Assembly: GCF_024266585.1 (NCBI RefSeq)
Contig: NZ_CP100647.1
Location: 4,817,001-4,881,000, forward strand
DNA length: 64,000 nucleotides
Direction: 5' to 3'
Source of the DNA: Xanthomonas sacchari
GTDB taxonomy: Bacteria; Pseudomonadota; Gammaproteobacteria; Xanthomonadales; Xanthomonadaceae
Below, piece after piece: positions 1 through 64,000 of this stretch. Position 1 is the stretch's first letter. Each line of letters opens with the position of its first letter. The translations under genes and the position numbers were made by a program. A model generated the notes under the pieces. It saw only the letters and a program-made list of their open reading frames with translations. It was not told the origin of the DNA and searched no databases.

Positions 1-79
1 CTGGGCGCCTGCCGCGTTAAGCCACTGTCGGAAAGGCGGCTGACATTTGCACGGGATTCACCTGGGGCGGTGGCCCGGG

Positions 80-101
80 GGCGGGCCAGCGCTGGCCCGC
101 C
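80..101. terminator. Perfect 22-bp palindrome downstream of phoQ
   Basis: Two 11-base arms (GGCGGGCCAGC and its complement) meet without a spacer about 50 bases beyond the phoQ stop codon. It could fold as a transcript-end hairpin for the minus-strand phoP-phoQ unit, but no T-run follows it, so termination is inferred. The rest of bases 1-148 holds no gene I can support. Confidence 0.4.
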
Positions 102-148
102 ATGCGGCGTGACGCCGGTCGCAGACCGGCACGGGGGCGCTGCTGCGC

Positions 149-1564
149 CTACAGCCCCGGCGGCAGGGTGACCAGGAAGCGCGCCCCGCCCAGTTCCTCG
201 GAGCGGCTGACCTGCAGTTCGCCGCGGTAGCCCTTGACCAGGTCCTGCACGATCGCCAGGCCGATGCCGTGGCCATGCACGCGCTCGTCGCCGCGCACGC
301 CGCGCTGCAGGATATGCGCCACTTCCTCCGGGGCAATGCCGGGACCGTCGTCTTCCACCGCGATGATCAGGCCGGCACGGCGGCTGCCGGCGGCCGGTTC
401 CGGCCGCACGCTCAGCAGCACCCGCCGGCGCGCCCACTTGAACGCGTTCTCCAGCAGGTTGCCGAGCAGTTCCTGCAGGTCGCCGGGCTCGCCGTGGAAG
501 CGCGCGCTGGGCTCGATGTCGAACTCGCACAGCACGCCCTTGGCCGCGTAGACCTTCTCCAGGCCGCGCACGATCTCCTCGGCATTGGGTTCGATCGGCA
601 GCGGCGCGGCGAACAGCTTGTGGCCGCTGGAGGCGGCGCGCGCCAGCTGGTAGGACACCAGGTTGTTCATGCGCCGCAGCTGCACGTCCAGCTCTTCGCG
701 CAGCTCCGGTCCCTGCGCGCCGCTGTCGAGCTGGGTACGCAGCACCGCCAGCGGCGTCTTCAGGCTGTGCGCCAGGTCGGCCAGGGTGTTGCGCTGGCGC
801 TCCAGGTTCTCGCGCTCGCTCTCGATGAAGGCATTGATGCTGTCGGTCAGCGGTTCCAGCTCGCGCGGATGGCGATCGCCCATGCGCAGGGCTTCGCCGC
901 GCTGCACCTTGGTCAGTTCGTTGATCACCCGCCGCAGCGGGCGCAGGCTCCATTGCAGGATGAAGGCCTGCAGCACCAGCAGGATCAGGCCGGCGCCACC
1001 GAGGTTGAACCACACCCGGCCGCGGAACACGCGCAGCTGCGCGCCCAGCGCGCGGGTGTCCTCCATGATGTAGATGGTGACCGGGGTTTCCTTGTCGCGG
1101 CGCACGTAGGCCAGGCCGATGCCGTAGCGGTAGACCTCGCCCTGGCTGCCGTCGATCTGGGTTATCGGCCAGGGGCCGTCGAAGGTTTCCTGGCGCGGTT
1201 CGAGCATGCCGCCCGTGGGCAGCAGCGGACCCTCGCTGGACATCGAGACCCAACGTTCGTTGGGCAGCACGATCTGCGCGTACAGGCCGCTGCCCGGCCG
1301 GTCGAAGTGTGGATCCGGCGGCGGCTTGTCGTAGTTGATGTACAGCGAGCCGTCGCGCGCCACGTCGACGTTGTTGGCGTAGGCGGTGGCGTAGCTCTTC
1401 AGGCGCTCGCGCAGGTTGCTCAGCGCGGTGTCGGCGAAGGCCTGGTCCAGCGCGTAGCCAGCCGCGGCCAGGAACGCCAGCAGGCTCAGGCTGGCGGCAA
1501 GCAGCTGGCGGGCCTGCAGCGAACGCGGGCGCCAGCGCTTGTACCACCTGGGTCGTGCCGCCAC
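149..1564 (-). CDS. phoQ: Sensor histidine kinase PhoQ
   Basis: Inner-membrane sensor kinase that phosphorylates PhoP in response to envelope signals (divalent cations and host peptides in characterised members). The 471 residues show a first membrane segment at about 20-40, a periplasmic sensor domain, and a second membrane segment at about 187-206. A HAMP region follows. The phosphoacceptor motif is LADLAHSLKTPLAVL with His266. The ATPase part has the N box (LLENAFKWA, Asn373), DDGPGI near 405 and GHGIGLA near 431. The SLKTP form of the H box is typical of PhoQ. The start is a GTG with GAGGA about 10 bases upstream; no ATG fits the reading frame. It lies 37 bases after phoP and is surely co-transcribed. 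In plant-pathogenic xanthomonads this system controls virulence genes, which is family knowledge rather than something seen here. Confidence 0.93.
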   Translation of the reverse strand: MAARPRWYKRWRPRSLQARQLLAASLSLLAFLAAAGYALDQAFADTALSNLRERLKSYATAYANNVDVARDGSLYINYDKPPPDPHFDRPGSGLYAQIVLPNERWVSMSSEGPLLPTGGMLEPRQETFDGPWPITQIDGSQGEVYRYGIGLAYVRRDKETPVTIYIMEDTRALGAQLRVFRGRVWFNLGGAGLILLVLQAFILQWSLRPLRRVINELTKVQRGEALRMGDRHPRELEPLTDSINAFIESERENLERQRNTLADLAHSLKTPLAVLRTQLDSGAQGPELREELDVQLRRMNNLVSYQLARAASSGHKLFAAPLPIEPNAEEIVRGLEKVYAAKGVLCEFDIEPSARFHGEPGDLQELLGNLLENAFKWARRRVLLSVRPEPAAGSRRAGLIIAVEDDGPGIAPEEVAHILQRGVRGDERVHGHGIGLAIVQDLVKGYRGELQVSRSEELGGARFLVTLPPGL

Positions 1565-1601
1565 GCGGTCGCTTCCTCGGTGTGCTCGCCGGCGCCTGCG
1601 A

Positions 1602-2285
1602 TCAGCCTTCGGTGCGCGGAATCGCGAACCGGTAGCCGCGGCCGCGCACGGTCTCGATCGGCTTCAACTCGCCGTCCGGGTCCAGCTTCTTGCGCAGGCG
1701 GCCGATGAACACCTCCAGCACATTGGAATCGCGGTCGAAATCCTGCTGGTAGATGTGCTCGGTCAGGTCGGCCTTGGAGACCAGTTCGCCGGCATGCATC
1801 ATCAGGTACTCGAGCACCTTGTACTCGTAGCTGGTCAGGTCGACGTTGCTGCCGCTGACGCTGACGGTCTGCGCCGCCAGGTCCAGCGCGACCGGGCCGC
1901 ATTCCAGGGTCGGCTTGCTCCAGCCGGCGGCGCGGCGCAGCAGCGCGTTGACGCGCGCCAGCAGCTCTTCGACATGGAACGGCTTGACCAGGTAGTCGTC
2001 GGCGCCCTGCTTGAGGCCTTCGACCTTGTCCTGCCAGCTGGAACGCGCGGTGAGGATCAGCACCGGAAACTTCTTGCCTTCGTCGCGCAGCGCCTTGATC
2101 AGCTCCATGCCCGACATCTTCGGCAGGCCCAGATCGATGATGCCCACGTCGAAGGGCACTTCGCGGCCCATGTACAGGCCTTCCTCGCCGTCCTGCGCCG
2201 CATCCACCGCAAAGCCTTCGCGCTTCAGGCGAGCGGCCAGGGTCTCTCGCAGCGGAGCTTCGTCTTCGACCAGAAGGATACGCAT
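1602..2285 (-). CDS. phoP: Response regulator PhoP
   Basis: OmpR-class DNA-binding response regulator, cognate of the PhoQ kinase encoded next. The receiver domain (1-about 115) has the acidic pocket E7-D8, phosphoacceptor Asp51, Thr79 and Lys101. The winged-helix effector domain (about 127-222) ends with the usual VRGRGYRF wing. The length of 227 residues is normal. The ATG is preceded by GGGAGAG at good spacing. The gene lies between a small secreted-protein gene (73 bases upstream, same strand) and phoQ, so a three-gene operon is likely. Confidence 0.95.
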   Translation of the reverse strand: MRILLVEDEAPLRETLAARLKREGFAVDAAQDGEEGLYMGREVPFDVGIIDLGLPKMSGMELIKALRDEGKKFPVLILTARSSWQDKVEGLKQGADDYLVKPFHVEELLARVNALLRRAAGWSKPTLECGPVALDLAAQTVSVSGSNVDLTSYEYKVLEYLMMHAGELVSKADLTEHIYQQDFDRDSNVLEVFIGRLRKKLDPDGELKPIETVRGRGYRFAIPRTEG

Positions 2286-2358
2286 GAACTCTCCCTAGTA
2301 ACTTACAGGTGGCCGGTGGCCGGGGCGGTGTGTGGAACCTGAACCGAACTATCCGGAC

Positions 2359-2751
2359 TCACGGGTGATCGTCGCGTGGTGGCTCGGGGGGCTCGCCCGA
2401 CCGCGGCGCCCGCGGCGGCGCCGCACGGCCAGGCTGCGGATCGTCCATATAGCGTACCCGCCCGCGACCATCCATATACTTGACGCGGTTGATGTCGCGC
2501 CCGTCGAACGGCACGCGCTCGGCGCCGAGGATCTGCCCACCGGTGGACCGCTGCACGCGGCGCACCGCGTCGGACAGCGAGCTGCCGACATAGTCGCGGC
2601 TGCGACCCGCGTCGCGCTCCGGCGGCGCCATCGCACCCGGCATGGGTGGTTGCTGCGCACGGCCATGCCCAGCCGCGACCGACGCCAGCGCGAGCGCGAA
2701 GACAGCGGCGAAGCGGTAGTGGCGGGAAGCGGAAGAGGTCACGACGGGCAT
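2359..2751 (-). CDS. Small secreted protein in front of phoP
   Basis: Unrecognised protein of about 130 residues. It has a signal peptide (VFALALASVAAGHGRAQ) and a central part, SSLSDAVRRVQRSTGGQILGAERV, that resembles the end of a PepSY-type domain; the proline-, arginine- and glycine-rich C-terminus looks disordered. PepSY-like proteins in front of phoP could act as periplasmic modulators of PhoQ, but that is inference. The start is uncertain: the ATG at 2751 has no ribosome site, whereas a GTG nine bases further in has TTAGGA eight bases upstream and may be the true start (127 residues). The frame remains open further upstream, but the added residues have no coding character. Confidence 0.72.
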   Translation of the reverse strand: MPVVTSSASRHYRFAAVFALALASVAAGHGRAQQPPMPGAMAPPERDAGRSRDYVGSSLSDAVRRVQRSTGGQILGAERVPFDGRDINRVKYMDGRGRVRYMDDPQPGRAAPPRAPRSGEPPEPPRDDHP

Positions 2752-3149
2752 CCTAACGGACTGATCGGAAACGTTCAAAACTTGTGAAGCGCGACACCTC
2801 GTGGAAACGAAGACAACCTCGAGAAATCGAGGCAAATTCTTGATTTTTCGGGGTGAATCCGGTCTGAACTTTTCCGGGCGATGCCGGCGGCATTCAGTGA
2901 AATGAACCTGCGGGAGGCCGATGCAAGGGCCGCGCCAGGCGCTCGGAGAGGCCCTTCGGCAGGCGCTTCGCGGCGTCTCCCCAGGCACAGAGACTAGCCG
3001 TGAGCGCCTGAACGGAATCCCTGAACGGCACGCGGAAGACACAGGCGGCGATCGAGGCACCACGCCTTACAGTGCCGCCCGCGCTGTAAGGCTGGCGGTT
3101 CATCGGGCGGGGCGAGGCGCCCGCCATCCTCCGGTCGAACCGCGCCGGA
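2752..3149. other. Intergenic region upstream of the phoP operon
   Basis: About 400 bases between the dusA stop and the start of the phoP operon, with no gene. It should hold the promoter of that operon. An AT-richer patch around 2830-2850 and a small dyad at 2817-2832 (CCTCGA-GAAA-TCGAGG) are the only structures I see. I could not identify a PhoP box with confidence. Confidence 0.5.
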
Positions 3150-4169
<1,020 letters not shown>

Positions 4170-4289
4170 CGCACGTCGTACCGGCGTTGCCGGCCATGCG
4201 CCGCAACGCCAAGTCTTGGCTTAGGGATCAATAGCTTACACGTTCGCGCTGATCGTTGCCGGGACCTGCCGGGAAAACGCACCTGGCGC

Positions 4290-4318
4290 TTGACCCGCCG
4301 CCGCATCCAGCCTATCGT
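4290..4318 (+). promoter_or_regulatory. Sigma70-type promoter of metE
   Basis: TTGACC at 4290-4295 and TATCGT at 4313-4318 are separated by exactly 17 bases. They lie just upstream of the cobalamin riboswitch, so transcription should begin near 4325 and give a leader of about 450 bases. The assignment is by eye. Confidence 0.6.
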
Positions 4319-4340
4319 GCGCTCGCCGAAGGTATTCATC

Positions 4341-4555
4341 GCTTCATTCGGATGAAGGGATGGACTTAAACGGGAATCCGGTGACGGCCGGCGCCGCAAG
4401 CGCCTGCCCATTCCGGAGCTGCCCCGCAGCGGTGAATGGAAACGACCTCCGTCAATGGCACTGGGCCGGCGCATGCCGGCCTGGGAAGCGACGGACAGTA
4501 GGTGCGCAGCCGGCACGGTGCGCGTGTCCATCAGCCCGAATACCGGCCCCGGCCG
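4341..4555 (+). ncRNA. Cobalamin riboswitch in the metE leader
   Basis: The conserved core of the cobalamin aptamer is present in order. GGGAATCCGGTG is at 4372-4383, CCGGAGCTGCCCCGCAG followed by CGGTGA is at about 4413-4435, and a B12 box (AGCCCGAATACCGGCC) is at 4533-4548. In this RNA family, adenosyl- or methylcobalamin binding shuts off the downstream gene. That makes sense here because MetE is the B12-independent methionine synthase. The outer boundaries are approximate. Two perfect hairpins follow the aptamer and probably form part of the expression platform. Confidence 0.9.
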
Positions 4556-4603
4556 GAGGACCGTGCGTCCTCCGATTCGACCTGGCGCCTCCGCGGGGAG
4601 GCG
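4554..4603 (+). promoter_or_regulatory. Paired hairpins after the riboswitch aptamer
   Basis: Two perfect stem-loops follow the B12 box directly. The first is CGGAGGAC-CGTGC-GTCCTCCG (4554-4574). The second is CGCCTCC-GCGG-GGAGGCG (4586-4603). Neither has a T-run, so they do not look like an intrinsic terminator. Note that the GGAGG and CCTCC arms of the two hairpins could also pair with each other, which would give alternative folds. They may make up the switching part of the riboswitch, or an RNA-stability or Rho-related structure. About 170 bases with no recognisable feature separate them from metE. Confidence 0.5.
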
Positions 4604-4776
4604 GCCGGACCGCGACCCGGCCTTGCGCCGCGCCGCGTCGTCCGCCTGCCCGCGCGGTACCGGTTCGCCCGCGGGGGCGAAGGTCGCTGGCGTGGCGGGC
4701 GGTCCGTGCGAACGGGGCGCGCGGCGCGCGGTTCCTTCGTTCCTCAATGCCCTTGAACGCAATGAGGAAACGCAAC

Positions 4777-7068
4777 ATGACGATCGTGACCAACCTGGGC
4801 TTCCCGCGCATCGGTGCGCGGCGCGAGCTCAAACAGGCGCTGGAACGCTACTGGCGCCGCGACATCGACAGCGCGCAACTGCAGGACACCGCACGCGAGC
4901 TGCGCCAGCGCCACTGGCAACTGCAACGCGAGGCCGGGGTGGACGTGCCGCCCAGCAACGACTTCAGCCTGTACGACGCGATGCTCGACACCGCGTTCCT
5001 GTTCGATGCCATTCCGCAACGTTACCGCGCGCTGGCCGATGCCGATCCGCTGGCCGGCTACTTCGCGATGGCGCGCGGCACGCAGGAACACGGCCTGGAC
5101 CTGCACGCGCTGGAAATGACCAAGTGGTTCGACACCAACTACCACTACCTGGTGCCGGAACTGGCGCGGCGCCAGCACTTCCGCCTGCGCGGCGACAAGC
5201 CGGTGGTGGAGTTCCTGGAAGCCAAGGCGCAGGGCATCCAGACCCGGCCGGTGCTGATCGGGCCGGTGACCTTCCTGGCGCTGTCCAAGACCGTGGACGG
5301 CAGCGATCGCTGGGCGCTGCTGGACAGCCTGCTGCCGGTGTACGCCGAGCTGCTGCAACGTCTGCATGCGGCCGGCGCTGGCTGGGTACAGCTCGACGAA
5401 CCGGCGCTGGTGCTGGACCTGGACGACACCGCGCGCGAGGCCTATCGCCGCGCCTACGCCTTCCTGGCACAGGCGCCGCGGCCGAAGGTGCTGCTGACCA
5501 GCTACTTCGGCGAACTGGGCGACAACCTGGAGCTGGCGATGGCGCTGCCGGTGGACGGCGTGCACGTGGACTTGGTGCGCGGCGTGGCGCAACTGGATGC
5601 GGTGCTGCAGGCCCTGCCGGCCGGGCGCGTGCTTTCGGCCGGCCTGGTCAACGGCCGCAACGTGTGGCGTACGCCGCTGGACAACGCGCTGACCCTGGCC
5701 CGCTACGCCGCCGGCCATGTCGGCCGCGAGCGGCTGTGGCTGGCGCCGTCATGCTCGCTGCTGCACGTGCCGGTGGATCTGCAGCAGGAGACCAAGCTGG
5801 ACCGCGAACTGGTCGGCTGGCTGGCCTTCGCCAAGCAGAAGCTGCAGGAACTGCGCACCCTGGCCGATGCGCTGGACGACCAGCCGCAGGCGCAGGCTGG
5901 GCTGGACGCGGCGCGCGATGCGCTGGCCAGCCGTCGCGCCTCCACCCGCGTGCACCGCGCCGAGGTGGCGCGGCGGGTCGACGCGCTGACCGACGACGCC
6001 GGCCGCCGACAGTCGCCGTATGCGCAGCGCCGCCAGGCGCAACAGGCGGCGCTGCGGCTGCCGCTGTATCCGACCACCACGATCGGCTCGTTCCCGCAGA
6101 CCGAGCAGGTGCGGCAGGCGCGCGCGCAGCACAAGGCCGGCAAGCTCGACGATGCCGCCTACGACGCGTTCCTGGCCGCCGAGACCGAGCGCTGCGTGCG
6201 AGCACAGGAGCAACTGGGCCTGGACGTGCTGGTGCACGGCGAGTTCGAGCGCAACGACATGGTCGAGTACTTCGGCGAGCAGCTCGATGGCTTCGCCTTC
6301 ACCCGGCACGGCTGGGTGCAGAGCTACGGCTCGCGCTGCGTCAAGCCGCCGATCATCTACGGCGACGTGCAGCGCCCGGCGCCGATGACGCTGCGCTGGA
6401 CCCAGTACGCGCAGTCGCTGACCGAGCGGCCGATGAAGGGCATGCTGACCGGGCCGGTGACGGTGCTGCAGTGGTCGTTCGTGCGCGACGACCAGGAACG
6501 CGCGCAGACCTGCCGGCAGATCGCGCTGGCGCTGCGCGACGAGGTGCGCGACCTGGAGGCGGCCGGCATCGGCGTGATCCAGATCGACGAGCCGGCGATC
6601 CGCGAAGGCCTGCCGCTGCGCCGCGCCGACTGGCAGGCGTACCTGGACTGGGCGGTGCAGTGCTTCCGCATCGCCGCGGCCGGGGTGCGCGATGCGACGC
6701 AGATCCACACCCACATGTGCTACTCGGAGTTCAACGACATCATCGAGGCGGTGGCGGCGATGGATGCGGACGTGATCTCGATCGAGACCTCGCGCTCGCG
6801 CATGGAACTGCTCGATGCGTTCGTGCGCTTCCGCTACCCGAACGCGATCGGGCCGGGCGTGTACGACATCCACTCGCCGCGCGTGCCGAGCACGCAGGAG
6901 ATGGTGGAGTTGCTGGAGAAGGCGCGCGCGGTGCTGGATCCGCAGCAACTGTGGGTCAACCCGGATTGCGGGCTGAAGACCCGCGGCTGGGCGGAAACGC
7001 GCAGCGCCTTGGAAGCGATGGTCGCCGCGGCGCGGCAATTGCGCACGCAGCAGGCGCAGGCCGCGTGA
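4777..7068 (+). CDS. metE: Cobalamin-independent methionine synthase MetE
   Basis: Cytosolic zinc enzyme that moves a methyl group from 5-methyltetrahydropteroyltri-glutamate to homocysteine, the last step of methionine synthesis, without B12. The 763 residues include both barrels. The C-terminal zinc ligands are visible as His646 and Cys648 (IHTHMCY), Glu670 (SIETSRS) and Cys731 (NPDCGLKTR). The ATG at 4777 has TGAGGAAA upstream. The frame is open much further upstream, but that part overlaps the riboswitch and is not coding. A perfect hairpin follows the stop codon. Confidence 0.96.
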
Positions 7069-7074
7069 CCCGGT

Positions 7075-7103
7075 GATGCCCGGCGCCACGTGCGCCGGGC
7101 ATC
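7075..7103 (+). terminator. Hairpin after metE
   Basis: An 11-bp perfect stem (GATGCCCGGCG paired with CGCCGGGCATC) with a 7-base loop begins seven bases after the metE stop codon. No clear T-run follows, so it may mark the transcript end through Rho or RNA processing. Confidence 0.55.
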
Positions 7104-7307
7104 ATCGCGCTCCAGGCATGTCTGGCATCCCAGTTCGGCGCGCATTGCTGCATTGCGTCTTTGTCCGGCAATGTGCGCTGGCTATAACCGCAGGCGAACG
7201 CGTGGCGAGGGGGCGCTGCGTCCTCGCCGACGTGCTGCCGGCGGCGCACCGCGCCGCGGTTTCCGGCATACGCGTGGGCTTCTCAGCACTGCCAGGGAGA
7301 GCGCGTC

Positions 7308-9302
7308 ATGCCGAAGCTGTCGAAACTGTCCGCCGTCTGCGTCCTGTCTCTCGTCGTCCCCGCCGCCGCGCTGCACGCGGCCGAACTGATCCCCAAACAA
7401 CTGGCCGGTCCGCCGGAGGAGTTCGCGCAGATGCGCGCGCCCGCGCCGGCGGAAGCGGCGATCCTGTCCAAGAGCGCGCTGCTGCCGGTGGAGTTCTCCG
7501 CCGCGCGCAGCGGCGGCCCGGCGCAATGGCAGACCACGCTGCCGGTGGAGAACGGCAAGCTGCGCTTCGTGGTCTTGTCCGGCGAACACGATTGGCAGCC
7601 GCGCCTGAGCGCGCCGGCCACGGCCAGCGCACGCGCAGGCACCGCCGCCGCGATGTCGATGCTCGCGCCCAGCGCCAAGGCCACCCAGTTGGGCGCCGGC
7701 GCCGCCGCACTGCCGGCCCGCGAATACCGCGTGGACAGCGCCGCTAACGGCGACTGGACCCTGACCCTGCAGGCCGACGGCAGCAGCACGGCGCAGCGCG
7801 GCTATGTGCTGATGGAAGGCGACCCGCGCACGCAGCTGGCGTCCTATCCCAGCGACCGCGCGCAACTGCAGCGCGGCCAGCGCATCGGCCTGACCGCCCT
7901 GCTCGGCGGCATCGATGCGCAGGGCAACGTGAGCCTGGCGCGCAGCGCCGGCAGCGGCCGCATCGACACCGCGCAGCTGCGGGTGATCGCGCCGGACGGC
8001 TCGATCCGCCAGTGGCCGATGGCCGACGACGGCCGTCACGGCGACGGCGCCGCGGGCGACGGCGTGTATGCCGGCGACTTCCCGGCGACCGTCACCGGGA
8101 CCTACATCGCGCAGGTGGTGGTGCACGGCCACGACGCCGGCGGCCAGGCCTTCGTGCGCACCAGCGAGCACGTGCTGCCGGTGCTGGACACCACCTTGCG
8201 CATCAATGCCGATGCGGTCGCCGCCAGCGCCCAGCCCGGCACCCGCCTGACCCTGCCGATCCCGGTGCGCATCGGCGGCGGCCAGGCGCCGGCGCACTAT
8301 CGCGTGCTCGGCGAACTGTGGGGCACCGGTCGCGACGGCAGCGCGGTGCCGGTGGCCTGGCTCGGCGGCATGCTCGCGCCGCAGGACGGGCGCCTGCCGC
8401 TGAGCGTGGACGAACGCTGGATCGTCCGCGCCGGCGCACGCGCGCCGTTCACCCTGCGCAACCTGCGCGTGGAGGATCCGGACAACTTCGTGCCGCTGGC
8501 CACGCGCGCGACGCTGCCGCTGACCCTGCCGGCGCTGCGCCGCAGCAGCGTGGCGCGTAGCAGCGGTACGATCGACGAGAGCATGCGCATGGGCGAGCGC
8601 CCCGCGCAGCTGAGCGCGGCCACCGACATGCAAGCGCAGGCCACCGGCAAGCGCCTGGTGCTGGTGCACGGCTATTGCTCGGGCGGGGTGTGGCCGGTGG
8701 CGCAGTTCAGCAACGCCTCCGCGTTCCTGGACGTCAACCAGAACCGCAGCAACGACCAGTTCGCGCAACGCCTGGCGCAGTTCGGCAGCCAATGGAACTC
8801 GTTCGGCACGGTGGCGCACAGCCAAGGCGGCATGGCCGCGCTGCATCTGTACGTCTACTACTGGAGCGGCCTGGACAATGCCAGCGGCGGGCGGGTGATG
8901 CAGTCGGTGGGCACGCCCTATCAGGGCACCAACCTGGCCGGCATCCTGGCCGCGGTGGGCTCGTGGTTCGGCGTGGGCTGCGGCACCAACAACGACCTGA
9001 CCTACGACGGCGCCAAGGCCTGGCTGGCCGGCATCCCCAACTCGGCGCGGGCGCTGGTGAACTACTACACCACCTCCTTCGCCAAGACCAACTGGTACAC
9101 CAACGACTACTGCAATGCAGCCTCGGACCTGGTGCTGAGCGACCCGGAGGACGGCACCGTGGAGCAGGTCAACGGCCAGCTGCCCGGCGGCGTCAACCGC
9201 GGCCACACCACCGGCCAGTGCCACACCACCGGCATGCGCGACCCGGCGCAGTACCTGGACGCCAGCCGCAACGCGACGATGAACGCCAACGCGGCGCGTT
9301 GA
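7308..9302 (+). CDS. Secreted alpha/beta-hydrolase with N-terminal beta domains
   Basis: Protein of 664 residues with a signal peptide (VCVLSLVVPAAALHAAE). The first 430 residues look like extracellular beta-sandwich modules, including DDGRHGDGAAGDGVYAGDF, a pattern found in the 'choice-of-anchor X' family. The C-terminal part is an alpha/beta hydrolase: KRLVLVHGYCSGG is the oxyanion strand, and AHSQGG carries the likely nucleophile Ser505. A possible catalytic His lies in the late TTGQCHTTG region. The catalytic part has several cysteines that may form disulfides after export. Similar xanthomonad proteins are sometimes annotated as conditioned-medium-factor homologues. Lipase or esterase activity is likely; the substrate is unknown. 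It stands alone between metE and purU. The 240 bases upstream show no other feature. Confidence 0.7.
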   Translation: MPKLSKLSAVCVLSLVVPAAALHAAELIPKQLAGPPEEFAQMRAPAPAEAAILSKSALLPVEFSAARSGGPAQWQTTLPVENGKLRFVVLSGEHDWQPRLSAPATASARAGTAAAMSMLAPSAKATQLGAGAAALPAREYRVDSAANGDWTLTLQADGSSTAQRGYVLMEGDPRTQLASYPSDRAQLQRGQRIGLTALLGGIDAQGNVSLARSAGSGRIDTAQLRVIAPDGSIRQWPMADDGRHGDGAAGDGVYAGDFPATVTGTYIAQVVVHGHDAGGQAFVRTSEHVLPVLDTTLRINADAVAASAQPGTRLTLPIPVRIGGGQAPAHYRVLGELWGTGRDGSAVPVAWLGGMLAPQDGRLPLSVDERWIVRAGARAPFTLRNLRVEDPDNFVPLATRATLPLTLPALRRSSVARSSGTIDESMRMGERPAQLSAATDMQAQATGKRLVLVHGYCSGGVWPVAQFSNASAFLDVNQNRSNDQFAQRLAQFGSQWNSFGTVAHSQGGMAALHLYVYYWSGLDNASGGRVMQSVGTPYQGTNLAGILAAVGSWFGVGCGTNNDLTYDGAKAWLAGIPNSARALVNYYTTSFAKTNWYTNDYCNAASDLVLSDPEDGTVEQVNGQLPGGVNRGHTTGQCHTTGMRDPAQYLDASRNATMNANAAR

Positions 9303-9541
9303 AGGGTCGGGATTGGGGATTGGGGATTGGCAAGAGCGGCGCCGCGGGTTGGCGTTGCTCTTGCCATTCTGGGATGCAACGCTTTTCCGGACGGCCATCC
9401 GTCCGGTCACTGTCGAACGAAGCGGCAATCGACGCGGACAGTGTCGGGCAGGCTGTGCGAATCAGGAGTTCAACGGAGCAAAGCGCGTCGCTGTTGCTAT
9501 TGCTGTTGCCATTCCCGATTCCCGTTTCCCCACTCCCGGCC
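9303..9541. repeat. Intergenic repeats between hydrolase and purU
   Basis: The 240 bases between the convergent stops hold GGGATTGG units reading forward (9306-9332) and the complementary AATCCC-like units (about 9510-9540), so the region is a loose inverted repeat. In between, CCGGACGG-CCAT-CCGTCCGG (9387-9406) is a perfect hairpin after a short T-run. It may end transcription on both sides. No gene is seen. Confidence 0.5.
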
Positions 9542-10393
9542 TCACCGAAACACCACCGTCCGATGCCCGTTGAGCAGGATGCGATGCTCGACATGGCGGC
9601 GCACGGCGCGGGCCAGCACCTGCGATTCGGTGTCGCTGCCCAGGCGCACCAGATCGCGCGGGGTCATGGCGTGGTCCACGCGGGCCACGTCCTGTTCGAT
9701 GATCGGGCCTTCGTCCAGGTCGCCGGTGACGTAGTGCGCGGTGGCGCCGATGATCTTGACCCCGCGCGCGTGCGCCTGGTGGTACGGCTGCGCGCCCTTG
9801 AAGCTGGGCAGGAAGCTGTGGTGGATGTTGATCGCGCGCCCGGCCAGCGCCGCGCACAGCGTCGGCGACAGGATCTGCATGTAGCGGGCCAGCACCACCA
9901 GGTCGATGCGCTCGCGCTCGACCAGCGCCAGCAGCTGCGCTTCCTGTTCGGCGCGGTTGGCGGCACTCACCGGCAGGTGGTGGAACGGCACGCCGTAGGA
10001 GCCGGCCAGCCCGGCGAAATCGGCATGGTTGGAAGCCACCGCGGCGATGTCCACCCGCAACTGCCGGCTGTGCGCGCGGAACAGCAGGTCGTTGAGGCAG
10101 TGGCCCTGCTTGCTGACCAGCACCAGCAGGCGCGCGCGGCGGCGCGCGTCGTGCAGTTGCCAGTCCATCGCGTAGTCGGCGGCCAGCGGCGCCAGCTGCG
10201 CCTGCACCGCTGCGGCGGTGTCGGTGGCCGGCGCATCGAAATGCACGCGCAGGAAGAAACGGCCGCTTTCCTCGTCGCCGAACTGCTGCGCATCGAGGAT
10301 GTTGCAGCCGTGCTCGAACAGCAGGCCGCTGACGCGGAAGACGATGCCGGTACGGTCCGGGCAGGACAGGGTCAGGATGTAGTCGGGGCGCAT
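9542..10393 (-). CDS. purU: Formyltetrahydrofolate deformylase PurU
   Basis: Hydrolyses 10-formyltetrahydrofolate to formate and tetrahydrofolate, balancing one-carbon pools and supplying formate for PurT. The 283 residues begin with an ACT domain (YILTLSCPDRTGIVFRVSG...), followed by a formyltransferase domain. That domain has LVSKQGHCLNDLL, the catalytic NIHHSFLPSFKGA segment (Asn-His) and TAHYVTGDLDEGPII with the partner Asp. Length and order are typical. The ATG at 10393 is chosen because the ACT domain begins at once; residues further upstream are translated GGGATT repeats. Confidence 0.93.
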   Translation of the reverse strand: MRPDYILTLSCPDRTGIVFRVSGLLFEHGCNILDAQQFGDEESGRFFLRVHFDAPATDTAAAVQAQLAPLAADYAMDWQLHDARRRARLLVLVSKQGHCLNDLLFRAHSRQLRVDIAAVASNHADFAGLAGSYGVPFHHLPVSAANRAEQEAQLLALVERERIDLVVLARYMQILSPTLCAALAGRAINIHHSFLPSFKGAQPYHQAHARGVKIIGATAHYVTGDLDEGPIIEQDVARVDHAMTPRDLVRLGSDTESQVLARAVRRHVEHRILLNGHRTVVFR

Positions 10394-10416
10394 CCGCCGA
10401 TGATAGGGGAAAGGGC

Positions 10417-10474
10417 GGGATTGGGGATTGGGGATTGGGGATTCGGGATTCGGGATTCGGGATTCGGGATTCGG
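10417..10474. repeat. 8-bp tandem array GGATTGGG/GGATTCGG
   Basis: About seven consecutive 8-bp units, first of the GGATTGGG and then of the GGATTCGG type, lie just upstream of purU. The same unit occurs in several other gaps of this window (near 9.3, 19.5, 32.8 and 35.8 kb). It is a family of simple intergenic repeats common in xanthomonads. Confidence 0.85.
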
Positions 10475-10685
10475 AAGAGTCCACCACGGAGACCTGGGGC
10501 AGCTGTCGTGCAGCCATGACGGGACAGAGCTGGCGGGCATTCGACCTTGGAAGGCGTCGGGACTGAAGTCCCTCCCACAGTGCAGTCCCCCAGCCGCGCT
10601 GGAGCCGCCGTGTCGTAGCGGCTCCAAGGCACCGCCAATAACTTAAAGAAGTGTCCTATAGGAGCGGCTTCAGCCGCGACGGGAG
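10475..10685. repeat. Gap with two REP-like palindromes
   Basis: No gene. GGGACTGAAGTCCC near 10561 and GAGCGGCTTCAGCCGC near 10662 are REP-like palindromes of the type scattered through the window. Confidence 0.6.
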
Positions 10686-11013
10686 CGAGAGGGGCTAGGC
10701 ATCCCGCCGGCGCTGGCTTCTCCCTTCTCCCGCCGGGAGAAGATGCCCCGAAGGGGCGGATGAGGGTCGAGCGAAGCCTCGCGCGGTCAAAACATCACGT
10801 GCGCTGCGCGTCCGTACCCTCACCCCAACCCCTCTCCCCGAGAGAGAGGGACTAGCCATCCCACCGGCACTGGTTTTTTCCTTCTCCCGCCGGGAGAAGG
10901 TGCCCCGAAGGGGCGGATGAGGGTCGGGCGAAGCCTCGCGCGGTCAAAACATCGCGTGCGCTGCGCGTCCGTACCCTCACCCCAACCCCTCTCCCGGAGG
11001 GAGAGGGGCTCGG
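10686..11013. repeat. 157-bp tandem direct repeat, two copies
   Basis: Two nearly identical units follow each other with a period of 157 bases (the CTTCTCCCGCCGGGAGAAG palindrome is at 10724 and again at 10881). Each unit also contains TGCCCCGAAGGGGC and ends with CCCTCACCCCAACCCCTCTCCC and its partner GAGAGGG. A partial third start is seen after 11000. The units are rich in short palindromes and hold no gene. Confidence 0.85.
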
Positions 11014-11079
11014 CCATCCTCGCACTGCAACCCGGTCGCGGCCGACACCGCGCCTGGGACATTGCTCACTCGCCTGCCC

Positions 11080-11520
11080 TCACTCCGGGCGCAGGCGCAG
11101 CGCCAGGCGGCGGTTGACCTTCTCCAGGCGCGCCAGCGAGTCCTCCACCGACATCCCGACCGCTTCGTGAGTGGTGATGTGCGCGCGCAGATGCGCCGGA
11201 TCGTCCAGGTCGCCGCGCACCAGGAACACGTTCTCGCCATCCTCCACGTCGCCGATCTCGCGGCTGAGCACCACGTGGTCGACCTGGTCGAACCCGTATT
11301 CCTTGGCCAGCGGCAGCAGCCGCGCCACCATGCGCTCGCTGATCGCGTCCGGGGCGCGGCCGCAGGCGGCATCCAGCGCGTGCACGCCCTCGCGGATCTG
11401 CGCGTACAGCAGGTGGTCGGGATGGTCCGGATGATCGGGCCCGGGCACGGCCTCGCGCACCACCGCGCGCGGCGGCTGGATCGGCGCTCTGTCGTCGGGA
11501 TCGGACGAAGTCGGACTCAT
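11080..11520 (-). CDS. Stand-alone XVIPCD-type protein
   Basis: Protein of 146 residues. After a polar N-terminus of about 28 residues, nearly all of it matches the XVIPCD domain. HPDHLLYAQIREGVHALD is at about 32-50, FDQVDHVVLS at 77-86, and VFLVRGDLDDPAHLRAHI at 98-115, followed by a predicted C-terminal helix. In Xanthomonadales this domain is the C-terminal signal that docks toxic effectors on VirD4 of the killing type IV secretion system. Here no toxin domain and no immunity gene accompany it. The start ATG at 11520 has AGGAGG at good spacing. It could be a small effector, a decoy or adaptor for VirD4, or a relic of a larger effector; the sequence does not decide. Confidence 0.75.
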   Translation of the reverse strand: MSPTSSDPDDRAPIQPPRAVVREAVPGPDHPDHPDHLLYAQIREGVHALDAACGRAPDAISERMVARLLPLAKEYGFDQVDHVVLSREIGDVEDGENVFLVRGDLDDPAHLRAHITTHEAVGMSVEDSLARLEKVNRRLALRLRPE

Positions 11521-11643
11521 GGCATCCTCCTGTGATGCGCCAGCAAATCGCCGCACCTTAGCGGCAAGCGCACGCCAGGCTCAAGCAGGCACGCAGTGTG
11601 CCGCAGGCGCCGCCAAGGTCCGCTGAAGATCCGTCGGCGCCGC

Positions 11644-12522
11644 TCAGGCCTGGCCGGCGCGGCGCGCGGCGACCTTGGCCAGCGCCGCCCAGTCCAGGTC
11701 GCCGTCGCCATGCGCGATCGCCTCGATGAAGGCATCGCGCAGCACCGCCGCCAGCGGCATCGGCACGTGCCGGGTCTCGCCGGCGTTCAGCGCCAGGCGC
11801 ACGTCCTTCAGGCCCAGCACGGCCTTGAAGCCGGCCGGGCTGTAGCGCTGTTCGGCGATCATGCCGCCGTAGGTCTGGTAGGCCGGCGCGGCGAACACGG
11901 TGCTGGTGAGCATGTCGAGGAAATCGGCCGCCTCCACGCCATGCCCGCGCACCAGCGCCGATGCCTCGGCCATGGTGCCGATGGCGCTGGCCAGGCACAG
12001 GTTGGCGGCAAGCTTGACCGCGTTGGCCTGTTCCGGCGCGGCGCCGAAGTACCAGGTCTTGCGCCCGATGACATCGAGCAAGGGCTGCACCCGCGCCAGC
12101 GCCGCGGCATCGCCGGCGGCGAGCAGGTTGAGCTGGCCGGCCGCGGCCACCTCCACCCGCCCCAGCACCGGCAGCGCCAGGTAGGCGACGCCGCGCTCGG
12201 CATGCAGCGCATGCAGTTCGCGCGCCAGCGCCACCGAGATGGTGGCCATGTTGACGTGCACGCTGCCGGCGGTGAGCGCGTCCAGTGCGCCGCGATCGAG
12301 CAGGGTCTCGCGCACCGCGGTGTCGTCGGCCAGCATCGAGAACAGCACCGGCCCGCGCACCGCATCGGCCGGTTGCGCGGCCAGCTGCGCGCCGGCCTCG
12401 AGCAGGGGCTGCGCCGCCGCCGCGCTGCGATTCCACACCGTCAATGCGTGACCGGCACGCAGCAGGTTGAGCGCGATCGGCTGGCCCATCGTGCCCAGGC
12501 CGAGAAATCCAATCGTCGTCAT
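11644..12522 (-). CDS. NAD(P)-dependent beta-hydroxyacid dehydrogenase family protein
   Basis: Protein of 292 residues of the 6-phosphogluconate dehydrogenase/3-hydroxyisobutyrate dehydrogenase superfamily. It begins with the Rossmann dinucleotide loop IGFLGLGTMGQPIALNLL. It carries a substrate-binding PVLGR segment, where the family usually has a PVSGG-type glycine pair, and the catalytic lysine in NAVKLAANL. The C-terminal all-helical domain is complete. The altered PVLGR suggests a glyoxylate/succinic-semialdehyde reductase-like or imine-reductase-like branch, but the substrate is unknown. The start ATG at 12522 is preceded by GGGAG. It follows the ene-reductase gene closely (58 bases), so the two may form an operon of small redox enzymes. 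Confidence 0.82.
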   Translation of the reverse strand: MTTIGFLGLGTMGQPIALNLLRAGHALTVWNRSAAAAQPLLEAGAQLAAQPADAVRGPVLFSMLADDTAVRETLLDRGALDALTAGSVHVNMATISVALARELHALHAERGVAYLALPVLGRVEVAAAGQLNLLAAGDAAALARVQPLLDVIGRKTWYFGAAPEQANAVKLAANLCLASAIGTMAEASALVRGHGVEAADFLDMLTSTVFAAPAYQTYGGMIAEQRYSPAGFKAVLGLKDVRLALNAGETRHVPMPLAAVLRDAFIEAIAHGDGDLDWAALAKVAARRAGQA

Positions 12523-12580
12523 TGCAGGCTCCCTGAAGGAATCGAAATGGAGGCCGCCACCGGCACGCGCAACGCGCCGG

Positions 12581-13678
12581 TCAGGCGTCGAACACGCCGC
12601 GCGCCGCATGCGGCTCGCAACGCAGGTATTGCGGCGACGGGCGCAACCGCGCGCCCAGCGCGGCGGCCGCATGCCACGGCCAGCGCGGATCGTAGAGGAT
12701 GCCGCGGGCCAGCGCGATGGCGTCGGCGCGGTCCTCGGCGAGGATGGCCTCGGCCTGTTGCGGCTCGGTGATCAGGCCCACCGCGATCACCGGCATGCGC
12801 ACCGCGCGGTGCAGCGCCTCGGCCAGCGGCACCTGGTAACCGGGCGCCACCGGAATACGCTGGCGGCGGTCCAGGCCGCCGCTGGACACGTGCAGGTAAT
12901 CGCAGCCCTGCGCCTGCAGGGCCTGCGCCAGCGCCTGGCTCTGCGCCAGGTCCCAGCCGCCGTCGACCCAGTCGGTGGCGGAGATGCGTACGCCCACCGC
13001 GATGGTCGGCGCCACCGCGGCGCGCACCGCCGCATGCACCCGCAGCAGCAGGCGCATGCGGTTCTCCAGGCTGCCGCCATAGGCATCCTCGCGCTGGTTG
13101 CTCAGCGGCGACAGGAACTGGTGCAGCAGGTAACCGTGTGCGGCGTGCAGTTCGATCAGCGCGAAGCCGAGGCGTTCGGCACGCCGCGCCGACGCCACGA
13201 ACGCCTCGACGATGGCGTCGATGCCGGCCAGGTCCAGCGCCTGCGGCGGCACGCCGTCCTGATCGAACGCCAGCGCCGATGGCGCCACGGTCTGCCAGCC
13301 GTTCGGCTGGTCGGGCGCGATCGCGCCGTCGCCCTCCCAGGGCTTGCGCGTGGATGCCTTGCGTCCGGCGTGCGCGAGCTGGATGCCCAACGGCATCGGC
13401 GACCAGCGCCGCACCGCGCGCAACACCGTGTCCAGCGCCGCTTCGGTGGCGTCGTCCCACAGCCCCAGGTCGGCGTAGCTGATGCGCCCACGCGGCTCGA
13501 CCGCCGTCGCTTCCAGGATCAGCAGGCCGGCGCCGGACTGCGCCAGTTGGCCCAGATGCTGGGTGTGCCAATCGCTGGCGCGGCCGTCCTCGGCCGAGTA
13601 CTGGCACATCGGCGCGATCACGATGCGGTTGGACAACGACAGCGGCCCCAGTGCGAGGGGCGAGAACAAATGCGTCAC
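12581..13678 (-). CDS. NADH:flavin oxidoreductase, YqjM-like ene-reductase
   Basis: Old-yellow-enzyme family flavoprotein of 365 residues that reduces activated C=C bonds or xenobiotics with NAD(P)H. The N-terminus (LFSPLALGPLSLSNRIVIAPM), the redox-tuning cysteine in APMCQYSA, QLAHAGRK, the catalytic HAAHGYLLHQFLSP motif and the FMN-phosphate region near the end place it in the YqjM/thermophilic-like subgroup. A GTG at 13678 is chosen as start because family members begin just before LFSP. A longer ATG start at 13729 would add 17 residues without family support. It lies in the same direction as the sirtuin gene upstream. Confidence 0.88.
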   Translation of the reverse strand: MTHLFSPLALGPLSLSNRIVIAPMCQYSAEDGRASDWHTQHLGQLAQSGAGLLILEATAVEPRGRISYADLGLWDDATEAALDTVLRAVRRWSPMPLGIQLAHAGRKASTRKPWEGDGAIAPDQPNGWQTVAPSALAFDQDGVPPQALDLAGIDAIVEAFVASARRAERLGFALIELHAAHGYLLHQFLSPLSNQREDAYGGSLENRMRLLLRVHAAVRAAVAPTIAVGVRISATDWVDGGWDLAQSQALAQALQAQGCDYLHVSSGGLDRRQRIPVAPGYQVPLAEALHRAVRMPVIAVGLITEPQQAEAILAEDRADAIALARGILYDPRWPWHAAAALGARLRPSPQYLRCEPHAARGVFDA

Positions 13679-13765
13679 GATACGGATCCAGGGAAACGCC
13701 GCGCACGGCGCGGGAGGCGACCATTGCACTCCTGCCGCGCAGCGCGATCAACCACTGCCGGTGGA

Positions 13766-14644
13766 TCAGTTCGTGCCGGGATTCGGAACGCGCGCCGTCG
13801 CCGGCAGCAGGAAGTCCAGCGCCTGCGCGCACGGCTGCGCCACCTTCAGTTGCAGCAGGTCGTCGCCGCGGGTCCGGCCCAGATTGATCGCGGCGATCGG
13901 CAGCCTGGCCTTGGCCGCGGCCTGCACGAAGCGGAAGCCGGAATAGACCATCAGCGACGAGCCGACCACCAGCACCGCATCGGCGCGCTGCAGATGCGCG
14001 AAGGCGCTGGCCACGCGCTCGCGCGGCACGTTTTCGCCGAAGAACACCACGTCCGGTTTCAGCACGCCGCCGCAGTGCGCGCAGGGCGGCACCACGAAGC
14101 TGGCGAAGTCCACGCCGTCCAGGTCGGCATCGCCGTCCGGCGCCGGCGCGGCCTGCAGCGTCGCCCACTGCGGGTTGTGCCGCAGCAGATGCTGCTGGAA
14201 CGTCTCGCGCGGCAGGCGCCGCTCGCAGCCCATGCAGCGCACCACGTCCAGGCGCCCGTGCAGGTCGATGGTGGCGCGGCTGCCGGCGGCCTGGTGCAGG
14301 CCGTCCACGTTCTGGGTCAGCAGCAGTTCGACCTGGCCGCGCGCTTCCAGCTGCGCCAGCGCGGCGTGGGTGGCGTTGGGCCGGGCATGGCCGAAGCGCG
14401 GCCAGCCGAGCAGGCTGCGCGCCCAATAGCGCTGCCGCGTCGCCAGCTCGCCCATGAAGGCCTGGTAGGTCACCGGCTGCGCACGCTTCCAGTCGCCGGC
14501 GGCGTCGCGGTAGTCGGGAATGCCCGAGTCGGTGCTGCAGCCGGCACCGGTCAGCACGAACAGGCGCCGATGGCGGTCGACGAACGCCTGCAGCGCGCCA
14601 AGCGCCGCCGGCACGGACGCGGCGTGATCGAGCAACTGCGGCAT
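13766..14644 (-). CDS. NAD-dependent protein deacetylase, SIR2 family
   Basis: Sirtuin of 292 residues. The NAD-binding GAGCSTDSGIP (33-43), TQNVDGLH (110-117), catalytic His129 (LHGRLD) and the zinc cysteines C137/C140 and C188/C191 are all present. It removes acyl groups from lysines, releasing nicotinamide and O-acetyl-ADP-ribose. It lacks the YxxR pair seen in the second sirtuin of this window (27496-28266), so it is more likely a plain deacetylase or an ADP-ribosylation-related member. The ATG at 14644 has GGGAG upstream. The Pat-type acetyltransferase 33 kb away could act on the opposite side of the same modification. Confidence 0.92.
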   Translation of the reverse strand: MPQLLDHAASVPAALGALQAFVDRHRRLFVLTGAGCSTDSGIPDYRDAAGDWKRAQPVTYQAFMGELATRQRYWARSLLGWPRFGHARPNATHAALAQLEARGQVELLLTQNVDGLHQAAGSRATIDLHGRLDVVRCMGCERRLPRETFQQHLLRHNPQWATLQAAPAPDGDADLDGVDFASFVVPPCAHCGGVLKPDVVFFGENVPRERVASAFAHLQRADAVLVVGSSLMVYSGFRFVQAAAKARLPIAAINLGRTRGDDLLQLKVAQPCAQALDFLLPATARVPNPGTN

Positions 14645-14828
14645 GGTGCGACTCCCGTCGGCGTTGGCGGCGCGCACAACGACGGCAGCGCCCTCCTGTA
14701 TGTAGGGCGTGCAGCCCGGCAACGCAAGGCCCGGCAACGCCCGCCTGTGAACCGCATCCAGGGCGGCGCCGTTGGAGGATGAGGCCGTGCCCGAACCGCA
14801 CGCCGTCAAGCGATCGCGGCGCCCACCA

Positions 14829-15209
14829 TCACAACGGGTTGGCGACCTCGATCAGGTTGCCGTCCGGATCGCGGAAATACAGCGACAGGATCGGCCCGCG
14901 GGCGCCGGTGCGTTGCACCGGCCCGCTCTCGATCGGCACGGCGGCGGCGCGCAGTTCCTCGGCCACCTGCGCCAGCGGCGTGGCGGTGAGAAAGCACAGA
15001 TCGGCCGAGCCCGGCGTGGGCGTGCGCGCCTTGGGGTCGAACTCGTGGCCGTGCCGGTGCAGGTTGATCTTCTGCTCGCCGAACGCCAGCGCCTTGCGGC
15101 CTTCGCCGAAGGTCACCACGCGCATGCCCAGCACCTGCGCATAGAACACGCAGCTGGCCTCGATGTCGGCGACGGTGAGGACCAGATGGTCGAGGTGGTC
15201 GATCTGCAT
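14829..15209 (-). CDS. VOC (glyoxalase/dioxygenase fold) family protein
   Basis: Single-module VOC protein of 126 residues. It begins IDHLDHLVLTVAD, has a metal-ligand His in INLHRHGHEFDP and ends in YFRDPDGNLIEVANP with a second ligand Glu. This layout resembles the small STM3117-type glyoxalase-like proteins. The substrate is not known. The MFS transporter gene follows 33 bases after its start on the same strand side, without an evident operon. Confidence 0.85.
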   Translation of the reverse strand: MQIDHLDHLVLTVADIEASCVFYAQVLGMRVVTFGEGRKALAFGEQKINLHRHGHEFDPKARTPTPGSADLCFLTATPLAQVAEELRAAAVPIESGPVQRTGARGPILSLYFRDPDGNLIEVANPL

Positions 15210-15242
15210 CTGAGAACTCCCGTTGGGTGACGGCGGCGCGGT

Positions 15243-16496
15243 TCACTCGCCGCGCGGCGGATGCGGCCCGAAACGGCCGTAGGGGCGGCTGTCGTCGGCG
15301 CCGCGGCGCAGCACCTGCACGGCGACCAGGCCGATGCCCAGCAGCACCAGGCAGCAGGCGACCAGGGCGTTCCAGCCACCGTGCTGCCAGGCCGCACCGC
15401 TGAGCGAGCCGATCAGGCTGGCACCGGCGTAGTAGGCCAGCAGGTACAGCGAGGCGGCGTGGCTCTTGTGCTGGCCGCCCAGGCGCCCGACCCAGGCGCT
15501 GGCCGCCGAGTGCGCGACGAAGAAGCCGATGGTCAGCAGCACGATGCCGGCGATGACCGGCACCAGCGCATGCGACAGGGTCAGCGCCACGCCCAGCGCG
15601 GCGGTGACGATGCCCGCCAGCACCACCGGCCCGCGGCCGAAGCGGTCCGAGGCGGCGCCGGCGACCGACGAGGACACGATGCCGAACACATACGCGCTGA
15701 AGATCATGCCGAGCTGGCTCTGGCTCAGCCCGAACTCCGGCCCGCCCAGGCGGAAGCCGGCGTAGTTGTAGACGCTGACGAACACGCCCATCGCCAGGAA
15801 CGGGATCGCGAACAGCCACGGCAGATGGCGATCGCGCAGATGCCCGCCCCAGGCGCGCAGGTGGAAGCGCAGGTTCACCCCCTGGCGGCGCACGAAGTGC
15901 CGCGACGGCGGCAGCAGCCACACGAAGCCGACCGCGACCAGCAGATCGACCATGCTCAGCGTGGCCAGCGCGATGCGCCAGTCGAAGTGGTCGGTGAGCA
16001 TGCTCATGCCGATGCGGCCGATCATGCCGCCGAACGCATTGCCGGCCACGTACAGCCCGGTCGCCGCGCCGAGCCGGTTCGCCGGCAGCTCTTCGGCCAG
16101 GTACACCATCGCCACTGCCGGCACGCCGCCCAGGGCGATGCCGGACAGCGCGCGCACCGCCACCAGCGCGCCCCAGTGCGGCAGGCAGGCCGCCAGCAGG
16201 TTGAGCAGCGCCGCCAGCGCGATCGATACGAACATCAGCCCACGCCGGCCCAGCGTTTCCGACACCGCACCGGCGCAGAAGATCGCGATCGCCAGGCCGC
16301 CGGTGGCCAGCGACAGCGGCAGCGAGCTGGCCGCGGCGCTGAGTCCGAACTCGCGCGCGAACTCGGGCAGCAGCGGCTGCACGCTGTACAGCAGCGAGAA
16401 GGTGGCGAAACCGGCCAGGAACAGCGCCAGGCGGATGCGCAGCAGCAACGCATCGTCCACGGCGGGCAGCGGCGGGCATTGGCTGGAGGCGTTCAC
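15243..16496 (-). CDS. MFS transporter
   Basis: Twelve-segment major facilitator of about 417 residues. The first loop motif is ETLGRRGLMF, and ASDRFGRGPVV repeats it in the second half. It resembles the YnfM/arabinose-efflux branch, so drug or metabolite export is likely. The start is uncertain; a GTG at 16496 gives the usual short N-terminus, and no ATG exists close by. It is divergent from a LysR regulator across 99 bases, the classical arrangement in which the regulator controls the transporter. Confidence 0.85.
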   Translation of the reverse strand: MNASSQCPPLPAVDDALLLRIRLALFLAGFATFSLLYSVQPLLPEFAREFGLSAAASSLPLSLATGGLAIAIFCAGAVSETLGRRGLMFVSIALAALLNLLAACLPHWGALVAVRALSGIALGGVPAVAMVYLAEELPANRLGAATGLYVAGNAFGGMIGRIGMSMLTDHFDWRIALATLSMVDLLVAVGFVWLLPPSRHFVRRQGVNLRFHLRAWGGHLRDRHLPWLFAIPFLAMGVFVSVYNYAGFRLGGPEFGLSQSQLGMIFSAYVFGIVSSSVAGAASDRFGRGPVVLAGIVTAALGVALTLSHALVPVIAGIVLLTIGFFVAHSAASAWVGRLGGQHKSHAASLYLLAYYAGASLIGSLSGAAWQHGGWNALVACCLVLLGIGLVAVQVLRRGADDSRPYGRFGPHPPRGE

Positions 16497-16576
16497 GGTG
16501 TGGGTCGCGGCGGGAAATGGAGGGCCAGTATTCGCCTGCCGGACCCTCGCGTCCAATATATGATCACCCCATTCTC

Positions 16577-16593
16577 CATATTCTTTGGATATG
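16577..16593. promoter_or_regulatory. LysR-type operator candidate between MFS and lysR
   Basis: CATAT-N7-ATATG is a perfect dyad just upstream of the LysR start, in an AT-rich stretch (16550-16595) that contrasts with the GC-rich surroundings. Position and form suit autoregulation and control of the divergent MFS gene. This is inference from context. Confidence 0.45.
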
Positions 16594-16595
16594 AC

Positions 16596-17585
16596 ATGGA
16601 ACTGCGCCATCTGCGCTACTTCCTGGCCGTGGCCGAGGCCGGGCACTTCACCCGCGCCGCCGCGCAGCTGGGCATCCAGCAACCGCCGCTGAGCCAGCAG
16701 ATCCGCGCGCTGGAAGAGGAACTGGGCACGCCGCTGTTCGTGCGCACGCCGCGCGGCGCCGACCTCACCGATGCCGGCCGCGCGTTCCGCAACGAGGCGC
16801 GGCGCGTGCTCGCCGACCTGGAGCGCGCCGGCGACGCCGCGCGCCGTGCCGCACGCGGCGAAAGCGGCGTACTGCGGCTGGGCTTCACCGCCTCGGCCGC
16901 GTTCAACCCGATCGTGCCGACCCTGGTGCGCGGCTTCCGCCGCGGCTGGCCGGCGGTGACGCTGGCGCTGGAGGAGACCAATACCGCCGGCCTGCTCGCC
17001 GCGCTGCTGCAGGGCCGGCTGGATGCGGCCTTCATCCGCTACAGCGTGGCTACGCCATCGGAACTGCAATTGCTCAAGTTGCCCGACGAGCCGATGAAGA
17101 TCGCGGTGCCGGTGGCGCACCGCCTGGCCAAGCGGCGCCGCGCGCCGCTGTCGGCGCTGGCCGGCGAACCGTTCATCCTGTTCCCGCGCAGCTTCGGCAC
17201 CAGCCTGTACGACGAGATCCTCGATACCTGCCGCCAGGCCGGCTTCGAACTGAAGATCGAACAGGAAGCGCCGCAGATGTCCTCCATCGTCAACCTGGTC
17301 GCCGCCGAATTGGGCGTGTCGGTGGTGCCCGCCTCGACCGCGCAGGTGCAGCTGCCCGGCGTGCGCTACCTGGACATCGAAGGCCGCGTGCCGATGGCGC
17401 GGCTGGCGCTGGCCGCGCTGCCGGCCACCGCGCAGGCGATGCCGATCGTGCGCCATTTGTGGCAGCTGGCGCAGGGACATGCAGCGGGCGGGCGCGGCAC
17501 TCCCCCGACAGGATTGCCCGATCCGAAGACCGCAGGAACGGCTTCGGCCGCGACAGGCGCCAGCGGGAAAGCGCGGCGCGGCTGA
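16596..17585 (+). CDS. LysR family transcriptional regulator
   Basis: Regulator of 329 residues. The winged helix (MELRHLRYFLAVAEAGHFTRAAAQLGIQ... PPLSQQIRALEEELGTPLF) occupies residues 1-60 and is followed by the linker helix and a periplasmic-binding-protein-like effector domain to about 295. The last 30 residues (GGRGTPPTGL...) run into a repeat-like GGCTTCGGCCGC sequence and look unstructured. The N-terminus is of the BenM/CatM/CbbR-like class. It probably controls the divergent MFS transporter. Confidence 0.9.
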   Translation: MELRHLRYFLAVAEAGHFTRAAAQLGIQQPPLSQQIRALEEELGTPLFVRTPRGADLTDAGRAFRNEARRVLADLERAGDAARRAARGESGVLRLGFTASAAFNPIVPTLVRGFRRGWPAVTLALEETNTAGLLAALLQGRLDAAFIRYSVATPSELQLLKLPDEPMKIAVPVAHRLAKRRRAPLSALAGEPFILFPRSFGTSLYDEILDTCRQAGFELKIEQEAPQMSSIVNLVAAELGVSVVPASTAQVQLPGVRYLDIEGRVPMARLALAALPATAQAMPIVRHLWQLAQGHAAGGRGTPPTGLPDPKTAGTASAATGASGKARRG

Positions 17586-17622
17586 CGCCGGTCCTACGCC
17601 ACGTGCGCCTGCGCGCAACGGA

Positions 17623-18288
17623 TCACAACGTACGCACCTCCCATCCCGCCGCATCGCCCAGCACCTGGCCTGGGCGCACACCGTCCACGACCACCTGCAC
17701 ACCGCGCGCGAACGGCAACTGCCGCTGCTGCGGAAACCAGCGTCGCTGCGCGTCCACCGCGATCAGCAAACCGGTGTGGTCGCCGAGCGCGGCGAATTCG
17801 GCGGACGGCGGCTGCAGTGGACGCAATCCGAAATCCCGCTGCGCGGCCGCGACCACGGCCGGCACCTGCGCGCTGGGCAGGCCGACCTCGCTGATGCACA
17901 ACACCTCGCGCGCCGAGAACGCGCCCTGCGGCGCCGGCTGCGCCGGCAGCGGTGCGCGTGCGATCAGTTCCAGCACCGCGCCATCCGGGCCGGCGAAATA
18001 CACCGACTGCGACTGCCATGCGCCACCGAGCGCGAACCGCGTGGTTCCCTGCGCGTCGGACAGGAACGCGGCCCGCTGCGACAGCCAATCGCAGGCCGCC
18101 TCGAACCGGGCGGGCAACACGTTGAAGGCCAGGTGCGCGCTCCCGACGTCGGTCCCGCGGGTCAGCTGCAACACGCTCCAGCCGATCCGCACCTGCTCGG
18201 ATGCGACGGGCAACTGCAGCACCTCGCCATAGAAGGCCAGACCGGCAGCGGGATCGGTACAAGGCAAATGGACATGGGTGATGCGCAT
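17623..18288 (-). CDS. VOC family protein, two modules
   Basis: Protein of 221 residues with two VOC half-modules: MRITHVHLPCTDPAAGLAFY at the start and EVLCISEVGLPSAQVPAVVAA from about 128. Ligand positions are partly kept (His in THVHL, Glu in AVLELIAR), but the second module is degenerate. The function is unknown; a lyase or antibiotic-binding role would be typical of the fold. The start ATG at 18288 has AAGGAG at ideal spacing. It converges on the LysR gene with 37 bases between the stops. Confidence 0.78.
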   Translation of the reverse strand: MRITHVHLPCTDPAAGLAFYGEVLQLPVASEQVRIGWSVLQLTRGTDVGSAHLAFNVLPARFEAACDWLSQRAAFLSDAQGTTRFALGGAWQSQSVYFAGPDGAVLELIARAPLPAQPAPQGAFSAREVLCISEVGLPSAQVPAVVAAAQRDFGLRPLQPPSAEFAALGDHTGLLIAVDAQRRWFPQQRQLPFARGVQVVVDGVRPGQVLGDAAGWEVRTL

Positions 18289-18460
18289 CGCAGGCTCCTT
18301 GGCGGCGGAGCGCCTATTGCACGACCTCAACTGCGGTTGAGGTCAAGCGCACGCGACCTGTCCGCGCCTGCAGCAGGATGCTTGCGGCGGCGCGTCGTGC
18401 CCGGGATGCGATGCAGTCTGGCGCCGCGCGGATGCGCGGCGATCCAGCAAGAGCGATTGC

Positions 18461-18525
18461 AGGAGCGGCTTCAGCCGCGACCAGGACGTTGCCTGGGATA
18501 CCCAGTCGCGGCTGAAGCCGCTCCT
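18461..18525. repeat. Inverted pair of REP-like palindromes
   Basis: Two 21-base arms containing GAGCGGCTTCAGCCGC and its complement are arranged as a perfect inverted repeat around a 23-base spacer, which itself has CCAGG/CCTGG. It lies downstream of the thioredoxin gene and could act as the transcript-end structure of the nrd cluster. The gap 18289-18543 has no gene. Confidence 0.8.
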
Positions 18526-18543
18526 ACGAGAAACAGCGCGCGC

Positions 18544-18876
18544 TCACCCCAGGTGCGTGCGCACCGCTTCGTCGATCTTGGCCGGCGGCACGAAGCCGGG
18601 GACGCGCGCCACTTCCTCGCCCTGGCGGAACAGCATCAGGGTCGGGGTCTGGCGCAGGCCCTGGGCACGGAAGAAGTCCTCGCCCACGTCTTCCATCTTC
18701 ACCTTGAGCAGGGTCACGCCCTGCGCGCTCTCGCCCTCGGCGAAGCGCTCCAGCGACTTGTCGAGCATGCGGCAGCCCGGGCAGTTGTCCTTGTTGAAAT
18801 CGGCCAGCACGCGCGGGTGCGCGGCGAGCGCATCGGCGAACTGTTCGGCGCTGGAGACGGTGATGGTGGTAAGCAT
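18544..18876 (-). CDS. Thioredoxin-like protein of the nrd cluster
   Basis: Thioredoxin-fold protein of 110 residues with the active site NCPGC (Cys32, Cys35), the cis-proline in QTPTLMLF and a normal C-terminal helix. CPGC is less common than CGPC and recalls glutaredoxin/NrdH-like sites. It is the last gene of the minus-strand nrdA-nrdB-flavodoxin row, so it may reduce ribonucleotide reductase (its C-terminal Cys pair) or act with the flavodoxin. That link is inferred from position. Confidence 0.85.
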   Translation of the reverse strand: MLTTITVSSAEQFADALAAHPRVLADFNKDNCPGCRMLDKSLERFAEGESAQGVTLLKVKMEDVGEDFFRAQGLRQTPTLMLFRQGEEVARVPGFVPPAKIDEAVRTHLG

Positions 18877-18961
18877 GGAACGGAACCTTGTCTGATGTCG
18901 GAGGAAGCACGGCGTGCGATGGCGACGCCGGTGATGCCAGGAAAACGGATGGACGACGGCG

Positions 18962-19522
18962 TCAGCCGCTGCCATGCAGCGGCAACACCCTCGAAGCGAA
19001 CCCGCCCGCAGCGGCGGACGGGGGCGCGGCAGCGGCGCCCGGCACGGCGCCTGCCGACGACGCGCGTGCCGCGCGCAAGGCCAGCACGCGTGCGCACCAA
19101 TCGTCGATCGCGGCACTGTCGCGGTCGCCATGCGGCATCTGCTCGATCTCCAGCACCGGATAGGCGCTGTCGAAGAACCGCGCGATGCGTTTGACCGCAC
19201 CGCAGTAGTACTCCAGTCCCCACTGCGTCTCGCCGGTGCCGAACACCGCCACCTCGATCGTCTTGCCGGTCGCCTCGACCAGCTCGGCGATGTAGCGCTT
19301 CATCTCCGACGGCGTGCGCCCGGCGTTGTCGGTCCAGCTGCCGAGCAGGTGCAGATCGAACTCCGCCGCGCGCCCTGCATCGCCGAGCGCGTCCTGCAGC
19401 GTCTGCAGGTCGGTGTGGATCCAGGTGACCTCGTGCCCCGCCGCCTCGCACTGCGCATGCACGCGGCGGGCGACGTCGCGCGTGTTGCCGCTGAGCGAAG
19501 CGTAGGCGAGCAAGATTTTCAT
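18962..19522 (-). CDS. Flavodoxin family protein of the nrd cluster
   Basis: FMN protein of 186 residues. The phosphate-binding loop SLSGNT (9-14) and the flavin-stacking regions (LGSWTDNAGRTP and FGTGETQWGLEYYCGA) are clear. The last 40 residues (SSAGAVPGAAAAPPSAAAGG...) are Ala/Pro-rich and probably disordered. Placed between nrdB and the thioredoxin gene, it may deliver electrons to the diiron/tyrosyl-radical cofactor of NrdB, the role NrdI plays in other bacteria. This is inference; it is longer than NrdI and more like a true flavodoxin. Confidence 0.82.
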   Translation of the reverse strand: MKILLAYASLSGNTRDVARRVHAQCEAAGHEVTWIHTDLQTLQDALGDAGRAAEFDLHLLGSWTDNAGRTPSEMKRYIAELVEATGKTIEVAVFGTGETQWGLEYYCGAVKRIARFFDSAYPVLEIEQMPHGDRDSAAIDDWCARVLALRAARASSAGAVPGAAAAPPSAAAGGFASRVLPLHGSG

Positions 19523-19609
19523 GAGGCGGGGATTCGGGATTGGGGATTCGTCAGAGCGCGGAGACTTGCCTTTACCAATCCCCATTCCCGATTCCCCAAT
19601 CCCGGCTCT
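19523..19609. repeat. Inverted GGATTCGG/GGATTGGG repeat inside the nrd cluster
   Basis: The gap between nrdB and the flavodoxin gene is filled by GGGATTCGGGATTGGGG reading forward and the complementary units reading backward, with a 30-base spacer. It can fold as a long hairpin in the nrd transcript and could reduce read-through into the downstream genes. Confidence 0.7.
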
Positions 19610-20650
19610 TCAGAGATCGTCGAAGCCGTTGTCCGAGTTGGTCTTCTTGTAGCTGGCGTTGCGCATCTCGAAGAAGTCGGTCTTGGTCTCGGTGAAGTTG
19701 TCGGCGTAGGCCTTGATCCACGGCATCACGTTGTCGCTGGCGCCGCTGTACAGCTTCTCGATGCCGAGCATGCCGGACATCTTGTTGGCGCGGTACTTCA
19801 CGTACTGGATCATCTCGTCCACGTCAATGCCCTCGATGCCGTCGAGCACTTCCGAGGACCACTCGGTCTCCAGGCGGATCGCATGCTCGAAGGCCTGGTG
19901 CACGTAGTCGGTCAGCTCGTTGGTCTGCAGCTCGGCGTTCTCGCCGATGATGGCGCGGATCAGTTCGCTGATGAACTTGGTATGGGCCAGCTCGTCGCGG
20001 TTGATGAAGCTGATGATCTTGCCGGTGCCGGTCATGCGGTTCTGCCGCACCAGGTTGTAGAAGTAGGCGAAGCCGGAATAGAAGTTGATGCCTTCCAGGA
20101 TCGAGGACTGGATCAGCGAGCGCAGCAGGGTCTCGGCGGTCTTCTCGCGCATGAAGTCGTCGTAGGCCTGCATGATCGGCTGGTTGCGCGCGATGATGGT
20201 CGGGTGCGTACGGGCGATCTCGAACACGCGGTTCTGGTCGGCCAGGCCGGCGATCGAGGCCAGCACGTACGAGTAGCTCTCGTTGTGGATCACTTCCTGC
20301 TGGCCGATGATCGCGGCGTTGGCGTGCGCGGCCGGGTCGGTGATGTATTCGGCGACGTTGTAGATGAAGCGCGTCTGCGGCGAATCCAGCGTGGCCAGCA
20401 GGCCGATGATCGAGTCGTAGGCGTTCTTCTCGCGCGCCGATAGCTCCCCGTACTGCTTGGCATCGCCCTTCATGTCCACTTCGTCGGGGATCCAGAAGTT
20501 GGTCGACAGCTCCTTGTACGCCCGGTAGAAGGACGGGTACGGGATGTCGTTCCAGTTGAGGATGCCGCTGGTGGTGCCGTTGATGATGCCGGTGGACCGG
20601 TTGGGGTGCAGTGGTTCGAGGATCTTGATGCGGTCGAGCGCGATGGCCAT
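19610..20650 (-). CDS. nrdB: Ribonucleoside-diphosphate reductase beta subunit, class Ia
   Basis: Radical-generating subunit of the aerobic reductase that makes deoxyribonucleotides. The 346 residues hold the diiron ligands Asp89, Glu119, His122, Glu186, Glu220 and His223. The radical tyrosine is Tyr126 (IHNESY), four residues after His122 as in the family, so this is a tyrosyl-radical type. The C-terminus (NSDNGFDDL) is the tail that binds NrdA. It lies 110 bases after nrdA on the same strand. No Fe/Mn-only signature can be read; the flavodoxin next door would fit either metal form. Confidence 0.95.
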   Translation of the reverse strand: MAIALDRIKILEPLHPNRSTGIINGTTSGILNWNDIPYPSFYRAYKELSTNFWIPDEVDMKGDAKQYGELSAREKNAYDSIIGLLATLDSPQTRFIYNVAEYITDPAAHANAAIIGQQEVIHNESYSYVLASIAGLADQNRVFEIARTHPTIIARNQPIMQAYDDFMREKTAETLLRSLIQSSILEGINFYSGFAYFYNLVRQNRMTGTGKIISFINRDELAHTKFISELIRAIIGENAELQTNELTDYVHQAFEHAIRLETEWSSEVLDGIEGIDVDEMIQYVKYRANKMSGMLGIEKLYSGASDNVMPWIKAYADNFTETKTDFFEMRNASYKKTNSDNGFDDL

Positions 20651-20760
20651 GGAAGTTGCTTCGTGAAGTCGGGTGAACGGCGCCGGCGGTCGGCGCGGGA
20701 ATGCGGAACGCGCGCGGCAGGACCGGCCTGCCGCGCGACGCTGGACTCAGGCGCCAGCGA

Positions 20761-23172
20761 TCAGCTCGAGCACCACTCGCACTCGCTGATGTCGATGTCG
20801 TTGGAACGCACGTAGTAGGTGGTCTTCAGGCCTTCCTTCCACGCGGTCATGTGCAGGTCCAGCAGGGTGCTGGCGCGGATGCCGCTGGGCACGTAGAAGT
20901 TGAAGCTGATCGACTGGTCGACGTGGCGCTGGCGGCGCGCGTTCTGGCGCACGCTGGCGAACTGGTCGACCCGGTAGGCGCCCTTCTCGTAGTACGGGTA
21001 GGTGTCCACGGTCAGCCCCGGCGCCACCACCGGGCGACGGAAGTCCTTTTTCTCTTCGTAGTAGAACGCGCTGTAGATCGGGTCGATCGAGGCGGTGGAA
21101 CCGGCGATCTGCGCGGTGCTCATGTTCGGCGCCACCGCCACCATCCAGGCGTTGCGCACGCCGTGCACGCCGACCTGCGCGGCCAGTTCCTGCCACTCCG
21201 CGCTGGTATAGCCGCGCTTGCTGAAGTACTCGCCGTTCTGCCAGTCGCTGCCCTTGAACACCTTGTAGGCGCCCTTCTCCTTGGCCAGCGCCAGGCTCGC
21301 CTGGATGGTCAGGTAGTTGATGCGCTCGTACAGCGTGTCGCTGTACTCCTCGGCCGCCGGCGAGTTCCAGTCGATGCCCTTCTGCGCCAGCAGGTGGTGC
21401 CAGCCGAAGGTGCCCAGGCCGATCGCGCGGTACTTCTGGTTGGTGATGGTGGCCTGCGGCACCGGCAGCTCGTTGAGGTCGATGACGTTGTCGAGCATGC
21501 GCACCTGGATGCGGATCAGCCGCTCCAGGATGTCCGGCGACAGCAGGTCCGGCTGCGCGGTGACCGCGCGGCCCAGGTTCACCGAGGACAGGTTGCACAC
21601 GACGAAGTCGCCGGCCTGCTTGGTGGTGACGATCTGGTCGCCGCTGATCATCTCCTGGATGACCCGCGTCGGGCTCATGTTCTGCAGGATCTCGGTGCAC
21701 AGGTTGCTGGAATAGACCATGCCCTGGTGCTTGTTCGGGTTCATGCGATTGACTTCGTCGCGATAGAACATGAACGGGTTGCCGGTCTCCAGCTGGCTGA
21801 CCATGATCCGCTTGAACATGTCGATGGCCTTGACCACCTTGCGACCGATGCGCTCGTCGGCCACCACTTCCTCGTAGCGCGCGCGGAAGCTGCCTTCGCC
21901 GCGCTTCTCGTCGAAGAAGTCCTGCAGGTACCAGCCCTTGACCTCCTTCACTTCGTGCGGGTCGAACAGGTACCACTCGCCGCGGCGCTCCACCGCTTCC
22001 ATGAAGATGTCCGGCACGCACACCGCGGTAAACACGTCGTGCGCGCGCAGGCGCTGGTCGCCGTTGTTCAGGCGCAGGTCCAGGAACGCCTCGATGTCGC
22101 GGTGCCAGATGTCCAGGTACACGGCGATGGCGCCCTTGCGCTGGCCGAGCTGGTCCACCGACACGGCGGTGTTGTTGAGCTGCTTGATCCACGGCACCAC
22201 GCCGCCGCTGGAGTTCTTGACCCCGCGGATCGCCGAGCCGGAGGAGCGCACGTAGCCCAGGTAGGCGCCGACGCCGCCGCCGTGCTTGGACACGCGCGCC
22301 ACGTCGGTGTTGGAGTCGTAGATGCCCTGCAGGCTGTCGTCGACGGTGTCGATGAAGCAGCTCGACAGCTGCCCGCCGATCTTGCCGGCATTGGCCAGGG
22401 TCGGGGTGGCCACGGTCATGTACAGGTTGGACAGCGCCCAGTAGGCCTCGCCGACCAGCTGCATGCGCCGCTCGCGCGGCTTCTCGTCCTGCATCAGGTA
22501 CAGGGCGATGGTCAGCCAGCGCTCCTGCGGCAGTTCGTAGACCTTGCGCGAGTTGTCGGTGGCCAGGTAGCGGGTGGCCAGAAGGTACAGGCCGTTGTAG
22601 GCGAACAGCTTGTCGCGCTCCGGGTCGATCATGCGGCCGGCTTCGGCCAGTTCGTCCTTGGAGTAGTTCTTGAGGATGTCGATCGAGTACACGCCGCGGT
22701 CGGCCAGGCTTTCCTGCAGGCCGACGTAGGAGCCGTACTTCTCGCCGGCATCGTAGAAGCGGTTCTTGCTGGCGCGCTTGTACAGGCGGTCCAGGTACAG
22801 GCGCGCGGCGAAGTACTCCCACTCCGGCGTGGCGATGTCCACGCGCGACTCGGCCTCGCGGATCAGGTAGTCGACCATGTCGTCGGCCGACAGGCTTTCC
22901 TTCTTCTCGATGAAGGCGAAGGCCTTGCGCTCGTAGTCGCTCACGTCCAGCTGCGGGAACTCGGCGTGGATCCGGTCCAGGGTGCGCTGCAGGCGCGAGC
23001 GGTCGAAGGCCATGCGGCGGTTGCCGCCGTCCTTGACGATCCAGGTCACGGCGCGCTGGTCGTTGCTCGGCTCGCTGCTGGCCGGCTCCGGCTGGGCGGT
23101 GGCGGCAGCGGTCGTGGGGTCGACGACGGCGTCCACGGACGCGGTGGCCGGCAGGCTGTGGGTCTGGCTCAT
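20761..23172 (-). CDS. nrdA: Ribonucleoside-diphosphate reductase alpha subunit, class Ia
   Basis: Catalytic subunit of 803 residues. An ATP-cone-like N-terminal region (VTWIVKDGGNRRMAFDRSRL) is followed by the ten-stranded barrel with the redox pair Cys272/Cys526 and the thiyl-radical Cys492 (NLCTEI). The tail ECEWCSS carries the Cys pair that shuttles reducing power. The first 35 residues are rich in Ala, Thr and Pro and vary between species. The ATG at 23172 has GGAG at good distance; an in-frame TTG four codons upstream is less likely. The gene has a leader of almost 400 bases with a cobalamin riboswitch and an NrdR-type promoter. Confidence 0.95.
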   Translation of the reverse strand: MSQTHSLPATASVDAVVDPTTAAATAQPEPASSEPSNDQRAVTWIVKDGGNRRMAFDRSRLQRTLDRIHAEFPQLDVSDYERKAFAFIEKKESLSADDMVDYLIREAESRVDIATPEWEYFAARLYLDRLYKRASKNRFYDAGEKYGSYVGLQESLADRGVYSIDILKNYSKDELAEAGRMIDPERDKLFAYNGLYLLATRYLATDNSRKVYELPQERWLTIALYLMQDEKPRERRMQLVGEAYWALSNLYMTVATPTLANAGKIGGQLSSCFIDTVDDSLQGIYDSNTDVARVSKHGGGVGAYLGYVRSSGSAIRGVKNSSGGVVPWIKQLNNTAVSVDQLGQRKGAIAVYLDIWHRDIEAFLDLRLNNGDQRLRAHDVFTAVCVPDIFMEAVERRGEWYLFDPHEVKEVKGWYLQDFFDEKRGEGSFRARYEEVVADERIGRKVVKAIDMFKRIMVSQLETGNPFMFYRDEVNRMNPNKHQGMVYSSNLCTEILQNMSPTRVIQEMISGDQIVTTKQAGDFVVCNLSSVNLGRAVTAQPDLLSPDILERLIRIQVRMLDNVIDLNELPVPQATITNQKYRAIGLGTFGWHHLLAQKGIDWNSPAAEEYSDTLYERINYLTIQASLALAKEKGAYKVFKGSDWQNGEYFSKRGYTSAEWQELAAQVGVHGVRNAWMVAVAPNMSTAQIAGSTASIDPIYSAFYYEEKKDFRRPVVAPGLTVDTYPYYEKGAYRVDQFASVRQNARRQRHVDQSISFNFYVPSGIRASTLLDLHMTAWKEGLKTTYYVRSNDIDISECEWCSS

Positions 23173-23364
23173 GAAGGTCTCCAAGCGTGGTGCACGCGGC
23201 CGCCCGACCCTCGCAGGCAGCGGTCCGACCGGATCGGCGGGTGGCGGCGGTGTCGCGAAGACTGCAACGGCGCAGGCGGCGGGCCTGCGGGCGGTCGTCG
23301 CTGCACCGACCCTCTCCCCCCGGAGATCACACGGTCGGCGCCGCGCGGTGTGCTTCGCGCGGCT

Positions 23365-23535
23365 GTCGGCAGGTCTTCGGGCTGATGGGCGGCGGCCGCG
23401 TGGCCGGTTCCTAGCCCGTCGCTTCCCAAGGCGGGCGCCTCAGTGCGGATGACGGGTTCGTTCCCAATTACCGCTGCGGGGCAGCGCCGGAATTGGCGTT
23501 GCCACGCCGCACCGGCTTCCCTTTTGATCCCGCGG
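23365..23535 (-). ncRNA. Cobalamin riboswitch in the nrdA leader
   Basis: Read on the minus strand, the aptamer core is present in full. GGGAAGCCGGTG is at 23521-23510, TTCCGGCGCTGCCCCGCAG followed by CGGTAA is at about 23492-23468, and a near-consensus B12 box (TCAGCCCGAAGACCTGCC) is at 23385-23368. Cobalamin riboswitches in front of class Ia reductases are known in other bacteria (for example Streptomyces) that also own a B12-dependent class II enzyme; a class II gene is not in this window. After the box, GCCGCGCG...CGCGCGGC can form a strong hairpin before a leader of about 190 bases to nrdA. Confidence 0.9.
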
Positions 23536-23558
23536 CTTGGGGCCGCCGGAACCGACCA

Positions 23559-23606
23559 CCCCAAGATAGTGTGGTCGCTCGACGACGTCAACGCTAAATA
23601 TGGGTG
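23559..23606 (-). promoter_or_regulatory. nrdA promoter with two NrdR-box-like sites
   Basis: On the minus strand TTGACG (23591-23586) and TATCTT (23568-23563) form a sigma70-type promoter with a 17-base spacer, so the start lies near 23556. Two sites resemble the NrdR box (core CWATATATWG). CACTATCTTG is centred at 23566/23567 over the -10 element. CCATATTTAG is centred at 23598/23599 just upstream of the -35 element. The centres are 32 bases apart, the three-turn spacing usual for paired NrdR boxes. Repression by NrdR-(d)ATP is therefore likely. Confidence 0.7.
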
Positions 23607-23757
23607 GAATTACGAAAACCTAAGCCTGGCAACGGTTTGCCGATGGCGGCGGGTTCCGGCCCGCCGCGGAGGGCCCGTTCGCGGCCGTGACGGGTCTGTG
23701 AAGCCGGCGGCGGACGCGGGCGTATGTCCTGGAACCGCCCCGCCGCCGCGCCCTCGC

Positions 23758-24285
23758 CTACGGCCGGCACGGCACCACGGTGCCGCTCGCGTCGGTGCAG
23801 GTGCCGGTGTGGACGATGCTGCCGCCCTGCACGCTGGTGCTGCCCTGGTAGCTGCCCTGCGCGCCGTCGACGCTGCTCTGGCGGCTGCCGCTGCGCGTGC
23901 CGTCGGCGGCCCGGGTCAGGCTGCCGCTGCTGCTGGCGCTGGCGCCGTCGGCGCGCTGGACGCTGGCACTGCCCTGGCGGCTGAGGCTGCCATCGGCATC
24001 GCGGTCCGTACTGCCCTGGCGCGTGGCGCTGCCGCCGGCGGCGGTGGTGCGGGTGGCGGCACTGCCCGCGCTGGCGTTGCCCTGGCCGTCGGCCTGCCAC
24101 TGCCGGGCCCGCTGCGTGCTGCCGTGGGCGCCGCTGGCGCTGGCCTGCACGGCGGCGTGGCGGGCGCCATCGGCGCCGCCGGCGGTGCGCGTGCGGGTGT
24201 GCTCGCGCGCCTGGGCGACAGGGACGGCCAGGACGCCGGCGGCCAGCGCCAGCAGCAACGGGGAGATGCGACGGGACAGCGACAT
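23758..24285 (-). CDS. Secreted low-complexity Ser/Gly/Ala-rich protein
   Basis: Protein of 175 residues. A clear signal peptide (SPLLLALAAGVLAVPVAQA) is followed by about 145 residues of Ser, Gly, Ala, Thr, Gln and Arg. Short imperfect motifs recur (xADGSLSRQGSASVQ, RAADGTRSGSRQSSVDG), and the end is CTDASGTVVPCRP with two cysteines. I do not recognise the family. Codon use is native. The ATG at 24285 has GGAG upstream. It is divergent from the OmpR/EnvZ-type pair and may be a target of it. The end toward the nrd promoter (23607-23757) is featureless. Confidence 0.65.
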   Translation of the reverse strand: MSLSRRISPLLLALAAGVLAVPVAQAREHTRTRTAGGADGARHAAVQASASGAHGSTQRARQWQADGQGNASAGSAATRTTAAGGSATRQGSTDRDADGSLSRQGSASVQRADGASASSSGSLTRAADGTRSGSRQSSVDGAQGSYQGSTSVQGGSIVHTGTCTDASGTVVPCRP

Positions 24286-24463
24286 GGCGGACTCCGGTGA
24301 CGGCAGCGGCGTGCTGCCGGATGCCACCGTAGCCACGACGCGGGCGCCGCGGGCGCCGCATCGGCCAGCGGATGTTGCCGCAGGCCGCGGCGGAAACATC
24401 CGCTTACAGATGCGCCGCGGCCGCCGTTGCCGCAAGGTGGCGGCGCAGCCGATAGTGACGGCC

Positions 24464-25192
24464 ATGCACGATGCCGCGCCCGCTCCCCGCCTGCTGCTGG
24501 TCGACGACGACGACCGCCTGCGCGCCCTGCTGTGCCGCTACCTGGAGAGCCAGGGCTTCGCGGTCAAGGCGGCGGCCGACGGCGTGCAACTGCAGCAGGC
24601 GCTGGCGCGCGGCCACTACGACCTGGTGGTGCTGGACCTGATGCTGCCCGGCGAGACCGGCCTGGAGATCTGCCGGCGCCTGCGCGGCCAGGGCGACACC
24701 ACCCCGATCGTGATGCTGACCGCCAAGGGCGACGAGATCGACCGCATCGTCGGCCTGGAGATCGGCGCCGACGATTACCTGCCCAAGCCGGTCAACCCGC
24801 GCGAGCTGCTGGCGCGGATCCGCGCGGTGCTGCGCCGCACCCGCCCGGGCGGCGCCGGCGCGCCGCAGCCGGAGGGCGGCGAGATCGGCTTCGGCCGCTT
24901 CCGCCTGCACCTGGGACGGCGCGAACTGCGCCGCGATGGCGAACCGCTGAAGCTGACCACCGCCGAGTTCGCGGTGCTGTCGGTGCTGCTGCGGCATCCG
25001 CAGCAGCCGCTCAGCCGCGACCGCCTGTCCAGCCTGGCCCACGGCCGCGAACACGAGCCGCTGGGCCGCAGCATCGACGTGATCGTCGCGCGGCTGCGCA
25101 AGCTGCTGGAGGACGACGTGCGCCTGCCGCGGCTGATCCAGACCGTGTGGGGCGTGGGCTACGTGTACGTGCCGCCGGAGCCGCAGGCATGA
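24464..25192 (+). CDS. OmpR-type response regulator
   Basis: Response regulator of 242 residues. The receiver domain has VDDDD at 14-18, phosphoacceptor Asp58, Thr86 and Lys108. The winged-helix domain (about 135-235) contains SIDVIVARLRKLLEDD and ends in QTVWGVGYVYV. It is closest in form to OmpR. A GTG three codons upstream is also possible as start. It overlaps the next kinase gene by four bases (ATGA), so the two are translationally coupled. Confidence 0.92.
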   Translation: MHDAAPAPRLLLVDDDDRLRALLCRYLESQGFAVKAAADGVQLQQALARGHYDLVVLDLMLPGETGLEICRRLRGQGDTTPIVMLTAKGDEIDRIVGLEIGADDYLPKPVNPRELLARIRAVLRRTRPGGAGAPQPEGGEIGFGRFRLHLGRRELRRDGEPLKLTTAEFAVLSVLLRHPQQPLSRDRLSSLAHGREHEPLGRSIDVIVARLRKLLEDDVRLPRLIQTVWGVGYVYVPPEPQA

Positions 25193-26457
25193 GCGGCGCC
25201 GCCCCTGGCGCCTGCGGCTGGCCGCGCAGCCTGTTCGGGCAGCTGGCGCTGGTGATCGCGCTGGTGCTGGCCGGCGCCGGCCTGCTGGCGCTGCTGCTCG
25301 GCCGCGAACTGGCGCTGCGACCAGCGGCGCAGCAGCAACTGCGCGTGCTGCACGGCTTGGCCAATGTCGCCGAGGCGCTGCAGCGCTCGCCGGACGCCGC
25401 GGCGCTGGCGCCGGCGTTGCGCGAGGCCGGGCTGCAACTGCGCACCGCGCCGCCCTCGGCCAGTGCCGCCGGCCCGCTGGTCGACGCCGTGCAGCGCCGC
25501 GCGGCCGACCAGCTCGGCCCCGGACGCGCGTTGCGGCGCGACGCCGACGGCACCCTGTGGCTGCAGTTGGCCACGCCCACGCCGCTGTGGATCGCATTCT
25601 CCAGCCAGCCGCACGGACACGGCCTGCGCCGATTCTCGGTGGCGCTGCTGGCCGGCTGCACGCTGCTGGTCTGGCTGGCCGCCGCCCTGGCCGCGCGGCG
25701 CCTGGTGCGCCCGCTGCGGCAGTTGGCGCAGGCCGCGCCGCACCTGGTGCGCGGCGAGCAGGCCGCGCCGATCGCCACCGGCGGCCCGCGCGAAGTCGCG
25801 GCGCTGGCGCAGGCGCTGACCGAGGCCAGCGCCGACGTGCGCCATGCCGCGGCCGAGCGTGTGCTGCTGCTGGCCGGCATCTCCCACGACCTGCGCACCC
25901 CGCTGACCCGGCTGCAATACGCGCTGGCGCTGCTGCCGCAGGTGGAGCCGGACCTGCGCGAAGGCATGGAACGCGACATCGGCGAGATCGACGCGATCCT
26001 GGCGCAGTTCATCGCCTACGCCCGCGACGGCCGCGACGAACCGGCCGTGGCGCTGGACCTGGCCGACCTCTGCCGGCAGGCGCTGGGCGCGGCGCAGCCC
26101 GGCTGGGAGCAGCTGCTGCCTGCGCAGGCGCCGCTGTACGGGCGGCCGCTGGCGCTGCAGCGCGCGCTCGGCAACCTCATCGGCAATGCCGAGCGGCACG
26201 GCGCCGCGCCGTTCCAGTTGCGCCTGCACGGCGACGGCGGCGATGGCTGGCGCATCGAGGTGCGCGACCACGGCCCCGGCCTGGACCCGGCGCTGGCCGC
26301 GCGCGCGCCGCAGCCGTTCGTGCACGGCGGCCACGGCGGCAGCGGACTGGGCCTGGCGATCGTCGAGCGGGTCGCGCGCCAGCATCGCGGCCAGTTGCTG
26401 CTGCAGCCCATCGTTCCGCACGGCCTGTGCGCCAGCCTGCACCTGCGCCCGGCATGA
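25189..26457 (+). CDS. EnvZ-type sensor histidine kinase
   Basis: Membrane kinase of 422 residues paired with the OmpR-type regulator. Membrane segments lie at about 18-38 and 150-170 around a short periplasmic part. A HAMP linker leads to the H box AGISHDLRTPLTRLQ with His233. The ATPase domain has NLIGNAERHG, DHGPGLD and GGSGLGLAI. Its signal is unknown. A secreted esterase gene follows 77 bases downstream and a secreted low-complexity protein is divergent, so envelope functions may be controlled. Confidence 0.92.
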   Translation: MSGAAPGACGWPRSLFGQLALVIALVLAGAGLLALLLGRELALRPAAQQQLRVLHGLANVAEALQRSPDAAALAPALREAGLQLRTAPPSASAAGPLVDAVQRRAADQLGPGRALRRDADGTLWLQLATPTPLWIAFSSQPHGHGLRRFSVALLAGCTLLVWLAAALAARRLVRPLRQLAQAAPHLVRGEQAAPIATGGPREVAALAQALTEASADVRHAAAERVLLLAGISHDLRTPLTRLQYALALLPQVEPDLREGMERDIGEIDAILAQFIAYARDGRDEPAVALDLADLCRQALGAAQPGWEQLLPAQAPLYGRPLALQRALGNLIGNAERHGAAPFQLRLHGDGGDGWRIEVRDHGPGLDPALAARAPQPFVHGGHGGSGLGLAIVERVARQHRGQLLLQPIVPHGLCASLHLRPA

Positions 26458-26534
26458 CCCCGGCGCGTGCCGGCGCCCACACGGGCCGGCCGCGCCACGA
26501 CCGCCTTCGTCGTCCTTCATGGAGTGATCCGCCC

Positions 26535-27461
26535 ATGCGCCTGTCGCGTCCCTCGCCCGCCCGTTGCCTGCTCGCCCTGGCGCTGCTGCTGCCGGGGTTA
26601 TCCGCCGCCCCCGGCCACGCCCAGGACGGGCGCCTGCGCGCACGCCTGCTGCAGCGCCTGGCCCAGCGCGAAGGCGCCGACACCGCGCGTGCACCGTTGC
26701 CCGCCGGCGCGCAGGTGCTGCGCGACGTCGCCTACGGGCAGGACCCGGCGCAGCGCATGGACGTGTACCTGCCGGCCGGCGCGCGCCAGGCCCCGCTGAT
26801 CGTGATGGTGCACGGCGGCGGCTGGGCCGACGGCGACAAGGACAACCCCGGCGTGGCCGCCAACAAGGCCGCGCACTGGCTGCCGCAGGGCCGTGCGCTG
26901 GTGTCGGTGAACTACCGCCTGCTGCCGCAGGCCACGCCGCTGCAGCAGGCGCAGGACGTGGCGCGCGCGGTGGCGCGGATCCAGCAGCTGGCGCCGCAGT
27001 GGGGCGCCGACCCGGCGCAGCTGGTGTTGATGGGCCACTCGGCCGGCGCGCACCTGGTGTCCCTGCTGGACCTGTCGCCGGACCTGCTGGCGCAGGCCGG
27101 GGCGCGTCGGCCGCTGGGCACGGTGGCGCTGGACAGCGCGGCGATGGACGTGGAGCAGGTGATGCAGGGCCGGCACCTGCCGTTGTACGACCGCGCCTTC
27201 GGCAGCGCACGCAGCGACTGGATCGCCGCCTCGCCGTACCACGTCATGGGCAACAGCGCGCCGCCGCTGCTGGCGGTGTGCTCCAGCCGCCGCGCCGATG
27301 CCTGCGCGCAGGCGCGCCGCCTGGCCGCCAAGGCCAACGCACGCGGCATCCGCGTCGAAGTGCTGCCGCAGGATGCCAGCCACGCCGAGATCAACCGCGA
27401 GCTGGGCCTGCCCTCGGCCTACACCGCGGCGGTGGACGCGTTCCTGCACACGCTGCGCTGA
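26535..27461 (+). CDS. Secreted alpha/beta-hydrolase (BD-FAE/esterase type)
   Basis: Esterase of 308 residues with a signal peptide (CLLALALLLPGLSAAPGHAQ). HGGGW (93-97) forms the oxyanion hole, GHSAGAH gives nucleophile Ser169, and the late DASHAEI holds the catalytic His. The layout is that of carboxylesterase/lipase family proteins that release acyl groups from sugars or short esters. A possible ninth-decade MDVYLPAG strand marks the domain start. It follows the EnvZ-type kinase on the same strand and converges on the sirtuin gene. Confidence 0.85.
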   Translation: MRLSRPSPARCLLALALLLPGLSAAPGHAQDGRLRARLLQRLAQREGADTARAPLPAGAQVLRDVAYGQDPAQRMDVYLPAGARQAPLIVMVHGGGWADGDKDNPGVAANKAAHWLPQGRALVSVNYRLLPQATPLQQAQDVARAVARIQQLAPQWGADPAQLVLMGHSAGAHLVSLLDLSPDLLAQAGARRPLGTVALDSAAMDVEQVMQGRHLPLYDRAFGSARSDWIAASPYHVMGNSAPPLLAVCSSRRADACAQARRLAAKANARGIRVEVLPQDASHAEINRELGLPSAYTAAVDAFLHTLR

Positions 27462-27495
27462 GCGCCGTGCGCAGCTTCCGCGGCCGGCAACGCGC

Positions 27496-28266
27496 TCAGG
27501 CCACCAGGCACTGCTGCAGCAGCAACGGCAGCGCCACCGCCGCGCTGTCGCGCCAGTGCAGGTCGGCGCGCGCCGACAGCGCACTGGGTTCGGGATTGAT
27601 CTCGACCACGCAGGCGCCGCGCTCCTTGGCCTGCAGCGGCAGGCCGGCCGCCGGATGGACCAGGCCGGAACTGCCGATCACCAGCACCAGATCGGCGGCG
27701 TCCGCCGCGGTCTGCGCCCGCGCCCACTCCGCCGCCGGCAGCGCCTCGCCGAACCACACCACGCCCGGGCGCACCGTGCCGCCGCAGGCCGCGCACACCG
27801 GCGGTGCCAGGCGCTGGCTCGGCATGTGCACGTCCACCGGCGGCAGCAGCCCGCGCCAGGGCTGGCCGCAGTCGCTGCAACGCAGCGCCGACAGGCGGCC
27901 ATGCACGTGCGCGGCGACCTCGCTGCCGGCGCGCTGGTGCAGGTCGTCCACGTTCTGGGTCACCAGCGTGGTGTGGCGGATCTCGGCCAGGCGCGCCAGC
28001 GCCAGATGCCCGGCGTGCGGCTGCGCCTGCGCCACGATCGCCATGCGCCAGCGGTACCAGCCCCAGACCAGGGCCGGATCGGCGCGCCAGGCGTCCTCGG
28101 TGGCCAGCTGTTCCGGATCGAAACGCGCCCACAGGCTGTCGTCCTGGCCACGGAAGGTCGGTACCCCGCTCTCGGCGGACATGCCGGCACCGGTCAGCAC
28201 CAGCAGGCGGCGCGCGCCCTGGAGAAAGGCGGCAACGGTCTCGGCGTTGTAGGCGGAACTGAGCAT
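27496..28266 (-). CDS. cobB: Sirtuin, CobB-like NAD-dependent protein deacylase
   Basis: Sirtuin of 256 residues. It has GAGMSAESGVPTFR (26-39), TQNVDDLH (103-110), catalytic His122 (VHGRL), zinc cysteines C130/C133 and C158/C161, and IGSSGLVHPAA. Tyr71 and Arg74 (WYRWR) match the YxxR pair that binds acidic acyl groups in CobB/SIRT5, so desuccinylation and demalonylation are expected besides deacetylation. It differs clearly from the first sirtuin (13766-14644). Confidence 0.93.
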   Translation of the reverse strand: MLSSAYNAETVAAFLQGARRLLVLTGAGMSAESGVPTFRGQDDSLWARFDPEQLATEDAWRADPALVWGWYRWRMAIVAQAQPHAGHLALARLAEIRHTTLVTQNVDDLHQRAGSEVAAHVHGRLSALRCSDCGQPWRGLLPPVDVHMPSQRLAPPVCAACGGTVRPGVVWFGEALPAAEWARAQTAADAADLVLVIGSSGLVHPAAGLPLQAKERGACVVEINPEPSALSARADLHWRDSAAVALPLLLQQCLVA

Positions 28267-28354
28267 GGCGTGCTCGATTTGATGAAGCGCACACTATTGC
28301 ATTGACGCAAGGCGTCCTCAATGTGCGCGGCAACACACGGCGCCTGCAACGCGA

Positions 28355-28377
28355 ACGGGCGGCCAGTGGCCGCCCGT
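28355..28377 (-). terminator. Hairpin downstream of ohr
   Basis: ACGGGCGGCC-AGT-GGCCGCCCGT is a perfect 10-bp stem about 50 bases beyond the ohr stop. A T-run is not clear, but its position fits the end of the ohrR-ohr transcript. Confidence 0.55.
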
Positions 28378-28427
28378 CGCTTACCGCCAGGGACCGACGC
28401 ACGCGCCGGCCCGGACATCCCGCTGGC

Positions 28428-28859
28428 TCAGTCGAGCACGACCAGCTTGACGTCGATGTTGCCGCGGGTGGCGTTGGAGTACGGGCACACCTGGTGCGCC
28501 TTCTCCACCAGCGATTCCAGCGTCGCACGCTCCAGGCCCGGCACGGCGATGCGCAGTTCCACGGCGATGCCGAAGCCGCCCGGGATCTGGCCGATGCCGA
28601 CATGGCCTTCGATGCTCGGCTCGGCCGGCAGCTTGACCTTCTCCTGCCCGGCGACGAACTTCAGCGCGCCGATGAAGCAGGCCGAGTAGCCGGCCGCGAA
28701 CAGCTGCTCCGGGTTGGTGCCGTCGCCGCCGGCGCCGCCCAGCTCGCGCGGGGTCGACAGCTTGACGTCCAGCGCCTTGTCCGGGGTGGCGGCGCGGCCG
28801 TCGCGGCCCCCGGTGGCAGTGGCAACGGCGGTGTAGACGATGGTGGTCGGTGAAGCCAT
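28428..28859 (-). CDS. ohr: Organic hydroperoxide resistance protein Ohr
   Basis: Thiol peroxidase of the Ohr/OsmC family, 143 residues, that reduces fatty-acid and other organic hydroperoxides using lipoylated proteins. The peroxidatic Cys61 ([11 protein letters not shown]) and resolving Cys125 (HQVCPYSNA) are in place, as is the active-site TPRELGG loop. The ATG has AAGGAGA at good spacing. It lies 73 bases after ohrR, with a perfect GGCGCC-GC-GGCGCC palindrome in the gap, and should be co-transcribed with and repressed by OhrR. Confidence 0.96.
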
Positions 28860-28932
28860 GGTGGTTCTCCTTACAGGGCGGCGCCGCGGCGCCAGGGGTA
28901 GAGGGGATTGCGGGATCGGGGGTGGGAATCGC

Positions 28933-29391
28933 TCAGGCCGCGGCCAGCAACTTGCCGCGGACCTCTTCCAGGTCGTGCTTGAGCCGGGTCAGTTGCTGCA
29001 GATCGCAGGTGACCGCGCACAGCACGCCTTCCGGCACCGCCTGCGCGCGCGCGCGCAGGGCCTGGCCATCGGCGGTCAGCGCGATCAGCACGCGGCGCTC
29101 GTCCTCGGCGGCGCGGCTGCGGGTCAGCAGGCCGGCCGCCTCCAGGCGCTTGAGCAACGGGGTCAGCGTGGCCGAATCCAGGAACAGGCGCTCGCCGATG
29201 TCCGAGACGCTGCGCTGGTCCTGCTCCCACAGCACCAGCATCACCAGGTACTGCGGATAGGTCAGGCCGAGGTCGCGCAGCAGCGCACGGTAGAGCTTGT
29301 GCATCGCCAGGTTGGCCGAATACAGCGCGAAGCACAGCTGGGTGTCCAGCTTGAGCAGGGCGGTGGCGTCGGCGGGAGAGGTGCGGTCCAT
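28933..29391 (-). CDS. ohrR: Organic hydroperoxide sensor/repressor OhrR
   Basis: MarR-family repressor of 152 residues. The reactive Cys20 ([12 protein letters not shown]) and a C-terminal Cys (Cys125 or Cys129) match the two-cysteine OhrR of Xanthomonas, which opens as a disulfide on peroxide oxidation. The winged helix with [18 protein letters not shown] is complete. ATG at 29391 is chosen; the longer frame upstream overlaps the operator dyad. Confidence 0.93.
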
Positions 29392-29405
29392 GGACGCCAC
29401 ATTAC

Positions 29406-29417
29406 ATAGCGCGCTAT
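29406..29417. promoter_or_regulatory. OhrR operator candidate
   Basis: ATAGCGCGCTAT is a perfect 12-bp palindrome 15 bases upstream of ohrR. A second, looser half-site series (ATAGCAAGCGATAT) follows in the same AT-rich patch (29400-29440). MarR-type operators have this form. It is also near the start of the divergent small gene. Confidence 0.55.
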
Positions 29418-29535
29418 TTAATAGCAAGCGATATTTATACCTGCGCTAACTCCCGGCTGAAGCGGGCGCCGCGTCCTGCCACCCGCGGCCACCGGCGCAG
29501 GACTACGCTGCCGCGCATCCCCGAGGAGCTTCCGC

Positions 29536-29940
29536 ATGCGCGCATCGTTCCTGCTGCTGGCCGCGCTCGGCGCCGCGCCGTCCGCCGCGCTGCCGAAGGC
29601 CGCGCCCAACACCCTGCCCCACGGTCCGGTGCTGGTCGGTGCCGGCGCCGACGCACTGGCCCGCGAAACCCGCCGCCAGTGCCCCGGCGTGCCGACCGAG
29701 CGCTTGACCCCGGCCGACCTGCTCGCTGCCGAGGAGCGCTTTCGCGACGGCTTGGCCGCGGCGCAGCGCCAGGCCATGGACCGGCAGTTGCCGCAGGACG
29801 GTGCGTCCGGCCCGGCCCGCTGCGCACGCAGCGAAGGCGGCGCCAGTTGCCCGGCCGCCGCCTATCTGGAGGAAATCGCAGGCGCGGGCCTGATGCCGCG
29901 CTTCGTCGCCGGGCTGTGCCGGCCCGGCGCGGTGCGCTGA
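29536..29940 (+). CDS. Small secreted protein of unknown function
   Basis: Protein of 134 residues with a signal peptide (FLLLAALGAAPSAALP). The mature part has four cysteines (RRQCPGVP, ARCARS, ASCPAA, AGLCRP), suggesting two disulfides in the periplasm. I do not recognise a family. ATG has GAGGAGCTT upstream. It is divergent from ohrR and converges on zapE. Confidence 0.65.
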   Translation: MRASFLLLAALGAAPSAALPKAAPNTLPHGPVLVGAGADALARETRRQCPGVPTERLTPADLLAAEERFRDGLAAAQRQAMDRQLPQDGASGPARCARSEGGASCPAAAYLEEIAGAGLMPRFVAGLCRPGAVR

Positions 29941-29962
29941 GCGCGCGTGGCCGCTGCCGCGC

Positions 29963-31060
29963 TCAGACCCGGTGCGCGGCCGCCAGGTACTCGGCGCTCT
30001 GCATCTCGATCAGCCGCGAGGCGGTGCGCTCGAAGGCCCCGGCCAAGCGCTCGCCGGTGTACAGCAACGGCGGCGGATCCTGCGCGGTGCAGACCAGGTT
30101 GACGTGGCGGTCGTACAGCTCGTCGATCAGGTTGACGAAGCGCCGCGCCGCATCCTCGTTCATGCGATCGAAGTGCGGGATGCCGCCGAGCAGCACGGTG
30201 GTGAACTCGTGCGCGATCTCGATGTAGTCGCTGGGACCGCGCGGGCCTTCGCACAGGGCGGCGAAATCGAACCAGACGATGCTCTTGCCGCGCGCGCGCA
30301 CCGGGATCTTGCGCCCTTCCAGTTCGATGTTGCCGCGGCGCGCCTCGGCATTGCCGGTCAACGCGCTCCAGCGCTCGCCCAGCCAGGCGTCGCTGTCCTC
30401 GGCCAGCGGCGCGCGGTACACCGGCGAGCGGGTCAGCGCGCGCATGCGGTAGTCCTCGGTCCCCTCGGCGTACAGCTCCACGCAATAGGTCTGCAGCAAG
30501 CCGATCGCCGGCAGGAAGCTCTCGCGCTGCAGGCCGTTGAGGTACAGGTTCTGCGGCGCGGTGTTGGAGGTGGTGACCAGGGTCACGCCCTCGGCGAACA
30601 AGCGCTCGAGCAGGCGCGACAGCAGCATCGCATCGCCGATGTCGGTGACGAAGAACTCGTCCAGCACCAGCACGCGCAGCCGGCTGCGCCACTCCTGCGC
30701 GATCTTCGCCAGCGGATCGCTCTGCCCGGCGTGCTCGCGCAGGCGCTCGTGCACGCCGCGCATGAAGCGGTGGAAATGGGTGCGGTACTTCCGCGTGATC
30801 GGCAGGCCGTCGTAGAACAGATCGACCAGGAAGGTCTTGCCGCGGCCGACCCCGCCCCAGAAATACAGGCCGCGCACCGGCTCGGGCTTCTTCCAGAACG
30901 CCGACAGGCGGTCCAGCCAGCCCTCCTGGTCCCCGTCCACGATCGCGGTGTGGATGCGGTCCAGTTCGGCCAGCGCCGCGTGCTGGGCCGGATCGTCGCG
31001 CCAGTCGCCGCGCGCCACGCCTTCGGCGTAGCGCTGCGACGGCAATGCCGCCGCGCTCAC
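29963..31060 (-). CDS. zapE: Cell division protein ZapE, AFG1-like ATPase
   Basis: AAA-type ATPase of 365 residues. Walker A GGVGRGKT is at 69-76 and Walker B LVLDEFF at about 131. The family-specific HFHRFM, TTSNTAPQNLY and DRMNEDAARRFVNLIDELYD segments are present. In E. coli ZapE acts at the Z ring under stress. The start is a GTG that overlaps the TGA of the upstream hydrolase gene (GTGA), so translation is coupled; the frame is open further upstream only inside that gene. Confidence 0.92.
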   Translation of the reverse strand: MSAAALPSQRYAEGVARGDWRDDPAQHAALAELDRIHTAIVDGDQEGWLDRLSAFWKKPEPVRGLYFWGGVGRGKTFLVDLFYDGLPITRKYRTHFHRFMRGVHERLREHAGQSDPLAKIAQEWRSRLRVLVLDEFFVTDIGDAMLLSRLLERLFAEGVTLVTTSNTAPQNLYLNGLQRESFLPAIGLLQTYCVELYAEGTEDYRMRALTRSPVYRAPLAEDSDAWLGERWSALTGNAEARRGNIELEGRKIPVRARGKSIVWFDFAALCEGPRGPSDYIEIAHEFTTVLLGGIPHFDRMNEDAARRFVNLIDELYDRHVNLVCTAQDPPPLLYTGERLAGAFERTASRLIEMQSAEYLAAAHRV

Positions 31061-31722
31061 GCCTGTGCCGCCGGCAGCCAGGCCTTGACCGCGTGCTGCA
31101 GGGCGCCGCGCAGGTCGATCAGCTTGCGATGGAAGAAATGGCTGGTGTCGGGCATGCGCACCAGTTGCGGCTGCGCCTGCAGGGTCTCCAGCCAGTCGTA
31201 CACGGCCTGCGGGTCGACGATCTCGTCGGCCTCGCCCTGGATCACCAGCCACTGCGGCGGCGGCGCCATGTCGGAAAAATCCCAGCGCCCGGCCGGCGGC
31301 GCGATCGAGATCAGTACCTGCGGCTGCAGCGCGGCGCTGGCGCGCAGCGAGACGTAGGCGCCGAAGCTGAAACCGGCCAGCCACAGCGCGTCGTGCGGAC
31401 GCTGCGCGCGCACCCAGGCGGCCACCGCGGCCAGGTCCTGCTGCTCGCCGTCGCCGTGGTCGAAGCTGCCGGCGGAGGCGCCGACGCTGCGGAAGTTGAA
31501 GCGCACCACGCGCACGCCCAGTTCGCGCAGCGCACGCGCGACCATCGTCACCACCTTGTTATGCATGCTGCCGCCTTCGGTGGACAGCGGATGGCAGACG
31601 ATGGCGGTGACCGGCAGCGCGGCGACGTCGGCGTCGGGCAGATCGACCGCGGCCTCGATCGGGCCGGCGGGGCCTTGCAGCGTCAGCGCGCCGGAAGCGG
31701 TGGGGAAAGCGGGAGAGGTCAT
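31057..31722 (-). CDS. Alpha/beta-hydrolase (COG2945-like)
   Basis: Cytosolic hydrolase of 221 residues without a signal peptide. CHPLSTEGGSMHNKVV is the first loop, RFNFRSVGASAGSFDHGDGE is typical of COG2945 proteins, and GFSFGAY carries the nucleophile Ser. QGEADEIVDP gives the Asp and DTSHFFH the His. The substrate is unknown. It is coupled to zapE by a four-base overlap. Confidence 0.87.
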   Translation of the reverse strand: MTSPAFPTASGALTLQGPAGPIEAAVDLPDADVAALPVTAIVCHPLSTEGGSMHNKVVTMVARALRELGVRVVRFNFRSVGASAGSFDHGDGEQQDLAAVAAWVRAQRPHDALWLAGFSFGAYVSLRASAALQPQVLISIAPPAGRWDFSDMAPPPQWLVIQGEADEIVDPQAVYDWLETLQAQPQLVRMPDTSHFFHRKLIDLRGALQHAVKAWLPAAQA

Positions 31723-31807
31723 GCGGTCATAATACCGGGGCTGGGTCGCGGCCACATGCCGATGCGGTGCACGCAGCGTTCTTTTTCTCCCGATCCGGAT
31801 CCTGCGT

Positions 31808-32671
31808 GTGGTCTTCGTCCTGCTGAGTGTGGTGTGCAGCGTGCTGGTCTCGGCGCTGCTGAAGCTGGCGCCGCAACGGCGCATCGACCTGGCCCAGGCG
31901 GTGACCTGGAACTACCTGGCGGCGCTGCTGCTGTGCGCCGCCCTGCTGCACCCGCCGCTGGCCGCGCTGAAGAACGCGCATACGCCGTGGGCGGCGCTGC
32001 TGGCCCTGGGCGTGCTGCTGCCGAGCATCTTCCTGGTGCTGGGCCGCGCGGTCGCCAGCGCCGGCATCGTGCGCACCGACGCGGCGCAGCGGCTGTCGCT
32101 GCTGCTGTCGCTGGCGGCGGCCTTCCTCTGGTTCGGCGAACGCGCCAACGGCGTCAAGCTGGCCGGCCTGGCGCTGGGCCTGCTGGCGATCGCCGGCATC
32201 GTGCAGCGGCCGGACACGACGCCGCGCAGCGCCGCCCGCACCGCGCCATGGCTGTTGCTGGTGTGGGTCGGCTTCGCCGCGATCGACGTACTGCTCAAGC
32301 GCATCGCCCAGGCCGGCACCCCGTTCGCCGCCTCGCTGCTGGTGGCCTTCGCCCTGGCCCTCGTGCTGCTGCTGGGCGTGCAGCTGTGGCGACACCTGCG
32401 CGGCAGCGCCGCGCTGGCCTGGCGCAACCTCGGCGCCGGCCTGCTGCTGGGCACGCTCAACTTCGGCAATATCCTGTTCTACGTGCGCGCGCACCAGGCG
32501 CTGCCGGACAGCCCGGCCAGCGTGTTCGCGGCAATGAACCTGGGCGTGATCGGCCTGGGCACCGTGCTCGGCATCGCCGTATTCGGCGAGCAGACCAACC
32601 GCTGGAACCGCCTGGGCCTGCTGCTGGCGGTGCCGGCGATCGTCCTGATCGCGCTGGGCGCGCGCGGCTAA
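31808..32671 (+). CDS. EamA/DMT family transporter
   Basis: Membrane protein of 287 residues with about ten hydrophobic segments in two similar halves, as in drug/metabolite transporters of the EamA type. WFGERANGVKLAGL ends half one and FGEQTNRWNRLGL ends half two. The substrate cannot be read. The start is GTG at 31808 with GGAT upstream. It is divergent from the hydrolase gene across 85 bases. Confidence 0.82.
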   Translation: MVFVLLSVVCSVLVSALLKLAPQRRIDLAQAVTWNYLAALLLCAALLHPPLAALKNAHTPWAALLALGVLLPSIFLVLGRAVASAGIVRTDAAQRLSLLLSLAAAFLWFGERANGVKLAGLALGLLAIAGIVQRPDTTPRSAARTAPWLLLVWVGFAAIDVLLKRIAQAGTPFAASLLVAFALALVLLLGVQLWRHLRGSAALAWRNLGAGLLLGTLNFGNILFYVRAHQALPDSPASVFAAMNLGVIGLGTVLGIAVFGEQTNRWNRLGLLLAVPAIVLIALGARG

Positions 32672-32847
32672 CCTGCAGCGCGCGCCTGCGCGTCCCAGGT
32701 CCGACTCCCGAATTCCAGGCCGCTCAACGCCTATCCGCTCTGGACACTGCTCACCGCGAATCGTCGGCCCTGGCGCTGGCAACCAACCCTCAGCGCCCGC
32801 AGCCCGCTCCTACGATTCCCCACTCCCGATTCCCGATTCCCGGCCCC
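32672..32847. repeat. Gap with ATTCCC/ATTCCCG repeats
   Basis: The space between the two convergent genes has no coding sequence. Its right end (32813-32843) is a run of GATTCCC-type units, the same simple repeat family as at 10.4 and 19.5 kb. Confidence 0.6.
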
Positions 32848-34182
<1,335 letters not shown>

Positions 34183-34206
34183 CGGCGCGGAGGCGTGGCG
34201 GGCAAG

Positions 34207-34227
34207 AAGTGTTACTATATAACACTT
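34207..34227. promoter_or_regulatory. Zur-box-like dyad between COG0523 GTPase and MerC-like gene
   Basis: AAGTGTTA-N5-TAACACTT with the centre CTATA is a perfect inverted repeat. Its GTTA...TAAC heart is that of gamma-proteobacterial Zur boxes. It lies about 25 bases from each of the two divergent starts and overlaps a TATATAA that could be a -10 element. Zur repression of both genes is the likely reading. Confidence 0.75.
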
Positions 34228-34248
34228 GCTGCTTTGGAGTGGACGTCC

Positions 34249-34632
34249 ATGAAATCCCTGCCGCAATCCTTCTTCGATGCTTCGGCGATGGTGTTGTCCG
34301 GGCTGTGCCTGCTGCACTGCCTGGCGTTGCCGTTGCTGGCGGCGGCGCTGCCGCTGTTCGGCGTCTGGGCCGAGGCCGAATGGGTGCACGTGCTGTTCGT
34401 GGCGATCGCCGCGCCGTTGGCGGGGCTGGCGTTGTGGCGCGGGCACCAGCGCGACGCGCTGCCCTGGCCGCTGTGGACGCTGGCGGCGCTGGGCCTGCTC
34501 GGTCTGCTGGCCGGCGCCTTCGGCATTCCCGACGAGGCCAGCGAAACCGCAATGACGGTGAGCGGCAGCCTGGCCTTGGCCAGTGCGCACCTGTGGAACT
34601 GGCGCCGGCACCGGCAGCGTTGCCGGCACTAA
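34249..34632 (+). CDS. MerC domain membrane protein
   Basis: Protein of 127 residues with four hydrophobic segments. The first contains [14 protein letters not shown], the Cys-His-containing helix of MerC-type mercury/metal membrane proteins. Together with the divergent zinc GTPase and the Zur-like site, a zinc uptake or handling role under starvation is more likely than mercury transport. ATG at 34249 has GGAG upstream. Confidence 0.85.
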
Positions 34633-34699
34633 CAGGCAGGCGGGCGGCAGGCGGCATAGCGCACGGTTACTGGAGGCGGCAATCGGGTCGAGGCGCAGT

Positions 34700-35510
34700 G
34701 TTGTTGTTGCGGCTTTGGCTTTGGCTGTTGCCGTTGCTGTTGCCATTGCTGTTGCCGTTGTTTTGCTGTTGTTTTGCTTTTGATTTACCGGGTTCCCTTC
34801 CGCAGCGGCGGATGGACCGGGGAAAAACCCGAAGGGCGGCGCACATGGATGTGCGCCGTTCGCGGCAGGGGCAGGATGCCCCTTCCGCGAATCCCCGGTG
34901 CATCCGCGGACCCGGAGCGCGCAGCGCGGAGCGCGCAGCGCGGAGGGCGCAGCGCGGAGGGCGCAAGGCAGGGCGCGCTTTCTTTTGGTTACTTTTCTTT
35001 GCGCGAGCAAAGAAAAGTAACTCGCCCGTTAGGGCGAAAGCCTTTGCTGTTGCTTGAATTTTGCGTGTCAGACGAGAAGGTCTGTAGGAGCGGCTTCAGC
35101 CGCGACATGCATTACCGATCATGTGGGTCGCGGCTGAAGCCGCTCCTACGATCTAGCGATCGCCACCGCAAGAGCAAGAGCAAAGCTTTCGCCTGACGGC
35201 GAGTTACTTTTCTTTGCTTGTGCAAAGAAAAGTAACCAAAAGAAAGCACACCCTGCCTACGCGCCCTCCGCGCTAACGCGCTCCGGGTCCGCGTCCAGCC
35301 CGGGGATCCGCGGAAGGGGCATCCTGCCCCTGCCGCGGACGGCGCACATCCCTGTGCGCCGCCCCTTCGGGGTTTTTCCCCGCGCTGGCCGCCGCTTCGG
35401 AAGGGAACCCGGTAAGTCAAAAGCCAGAACAACGGCAACGGCAACAACAACAACTACCACAACCAAAGCAATAACAACCGCAACCGCAACCGCAACCGCA
35501 ACCGCAACAG
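34700..35510. repeat. Composite inverted-repeat element, copy 1
   Basis: Large dyad with no gene, in the gap between two convergent genes. From the left it has a TTG-rich tandem region (34700-34778), then ACCGGGTTCCCTT, AAAAACCCGAAGGG, the hairpin GGCGCACAT-GG-ATGTGCGCC, then GGGGCA-GGA-TGCCCC. Next comes a perfect 14-bp stem GTTACTTTTCTTTG/CAAAGAAAAGTAAC (34988-35021). A central REP pair (35084-35106 and 35127-35149) forms the middle. Then the same modules occur in reverse order and orientation (second 14-bp stem at 35203-35236), ending in a CAA-rich tandem region. CCCCTTCGGGG-TTTTT at about 35362-35378 and its mirror form outward-reading intrinsic terminators. The gap from 35511 to 35805 has only GATTCCC-type repeats. 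Confidence 0.9.
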
Positions 35511-35805
35511 TCGATGCTGTCGTTCTATCGGGCAAAAGCTCGGCATCTACCGGCTTCGGTCGGCACCAAGGCAACACGCGCGGCAACGCCACAAGGGACA
35601 TAAGCAGTCCTCAAGAGCCGTTGGTGACATGCAAGGCGGGACGCGCAGCACGTGCCGTCTGAAACACAGCACTATTACGCATGACGGCAGTCGTGCGCTT
35701 CGCGCATGACATCAGTTACGGCGGTACGCCCCGTACATCGAGGCTGGGAAAGGAAAGCGACAACCAGCTTTCCCGATTCCCCATTCCCATTTCCCCATTC
35801 CCGGC

Positions 35806-37554
35806 CTACAGATCAAACCCCAGCAGCAACGGATCGTGGTCCGAACTGCGCCACGGACCAGGCAGATCGCGCTCGCGGTAGCCGTCGCTGTCGGGCAGGT
35901 CGGCGTTGACGTGCCATTCGGCGGCGCCGCGCAACCGCGAAGCCAGCGCCGGGCTCAGCAAGGCGTGGTCCAGCCGGCCGCTAAGGCCGCGATAGACGAA
36001 GCTGTAGGGTTGCGCGACATGCGCCTCGCGCAGCGCGTCGCGCCAGCCGGCATCGCCCAGCAGGCGCAGCGGATCTTCCATCGCGTAGGCGTTGAAGTCG
36101 CCCAGCAACACGCTGGCCGCGCTGCCGGTGCCGGTGGGGTCGCTGCGCAACCACGCGTCCACGCGGCGCGCCGACTCGGTGCGGGTCGCGTTCCAGCAGC
36201 CCTGGCCGTCGCCACGGTCGGCGTCGGCGCCGCTGGCTTCGCCACAGCCCTTGGACTTGAAGTGATTGGCCACCACCACGAACGGCACACCGTTGCCGCG
36301 GCGGAACGCCTGCGCCAACGGCACCCGGCTGTGCTCGGCGAACGGCCCGCCTTCCAGCACCGCCGGCTTGCCCACCGGGCTGACCCGCGAGGCACGGTAG
36401 ATCAGCCCGACCCGGATCGGGTTGTCGCCGGGGCCACGCCCGGCATCGACGAAGCGCCAGTCGCCGCCACCGGCGTTGAGCGCATCGACCAGACTGGCGA
36501 TCGCCGAGGTCGGCCCGTAGCCGTCGTTCTCCAGCTCCATCAACGCGGCGACATCGGCCTGCAGCGGGCGGATCGTCGCCACCAGCTTGCGCAGCTGCGC
36601 CTGGAACTCGGCGGGCGTGCGCGCACCGCGCAAGGTCGGGAAACCGCCGCCGCGGCCGTCGCCGTTGAAGAAATTCTCCAGATTGAACGCGGCGATGCGC
36701 ACGCTGCCGTCGACCTGCGGCGGCGCCGGCTCCGGCGGCGGGGTCAGCTGCAACGCAGCGGTCGGGTACAGCCGCGCGGTGCCATCGATCACCCCACCGA
36801 CGATGCCCTCCACGTCCTGCACCGTGCTGCCCGCGCGCGGCGGCGCAGTGGCACTGCCCAGATAATCCGGGAGTTTTGCAGTTGCCGTTGCCGTTGCCGA
36901 AGTCGGAGTCGGAGTCGATGCACCGAGCGTGCCCAGCCGCAGCCCGCGCCGCGCGTTGTCGGCCACGACCGCCGCCAACTCGGCGCTGCCGGGCGCGGCC
37001 ACTTCGCTGGGCTGCCACAGGCGCCCGCCAAAGGCCACGCCCAGTTCGCCGGTCTTGCCCAGCGCGTCGTTGTCGACCACGGTCAGCGGCGCGGCGATGC
37101 GCACGCGTATGCCGGCCAGCGCCGACCAGTCGGCCGGTGCGGCGTCGAGCACCTGCAACGGCAAGGGCTGCGCGCGCGCCAGCAGCGTATGCCCCTGCTC
37201 CAGCACGCTGCGCCCGACGAACGCGGTGCCGGCCTTGGCCGGCGCCGCGGCCTGCGGCGCCAGCTCGCCCCACACCCGCACGCGGTCGCCCGGCGTCAGG
37301 CTGCGCTCGGCATCGCCGCGCACCAGCAGCGCGTCGGCGGTGAGCGGATCGTCGTCGCCGGCGTCCTGCACCAGGTAGCCGCTGCCGCCGGCCTCCACCC
37401 GCGCGGTGACCACGCCCTCGAACACCACACCCTGCGCCTGCGGACCCGGGCGCAACTGCCCGATCGGCAGCAGCGTCGGCGGCGTCAGCGCCTGCGCGGC
37501 GGGGGCTGCGACCAGCAGCAACAACGACAACAACGATGGCGGCGGCATGCGCAT
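35806..37554 (-). CDS. Secreted ExeM/NucH-type endonuclease
   Basis: Extracellular nuclease of 582 residues with a signal peptide (LLSLLLLVAAPAAQA). An OB-fold-like N-terminal part (about 40-250) binds nucleic acid in this family. The DNase I-like endonuclease/exonuclease/phosphatase domain follows, with RIAAFNLENFF, ALMELENDGYG, VVANHFKSKG, LLGDFNAY and SDHDPLL giving the metal and catalytic residues. Several related nucleases help bacteria use or resist extracellular DNA traps. The ATG at 37554 has AAGGAGA at good distance. A run of Thr/Ala/Pro (ASTPTPTSATATATA) links the domains. Confidence 0.9.
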   Translation of the reverse strand: MRMPPPSLLSLLLLVAAPAAQALTPPTLLPIGQLRPGPQAQGVVFEGVVTARVEAGGSGYLVQDAGDDDPLTADALLVRGDAERSLTPGDRVRVWGELAPQAAAPAKAGTAFVGRSVLEQGHTLLARAQPLPLQVLDAAPADWSALAGIRVRIAAPLTVVDNDALGKTGELGVAFGGRLWQPSEVAAPGSAELAAVVADNARRGLRLGTLGASTPTPTSATATATAKLPDYLGSATAPPRAGSTVQDVEGIVGGVIDGTARLYPTAALQLTPPPEPAPPQVDGSVRIAAFNLENFFNGDGRGGGFPTLRGARTPAEFQAQLRKLVATIRPLQADVAALMELENDGYGPTSAIASLVDALNAGGGDWRFVDAGRGPGDNPIRVGLIYRASRVSPVGKPAVLEGGPFAEHSRVPLAQAFRRGNGVPFVVVANHFKSKGCGEASGADADRGDGQGCWNATRTESARRVDAWLRSDPTGTGSAASVLLGDFNAYAMEDPLRLLGDAGWRDALREAHVAQPYSFVYRGLSGRLDHALLSPALASRLRGAAEWHVNADLPDSDGYRERDLPGPWRSSDHDPLLLGFDL

Positions 37555-37604
37555 GCGATCACTCTCCTTGTTTTGCGCCGGCACGCGACGGGCGCGGAAA
37601 CGAC

Positions 37605-37626
37605 TGCGCCGCCCGAAGGCGGCGCA
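37605..37626 (-). terminator. Hairpin after the cytochrome c gene
   Basis: TGCGCCGCC-CGAA-GGCGGCGCA is a perfect 9-bp stem with a tetraloop, 22 bases beyond the cytochrome stop. No long T-run follows. Confidence 0.55.
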
Positions 37627-37648
37627 ATGGCGTGCGGGAGGCGCAAGG

Positions 37649-38167
37649 TTACTTCAGGTTGGCCAGCATCCAGTCCACGGTGGCGTGGATCTGCTCCTCG
37701 GTCAGGCCGGGATTGCCGCCCTTGGGCGGCATGATGCCGCCGTCGGGGCCGGTATAGCCCTCGATGGCGTGCTTGTAGAGCGTCTCCTTGCCCTGCGCGA
37801 TGCGCGCATCCCAATGCGCGTGGTCCAGCGTCGGCGCCTTGCCCACGCCGGTGGTGTGGCAGGCGGTGCACAGGTTGTTGAAGATGGTCTTGCCGTCGGT
37901 GGTGCCGCCGTAGGCCGCCTGCGCCGAGGCCTTGGCCAGTGCCGCCGCCTGCGCGGCGGCCTGCGCCGCGGCGCCGGTGCTGCCGGCGTAGACCGCGCCC
38001 ACCGGCGCGATGCGCTCCTCGGTGCGCTTTTGCGCGATCGGCGAGACCTCCGGCGGGATGGCCCGCTGCAGGTAGTGCGCGAACACGATCAGGCCGAGGG
38101 TGATCAGCACCAGCAGGCCGATCACCATCGAGAAGCGCTTGAGAAATTCGAGGTCGTAATTCCGCAC
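37649..38167 (-). CDS. Membrane-anchored cytochrome c5-type protein
   Basis: Protein of 172 residues. An uncleaved N-terminal anchor (about 14-32) is followed by an Ala-rich linker and a class I cytochrome domain with haem site CTACH (100-104) and axial Met146 (GGIMPPKGG). It probably carries electrons in the periplasm between respiratory complexes. Start is GTG at 38167 with AAAGGGGT upstream; no ATG is in frame near it. Confidence 0.87.
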   Translation of the reverse strand: MRNYDLEFLKRFSMVIGLLVLITLGLIVFAHYLQRAIPPEVSPIAQKRTEERIAPVGAVYAGSTGAAAQAAAQAAALAKASAQAAYGGTTDGKTIFNNLCTACHTTGVGKAPTLDHAHWDARIAQGKETLYKHAIEGYTGPDGGIMPPKGGNPGLTEEQIHATVDWMLANLK

Positions 38168-38323
38168 ATCACACCCCTTTGGCACGTGGTAATCCGGACC
38201 ACCGCTACGCGGCCGAGTATAGCCAGCGTTTGCGCCGCGCGGCACGCCGGAACCGCACGGAATCGCAGGCGATGCGTGCTGCATCGCAGCAGTTCGACAC
38301 ATGCGCTACGGCGGTCGACACGC

Positions 38324-38932
38324 TCAGGCACTGCCCACCGCGCGCAGGCAGAACCCGCACACCGCCTCGACCAGGCGCTCGCTGTCGCGTGGGCCGTCGC
38401 GGCTGGGCGCGGTGGGGCCGACCAGGGCCTCGGTGTAGGCGCCGACCAGGCACGCGGCCGCCGCATCCAGGTCCTGCGCGGGGAACTCGCCCGCGGCCAC
38501 GCCGTCGGCGAGGATGCCCTTGAACACGTCGCCGAGCAGGCGCCGGCAGCGGATGCGCTCGGCGTCGACCTCCGGCTCCACCGGCTCGGCGATGAAGGCG
38601 TAGGCCAGCCCGGGGCCGGCCAGGGCGCGGCGCACGAACGAGGCGATGGCCTCGCGCAGGCGCTGCGCCGCCGGCGCCGGCGCGGCGGCGATGCCGCGCA
38701 GGATGGTCAGCTCGTGCTCCACCGCCGCGGTCAGCACCTCCACGAACAGCTCGGCCTTGGACGGGAAATGCCGGTAGATCAGCCCGGTGGAAACGCCGGC
38801 CTCGGCCGCCACCGCGGTCACCGGGGCGCCACGGAAGCCGTCGGCGGCGATCAGCCGACGCGCCGCCAGCAGGATCCGCTGGCGGTTGCCGGCGAGGCGT
38901 TCTTCCATCAGGGCGGAGCGTTTGTAGGCCAT
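38324..38932 (-). CDS. TetR family regulator
   Basis: Regulator of about 202 residues. The helix-turn-helix ([44 protein letters not shown]) is of the TetR type; the ligand domain is generic. It is divergent from isovaleryl-CoA dehydrogenase across 130 bases, so it likely controls leucine breakdown. ATG at 38932 is chosen; an upstream start at 38950 would overlap the operator region. Confidence 0.87.
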
Positions 38933-38945
38933 GGCTGATTCTATG

Positions 38946-38958
38946 TTCAATTAATGAA
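38946..38958. promoter_or_regulatory. TetR operator candidate
   Basis: TTCAATTAATGAA is a near-perfect dyad in an AT-rich patch just upstream of tetR and in the shared promoter region of the isovaleryl-CoA dehydrogenase gene. The assignment rests on position and symmetry. Confidence 0.45.
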
Positions 38959-39063
38959 TTTCTGTTCACTTCTTTGCCGTTCCCGGCTACGCTGGGCGCT
39001 CTTGCCCGGCGCGGGTCCGATTCTAGGCGCCGCCGGCCATCCGCCATCCCCGGAGTTGCCGCC

Positions 39064-40227
39064 ATGCTGATGCCGTCGTTGAATTTCGAGTTGGGCGAGG
39101 AGGTCGACCTGCTGCGCGACAGCGTCGCCGCCTTCGCCGCGCGCGAGATCGCGCCGCTGGCCGAGCAGGCCGACCGCGACAACGCCTTTCCCGCGCCGCT
39201 GTGGCGCAAGCTCGGCGAGCAGGGCCTGCTCGGCCTCACCGTCGAAGAGGAGTACGGCGGCAGCGCGATGGGCTACCTGGCGCACGTGGTGGCGATGGAG
39301 GAGATCTCGCGCGCCTGCGGCGCGATCGGCCTGTCGTACGGCGCGCACTCGAACCTGTGCGTGAACCAGCTGCGCAAGAACGCCAGCCCGGCGCAGAAGG
39401 CGCGCTACCTGCCCAGGCTGTGCAGCGGCGAGCACGTCGGCGCGCTGGCGATGAGCGAACCCGGCGCCGGTTCGGACGTGGTGTCGATGAAGCTGCGCGC
39501 CGAGGCGCGCGGCGACCGCTACGTGCTCAACGGCAATAAGATGTGGATCACCAACGGCCCCGACGCCGACGTGCTGGTGGTCTATGCCAAGACCGACCCG
39601 AGCGGCGGCGCGCGCGGCATCACCGCGTTCGTGGTCGAGAAGGGCATGCCCGGCTTCAGCACCGCGCAGAAGCTGGACAAGCTCGGCATGCGCGGCTCCA
39701 ACACCTGCGAACTGGTGTTCCAGGACTGCGAGGTGCCGGCGGAGAACGTGCTGGGCGAGATCGGCGGCGGCGTGCGCGTGCTGATGTCCGGCCTGGACTA
39801 CGAGCGTGTGGTGCTGTCCGGCGGGCCGCTGGGGTTGATGGCCGCGGCGCTGGACGTGGTGCTGCCGTATGTGCACGAACGCCGCCAGTTCGGCGAACCG
39901 ATCGGCAGCTTCCAGCTGATGCAGGGCAAGCTGGCGGACATGTACGTGGGCCTGAATGCCTGCCGCGCCTACGTGTACGCGGTGGCGCGCGCCTGCGACG
40001 CCGGCCGCACCACCCGCCAGGACGCCGCCGGCGCGATCCTCTACGCCGCCGAGAAGGCGACCTGGCTGACCGGCCAGGCGATCCAGGTGCTGGGCGGCAA
40101 CGGCTACATCAACGACTACCCGACCGGGCGCCTGTGGCGCGACGCCAAGCTCTACGAGATCGGCGCGGGCACCTCGGAGATCCGCCGCATGTTGATCGGC
40201 CGCGAGCTGTTCGAGCGGACCAAGTGA
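39064..40227 (+). CDS. liuA: Isovaleryl-CoA dehydrogenase
   Basis: FAD enzyme of leucine degradation that oxidises isovaleryl-CoA to 3-methylcrotonyl-CoA and passes electrons to ETF. The 387 residues have [19 protein letters not shown], the catalytic glutamate Glu247 in [15 protein letters not shown] (the position specific to isovaleryl-CoA dehydrogenases) and [33 protein letters not shown] near the end. ATG at 39064 has GGAG upstream. The carboxylase beta subunit follows 113 bases later, across a REP-like palindrome (40274-40300). Confidence 0.94.
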
Positions 40228-40340
40228 TGCGCGGCGAAAGAGGTATCGGCCGACAGGCCGTTCCGGCGCCATCGCGTCGGGGCTGAAGCCCCTCCCACAG
40301 TCGCCGTCCACCTTTCCCTCCTTCCCCCCACGGCCCAGCC

Positions 40341-41951
<1,611 letters not shown>

Positions 41952-42097
41952 GCGGGCGTATAGGCTCGCGGTGGCAGGCGCGCGTGTGCCGGGATCGGCG
42001 GTGGCCACGCAGGTGGTCGCAAGCGATGTGTGGGGCAGCGTGCCCGGCAGTGGCCCATTTGATCGGCTCTGCGGCGGCGGCCGACGCGACGGCCTTC

Positions 42098-42920
42098 GCT
42101 TTTGCTCCCGCTTTTGCTCCCGCTTTTGCTCCCGCTTTTGCTCCCGCGGTTGCTCCCGCGGTTGCTCTTGCTTTGCCTTTGACTTACCGGGTCCCCTCGG
42201 CGCGGCAGCCGCGGCGGGGAAAAACCCGAAGGGCGGCGCACATGGATGTGCGCCGTTCGCGGCAGGGGCAGGATGCCCCTTCCGCGAATCCCCGTCGTGG
42301 CTGCGCACCCGGAGCGCGTAGCGCGGAGGGCGCGCTGCGGGGTGTGCTTTCTTTTGGTTACTTTTCTTTGCACAAGCAAAGAAAAGTAACTCGCCGCAAG
42401 GCGAAAGCTTTGCTCTTGCACTTGCTCTTGCACTTGCTGCTGCTGCTGCTGCTGCTGCGGCGGCGGCGGCCGCTGGATCATAGGACCGGCTTCAGCCGCG
42501 ACTGGCATTACCGATCATGTGGGTCGCGGCTAAAGCCGCTCCTACAGACCTTCTCGCCCGACACGCAAACATCGAGCAACAGCAAGAGCTTTCGCCCTTG
42601 CGGGCGAGTTACTTTTCTTTGCTCGCGCAAAGAAAAGGTAACCAAAAGAAGCGCTTTACCACAGCCGAAGGCTGGTCAAGCGCGCCCTGCCTCGCGCCCT
42701 CCGCGCTGCGCGCTCCGGGTCCGCGTCCAGCCCGGGGATCCGCGGAAGGGGCATCCTGCCCCTGCCGCGGACGGCGCACATCCCTGTGCGCCGCCCCTTC
42801 GGGGTTTTTCCCCGAGCTGGCCGCCGCTTCGTAAGGGAACCCAGTAAATCAAAAGCAAACGCAACAGCAAAAGCAGAGCTACAGCAACGCCAACGCCAAC
42901 GCCAACGCCAACAACTACAG
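42098..42920. repeat. Composite inverted-repeat element, copy 2
   Basis: Second copy of the element seen at 34.7-35.5 kb, here between liuB and liuD. On the left are six 12-bp units of GCTTTTGCTCCC type (42098-42169). The ACCGGGTCCCC, AAAAACCCGAAGGG, GGCGCACAT-GG-ATGTGCGCC and GGGGCA-GGA-TGCCCC modules and the GTTACTTTTCTTTG stem (42357-42390) follow. The centre has a TGC/GGC trinucleotide run and a REP pair (42481-42502, 42522-42545). The mirrored modules follow, with terminator CCCCTTCGGGG-TTTTT at about 42794-42809, ending in a CAACGC tandem run (42884-42911). It holds no coding remains. Bases 41952-42097 and 42921-43026 are also non-coding. Confidence 0.9.
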
Positions 42921-43026
42921 ATGCAGACGCAACGGCCACAGCTACGGCTCAACCAACGCGCGCGTCTCACGCAACGCTTCGCTCAGCACCCGCAGCACCC
43001 CTGACCTAATTTCCAGGCACCCGACC

Positions 43027-45036
43027 ATGGCCACCCCCGACCTGCCGACCTTCGACAAGATCCTCATCGCCAATCGCGGCGAGATCGCCTGCCGGGTGAT
43101 CGCCACCTGCCGCCGGCTCGGCATCGCCACCGTGGCCGTGTACTCCGATGCGGACCGCGACGCCCGCCACGTGCGCCTGGCCGACGAAGCCGTGCACATC
43201 GGCGCCGCCCCGGCGCGCGAAAGCTACCTGCGCGGCGAACGCATCCTCGACGCCGCACAACGCAGCGGCGCACAGGCCATCCATCCCGGCTACGGCTTCC
43301 TGTCCGAGAACGCCGAATTCGCCGAAGCCTGCGCCGCCCACGGGCTGGTGTTCATCGGGCCGCCGCCAGCGGCGATCCGTGCCATGGGCGACAAGAGCGC
43401 GGCCAAGGCGCTGATGCAGGCGGCCGGGGTACCGCTGACGCCCGGCTACCATGGCGAGCGCCAGGACCCGGACTTCCTGCGCGAACAGGCCGCGGCCATC
43501 GGCTACCCGGTGCTGATCAAGGCCAGCGCCGGCGGCGGTGGCAAGGGCATGCGCCGGGTCGATCGCGACGAAGAGTTCGCCGCCGCGCTCGCCGCCTGCC
43601 AGCGCGAGGCGCAGGCCGCGTTCGGCAATGCGCACGTGCTGGTGGAGAAGTACGTGCTGCGGCCGCGGCACATCGAGATCCAGGTGTTCGGCGACATGCA
43701 TGGCGAACTGGTCTACCTGTTCGAGCGCGACTGCTCGGTGCAACGCCGCCACCAGAAGGTGCTGGAGGAAGCGCCCGCGCCGGGCATGGCCCCGGCGCGG
43801 CGTGCGGCGATGGGCCAGGCCGCGGTGGAGGCCGCGCGCGCGGTCGGCTATGTCGGCGCCGGCACCGTGGAGTTCATCGTCGCGCCCGATGGCGCGTTCT
43901 ACTTCATGGAAATGAACACCCGCCTGCAGGTGGAACACCCGGTCACCGAGTGCATCACCGGCACCGACCTGGTCGAGTGGCAGTTGCGCGTGGCCGCCGG
44001 GCAGCCGCTGCCGCAGCGCCAGCACGAACTGGCGATCCGCGGCCACGCAGTGGAAGCACGGCTGTACGCCGAAGACCCGGCGCGTGGCTTCCTGCCCTCG
44101 ATCGGCACGCTGCAACACCTGCGCCTGCCCGCCGCCGATGCGCATACCCGCGTCGATGCCGGCGTCGAGCAGGGCGACGTGATCGGCCCGCACTACGATC
44201 CGATGATCGCCAAGCTGATCGTCTGGGACGTGACCCGCGAGCGCGCGCTGCGGCGCATGCAGGCGGCGCTGGCGGCGTGCCAGGTGGTCGGGGTGTCGAC
44301 CAATGCCGCGTTCCTGCAGCGCCTGGTCGGCACCACCGCGTTCGCGCAGGCGGACCTGGACACCGCGCTGATCGAGCGCGAGCACGCCGCCCTGTTCGAC
44401 ACCCCCGCTCCCACCACCGATGCGCTGTGGAGCCTGGCCGCGCTGGCCTGGCAACTGCACGAACGCGACGCGCCCGCGCAGCCGACCGATCCGCACTCGC
44501 CGTGGGACCTGCGCGACGGCTGGCGGCTGGGCGCGCCGGCGCCGCGTACGCTGACCTTGCGGCACGGCGACACGCAACGCACGCTGCACCTGGCCGCGCA
44601 CGCGGGCGGCTGGCGGATCCACGCCGCGCAGGCGCAGGACGCGCTCGAGGCGAGCGGCCAGTGGCACGACGGGCGCCTGTGCGCGTTTCTCGGCACGCAG
44701 CGGGTGCAGGCCGATGCGGTGTTCGCCGGCGCGCAGCTGCACCTATTCGTCGACGGCCAGGGCTATCTGTTCGAACGCCACGACCCGGTCGCCGAGGCCG
44801 ACCAGCCGGCGGTGGAGAGCGGCGGCCTGACCGCGCCGATGCCCGGGCGCATCGTCGCCCTGCTGGTCGCACCCGGCACCCAGGTGAGTCGCGGCACGCC
44901 GCTGCTGGTGCTGGAGGCGATGAAGATGGAGCACACCCTGCAGGCGCCGGCCGACGGCACCGTGCACGGCTTCCGCGTGCGCGAGGGCGAGCTGGTCGGC
45001 GACGGCGTGGCGCTGCTGGATTTCGAAGCGGTCTGA
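43027..45036 (+). CDS. liuD: Methylcrotonyl-CoA carboxylase biotin-containing subunit
   Basis: Alpha subunit of 669 residues. A biotin carboxylase part comes first: KILIANRGEIACRV, the ATP-grasp glycine loop KASAGGGGKGMR near 165-176, and MEMNTRLQVEHPVTE. A variable BT-like linker follows, then the biotinyl domain with EAMKMEH, in which Lys633 carries biotin. It carboxylates biotin with ATP and bicarbonate for the LiuB subunit. Its start is preceded by the end of a composite repeat element with a terminator, so it probably has its own promoter in the last 100 bases of that gap. Confidence 0.94.
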   Translation: MATPDLPTFDKILIANRGEIACRVIATCRRLGIATVAVYSDADRDARHVRLADEAVHIGAAPARESYLRGERILDAAQRSGAQAIHPGYGFLSENAEFAEACAAHGLVFIGPPPAAIRAMGDKSAAKALMQAAGVPLTPGYHGERQDPDFLREQAAAIGYPVLIKASAGGGGKGMRRVDRDEEFAAALAACQREAQAAFGNAHVLVEKYVLRPRHIEIQVFGDMHGELVYLFERDCSVQRRHQKVLEEAPAPGMAPARRAAMGQAAVEAARAVGYVGAGTVEFIVAPDGAFYFMEMNTRLQVEHPVTECITGTDLVEWQLRVAAGQPLPQRQHELAIRGHAVEARLYAEDPARGFLPSIGTLQHLRLPAADAHTRVDAGVEQGDVIGPHYDPMIAKLIVWDVTRERALRRMQAALAACQVVGVSTNAAFLQRLVGTTAFAQADLDTALIEREHAALFDTPAPTTDALWSLAALAWQLHERDAPAQPTDPHSPWDLRDGWRLGAPAPRTLTLRHGDTQRTLHLAAHAGGWRIHAAQAQDALEASGQWHDGRLCAFLGTQRVQADAVFAGAQLHLFVDGQGYLFERHDPVAEADQPAVESGGLTAPMPGRIVALLVAPGTQVSRGTPLLVLEAMKMEHTLQAPADGTVHGFRVREGELVGDGVALLDFEAV

Positions 45037-45115
45037 GCCCCGCGTGCCGTGCCGCGGTCGCCAAGGCCGCGGCGAGGCGTCACACTCGGCACTGGTCCAT
45101 CGTCCTGCCTGCGCC

Positions 45116-45853
45116 ATGAAACTCACTGCCCACGTTCTCGACGGCCATACGCTCGACGTACGCCCGGCACCGCGCGAGCGGCCGTGGATGGACCGCACCG
45201 CCGAGCGCTACGCCTACCGCTGCCTGCCGCTGGACATCGCCAATGCGCACGGCTGGGAGCTGCTGTGCCAGACCGCGTTCGAGGCCGAATGGAACGGCGG
45301 CAACGCGCTCGACGACCTGCGCGTGCAGCCGGCGCCGGGGACGCACGCGCCGGCGGTCAGCCATTTCGGCTACGGCGTGCTCACCTTCCACGTGCCCTGC
45401 CTGTTCCGTACCGAGGCGGGCGTGGACCTGTACGTCACCGCGCCGGTGAACCGGCCCAAGGACGGCATCGCCGGGCTCACCGGGCTGATCGAGACCGATT
45501 GGAGCCCGTACACCTTCACCATGAACTGGCAGTTCACCCGGCCCGGCCGGGTGCGGTTCGAGGCCGGCGAGCCGTTCTGCCACTTCTTCCCGGTGCAGCG
45601 ACGGGTGCTGGCCGAGACCGAGCCGCGCTGGCAACCGCTGTCGCAGACGCCGGAACTGGAGCGCGAACACCACGCGTGGATGCGCAGCCGCGGGCAATTC
45701 CTGCACGACCTGGACCAGCCCGACTCCGACGCCAGCCGCGAAGGCTGGCAGCGCAGCTACTTCCGCGGGCCGGCGCCGGGGCAGTGCCCGGCCGGCGTGG
45801 AACATCGGGTCAAGTTGCGGCTGGCGCCGTTCACCCGCGACGAAGACGGCTGA
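45116..45853 (+). CDS. DUF6065-like protein
   Basis: Protein of 245 residues that resembles the DUF6065 family, with no known function. WELLCQTAFEAEWNGG, GYGVLTFHVPCLFRTE, a TMNWQFTRPGR strand and EPFCHFFPVQRR are well ordered, and ...REGWQRSYFRG is near the end. It has no signal peptide and no membrane segment. Conserved Cys/His in CHFFPV might bind a metal or be catalytic, but this is a guess. It follows liuD by 79 bases on the same strand and could be read with it. Confidence 0.72.
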   Translation: MKLTAHVLDGHTLDVRPAPRERPWMDRTAERYAYRCLPLDIANAHGWELLCQTAFEAEWNGGNALDDLRVQPAPGTHAPAVSHFGYGVLTFHVPCLFRTEAGVDLYVTAPVNRPKDGIAGLTGLIETDWSPYTFTMNWQFTRPGRVRFEAGEPFCHFFPVQRRVLAETEPRWQPLSQTPELEREHHAWMRSRGQFLHDLDQPDSDASREGWQRSYFRGPAPGQCPAGVEHRVKLRLAPFTRDEDG

Positions 45854-45983
45854 ACGCGCGTCGACGCATTGCCGAGGTGGGGCATCGACCTTGCCAGTGA
45901 CCGGCTGACGTGGCGCATGCGGCTGCGCGCCAAGACAGACATCGACACCGGCCCGCCACGCCGCATCGGTGTTCGGTGGAGCG

Positions 45984-46358
45984 TCAACGGGCATGCGGCC
46001 ATTTGGCCGGCCGGCCTGCCCGGATGTCATCGAGGTACTCGGACTGCGCGACGCCTTCATTCACCCAGCGGCCGGTATCGGCGGCCAGCGCTGCATGGGC
46101 ATAGGCAAGCGCGCCTTGCGGATCGGCGAATGTGGCTACCGGCGCTTCAGGCCCGTCTGCTTCCTGATACGGGACGTGGTACAAATCCAGAGCGTGCTCG
46201 CTGCCGATATCCCCGACATCGTGCCCCCATCGCTGTATCGCTCCTGCGCACGAGGTGACGATGCATGCCTTGCCCCGGCCACCGCGGCCAAGGAACCGCT
46301 CCACCGACTTTCCACGACGCAACGCCGCGGGAATATCGATCGCTGCAAGAGACCGCAC
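45984..46358 (-). CDS. Hypothetical protein, 124 residues
   Basis: Possible small cytosolic protein starting with GTG at 46358. The second half (DLYHVPYQEADGPEAPVATFADPQGALAYAHAALAADTGRW... QSEYLDDI) has the composition of a folded protein with helices, and codon use is native. I do not recognise a family. The start lacks a clear ribosome site, and the G+C content around 46130-46420 is slightly lower than its neighbours, which may point to an older insertion. The upstream part of the open frame overlaps the next gene and is rejected. Confidence 0.5.
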   Translation of the reverse strand: MRSLAAIDIPAALRRGKSVERFLGRGGRGKACIVTSCAGAIQRWGHDVGDIGSEHALDLYHVPYQEADGPEAPVATFADPQGALAYAHAALAADTGRWVNEGVAQSEYLDDIRAGRPAKWPHAR

Positions 46359-46423
46359 GATGGACTGACGCCTGGGCTGAGCCGCATTGGCAAGGAGGGC
46401 GGATTGCGTGAGCGAAACACGCC

Positions 46424-46972
46424 CTAATGACACCACTGCCGTTCGCACGGCACGCCGTCGTGGTTGCCGTCCATCTGTACACCTGGGCAGTGCTGCAGGA
46501 AGTACACCGCTTCGGCGCAGGAGGTCATCTGCGCGCAATGCGTGCGGCCATCGCACTGGAACGCGGGTGCCGTCGCGGGCGTGGCCCGTGCAGTGGGCGT
46601 TGGCGAAGTGGTCGATGGTGGCGCTGTACGAGTGACCTGCGGTGCCGCCAGGAAGCGCAGCGCCGCGTAGGCGGCGATCGCGAGCGCCAGCACCAGCACG
46701 CCGAGCCAGAGGCCGCGCCATGCGCGCGGTGCGGCCACCGCACGCGCCGGCGCTGCCGCTGCGCGGCCAGGCCGCATCACCCGCACCGCGCGCAGCCGTC
46801 CCTGCGTGTCGTGCTCCAGGTCGAAGGAGATCAGCTCGCCGACCCGCGGGGGCACGCCGTCGGCGGGAAACGCCGCGCGCTGCACCTCGGCTTCGGTCTC
46901 GCGATGCGCCAGGCGCACCAGGCCGCAGCCGCGCTCCTGGTTCCACTGAATCAAGGTTCCGTGCGTGCGCAT
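46424..46972 (-). CDS. Cold-shock/excalibur domain membrane protein
   Basis: Protein of 182 residues with three parts. A cold-shock-like OB fold comes first (GTLIQWNQERGCGLVRL... GELISFDLEHD, 5-68). A single membrane segment lies at about 87-108. After a Thr/Pro linker there is an excalibur domain (FQCDGRTHCAQMTSC... DGNHDGVPCERQWC), a calcium-binding, cysteine-paired extracellular module. Such fusions are known from proteobacteria but not understood. The RNA-binding-like fold would face the cytosol and the excalibur part the periplasm. The ATG at 46972 starts right at the cold-shock fold. Confidence 0.82.
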   Translation of the reverse strand: MRTHGTLIQWNQERGCGLVRLAHRETEAEVQRAAFPADGVPPRVGELISFDLEHDTQGRLRAVRVMRPGRAAAAPARAVAAPRAWRGLWLGVLVLALAIAAYAALRFLAAPQVTRTAPPSTTSPTPTARATPATAPAFQCDGRTHCAQMTSCAEAVYFLQHCPGVQMDGNHDGVPCERQWCH

Positions 46973-47506
46973 GGCGTCACCGCAAGAAAGTGCATCGCCG
47001 CGGTGGATGCCGCCGTGCCTGGCGCGTCCACCGTCCCCACCGCGCCTGCCCGCTCCCGGCAAGCGCAGCCCCGGCAGGCAGCATGCCACGGCCGGGGCGT
47101 CCGTGCCGGCCGGGGACCCCGGCCGCATGCGAGGTCGGCGCACCGCGATGGCCTGCCGCCCGTTCGCCGCCGCGGCCCCGCGGGCGCAACTGTCTACCAC
47201 CGGCTGCGCGGCGCTCGCTAGAGTTCGACGCGTCGAGCAACGCCGACGCCCGCGACTGCGCGGGGCCGGCGATCGACGCGCAACCCGGCATCGCGGCCGC
47301 CGCACGGCGCCGCCCCGCAGCATTCGTCCCCCGATGCTGCCTGCCGGGTCCGCGCCTTTCCCCCCACGCTCGGCGCGCACGCTCGTCCATTGCGGTTGCC
47401 TCCATGCGGGGCAGGCGAACGAACTGGCCATGCCGGGCGATCCGCAAGGCGTCGACGGACGGATCTAAAGACGCTGCGCGAGAACGTCGACAGCGCGGCG
47501 CCCCCT
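46973..47506. other. Gene-free region between pat and the excalibur gene
   Basis: About 530 bases of very GC-rich sequence upstream of the cold-shock/excalibur gene and downstream of pat. Several frames are open, but all have Arg/Pro/Ala-rich composition typical of antisense GC-rich DNA. I see no repeat or regulator site with confidence. Confidence 0.5.
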
Positions 47507-50203
47507 TCAGTGTTGCGTCACCGGCAGCACCACATCCATCAGCGTGGCGTCGTCCGGATCCGGGGTGGCCTTGAAACCGAGTTGCTGGCACATCGCCAGC
47601 ATGGTGCGGTTCTCGCGCAGCACCTGGCCTTCGACCACCTTGAGGCCCAGCCAGCCGGCGTACTCGATCATGATCCGCATCAGCTGCCAGCCGATGCCGT
47701 GGCCCTTGAGGTCGGAGCGGATCAGGATGCCGTACTCGCCGCGGTCGTAGTCGGCATCGGCATGCAGGCGCACCGCGCCGAGCATGTCGCCGCTGCGCGG
47801 TTCGATCGCCACCAGCGCGATCGAGCGCGCGTAGTCGAGCTGGGTCAGGCGCGCGATGAACTCGTGGCTGAAATGCTTGACCGCCTGGAAGAAGCGCAGC
47901 CGCAGGTCCTCGTCGGTGACGCGGGCGAAGAAGCTGCGGAACAGCGCGTCGTCCTCCGGCCGCACCGGACGCACCAGCGCGGCGCTGCCGTCGTTGAGCA
48001 CGATGCGCCGCTCCCACTCCTTGGGATACGGGAAGATCGCGAAGCGCGGATGGCCGCGGCCCTTGTGCAGGCGCCGCGACGGCGCCACCGCCACCCGCGC
48101 GTCGACCGCGATCACCCCGTCGCGGTCGGCCAGCAACGGATTGATGTCCAGTTCGCGGATCTCCGGCAAATCGGCGGCCAGTTGCGCCAGCTTGACCAGC
48201 ACCATCGCCACCGCGCGCTCGTCGGCGGCCGGCACGTCGCGGTAGGCCTTGAGGATGCGGCTGACGCGGGTGCGGCCGATCAGTTCGTGGGCCAGGCGCA
48301 GGTCCAGCGGCGGCAGCGCCAGCGCCTTGTCGTCGATCACCTCCACCGCGGTGCCGCCGCGGCCGAACACGATCACCGGACCGAAGGTCGGATCGTCGGC
48401 GATGCCGGCGATCAGCTCGCGCGCCTTGGGCCGCAGCAGCGAGGGCTGCACCAGCACGCCGTCGATGCGCGCCTGCGGACGCGCGGCGCGCGCGCGGGCG
48501 AGGATGCCCTCGGCCGCATCGCGCACCGCCTCCACGCTGACCAGGTTGAGGCGCACGCCGTCCACGTCGGACTTGTGCGGGATGTCGGCCGAGTGGATCT
48601 TCACCGCCACCGCCGAGCCCTGCGCCAGCATCGGCGCGGCCACCTGCGCCGCGGCCTCGGCATCGGCGGCGTGCGCCACCGGCGCGGTGGGAATGCCGTA
48701 GGCGGCCAGCAACCGCGTGGCCGCCAGCGGATCCAGCCAGGTCTGCCCGGCGGCCAGCGCGGCGTCGACGATGCCGCGCGCGGCGGCGGCGTCGAAGGCG
48801 AAATCGTCGGGCAGGCTCGGCGGGGTTTCCATCAGCGCCGCCTGCGCCTCGCGGTAGCGCACCAGGTGCATGAAGCCGCGCACCGCGTCGGCCTCGGTGG
48901 CGTAGGTCGGAATGCGCGCGGCGTTGAGCGTGGCGATGGCGCTCTCGTCGTTGCCCAGCCACACCGCGAACACCGGCTTGTCGCGGTGGTGGCGCGGGCG
49001 CTGGCCGAGGATGCGGGTCAACGCCTGCGCCGCATCGGCGGAGGAGGTGAACGCGGTGGGCACATTGACCACCAGCACCGCGTCGTTCTCCGGATCGTCC
49101 AGCAGCGCGCCGGCGGCGGCGGCGTAGCGCTCGCCATCGGCGTCCACCACGATGTCCACCGGATTGCGGTGCGACCACTCCTGCGGCAGCGCCGCGTCCA
49201 GCCGCTGCTGGATGGGCGCCGACAGCGCGGCCAGGGTGCCGCCGAGGTCGGCCAGCGTATCCACCGCCAGGCGGCCGACGCCGCCGCCGTTGCTGAGAAT
49301 GGCCAGGCGCCGACCCGGGAAGGTGCTGAGCCGGCCCAGCGTCTCCGCCGCGGCGAACAGTTCGTCCAGCGCGCGCACCCGCAGCAGGCCGGCGCGGGCG
49401 AACGCGGCACCGTAGACCGCGTCGGAGCTGGCCAGCGCCTGCACGTGGGTGTCGGCGTTGGGATCGATGCGCAGCTGCCGGCCCGACTTCACCACCACCA
49501 CCGGTTTGGCGCGCGCGGCGGCGCGGGCGGCGGACATGAACTTGCGCGCGTCGCGGATGTGCTCGACGTAGAGCAGGATCGCGCGGGTGCGGTAGTCGGT
49601 GGCGAAGTAGTCGAGCAGGTCGGCGAAGTCCACGTCCAGCGCATCGCCGAGCGAGACCACGGCGGAGAACCCGACCGCGCGCGCCACGCCCCACTCCACC
49701 AGCGCCGCGGCGATGGCGCTGGATTCGGAGATCAGCGCCAGGTCGCCCGGCTGCGGGCAGTGCGCGGCGATGCTGGCGTTGAGCCGCGCATGCGGGGCGA
49801 TCACGCCCAGGCAGTGCGGGCCGAGGATGCGCAGGCCCTTGGCGCGCGCGGCGCTTTCCACCCGCGCCGCGGCCGACCCCGGCCCGCTGCCGAGCCCGGC
49901 GGTGAGGATGATCGCCGCGGCCACGCCGCGCCGCGCGGCGATCGACACGATGCGCGGCAACATCCGCGCCGGCGCGGTAATCACCACCAGGTCCGGCACC
50001 CACGGCAGGTCGGTGAGGCGGCGCACGGTGGGGACGCCGTCGATCTCGCGGTAGCGCGGGCTGACCCAGCCGATCTGCCCGGGAAACCCCGCCGCACGCA
50101 GGCTGCGCACCACCGCGCGCCCGGCCGAGCGCTCGCGCGGGCTGCCACCGACGATGGCGACCGAGGCGGGGCGGAACACGGACTGCAGGTGATAGGTGCT
50201 CAT
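47507..50203 (-). CDS. Protein lysine acetyltransferase Pat (YfiQ/AcuA-like)
   Basis: Protein of 898 residues. The first 700 residues form an NDP-forming acyl-CoA-synthetase-like region: a CoA-binding Rossmann domain (SVAIVGGSPRERSAGR), a ligase-like domain and an ATP-grasp part (KIHSADIPHKSDVDGVRL). The last 160 residues are a GNAT acetyltransferase with the acetyl-CoA loop SDLKGHGIGWQLM. This architecture is that of Pat/YfiQ, which acetylates acetyl-CoA synthetase and other enzymes. The two sirtuins in this window are possible counter-enzymes. ATG at 50203. Confidence 0.92.
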   Translation of the reverse strand: MSTYHLQSVFRPASVAIVGGSPRERSAGRAVVRSLRAAGFPGQIGWVSPRYREIDGVPTVRRLTDLPWVPDLVVITAPARMLPRIVSIAARRGVAAAIILTAGLGSGPGSAAARVESAARAKGLRILGPHCLGVIAPHARLNASIAAHCPQPGDLALISESSAIAAALVEWGVARAVGFSAVVSLGDALDVDFADLLDYFATDYRTRAILLYVEHIRDARKFMSAARAAARAKPVVVVKSGRQLRIDPNADTHVQALASSDAVYGAAFARAGLLRVRALDELFAAAETLGRLSTFPGRRLAILSNGGGVGRLAVDTLADLGGTLAALSAPIQQRLDAALPQEWSHRNPVDIVVDADGERYAAAAGALLDDPENDAVLVVNVPTAFTSSADAAQALTRILGQRPRHHRDKPVFAVWLGNDESAIATLNAARIPTYATEADAVRGFMHLVRYREAQAALMETPPSLPDDFAFDAAAARGIVDAALAAGQTWLDPLAATRLLAAYGIPTAPVAHAADAEAAAQVAAPMLAQGSAVAVKIHSADIPHKSDVDGVRLNLVSVEAVRDAAEGILARARAARPQARIDGVLVQPSLLRPKARELIAGIADDPTFGPVIVFGRGGTAVEVIDDKALALPPLDLRLAHELIGRTRVSRILKAYRDVPAADERAVAMVLVKLAQLAADLPEIRELDINPLLADRDGVIAVDARVAVAPSRRLHKGRGHPRFAIFPYPKEWERRIVLNDGSAALVRPVRPEDDALFRSFFARVTDEDLRLRFFQAVKHFSHEFIARLTQLDYARSIALVAIEPRSGDMLGAVRLHADADYDRGEYGILIRSDLKGHGIGWQLMRIMIEYAGWLGLKVVEGQVLRENRTMLAMCQQLGFKATPDPDDATLMDVVLPVTQH

Positions 50204-50675
50204 GGCGACGGCAAGGACCAGTGAATGCGCTAACGGTACACGGCTGGCCGCGGCGCGGGGATGATCCGGGTCGAGGGATGCGCTGGTGCAGGACGTGCCG
50301 CGCGTTCGGCGACGGGCTGCACTGTCGCGAGTCCGGCATCCGCGCGTCGGGGCTGAAGCCCCTCCCACAAGGGCTTGATCGGCCGCTTGGTGCTCGCAGC
50401 TCGCCCGCGTTGCTGGAATCCGGAACGACGCGGGCCACGGCAGGCTTGCCCTTGTGGGAGCGACTTCAGTCGCGACGCAACCAAGCCAGGCCAGGCCAGG
50501 CAACAGGGCGCACACGGCACTCTACCCCGGGCGATTCCCCCTCCTCCACAGGATGCCCGCAGGACCGCCCCACCCACCCCGACCCAAGGATTCGCGACGC
50601 AGCGGGCACCCGCATATGCGCGCGTCAGCAGACGGTCGCCTTGGCGGCCGCATAATGCGGCGATGGAGACGACTC
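50204..50675. repeat. Gap with REP-like palindromes upstream of the antiporter
   Basis: No gene between pat and the antiporter. GGGGCTGAAGCCCC (50349-50362) and GAGCGACTTCAGTCGCGAC (50459-50477) are REP-like palindromes, placed as an inverted pair about 100 bases apart (CCCACAAGGG and CCCTTGTGGG flank them). The promoters of pat and of the antiporter must lie here. Confidence 0.7.
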
Positions 50676-52505
50676 GTGCATAGCGGCGGCCTGGAACTGG
50701 CGCTGGTCCTGCTGCTGGCCGCGGTGATCGCGGTGCCGGTGTTCAAGCGGCTGGGCCTGGGCGCGGTGCTGGCCTACCTGGCTGCGGGCGTGGTGCTGGG
50801 GCCGGACGGGCTGGGCTTCGTGCAGGACACCGAGCGCATCCTCAACGCCGCCGAGATCGGCGTGGTGATGCTGCTGTTCCTGATCGGCCTGGAACTGTCG
50901 CCGGCGCGGCTGAAGCTGATGCGGCGCGCAGTGTTCGGCGCCGGCAGCGCGCAGGTGGCGCTGACCGCGCTGCCGCTGGGCGCGCTGGCGCTGTGCATGG
51001 GCCTGAACTGGAAGAGCGCGCTGGTGATCGGCCTGGCGCTGGCGCTGTCCTCCACCGCGGTGGGGCTGCAGTTGCTGGCCGAACGCAAGGCGCTCAACAG
51101 CGACTACGGCCGGCTCGGCTTCGGCATCCTGCTGTTCCAGGACCTGATCGCGATCCCGCTGCTGGCCGCGGTGCCGCTGCTCGGCGGCGCCAAGAACGAC
51201 ACGCTGACCTGGTCGGAAGTGGGCCAGGCGCTGGGCGCGCTGGCCCTGGTGGTGCTGTGCGGGCGCTTCGTGCTGCGCCACCTGTTCCGCACGGTGGCGC
51301 GCACACGCATGCCCGAGGTGTTCACCGCCAGCGCGCTGCTGGTGGTGCTGGGCAACGCCTGGTTCCTGCAGAAGGCCGGGCTGAGCCCCAGCCTGGGCGC
51401 GTTCCTGGCCGGCGTGCTGCTGGCCGATTCGGAGTTCCGCCATGAGCTGGAAGCGCAGATCGAGCCGTTCCAGGGCCTGCTGCTGGGGGTGTTCTTCATC
51501 GCCGTGGGCATGGGCATCGACCTGGACCGCATCGTCGCCGAGCCGTGGCTGATCGCCGGCGCCGTGGCCACGCTGCTGCTGGTCAAGTTCACGCTGCTGG
51601 CCGGCATCGGCCGCGTGCTGCGCCTGCCCTGGCGCAGCGCGCTGCTGTTGGGCAGCCTGCTGTGGCTGGGCGGCGAGTTCGCCTTCGTGGTGTTCACCGA
51701 GGCGCAGCGCGTGCGCCTGCTCGACGACGCCACCCACGACCGCCTGGTCGCGGTGGTCGGCGTGTCGATGGCGCTGACGCCACTGCTGCTGATCGGCATG
51801 CAGCGCCTGCTCGGCGGCAGCGAGGCCGGCAAGGGCAAGCGCCCGCCGCCGCCGGACGCGCAGTACGACGCCGTGGACGCACAGCGCGCGCAGGTGCTGA
51901 TCGCCGGCATGGGCCGCTTCGGCCAGATCGTGGCGCGCCTGCTGACCGCGCAGCGCATCCCGTTCGTGGCGCTGGAACACAATCCGGACAGGGTGGAGGA
52001 CCTGCGCCGCTTCGGCAACCAGCTCTACTACGGCGACCCCAGCCGACCGGACCTGCTGCGTGCGGCCGGCAGCGATGACATCCGCATCTTCGTGGTGGCG
52101 ATGGACGACCCGGAGACCAACATCAAGACCACGCGGCTGATCCGCCGGCTCTACCCCACCGCCAAGGTGCTGGCGCGCGCGCGCAACCGCCAGCATGCCT
52201 GGCGGCTGATGGACCTGGGCGCCGAACCGTTCCGCGAGGTGTTCGCCTCCAGCCTGGAACTGAGCGAGCAGGTGCTGCTCGGCCTCGGCCTGGACGCGGC
52301 CACCGCCCACGACCGCATCGCCCGCTTCCGCGAGCACGACATGCAGCTGCTGCGCGCCCAGCACCTGGTCTACGACGACGAGGCCGCGGTGGTGCAGACC
52401 GCCCGCGCGGCGCGCGCCGACCTGACCAAACTGTTCGAAGCCGACGTCAACGATCCCTCGGTTGGGCCGACGGATGCGCCAGGCACGGGACCACAGCGCA
52501 GTTGA
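50676..52505 (+). CDS. KefB/KefC-type monovalent cation:proton antiporter
   Basis: Membrane protein of about 609 residues. Twelve or so hydrophobic segments of the CPA2 family come first, including LLFQDLIAIPLLA and GGEFAFVVF. An RCK/TrkA-N domain with VLIAGMGRFGQIVARLL starts near 410, binding NAD or glutathione derivatives in relatives. It probably exports K+ in exchange for H+ during electrophile stress. A GTG at 50676 with GGAG eight bases upstream is favoured; an ATG at 50655 would add seven residues. Confidence 0.88.
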   Translation: MHSGGLELALVLLLAAVIAVPVFKRLGLGAVLAYLAAGVVLGPDGLGFVQDTERILNAAEIGVVMLLFLIGLELSPARLKLMRRAVFGAGSAQVALTALPLGALALCMGLNWKSALVIGLALALSSTAVGLQLLAERKALNSDYGRLGFGILLFQDLIAIPLLAAVPLLGGAKNDTLTWSEVGQALGALALVVLCGRFVLRHLFRTVARTRMPEVFTASALLVVLGNAWFLQKAGLSPSLGAFLAGVLLADSEFRHELEAQIEPFQGLLLGVFFIAVGMGIDLDRIVAEPWLIAGAVATLLLVKFTLLAGIGRVLRLPWRSALLLGSLLWLGGEFAFVVFTEAQRVRLLDDATHDRLVAVVGVSMALTPLLLIGMQRLLGGSEAGKGKRPPPPDAQYDAVDAQRAQVLIAGMGRFGQIVARLLTAQRIPFVALEHNPDRVEDLRRFGNQLYYGDPSRPDLLRAAGSDDIRIFVVAMDDPETNIKTTRLIRRLYPTAKVLARARNRQHAWRLMDLGAEPFREVFASSLELSEQVLLGLGLDAATAHDRIARFREHDMQLLRAQHLVYDDEAAVVQTARAARADLTKLFEADVNDPSVGPTDAPGTGPQRS

Positions 52506-53241
52506 TGCCGGGGGCTTGGGTGTGGCTGTGGCCACATGGCCAGTGGTATTGCAGGCGTGCGCTGCGATGTACGCACGCGACGGGAACGCGCTGGGAGGTG
52601 GATGCATCGCCAAGGTGCGGCGTGGCGCGGGGGCCGTCCAGCATGGTCGCGTCGCGGCTGAAGCCGCTCCGACAGGTGCGTTCGATAGCGTCCGCCGAGG
52701 TGAAGGATTACTGGCTGTGACGACGAGGGCGACGAACCCCTGGCAATGCACATGTCCGATCCGCCAAGACCAATGCACTCGTTGCCCGGCTCGTTGAAGC
52801 CCGTTTTCATCACGCGCGCGTTCGGCGCCCGCGCCCTGTCCGCCACCCGCCAACCTTCAATGTGGGAGGGGCTTCAGCCCCGACTGCAGTATCCCGCCGT
52901 CGTCGCTGCCCGCTCCTCGTCATGGAGGCTTCCCCGTGCGCTGACGCTGAGTCGCGTCGCGGCTGAAGCCGCTCCCACAGGTGCGGCCGATAGCGTCCGC
53001 CACGGCGACCGATTGCTGCGCTGTGACGACGGGGGCGACGGGCGACTGAGCCCGACGATGCATGCCCGATCCGCCAAGACCACGTTCGGCGCCCGCGCCC
53101 TGTCCGCCGCCTGCCGACCTTCCCGTGTGGGAGGGGGCTTCAGCCCCGACTGCACCATCCAACCGCGGTCCCTGCTTCCCGTTTCGCCGCAGAGCACTGC
53201 CGCGGGCGCCGGCGCTCAGGCAGGCGCTCGGACACGCCCCC
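52506..53241. repeat. Duplicated REP-rich intergenic unit
   Basis: A unit of about 200-250 bases occurs twice in direct orientation. Each copy runs from GTCGCGGCTGAAGCCGCTCC (52652 and 52959) through GATAGCGTCCGCC, TGTGACGACG and GATCCGCCAAGACCA to GGGGCTTCAGCCCCGACTGCA (about 52870 and 53133). Each copy also has GTTCGGCGCCCGCGCCCTGTCCGCC. The copies are bounded by REP-like palindromes of opposite type. No gene is seen in this 735-base gap. Confidence 0.75.
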
Positions 53242-55059
53242 TCATCGTGCGCGCGACGGACGCCGGGCACGGCTGCCCGCGGCAGGCTGCGTCGCCTTCT
53301 TTGCGGCGCGCTTGACCGCTTTCTTCGCGGCGTTCTTGGCGACCTTCTTCACCGCAGGCGTCTTCGTCGCTGGCGACGAGGCGGCCTTGCGCCTGGTCGA
53401 CTTGCGCGGCGCGGTGGAATCCGAGGGATTGGCCGCCTTTGCCACGCTGCGCTTGGGCGCCGGGGTCACCGGCTGGGTCTCGGTGGGGGTGGGCGATTCC
53501 GGCGGACGCCGCGGTGGTGGCCGGCGGCCGGGGGTCAGGGTACGCCAGGTGTGGCCGCCGTTGAGCGCCAGCAGCGCGTCGGCGGCGGCTGGGCCGGCGC
53601 TGCCGGCCGGGTACTGCGGGGTTTCGTCGGCCGAGGTCTGCCAGGCATCGAGGATGGGCTGCACGATGGTCCAGGCCGCCTCGACCATCGTCGCATCCTG
53701 GAACAGCCCGGCCTCGCCGTGCATGCAGTCCTGCAGCAGGCGCTCGTAGCCCACCGTGTATTCCTTGGGGAACCAGTCGCGGTAGCGGAAATCCATGCGC
53801 ACCGGTGCCAGGCTGACCCGCGCGCCCGGGCGCTTGACGTCGAACTGCAGCGAGATGCCCTCGTCGGGCTGGATGTGCAGCACCAGCCAGTCCGGGCCGT
53901 AGCCGCCGATCTCGGCGCTGCGCAGCGGCGCCAGCGGCGCCGGCTTGAAGCGGATCGCGATCTCGGTGGTGCGCTCGCGCAGGCGCTTGCCGGTGCGCAG
54001 GTAGAACGGCACGCCGGCCCAGCGCCAGGTGTCGACCTGCAGCTTCATCGCCACATAGGTCTCGGTGTTGGAATCCGGCGGCACCGTGTCTTCCTCGCGG
54101 TAGCCGGGCACCGCGTTGCGGCCGATCGCACCGGCCGCGTACTGGCCGCGGACCACGTCGGCCGGGCTCAGCGGCCGCACCGCCTCGATCACCTCGGCGC
54201 GCCGGCGCAGCATCGACGCCGGGGTGAACGCGGCCGGTGGCTCCATCGCGATCATCGCCAGCAACTGGAACAAGTGATTGGGCACCATGTCGCGCAGGCA
54301 GCCGGTGGGATCGTAGAAGCCGCCGCGGCCCTCCACGCCGATCGTCTCGGCCGCGGTGATCTGCACGTGGTCGATGCGGTCGCGGTTCCACACCGGCTCG
54401 AACAGACCGTTGGCGAAGCGGAACGCGAGGATGTTCTGCACCGTTTCCTTGCCCAGGAAATGGTCGATGCGGAACACCTGGTCCTCGCCGAGCACGCGGC
54501 CGACGATGGCGTTGAGCTCGCGCGCGCTCTGCAGGTCGTGGCCGAACGGCTTCTCCACGATCACCCGGCGCCAGCCGCCGCCGATGCCCTGCCGCACCAG
54601 CCCTGCCGCGCCCAGCCGTTCGATCACCGGGCCAAAGAAGCGCGCGGCGGTCGCCATATAGAACAGCACGTTGCCGCCTGTACGATACTGCGCGCCGATC
54701 TTCTCCAGCATGCCGCCGAGCGTCTGGTAGGTGGCGGTGTCGTCGAATTCCGCCTGCAGGTAGTACAGGCGCGAGCGCAACCAATCCCATACCTCCTCAT
54801 CCAGGCCGTCGGCCTTGAACTCGGCGTCGCGGTCGGCGAGCAGGCCACGCATGCTGTCGCCGAGCGAGCGCCGCCAGCCGGCCTCGCTGATCTGGCCGTG
54901 GTCCACGCCGATCACCGCGAACTGCTCTGGCAACGCGCCGCTGTGGCGCAGGTTGTACAGCGCGGGCAGCACCAGTCGCCGGGTCAGGTCGCCACGCGCA
55001 CCGAACACCACGATCAGGCATGGCGGGGTGGTCTGCGGGGTCCGGGTCGCATCGCTCAT
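53242..55059 (-). CDS. zwf: Glucose-6-phosphate 1-dehydrogenase with basic C-terminal tail
   Basis: First enzyme of the oxidative pentose phosphate and Entner-Doudoroff routes. Residues 1-508 are a full enzyme: the coenzyme loop VVFGARGDLTRR, the active-site RIDHFLGKE (197-205; the family usually has DHYLGKE, here Phe for Tyr) and GGHTWRTLTP near its end. Residues 509-605 are an extra tail, first Pro-rich and then of Lys/Ala/Arg repeats (KKVAKNAAKKAVKRAAKK), like histone H1. The tail may bind nucleic acid or polyanions; this is inference. Its start overlaps the stop of the GH15 gene by four bases (ATGA). Confidence 0.93.
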   Translation of the reverse strand: MSDATRTPQTTPPCLIVVFGARGDLTRRLVLPALYNLRHSGALPEQFAVIGVDHGQISEAGWRRSLGDSMRGLLADRDAEFKADGLDEEVWDWLRSRLYYLQAEFDDTATYQTLGGMLEKIGAQYRTGGNVLFYMATAARFFGPVIERLGAAGLVRQGIGGGWRRVIVEKPFGHDLQSARELNAIVGRVLGEDQVFRIDHFLGKETVQNILAFRFANGLFEPVWNRDRIDHVQITAAETIGVEGRGGFYDPTGCLRDMVPNHLFQLLAMIAMEPPAAFTPASMLRRRAEVIEAVRPLSPADVVRGQYAAGAIGRNAVPGYREEDTVPPDSNTETYVAMKLQVDTWRWAGVPFYLRTGKRLRERTTEIAIRFKPAPLAPLRSAEIGGYGPDWLVLHIQPDEGISLQFDVKRPGARVSLAPVRMDFRYRDWFPKEYTVGYERLLQDCMHGEAGLFQDATMVEAAWTIVQPILDAWQTSADETPQYPAGSAGPAAADALLALNGGHTWRTLTPGRRPPPRRPPESPTPTETQPVTPAPKRSVAKAANPSDSTAPRKSTRRKAASSPATKTPAVKKVAKNAAKKAVKRAAKKATQPAAGSRARRPSRAR

Positions 55060-56846
55060 GGGAGGGTTTCCTGTTTACCGATCAAGCCGTGCAGGCGCAA
55101 CGCCGCGTGGACCAGTGCCACGTGCGAGTAGCCCTGCGGAAAATTGCCGAGCATGCGGCCGCTGCGCGGATCGTATTCCTCGGCCAGCAGGCCGACGTCG
55201 TTGCACAGGCCCAGCAGGTGCTCGAACAGCGCGCGCGCCTGCTCGTTACGGCCGAGCAACACGTAGTTCTCCACCAGCCAGAAGCTGCACGCGACGAACG
55301 TGCCCTCGCCGGCCGGCAGGCCGTCGCCGCTGTCCTCGTCGGCGCGGTAACGCTCGACCAGGCCATTGATGCTCAGGCGCTGGGCGATCGCATCGACCGT
55401 GGCCGCCACGCGCGGATCGTCAGGCGGCACAAAGCCCACCAGCGGGATCAGCAGGGTCGCCGCATCCAGGCGGTCGCTGCCATAGCTCTGCACGAAATAG
55501 CCGTCCGCGTGCACGCCCTGCGCCAGCACCTGTTCGCGGATCTCGTCGGCCACCGCGCGCCAGTGCGCGCGTTGCGCAGCATCGGCGTCGGTGACGCCGT
55601 CGCGGGCGCCGCAGTCGAACGCCAACCAAGCCATTACCTTGGAGTGCACGAAATGGCGGCGATGGTCACGGATCTCCCAGATGCCCTCGTCCGGCTCGCG
55701 CCAGCGCTGCTCCAGCACCTCCAGCAACTGCCGCGCCAGCGAGCGGCCGTGCACCGCGCTGGTCATGCCTTCACGGTGGCCGTGATGGAACGCGGCGATC
55801 ACCTCGCCATACACGTCGAGCTGGAACTGACCGACCGCGGCATTGCCGATGCGCACCGGTGCGGCGCCTTCGTAGCCTGGCAGCCACTCCACCTCCCATT
55901 CGGACATGCGCCGCTCGCCGCCGATGCCGTACAGCGCCTGCAACTGGTCCGGCGAACCGGCCACGGTGCGCTGCAGCCAGGCATGGAAGGCCGCGGCCTC
56001 ATCGTCGTAGCCGGCGGCGCGCAGGGCGTTGAGGGTGAACACCGCATCGCGCAGCCAGCAGAAACGATAGTCCCAGTTGCGCTCGCCACCCAGGCGTTCG
56101 GGCAGCGAAGCGGTCGGCGCGGCGACGATGGCGCCGGTCGGCAGGTAGCTCAGGCCTTTCAGCACCACCAGCGAGCGTCGTACCGCCTCGGTCCACGGGC
56201 CGGCATGCAGGCAGCGGTGCGACCAGCCGTGCCAGAACGCCTCGGTCTGCGCCAGCGCCTGTTCGGGCGCCAGCAACGGCGGCAGCTCCAGGTGCGAGGC
56301 GCCGTGGCTGAGCACGAACCAGGTGCTTTCGCCGGCCTCCAGCGCGAACTCGGCCTCGGTGGCGAAGCCGTGGCCGTGCATGGCCTGCGGGCTGCGCAGC
56401 GCGATCTGGTCCGGCCCGGCCACCGCCTGCAGGCCGCCGTCGATCTGCGACACCCAGGGGATGGTGCGTCCGTAGTTGAAGCGCAACTGCAATTGCATGC
56501 GCAGCGGCACCCGGCCGTGCAGGCCGCGCACGATCCGCACTACGTGGCTGTGCAGCACATCGTCGTGGCTGGCGACCATGAAGTCGAGCAGCGCCACCGT
56601 GCCGGTCTCGGTCTCGAAGCGCGTCTCCAGCACCAGGCTGCCGTCGCGATAGGCGCGGGTACTGGTGTAGGCGCCCTGCGGGGCGATCGCCCAGCGGCCA
56701 TGGTCGGGTTCGCCGAGCAGGGCGGCGAACAGGGCATCGGAATCGAACCGTGGCAAACACAGCCAGTCGATCGAACCGTGGCGGTCCACCAGCGCCGCAC
56801 TGCGGCAGTTGCCCAGCATGGCGTAGTCTTCGATTCGCGAGGCCAT
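55056..56846 (-). CDS. Glycoside hydrolase family 15 protein (trehalase/glucoamylase type)
   Basis: Cytosolic protein of 596 residues. The N-terminal beta part (RIEDYAMLGNCRSAALVDRHGSIDWLCLPRFDS) is followed by an alpha/alpha barrel with GERNWDYRFCWLRDAVFTL, EGIWEIR (putative catalytic Glu391) and AEEYDPRSGRMLGNFPQGYSH with a second glutamate. This form of GH15 often cleaves trehalose or short glucosides to glucose. Translational coupling to zwf suggests that the glucose released is fed into glucose-6-phosphate oxidation. ATG at 56844-56846. Confidence 0.88.
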   Translation of the reverse strand: MASRIEDYAMLGNCRSAALVDRHGSIDWLCLPRFDSDALFAALLGEPDHGRWAIAPQGAYTSTRAYRDGSLVLETRFETETGTVALLDFMVASHDDVLHSHVVRIVRGLHGRVPLRMQLQLRFNYGRTIPWVSQIDGGLQAVAGPDQIALRSPQAMHGHGFATEAEFALEAGESTWFVLSHGASHLELPPLLAPEQALAQTEAFWHGWSHRCLHAGPWTEAVRRSLVVLKGLSYLPTGAIVAAPTASLPERLGGERNWDYRFCWLRDAVFTLNALRAAGYDDEAAAFHAWLQRTVAGSPDQLQALYGIGGERRMSEWEVEWLPGYEGAAPVRIGNAAVGQFQLDVYGEVIAAFHHGHREGMTSAVHGRSLARQLLEVLEQRWREPDEGIWEIRDHRRHFVHSKVMAWLAFDCGARDGVTDADAAQRAHWRAVADEIREQVLAQGVHADGYFVQSYGSDRLDAATLLIPLVGFVPPDDPRVAATVDAIAQRLSINGLVERYRADEDSGDGLPAGEGTFVACSFWLVENYVLLGRNEQARALFEHLLGLCNDVGLLAEEYDPRSGRMLGNFPQGYSHVALVHAALRLHGLIGKQETLP

Positions 56847-56967
56847 CGTGGGGGCCGAGACGGAGGAGCCTCGAGTCTGCCAGCGCCGGTGTTTGCGTTG
56901 CGTAATCGCCGCGAGGTGCCGTTCAGGCGCGCGCAAGCCGGCGGCTGCGGCTACACTGCGCCTGCGC

Positions 56968-57678
56968 ATGACTTCCGATCCCGCTGCCGCCGCCCTGCGC
57001 ACCCTGGTCCTGGAGGACGATCCGACACTGCGCGACCGCATCCTGGTGCCGGGCCTGCGCCGCTTCGGCTTCGTCGCCGACGGCTGCGGCACCGGCGCGG
57101 AACTGCAGCAGCGGGTGCAGCGCGACGGTGCCGAGATCGTGGTGCTGGATGTCGGCCTGCCCGACACCGACGGCTTCACCCTGGCCGGCGTGCTGCGCCA
57201 GCAGTACCCGGACCTCGGCATCGTCATGCTGACCAGCCTGGGCCAGACCGAGGACCGCATCCGCGGCCTGACCGGCGGCGCCGACGCCTATCTGTCCAAG
57301 CCGGTGGAAATCGACCTGCTGGCCGCGACCCTGCACAGCCTGGCCCGACGCGTCAGCGGGCGGCCGCCGGCGGCGCCGGCACGCGGGCGCTGGCAGGTGA
57401 GCGAAGACGGCTGGTGCCTGCTGTCACCGTCCGGCGCCGCCGCCGCGCTGACCGGCAGCGAACGCCGCCTGTGCCTGCGCCTGCTCGAACAACCGGGCCT
57501 GCTGGTGGCGCGCGAGGCGTTGATCGCCGCGCTCACCGACCGCGTCTACGACTTCGACGCGCACCGCCTGGATTCGATGGTGCACCGCCTGCGCAGCAAG
57601 GTGCAGCGCCGCTGCGGCGAACCGTTGCCGCTGGCCGCCGTGCACGGCCAGGGCTACATCTTCGATCCCGCCGGCTGA
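56968..57678 (+). CDS. DNA-binding response regulator
   Basis: Regulator of 236 residues. The receiver domain has EDD at 16-18, phosphoacceptor Asp61, Thr89 and Lys111. The C-terminal winged helix (ALTGSERRLCLRLLEQ... HRLDSMVHRLRSKVQRR... VHGQGYIF) is a variant of the OmpR type. It faces the histidine kinase gene, 54 bases apart at the stops, an unusual arrangement for a cognate pair. Divergent from the GH15 gene across 121 bases, which it might control. Confidence 0.87.
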   Translation: MTSDPAAAALRTLVLEDDPTLRDRILVPGLRRFGFVADGCGTGAELQQRVQRDGAEIVVLDVGLPDTDGFTLAGVLRQQYPDLGIVMLTSLGQTEDRIRGLTGGADAYLSKPVEIDLLAATLHSLARRVSGRPPAAPARGRWQVSEDGWCLLSPSGAAAALTGSERRLCLRLLEQPGLLVAREALIAALTDRVYDFDAHRLDSMVHRLRSKVQRRCGEPLPLAAVHGQGYIFDPAG

Positions 57679-57732
57679 CGCGCCCCGCGCCGGCGCGCGC
57701 CGCGTGGCGCGGGCCGTCGAGGCCGCCCAGTC

Positions 57733-59109
57733 CTACGCCGGCGCCGACACAGACGCCGGCACCGCATCGGCACGCGGCAGCACGATGCGGAAGCGCGTGC
57801 CCACGCCCACCGTGCTGTGCACCTGGATCCGGCCGCCGGCGCGCACCACCAGGTCGCGCACCACCGCCAGGCCCAGGCCGGTGCCGCTGTCGGCCGGCTT
57901 GGTGCTGTAGAACGGCTCGAACACCTGTGCGGCCACCTCCGCCGGCATGCCGTGGCCGTCGTCGGCGACCTCGATGACGGTGCCATCGTCCGCGCTGGAC
58001 ACGGCGATGTCGAAATGGCCGCGGTCGGCGATCGCGTCGCGGCTGTTGGAGGCCAGGTTCAGCAGCATCAGGTCGAACTGGCTGCGCTCGAAGCGGATCG
58101 GCGCCGGCGTTGCCGGGAGCGTGCAGCGCAGCACGATCCGCGCTTCCAGCAATTGCCGCAGCATCGGCTGCAGGGCCTCCACCGCCGTTGCCGCGTCGAA
58201 GCGCTCGACATGCTCGGCATCGCGGCGGCTGAAGCGCAGCAGCCGGCGCACGATGGTCATGCCGCGTTCGGCCGATTCCTCCACCGCCGCCAGGCTGTCC
58301 TCCAGTTGCGCGATGCGCTGCGCGTCGCTGGCGAGGTCGTCGTCGTGGCGCGCGGCGGCGAAGCCGGACATCACCGCCAGGATGTTGTTGAAGTCGTGGG
58401 CCAGGCCGCTGGCCATGCGCTCGGTGATCTCGCGTTTCTGCGCATGGATCAACTGGGTCTGCGCGCGTTCGCGCTCGTGCATTTCCTGCTGCAGGCGCTG
58501 GCCGCGCGCGTTGGACTCGCGCAGGCTCTCGCGCAACGCCTCGGTGGTGCGATCCAGCAGCAGCGCCACCAGCAGGTAACTGAACAACACCGGCAGTACG
58601 TTGAAGAAGGCCTGGGCGGGCGCGTCGGCGCGGTCCAGCAGCGCATCGTGGCCGACGCCGACGCCGAGCATCAGCAGCAGCGCCGCGAACGTCACCCACA
58701 GCGCGCGACGCCCGAGCACCAGGCCGGCCAGGATCAGCACCAGCATCTGCGCCAGTTGGTCCGGCAATTGCCGCTGGAACCCGTGGATGGCGGCGTTGAC
58801 CAACAACGAACCGAGCAACGCCCCGAGCAACAGGCGCACGCCACTGCGCAAGGCGCCATGGCGCACGCGCACGAAACCGATCGCCGCGCACACCCCGATC
58901 AGCAGGCTCATGCTCAACGAGATGATCAGCCCGGGCTGCACCGGTTGCCCGCGCAGCTGCGGCCACGCCAGCAGCAGCGCAATCACGATGGTGATGGGAA
59001 TGGTCACCGCCAGGAACAGCAGCAGCAGTTGGATCACGCGCGCATTGCGCCGGTCCACCTCGTCCATCAACGGCGCGCGGCCCAGCCAGTTCCAGAAGGA
59101 CTTCGCCAT
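57733..59109 (-). CDS. Membrane histidine kinase, HDFNN type
   Basis: Kinase of about 458 residues. Six hydrophobic segments between 25 and 186 form an integral membrane sensor. A helical linker leads to the H box SGLAHDFNNILAVMSG with His238, of the NtrB-like HDFNN class. The ATPase has LLNLASNSRDAI, EVADDGHGMP and DSGTGLGLAVV. It probably pairs with the response regulator encoded opposite. ATG at 59109 with GGAG upstream is preferred over 59124. Confidence 0.87.
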   Translation of the reverse strand: MAKSFWNWLGRAPLMDEVDRRNARVIQLLLLFLAVTIPITIVIALLLAWPQLRGQPVQPGLIISLSMSLLIGVCAAIGFVRVRHGALRSGVRLLLGALLGSLLVNAAIHGFQRQLPDQLAQMLVLILAGLVLGRRALWVTFAALLLMLGVGVGHDALLDRADAPAQAFFNVLPVLFSYLLVALLLDRTTEALRESLRESNARGQRLQQEMHERERAQTQLIHAQKREITERMASGLAHDFNNILAVMSGFAAARHDDDLASDAQRIAQLEDSLAAVEESAERGMTIVRRLLRFSRRDAEHVERFDAATAVEALQPMLRQLLEARIVLRCTLPATPAPIRFERSQFDLMLLNLASNSRDAIADRGHFDIAVSSADDGTVIEVADDGHGMPAEVAAQVFEPFYSTKPADSGTGLGLAVVRDLVVRAGGRIQVHSTVGVGTRFRIVLPRADAVPASVSAPA

Positions 59110-59321
59110 GCCGCCGTGCTCCATTCCCGTTCAGTGAGAATCCGATGCTGATCGTGCGAGAACTTGCGGGTGACAAGCCGGTGACGGCGGGCCTAAGTTC
59201 GCATGACGGAACGCGCCAGGGGACGACGGCGCGGCTCCCAGACCACTCCTGACCGAGGCGGAGGCGCACGCGCGCCGCCGACGTCATCTTCTGCCCTGCC
59301 GTTTTTCAGCCCGAGATCGCC

Positions 59322-61649
59322 ATGAACGAATGCACTTCCCTGCACGGTGCCACCGCCCGTCATCCGATGCCCCGCGCCTACAGCACCCTGGCCCTGGCCT
59401 GCGCGCTGTGCCTGGCCTCGACGGCCATGGCGCAGACGTCCACCGCGACGGCGCCGGCCGGCTCGACTCACACCGGTACCGACGCCACGGCCAGCGACAC
59501 CAGCGCGACCCCCGCCGCGACCACCTACGATCCCAGTGTCTACTTCAAGGCCACCGGCAGCGCCGACAGCAACGCCGGCGCCGAGGCCGATGGCGACGAA
59601 GCGCTGGCCGCCGGCGAGGCCGCCTCGGCGGTGGGCACCGGCACCATCGCGATCGGCGGCGGTGCGGTCAGCTATGCCAACCACGCCCTGGCGGTCGGCC
59701 ACAACAGCCTGGCCACCGAGATCTCCACCACCGCCGTCGGCGGCATGCTCGATGTGGATTACGCCTATCTGTCCGGCGGCGTGACGATCCTGCAGCAGAC
59801 CTCCGCCACCGGCATGGCCGCGACCGCGCTGGGCGCCGGCGCCCAGGCCAGCGGCAAGTTCAACGTGGCCGCCGGCGCCGGCGCGATCGCCAGCGACCGC
59901 TCCAGCGTCGCCGTCGGCGGCATCGTCGACGTGGGCGAAGACGGCTTCAGCTCGGAAGGCATGCAGTTGCAGGCCACCCAGGCCACCGGTCCGCTGTCCA
60001 CCGCGCTGGGCGGCGGCGCGCTGGCCACCGCCTACAACGCGACCGCGGTCGGCGCACTGGCCGAGGCCAGTTCGCAGCGGACTGTGGCCGTCGGCTCCAC
60101 CGCGGTCGCCAACCAGTACGCCGCCGTCGCCGTCGGCGCACAGAGCCAGGCCACCGCCGAATGGGCCACCGCCTTCGGCAACGGTGCACGCGCCTGGGGC
60201 GCCCACAGCGTGGCCATCGGCCCCAGCGCGTTCGCACAGAGCGACGACGGCACGGCGGTCGGCCCGGCCGCGCTCGCCCTCGGCGTCGGCGCCACCGCGC
60301 TCGGCAACGGCGCCTGGGCCGGAGGCACCCGCAGCCTGGCCCTGGGCGGGGCGATGGTGTGGAACGGCGAATTCTTCCGTGACACCCCGGTGCTGTTCTA
60401 CGACAGCATCGCCATGGGCACCGGCGCGGACGTGTTCGGCGACCAGTCGATCGCGATCGGCCCCGGCGCCCGCGTCGGCAACTCGCAGTTCGTCAACGGC
60501 CAAACGACCATCACCAACCACAGCGTGGCGCTGGGCGCCGGCTCGGTCAACGAGCGCGACAACACCGTGTCCATCGGCGCGACGGGCAGCGAGCGCCAGC
60601 TCACCAACCTGGCCGCCGGCACCCTGGACACCGATGCGGTCAACCTGGCGCAGCTGCGCAACGTCGCCGCCGCGTTCGGCGCCGGCAGCGTGGTCGACGC
60701 CAACGGCACCCTGATCGGTGGCAACTACCTGGTACAGGGCAACCACTACACCGACCTGGGCTCGGCGATGGGCGCGCTCGACACCGCGTTGACCGGCTTC
60801 GGCAACCGCCTCAACACGCTCGGCGGTTCCGGCGGGATCAGCGTCGGCGGCGGCGACGGTGTATCCATTGCGCCGAGCACCGGTGCCGGCACCAATGCCG
60901 TGGCCGTGGGCTCCGGCGCCACCGCCAACGGCAACAACGGCCTGGCGATGGGCGCGCAGGCGCTGGCCTATGGCCCCAACGACACCGCCATCGGCGGCAA
61001 TGCCCAGGTCAACGCCGACGGCAGCACCGCGGTCGGCGCCAACGCCCGCATCGCTGCGGTGGCGACCAATGCGGTGGCGCTGGGCGAAAGCGCCAGCGCG
61101 TCGGCGGCCTCGGCCACTGCGCTCGGCCAGGGCGCCTCGGCCAGTGCCGCCAACTCGGTGGCGCTGGGCCAGGGTTCGGTCGCCGACCGCGCCAACACGG
61201 TGTCGGTGGGCAGCGCCGGCAACGAGCGCCAGGTCGCCAACGTCGCCGCCGGCAGCGCCGACACCGATGCGGTCAACGTGGCGCAGCTGCGTGCCGGCAA
61301 CAGCGCCACCCTGAGCAGCGCCACCGCCTACACCAATACCCGCATCACCGCACTGGACGACAGCTTCAACCAGTTGCGCACCGACACCGAACACCGCCTC
61401 GACGGCATGGACCGGCGCATGGACAAGCTGGGCGCGATGAGCGCGGCGATGCTCAACATGGCAGTCAACGCCGCCGGCACGCAGAGCCCGCGCGGGCGCG
61501 TGTCGGTCGGCGCCGGCTTCCAGGGCGGCCAGCAGGCGTTGTCGGTCGGCTACGCCCGCAAGCTCGGCGCGCGCGCCTCGTTCAGCCTGGGCGGCGCCTT
61601 CAGCAGCGGCGAGTCCTCGGCCGGCATCGGCGTGGGCATTGACCTGTGA
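59322..61649 (+). CDS. YadA-like trimeric autotransporter adhesin
   Basis: Outer-membrane adhesin subunit of 775 residues. A signal peptide follows an N-extension (ALACALCLASTAMAQ). The passenger consists of YadA-head-type left-handed repeats of about 14 residues (xxAxAxGxxAxAxGxxSxAxG). Neck-like segments NLAAGTLDTDAVNLAQLRN and NVAAGSADTDAVNVAQLR close two head blocks. A short coiled coil (DDSFNQLRTDTEHRLDGMDRRMDKLGAMS) and the C-terminal anchor of four strands ending in GIGVGIDL follow. It would trimerise and bind host or other surfaces. The gene ends at a good intrinsic terminator. Confidence 0.93.
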   Translation: MNECTSLHGATARHPMPRAYSTLALACALCLASTAMAQTSTATAPAGSTHTGTDATASDTSATPAATTYDPSVYFKATGSADSNAGAEADGDEALAAGEAASAVGTGTIAIGGGAVSYANHALAVGHNSLATEISTTAVGGMLDVDYAYLSGGVTILQQTSATGMAATALGAGAQASGKFNVAAGAGAIASDRSSVAVGGIVDVGEDGFSSEGMQLQATQATGPLSTALGGGALATAYNATAVGALAEASSQRTVAVGSTAVANQYAAVAVGAQSQATAEWATAFGNGARAWGAHSVAIGPSAFAQSDDGTAVGPAALALGVGATALGNGAWAGGTRSLALGGAMVWNGEFFRDTPVLFYDSIAMGTGADVFGDQSIAIGPGARVGNSQFVNGQTTITNHSVALGAGSVNERDNTVSIGATGSERQLTNLAAGTLDTDAVNLAQLRNVAAAFGAGSVVDANGTLIGGNYLVQGNHYTDLGSAMGALDTALTGFGNRLNTLGGSGGISVGGGDGVSIAPSTGAGTNAVAVGSGATANGNNGLAMGAQALAYGPNDTAIGGNAQVNADGSTAVGANARIAAVATNAVALGESASASAASATALGQGASASAANSVALGQGSVADRANTVSVGSAGNERQVANVAAGSADTDAVNVAQLRAGNSATLSSATAYTNTRITALDDSFNQLRTDTEHRLDGMDRRMDKLGAMSAAMLNMAVNAAGTQSPRGRVSVGAGFQGGQQALSVGYARKLGARASFSLGGAFSSGESSAGIGVGIDL

Positions 61650-61655
61650 TGCAAC

Positions 61656-61686
61656 GCGGCGCCGCACGCGCCGCCGTTTTCTTTCT
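61656..61686 (+). terminator. Intrinsic terminator after the adhesin
   Basis: GCGGCGC-CGCAC-GCGCCGC is a perfect stem followed by CGTTTTCTTTC, a T-rich tail. This is the clearest Rho-independent terminator of the window. It separates the adhesin from the protease gene. Confidence 0.8.
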
Positions 61687-61713
61687 TCTCACTTCTCTTT
61701 CCAGGATCCGCAG

Positions 61714-63600
61714 ATGATGTCTTCCAATCCGCTCGCAGCTGCCCTCGCCGCCCTCCTGTTCGCCGGCGCCGCGCAGGCCGCGACTCCCACCATCGGCCTG
61801 GGCGGCGTGCAGGGCCCGGTGCCGCAATCGGCCAACCCCGGCGACCTGGGCCAGCGCTTCATCGTCAAGACCCGCGACGGCGGCGCCCAGGCGCGCAGCC
61901 TGCTCGCCACCACCCTGAGCAGCGCGGTGGCGCGCAGCGGCATGCAGCGCGCGCAGATCAGCGGCAATGGTCTGACGTTGCGCAGCGCGGTCAGCGCCAA
62001 GGTGCTGCGCGACATGGCGGTGCCGGGCTGGCACGTGGTGCAGACCTCGCGCCACCTCAGCGACAGCGAGCGTACCGCCTTCATCAACGAACTCAAGGCC
62101 GACCCGTCGGTGGTGTCGGTGCAGGTCGACCGCCTGTACCGACGCCTGGACGAGGCCAGCGTGCGGGTGCCGGCGGCCATCGCGGCCGCCGCCTCCACCA
62201 CCCCCAACGATCCGGCCTACGCCAAGCTGCAGTGGAATTTCCACGACCCGGTCGGCGGGGTCAACGCCGAGCAGGGCTGGACCCGCTCCACCGGCAAGGG
62301 CGTGGTGGTGGCGGTGGTCGATACCGGCGTGGTCAAGGACAACCCGGACCTGGCCGCCAACGTGCTGCCCGGCTACGACATGATCACCGACCATCGCGTC
62401 TCGCGCCGCGACGCCGACGGCCGCGTGGCCGGCGGCTACGACCTGGGCGACTGGGTCGAGGCCGACTACTGCAATGCGCTGGGCGGGTCCGGCAACGCCG
62501 CCGAGCCGAGCTCGTGGCACGGCAGCCATGTCTCCGGCACCATCGCCCAGGTCACCAACAACAACCTGGCCACCGCCGGCCTGGCCTACGACGCCAAGAT
62601 CGTGCCGGTGCGCGTGCTCGGCTCCTGCGGCGGCTTCGGCAGCGACATCGCCGACGGCATGCTGTGGGCCGCGGGCCTGCCGGTGGCCGGCCTGCCGACC
62701 AATCCGAATCCGGCCGAGGTGATCAACATGAGCCTGGGCAGCGGCGGCCCGGACACCTGCCCGCAGATCTACCAGGACGCGATCGACCAGATCAACGCCA
62801 AGGGCACGATCATCGTGGTCGCCGCCGGCAACTCCAACGCCAACGCCGGCACCTACACCATGTCGTCCTGCAACGGCGTCATCAGCGTCGGCGCCTCGCG
62901 GGTCAACGGCGGCCGCGCCAGCTACTCCAACTACGGCACGCGCGTGGACATCGCCGCGCCGGGCGGCGGCGGCGACGTCGACGGCAATCCGAACGGCTAC
63001 ATCTTCCAGGTGATCAACGGCGGCACGCAGAGCCCGACCGGCGACTGGCAGATCGGCGGCATGGCCGGCACCTCGATGGCCTCCCCGCACGTGGCCGCGG
63101 CGGTGGCGATGGTGCAGAGCGTGGCCAAGACCCCGCTCAGCTGGACCGGCATGCGCGACCTGCTGCGCGCCAGCGCACGGCCGTTCCCGGTGGCGATCGC
63201 CACCACCACGCCGATCGGCGCCGGCATCCTGGACGTGGACATGCTGCTGCAGATGGCCACCACCCCGCAGTGCGATCCGTCGGACAGCAGTTGCGTGCCG
63301 CCGACCAAGACCCTGGTCAACAAGGTGGAGATGCGCGGCATCGGCAGCCAGGGCGGCGACGCGCTGTACAGCTTCCAGGCCACGGCCGGCACGGTGGTCA
63401 GCTTCATGACCTTCGGCGGCACCGGCAACGTGGCGATGTACGTGTCCGCGGGCAAGACGCCGACCAGCAGCAGCTACGACGCGCGCTCCACCCGTGCCGG
63501 CACCACGCAGACGGTGCGCCTCACTCCATCCAGCACCACGACCTACTACGTGCGGCTGAGCGGCAGCTACAGCGGCCTGACCGTGGTGGCGCGGCAGTAA
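61714..63600 (+). CDS. Secreted subtilisin-like (S8) serine protease
   Basis: Exported protease of 628 residues with a signal peptide (ALAALLFAGAAQA), an inhibitor-like propeptide (RFIVKTRDGG... VVSVQVDRLYRR, to about 165) and an S8 catalytic domain. The triad is Asp203 (VVDTGVV), His269 (SWHGSHVSGT) and Ser454 (GTSMASPHVA). From about 540 a PPC domain (YSFQATAGTVVSFMTFGGTGN... TTTYYVRLSG) ends the protein; it is usually removed on maturation. Such proteases are secreted by the type II system in xanthomonads. Starts ATGATG with AGGAT upstream. Confidence 0.94.
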   Translation: MMSSNPLAAALAALLFAGAAQAATPTIGLGGVQGPVPQSANPGDLGQRFIVKTRDGGAQARSLLATTLSSAVARSGMQRAQISGNGLTLRSAVSAKVLRDMAVPGWHVVQTSRHLSDSERTAFINELKADPSVVSVQVDRLYRRLDEASVRVPAAIAAAASTTPNDPAYAKLQWNFHDPVGGVNAEQGWTRSTGKGVVVAVVDTGVVKDNPDLAANVLPGYDMITDHRVSRRDADGRVAGGYDLGDWVEADYCNALGGSGNAAEPSSWHGSHVSGTIAQVTNNNLATAGLAYDAKIVPVRVLGSCGGFGSDIADGMLWAAGLPVAGLPTNPNPAEVINMSLGSGGPDTCPQIYQDAIDQINAKGTIIVVAAGNSNANAGTYTMSSCNGVISVGASRVNGGRASYSNYGTRVDIAAPGGGGDVDGNPNGYIFQVINGGTQSPTGDWQIGGMAGTSMASPHVAAAVAMVQSVAKTPLSWTGMRDLLRASARPFPVAIATTTPIGAGILDVDMLLQMATTPQCDPSDSSCVPPTKTLVNKVEMRGIGSQGGDALYSFQATAGTVVSFMTFGGTGNVAMYVSAGKTPTSSSYDARSTRAGTTQTVRLTPSSTTTYYVRLSGSYSGLTVVARQ

Positions 63601-63613
63601 CCGCGCCTGCGCA

Positions 63614-63638
63614 GCGCAGCGCCGTCATGGCGCTGCGC
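63614..63638 (+). terminator. Hairpin after the protease gene
   Basis: GCGCAGCGCC-GTCAT-GGCGCTGCGC is a perfect 10-bp stem, 13 bases after the stop. It lacks a T-run. The rest of the gap to 63807 has no feature. Confidence 0.55.
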
Positions 63639-63807
63639 CCGATCGGCTCGGCGTCAGTGGCGCGCAAATCCACCCGCCCCGCGTCGCCGTGGCCGCACGC
63701 GAGACCGCGCGCGATCGCTAAGAGCGTGCAACGTGACGCGCCGCGCCGAGGCCGTCGCGGCAGGCACCGGACCAGACGTGGCCGCCACCCGCAGCCGTCG
63801 CGTCCGG

Positions 63808-64000
63808 TTATTGCGTGGTCCAGGAGGGGAACCTCTCCAGCGACACTTCGCTGACGACGCAAAACCCATTGCTATCGACGTTGTCGCCGATCACCGGCCC
63901 CACATGCACGTTGCGGTTGTTCGCCAGCGCGGTGAGCAGCGTGGCCTGGATTTCCTTGAAAAAGGCATTGTCCCGTTTCAGGATCAGCACGGTTTTCCCG
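63808..64000 (-). CDS. Partial gene cut by the right edge
   Basis: Only the C-terminal 64 residues or so are visible, ending ...FCVVSEVSLERFPSWTTQ. The sequence (ILKRDNAFFKEIQATLLTALANNRNVHVGPVIGDNVDSNG) looks like a folded protein, and its codon use and lower GC differ from neighbouring frames. I do not recognise it. The start lies outside the window; an internal GTG at 63990 could also be a start. Confidence 0.5.
   Translation of the reverse strand, partial: GKTVLILKRDNAFFKEIQATLLTALANNRNVHVGPVIGDNVDSNGFCVVSEVSLERFPSWTTQ

Follow-up and report, generated by a model that had tools for sequence, protein, structure and literature searches.

Results

The window, 64,000 nucleotides from the single 4.89-Mb contig of the Xanthomonas sacchari genome (positions 4,817,001-4,881,000), contains two composite palindromes of about 0.8 kb, copy 1 at 34.70-35.51 kb and copy 2 at 42.10-42.91 kb. 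Both are inverted pairs of arms of about 230-270 nt with a REP doublet in the middle (Table 1). In copy 1, repeat analysis matched the inverted arms over 99 nt at 86%, 61 nt at 93% and 70 nt at 80%, and the halves of the central REP doublet over 23 nt at 100%. The modules of copy 1 are mirrored in order: TTG-rich arrays, a CCGGGTTCCC block, GGGGAAAAACCC (with an outward CCCTTCGGGTTTTT), two hairpins, a 14-bp tandem G+C-rich repeat, an AT-rich palindrome with a 15-bp stem, and the REP doublet. An earlier note on this DNA had described such a mirrored element and a second copy at 42.1-42.9 kb; the modules it named are present where it placed them, and the second copy is real. Gene names used here (liuB, liuD, MerC, nuclease) were read from translations. 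Spurious reading frames are usual in G+C-rich DNA, and we read the many frames that cross the element as such. Elsewhere in the window, two cobalamin riboswitches score above the Rfam gathering threshold (4312-4565, + strand; 23351-23571, - strand).

Each arm can be followed from its outer to its inner end. TTGCNN hexamers are followed by GCTTTTGA, CCGGGTTCCC, stem P1, GGGGAAAAACCC and the mini-hairpin CCCGAAGGG. Then come hairpin C (loop CA-N-GGA-YG), hairpin D (loop CA(N)GGATG), the closing strand P1', GGACCCGG and a G+C-rich segment. The inner end consists of TTTCTTTTGG with the long hairpin F (GGTTACTTTTCTTTGC-NNNN-GCAAAGAAAAGTAACY), hairpin P6 and GCGAAAGC. None of the 21 other arms aligned from the own genome shows the expansion of module E seen in the left arm of copy 1.

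Table 1. Features of the two composite palindromes, in positions of the window
Feature	Position	Strand	Basis
Outer tandem array of TTGCNN-type hexamers, copy 1 left	34699..34775	+	sequence
Copy 1 left arm, GCTTTTGA ... GCGAAAGC; + is the modelled ('functional') strand	34776..35041	+	sequence, fold, alignment of 111 arms
Stem P1, 5' side, pairing with 34892-34907; the stem with the strongest variation	34808..34823	+	fold, pair counts
Hairpin C, loop CATGGATG, GGA at 34847-34849	34837..34858	+	sequence; loop counts in 111 arms
Hairpin D, loop CAGGATG, GGA at 34874-34876	34859..34891	+	sequence; loop counts in 111 arms
Stem P1, 3' side	34892..34907	+	fold
Module E, here expanded into tandem 14-bp units	34913..34968	+	repeat analysis
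Module F, TTTCTTTTGG and long AT-rich hairpin GGTTACTTTTCTTTGC/GCAAAGAAAAGTAACT	34979..35022	+	sequence, repeat analysis; model R1
Hairpin P6 (CGCCC GTTA GGGCG)	35023..35036	+	sequence, fold
Central REP doublet of copy 1, GTAGGAGCGGCTTCAGCCGCGAC and its inverse; separate insertion	35084..35149	.	sequence, repeat analysis
Copy 1 right arm (modelled strand -)	35185..35424	-	sequence, own-genome loci
Hairpin D, copy 1 right arm	35307..35339	-	sequence
Hairpin C, copy 1 right arm, loop CAGGGATG on the - strand	35340..35361	-	sequence
Outer hexamer array, copy 1 right	35425..35512	-	sequence, array scan
Outer hexamer array, copy 2 left	42100..42174	+	sequence
Copy 2 left arm, between liuB-like and liuD-like genes	42175..42408	+	sequence; arm at site in 20/20 genus genomes
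Central REP doublet of copy 2	42480..42546	.	sequence
Copy 2 right arm	42588..42856	-	sequence; full-length at site in 20/20
Outer hexamer array, copy 2 right	42857..42912	-	sequence

The arm is the repeating unit

Copy 1 has 119 matches in its own genome, counting both strands and REP-only matches, of which there are many. We fetched 15 of the own-genome loci. Seven hold two arms flanking a REP pair and mirrored in the same way, and eight hold a single arm; because arms also occur alone, the repeating unit is the arm and not the composite. The structured repeats form a real, clearly defined and widespread family, of which the composite element is the paired form. Across the genus, we gathered arms with a profile of the arm itself: 257 profile hits gave 161 distinct full-length arms, and 111 after near-identical arms were dropped. 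Adjacent arm pairs in the genus loci, deduplicated, stand in the same inverted order with F ends facing in 59/61 cases, spaced bimodally at 26-81 and 104-176 bp with one overlap. F ends also face each other in two pairs from another genus of the family (G205), whereas outside the family paired arms point F outwards (27/31). TTGCNN-type arrays mark the outer end of 93/111 arms, compared with 19/1460 random windows of the genus loci. As a general arm feature outside the genus they are unsupported: among 103 distant arms, 14 have them on one strand and 10 on the other. Another TTGC-hexamer array occurs inside a frame read as a nuclease gene, away from any arm (window 36876-36897), and two more lie in the own genome with no nearby arm match (291034-291067 and 4537786-4537813).

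The earlier note had taken the modules for a fixed composite forming a defined family. The family stands, as does the mirrored order, which recurs in all seven own pairs and in nearly all genus pairs; the fixed composite does not, given the single arms and the REP doublet, both halves of which are found at the orthologous copy-2 site in 10/20 genomes (at most 4 mismatches). The REP doublet is a separable passenger, not a fixed part of the element. The note had also held that separate arms with no fixed arrangement would speak for chance assembly: separate arms do exist, but their inner order is the same. At six loci (L011, L012, L017, L019, L020 and L021) some arms carry a palindromic insert of about 90-100 bp in place of the hairpin D tip, and a palindrome of about 27-30 bp, GACCAGCC..GGCTG, lies beside or inside F. 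These nested inserts vary between genomes at the L011 or L021 site.

The arm is predicted to fold as a single strand with covarying stems

The left arm of copy 1 folds with z-scores of -7.8 and -7.6 on the two strands, and 0/200 shuffles give as good a fold. A consensus structure of the 111 non-redundant arms (RNAalifold) on the inward strand contains P1, C, D and F. We counted covariation in P1-C-D on a 22-arm MAFFT alignment. Both sides had changed in 20/38 pairs (105 such cells), and 95.5% of 836 cells were paired, against 38-49% in slid controls, which flatter the structure because it was derived from the same alignment; related rows are counted repeatedly. None of 500 shuffles reached the both-side changes, the paired cells or the covariation score. 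One of the five covariation measures, further pair types, did not separate the arms from shuffles (37 versus 35.6, reached by 172/500). Two further alignments, A1 and A2, hold 22 and 15 of 24 picked arms, A2 with one Cupriavidus stretch added.

Wobble pairs point to one strand. Among 48 pairs predicted from both strands, G.T outnumbers A.C by 42 cells to 10, spread over 14 and 10 pairs respectively. Where a single strand predicts the pair, the counts are 415 to 4 for inward wobble and, for the outward strand, 128 A.C to 3 G.T, although such pairs show their own strand's wobble by construction. The bias fits an arm that would act as RNA or single-stranded DNA of the inward strand. In raw energy the modelled strand folds better in 111/111 genus arms, 42/50 distant arms with GGA loops and 44/54 without. 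After shuffle correction it does so in 83/111, 30/50 and 28/54. The energy advantage is mostly base composition and is not decisive for the strand.

Sites are filled, empty or maintained

Two full-length arms, in most cases of two sub-types, occupy the copy-2 site between the liuB-like and liuD-like genes in 20/20 genus genomes. At this site 7/83 pairs of the right arm and 22/84 of the left arm alternate between Watson-Crick types. Wobbles there number 76 G.T against 3 A.C and 131 against 2, respectively, the underlying structures having been predicted from the strand so favored. GGA is retained in 73/80 loops, and four of the seven losses fall in the two smallest genomes (G002 and G016). Either selection acting on the site or gene conversion among copies could account for this upkeep. 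The LiuD-like protein has its best named matches in Stenotrophomonas and Xanthomonas. In Stenotrophomonas, one contig (L055, 4692-4943) has a single arm between liuB- and liuD-like genes, and two others (L054 and L114) have only a short spacer there.

Presence and absence was seen at three other sites. Copy 1 is present in 7/18 genomes that have the neighboring gene. In several genomes that lack it (L172-L181), the site carries GGGATTC/GGGATTG heptamers in inverted runs; quadruplex formation has been described for a Xanthomonas GGGNATC repeat (PMC4692102). The own genome carries single arms at L015 and L019, where 5/5 relatives examined yielded none; the L015 comparison is not clean, since the relatives carry other sequence there. 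At most of the other own-genome sites that we compared with relatives, spacing suggests the presence of an element. In one relative, another pair has had its interior deleted between the C hairpins, the kind of loss that unstable palindromes undergo. In another genome (G019, C1:662698-663873), flanks of two own-genome elements, the left of one and the right of the other, lie about 1.1 kb apart, through rearrangement or misassembly across the repeat.

The comparison of filled and empty sites that the earlier note had proposed thus yielded both kinds of site, but no target duplication was demonstrated, the flanks of copy 1 being too diverged. At L019, the 9-bp AGCAGAAGC lies on both sides of the arm, but it is hexamer-like and unseen in the aligned empty sites. 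The own genome contains one Y1 transposase match (268970-269296), and there is no doublet-type REP, arm, F or C module within 1.5 kb on each side of it.

The architecture recurs in many gammaproteobacteria

As DNA, the arm matches 24/41 genomes including its own, among them 20/20 of the genus. To look further afield we used R1, a covariance model of F and P6 only, built from 16 sequences, one of them from Cupriavidus. R1 matches 82/369 genomes of the class in 66/272 genera, often several times (E up to 1e-4). A like architecture lies upstream of F in a good part of the distant loci, with unrelated stem sequences. With a rough frame caller, the F end at distant loci faces a gene 3' end in 21 cases, a 5' end in 10 and nothing near in 10 (n = 41), and the P1 end a 3' end in 12, a 5' end in 13 and nothing near in 16; some of these frames lie inside elements, and the orientations are suggestive at most. 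In two distant genomes (L283 and L293), a small membrane-protein-like frame sits cargo-like between outward-facing arms.

No Rfam family covers the element at gathering score. A relaxed search of 34600-35600 gave 21 matches, all below gathering score; the top two were hits of microRNA models to the REP doublet (E 4.7e-5 and 1.6e-4). The arm had no match among plasmid and phage records in distant mode (E limit 1e-5). Open-access literature on the F sequence returned unrelated work only, and that on CsrA-linked repeats, Xanthomonas or Lysobacter repeats and structured repeats held nothing recognizable as this arm family, a weak form of absence. PMC9788540, considered as an earlier description of the family, concerns in its accessible part two CsrA-related sRNAs and no repeat family.

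Hairpin loops keep GGA

The stems of C and D change while both loops keep GGA: it is found in the C loop of 106/111 and the D loop of 97/111 genus arms. CsrA-selected SELEX ligands have the consensus RUACARGGAUGU and mostly carry GGA in a hairpin loop, CsrB repeats present CAGGA(U/A/C)G in loops, and ANGGAN loops contact RsmE (PMC7652899). The commonest D loop, CAGGATG (77/111), matches the CsrB repeats. Among C loops, those containing AGGA or GGGA (34/111) fit the SELEX core, and the commonest, UGGA (52/111), fits ANGGA but not ARGGA. SELEX hairpins mostly have at most 4 contiguous pairs (PMC7652899); the GGA-loop stems here, of 9 and 14 pairs, are longer than those of most such ligands.

Because R1 covers F and P6 only, counting GGA loops upstream of its hits is an independent test. 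We searched 90 loci, with five of the same family (L232, L258 and L260-L262) and duplicates left out. Of 160 arm rows, 117 were taken after repeats, partial arms and one weak full-length row (L274) were dropped, and 104 had enough upstream sequence; the dropped L274 arm has no GGA loop by eye. Outside the family, at least one A(N)GGA hairpin loop lies upstream of the R1 hit in 46/104 arms on the modelled strand and in 1/104 on the other. An earlier pattern-based count had given a GGA loop in 41/97 arms and at least two in 30/97, with 4/97 on the other strand and 7.2% and 0.1% in shuffles. In an open count of loop 4-mers, GGGA and AGGA showed the largest excess: each occurred in 15/45 genomes, against 2.6 and 2.9 in shuffles and 1 and 0 on the other strand. 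We tested the motif after having noticed it, and the genus arms and early class loci that suggested it recur in these later counts.

Does the motif follow CsrA? The own genome has one CsrA gene, and CsrA was detected in 71/82 carriers of the F model and 242/287 other genomes of the class. Across 45 genomes we found no association between CsrA and GGA loops: with CsrA, 16 had loops and 18 had none; without detected CsrA, 5 had loops and 6 had none, some of these genomes being incomplete. Two genomes of one genus (G227 and G332) have GGA loops with CsrA undetected. Three near-complete genomes without CsrA (G147, G264 and G319) have F elements but no GGA loops, in keeping with a link to RsmA, though the cases are few. 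F without GGA loops occurs in 24/45 sampled genomes; GGA is therefore unneeded for spread and is not a mobility signal.

Discussion

We found that the composite palindromes are inverted pairs of arms of a widespread mobile structured repeat, and we propose that the dispersed arms are RsmA-binding RNA modules. From the sequence evidence, we regard this reading as evenly balanced between right and wrong. It builds on the one of the earlier note's proposals that is best supported, a structured RNA or DNA site, through the consensus fold, the covariation, the wobble bias and the upkeep of copy 2. Under the RsmA reading, an arm would act as a single strand that folds, from the outer P1 end to F, into a closed multibranch structure. 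This structure would display two adjacent GGA-loop hairpins, 27 nt apart, of the kind bound by RsmA/CsrA; binding of these candidate loops is predicted from their motif. Transcription leaving a flanking gene would place the arm in the 3' part of the transcript, and in the paired arrangement the first arm met from either side would be in working orientation. Locally, such an arm may serve as a 3'-UTR RsmA site that alters the life or the end of the transcript, with an effect on gene expression. Jointly, the copies may titrate RsmA as a sponge. No sigma-70-like site was found within 34600-35600, and the own single arms have no clear orientation to genes by rough gene calls.

RsmA in Xanthomonas offers a setting for this proposal. 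In the sections of PMC7694677 available, no homologue of CsrB/C or RsmV-Z is reported from any sequenced Xanthomonas, and RsmU is described as an RsmA-sequestering RNA derived from a 3'-UTR. Replacing the predicted GGA motifs of RsmU did not abolish its binding to RsmA (PMC7694677), which indicates that GGA is not the whole of the RsmA site.

The main alternative is a non-autonomous mobile element whose hairpins, in single-stranded DNA, are the targets of a transposase or recombinase supplied in trans. It would be a larger relative of REP/REPIN or of IS200-type ends, and its loops and F would be recognition features with no RNA function. The earlier note had likewise suggested a non-autonomous mobile unit, and the copy-1, L015 and L019 sites support movement, whereas the target duplication that would complete the case was not demonstrated. 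Many similar copies within the genus, presence at the copy-1 site in 7/18 genomes and at the L015 and L019 sites in 1/6 each, the inverted pairs (F facing within the genus, F outward outside the family) and the Y1 transposase match all suit this alternative, and a one-strand bias suits single-stranded DNA as well as RNA. Yet neither a doublet-type REP nor an arm lies within 1.5 kb of the Y1 match, and GGA loops are missing from over half of the sampled genomes although F persists. Moreover, both arms at the copy-2 site, with compensatory changes in 20/20 genomes, are more than a dead insertion would be expected to keep, unless gene conversion is at work. We consider it unlikely, though the strongest of the competing accounts, that recognition of single-stranded DNA is all there is to the arm. 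The RsmA/CsrA reading is the best single explanation, with about as much chance of being right as wrong, and recognition as single-stranded DNA may hold alongside it.

A further alternative is a bidirectional terminator or insulator between transcription units, built on outward intrinsic terminators. The earlier note had listed an outward terminator among the modules, and an outward CCCTTCGGGTTTTT is indeed present in both arms of both window copies. By reading of gene calls, copy 1 lies between convergent genes. On both sides, P6 and the TTACTTTTCT after it receive a terminator-like score when the arm is entered at F; the scan found six terminator-like sites in all (shuffle mean 1.9). The CCCTTCGGGTTTTT sites have stems shorter than the five pairs that the scan requires and are absent from its list. 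Across the genus, an outward T-run of at least 5 is kept in only 65/111 arms, so that a conserved stem with T-run is lacking, and the wobble bias favors the strand opposite to the T-run. Several pairs, copy 2 included, lie between co-directional genes by rough gene calls. A terminator or insulator role is thus improbable. Finally, an account in which unrelated repeats (REP, simple repeats, terminators) came together by chance describes the REP doublet and small nested palindromes, which come and go independently, but for the arm itself it is refuted and has next to no probability left, given one module order over 111 non-redundant full-length arms, covariation, and a like architecture in other families found by the F model only.

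What would the RsmA/CsrA reading mean more broadly? Mobile repeats across much of Gammaproteobacteria may carry and multiply RsmA/CsrA-binding hairpins, so that transposition would build and rewire an RsmA sponge together with RsmA-controlled 3'-ends; we offer this wider view tentatively and give it somewhat less than an even chance. An apparently inert palindrome becomes a testable hypothesis, in which interspersed repeats provide a global regulator with RNA sites. If true, the hypothesis would bear on RsmA titration in Xanthomonas-like bacteria, reported to be without homologues of canonical Rsm sponge RNAs, and on why such AT-rich hairpins are so common in gammaproteobacteria (66/272 genera). 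Even without the RsmA link, a covarying repeat family with F in 82/369 genomes and no Rfam match deserves a name and a model.

Several known systems resemble the arm in part. MITEs are short, non-coding elements with terminal inverted repeats, a target site duplication and presence or absence between genomes. The arm family shares the short non-coding form, the inverted halves and the presence or absence, but differs in having no demonstrated target duplication and no matching transposase found. REP, BIME and REPIN sequences are intergenic palindromes, single or in inverted pairs, present in many copies and associated with RAYT transposases; a REP or BIME is defined as a short palindrome with a GTAG-type head mobilized by RAYT. 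The arms are likewise many-copy intergenic palindromes, single or paired, and a REP doublet is central to many arm pairs. At about 250 nt and with other motifs, the arm falls outside that definition, being several times longer and multibranched with conserved loops, and only the central doublet fits it, in form.

The R178, R200 and R26 repeats of Pseudomonas fluorescens (Silby et al. 2009) are also intergenic, at 101 to 352 bp, with a tail-to-tail bias for the largest repeat families (PMC2718517). We compared them with the arm by description and not by consensus, and the portion of PMC2718517 available draws no link to CsrA.

In having several GGA motifs in the hairpin loops of a non-coding RNA, the putative arm transcript resembles CsrB/C, RsmX/Y/Z and the RsmU of Xanthomonas. 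Those are single or few-copy loci with known expression, whereas the arm is a dispersed, many-copy inverted repeat with a conserved AT-rich F hairpin and only predicted binding to CsrA/RsmA. RsmU offers a further likeness in its 3'-UTR origin (PMC7694677).
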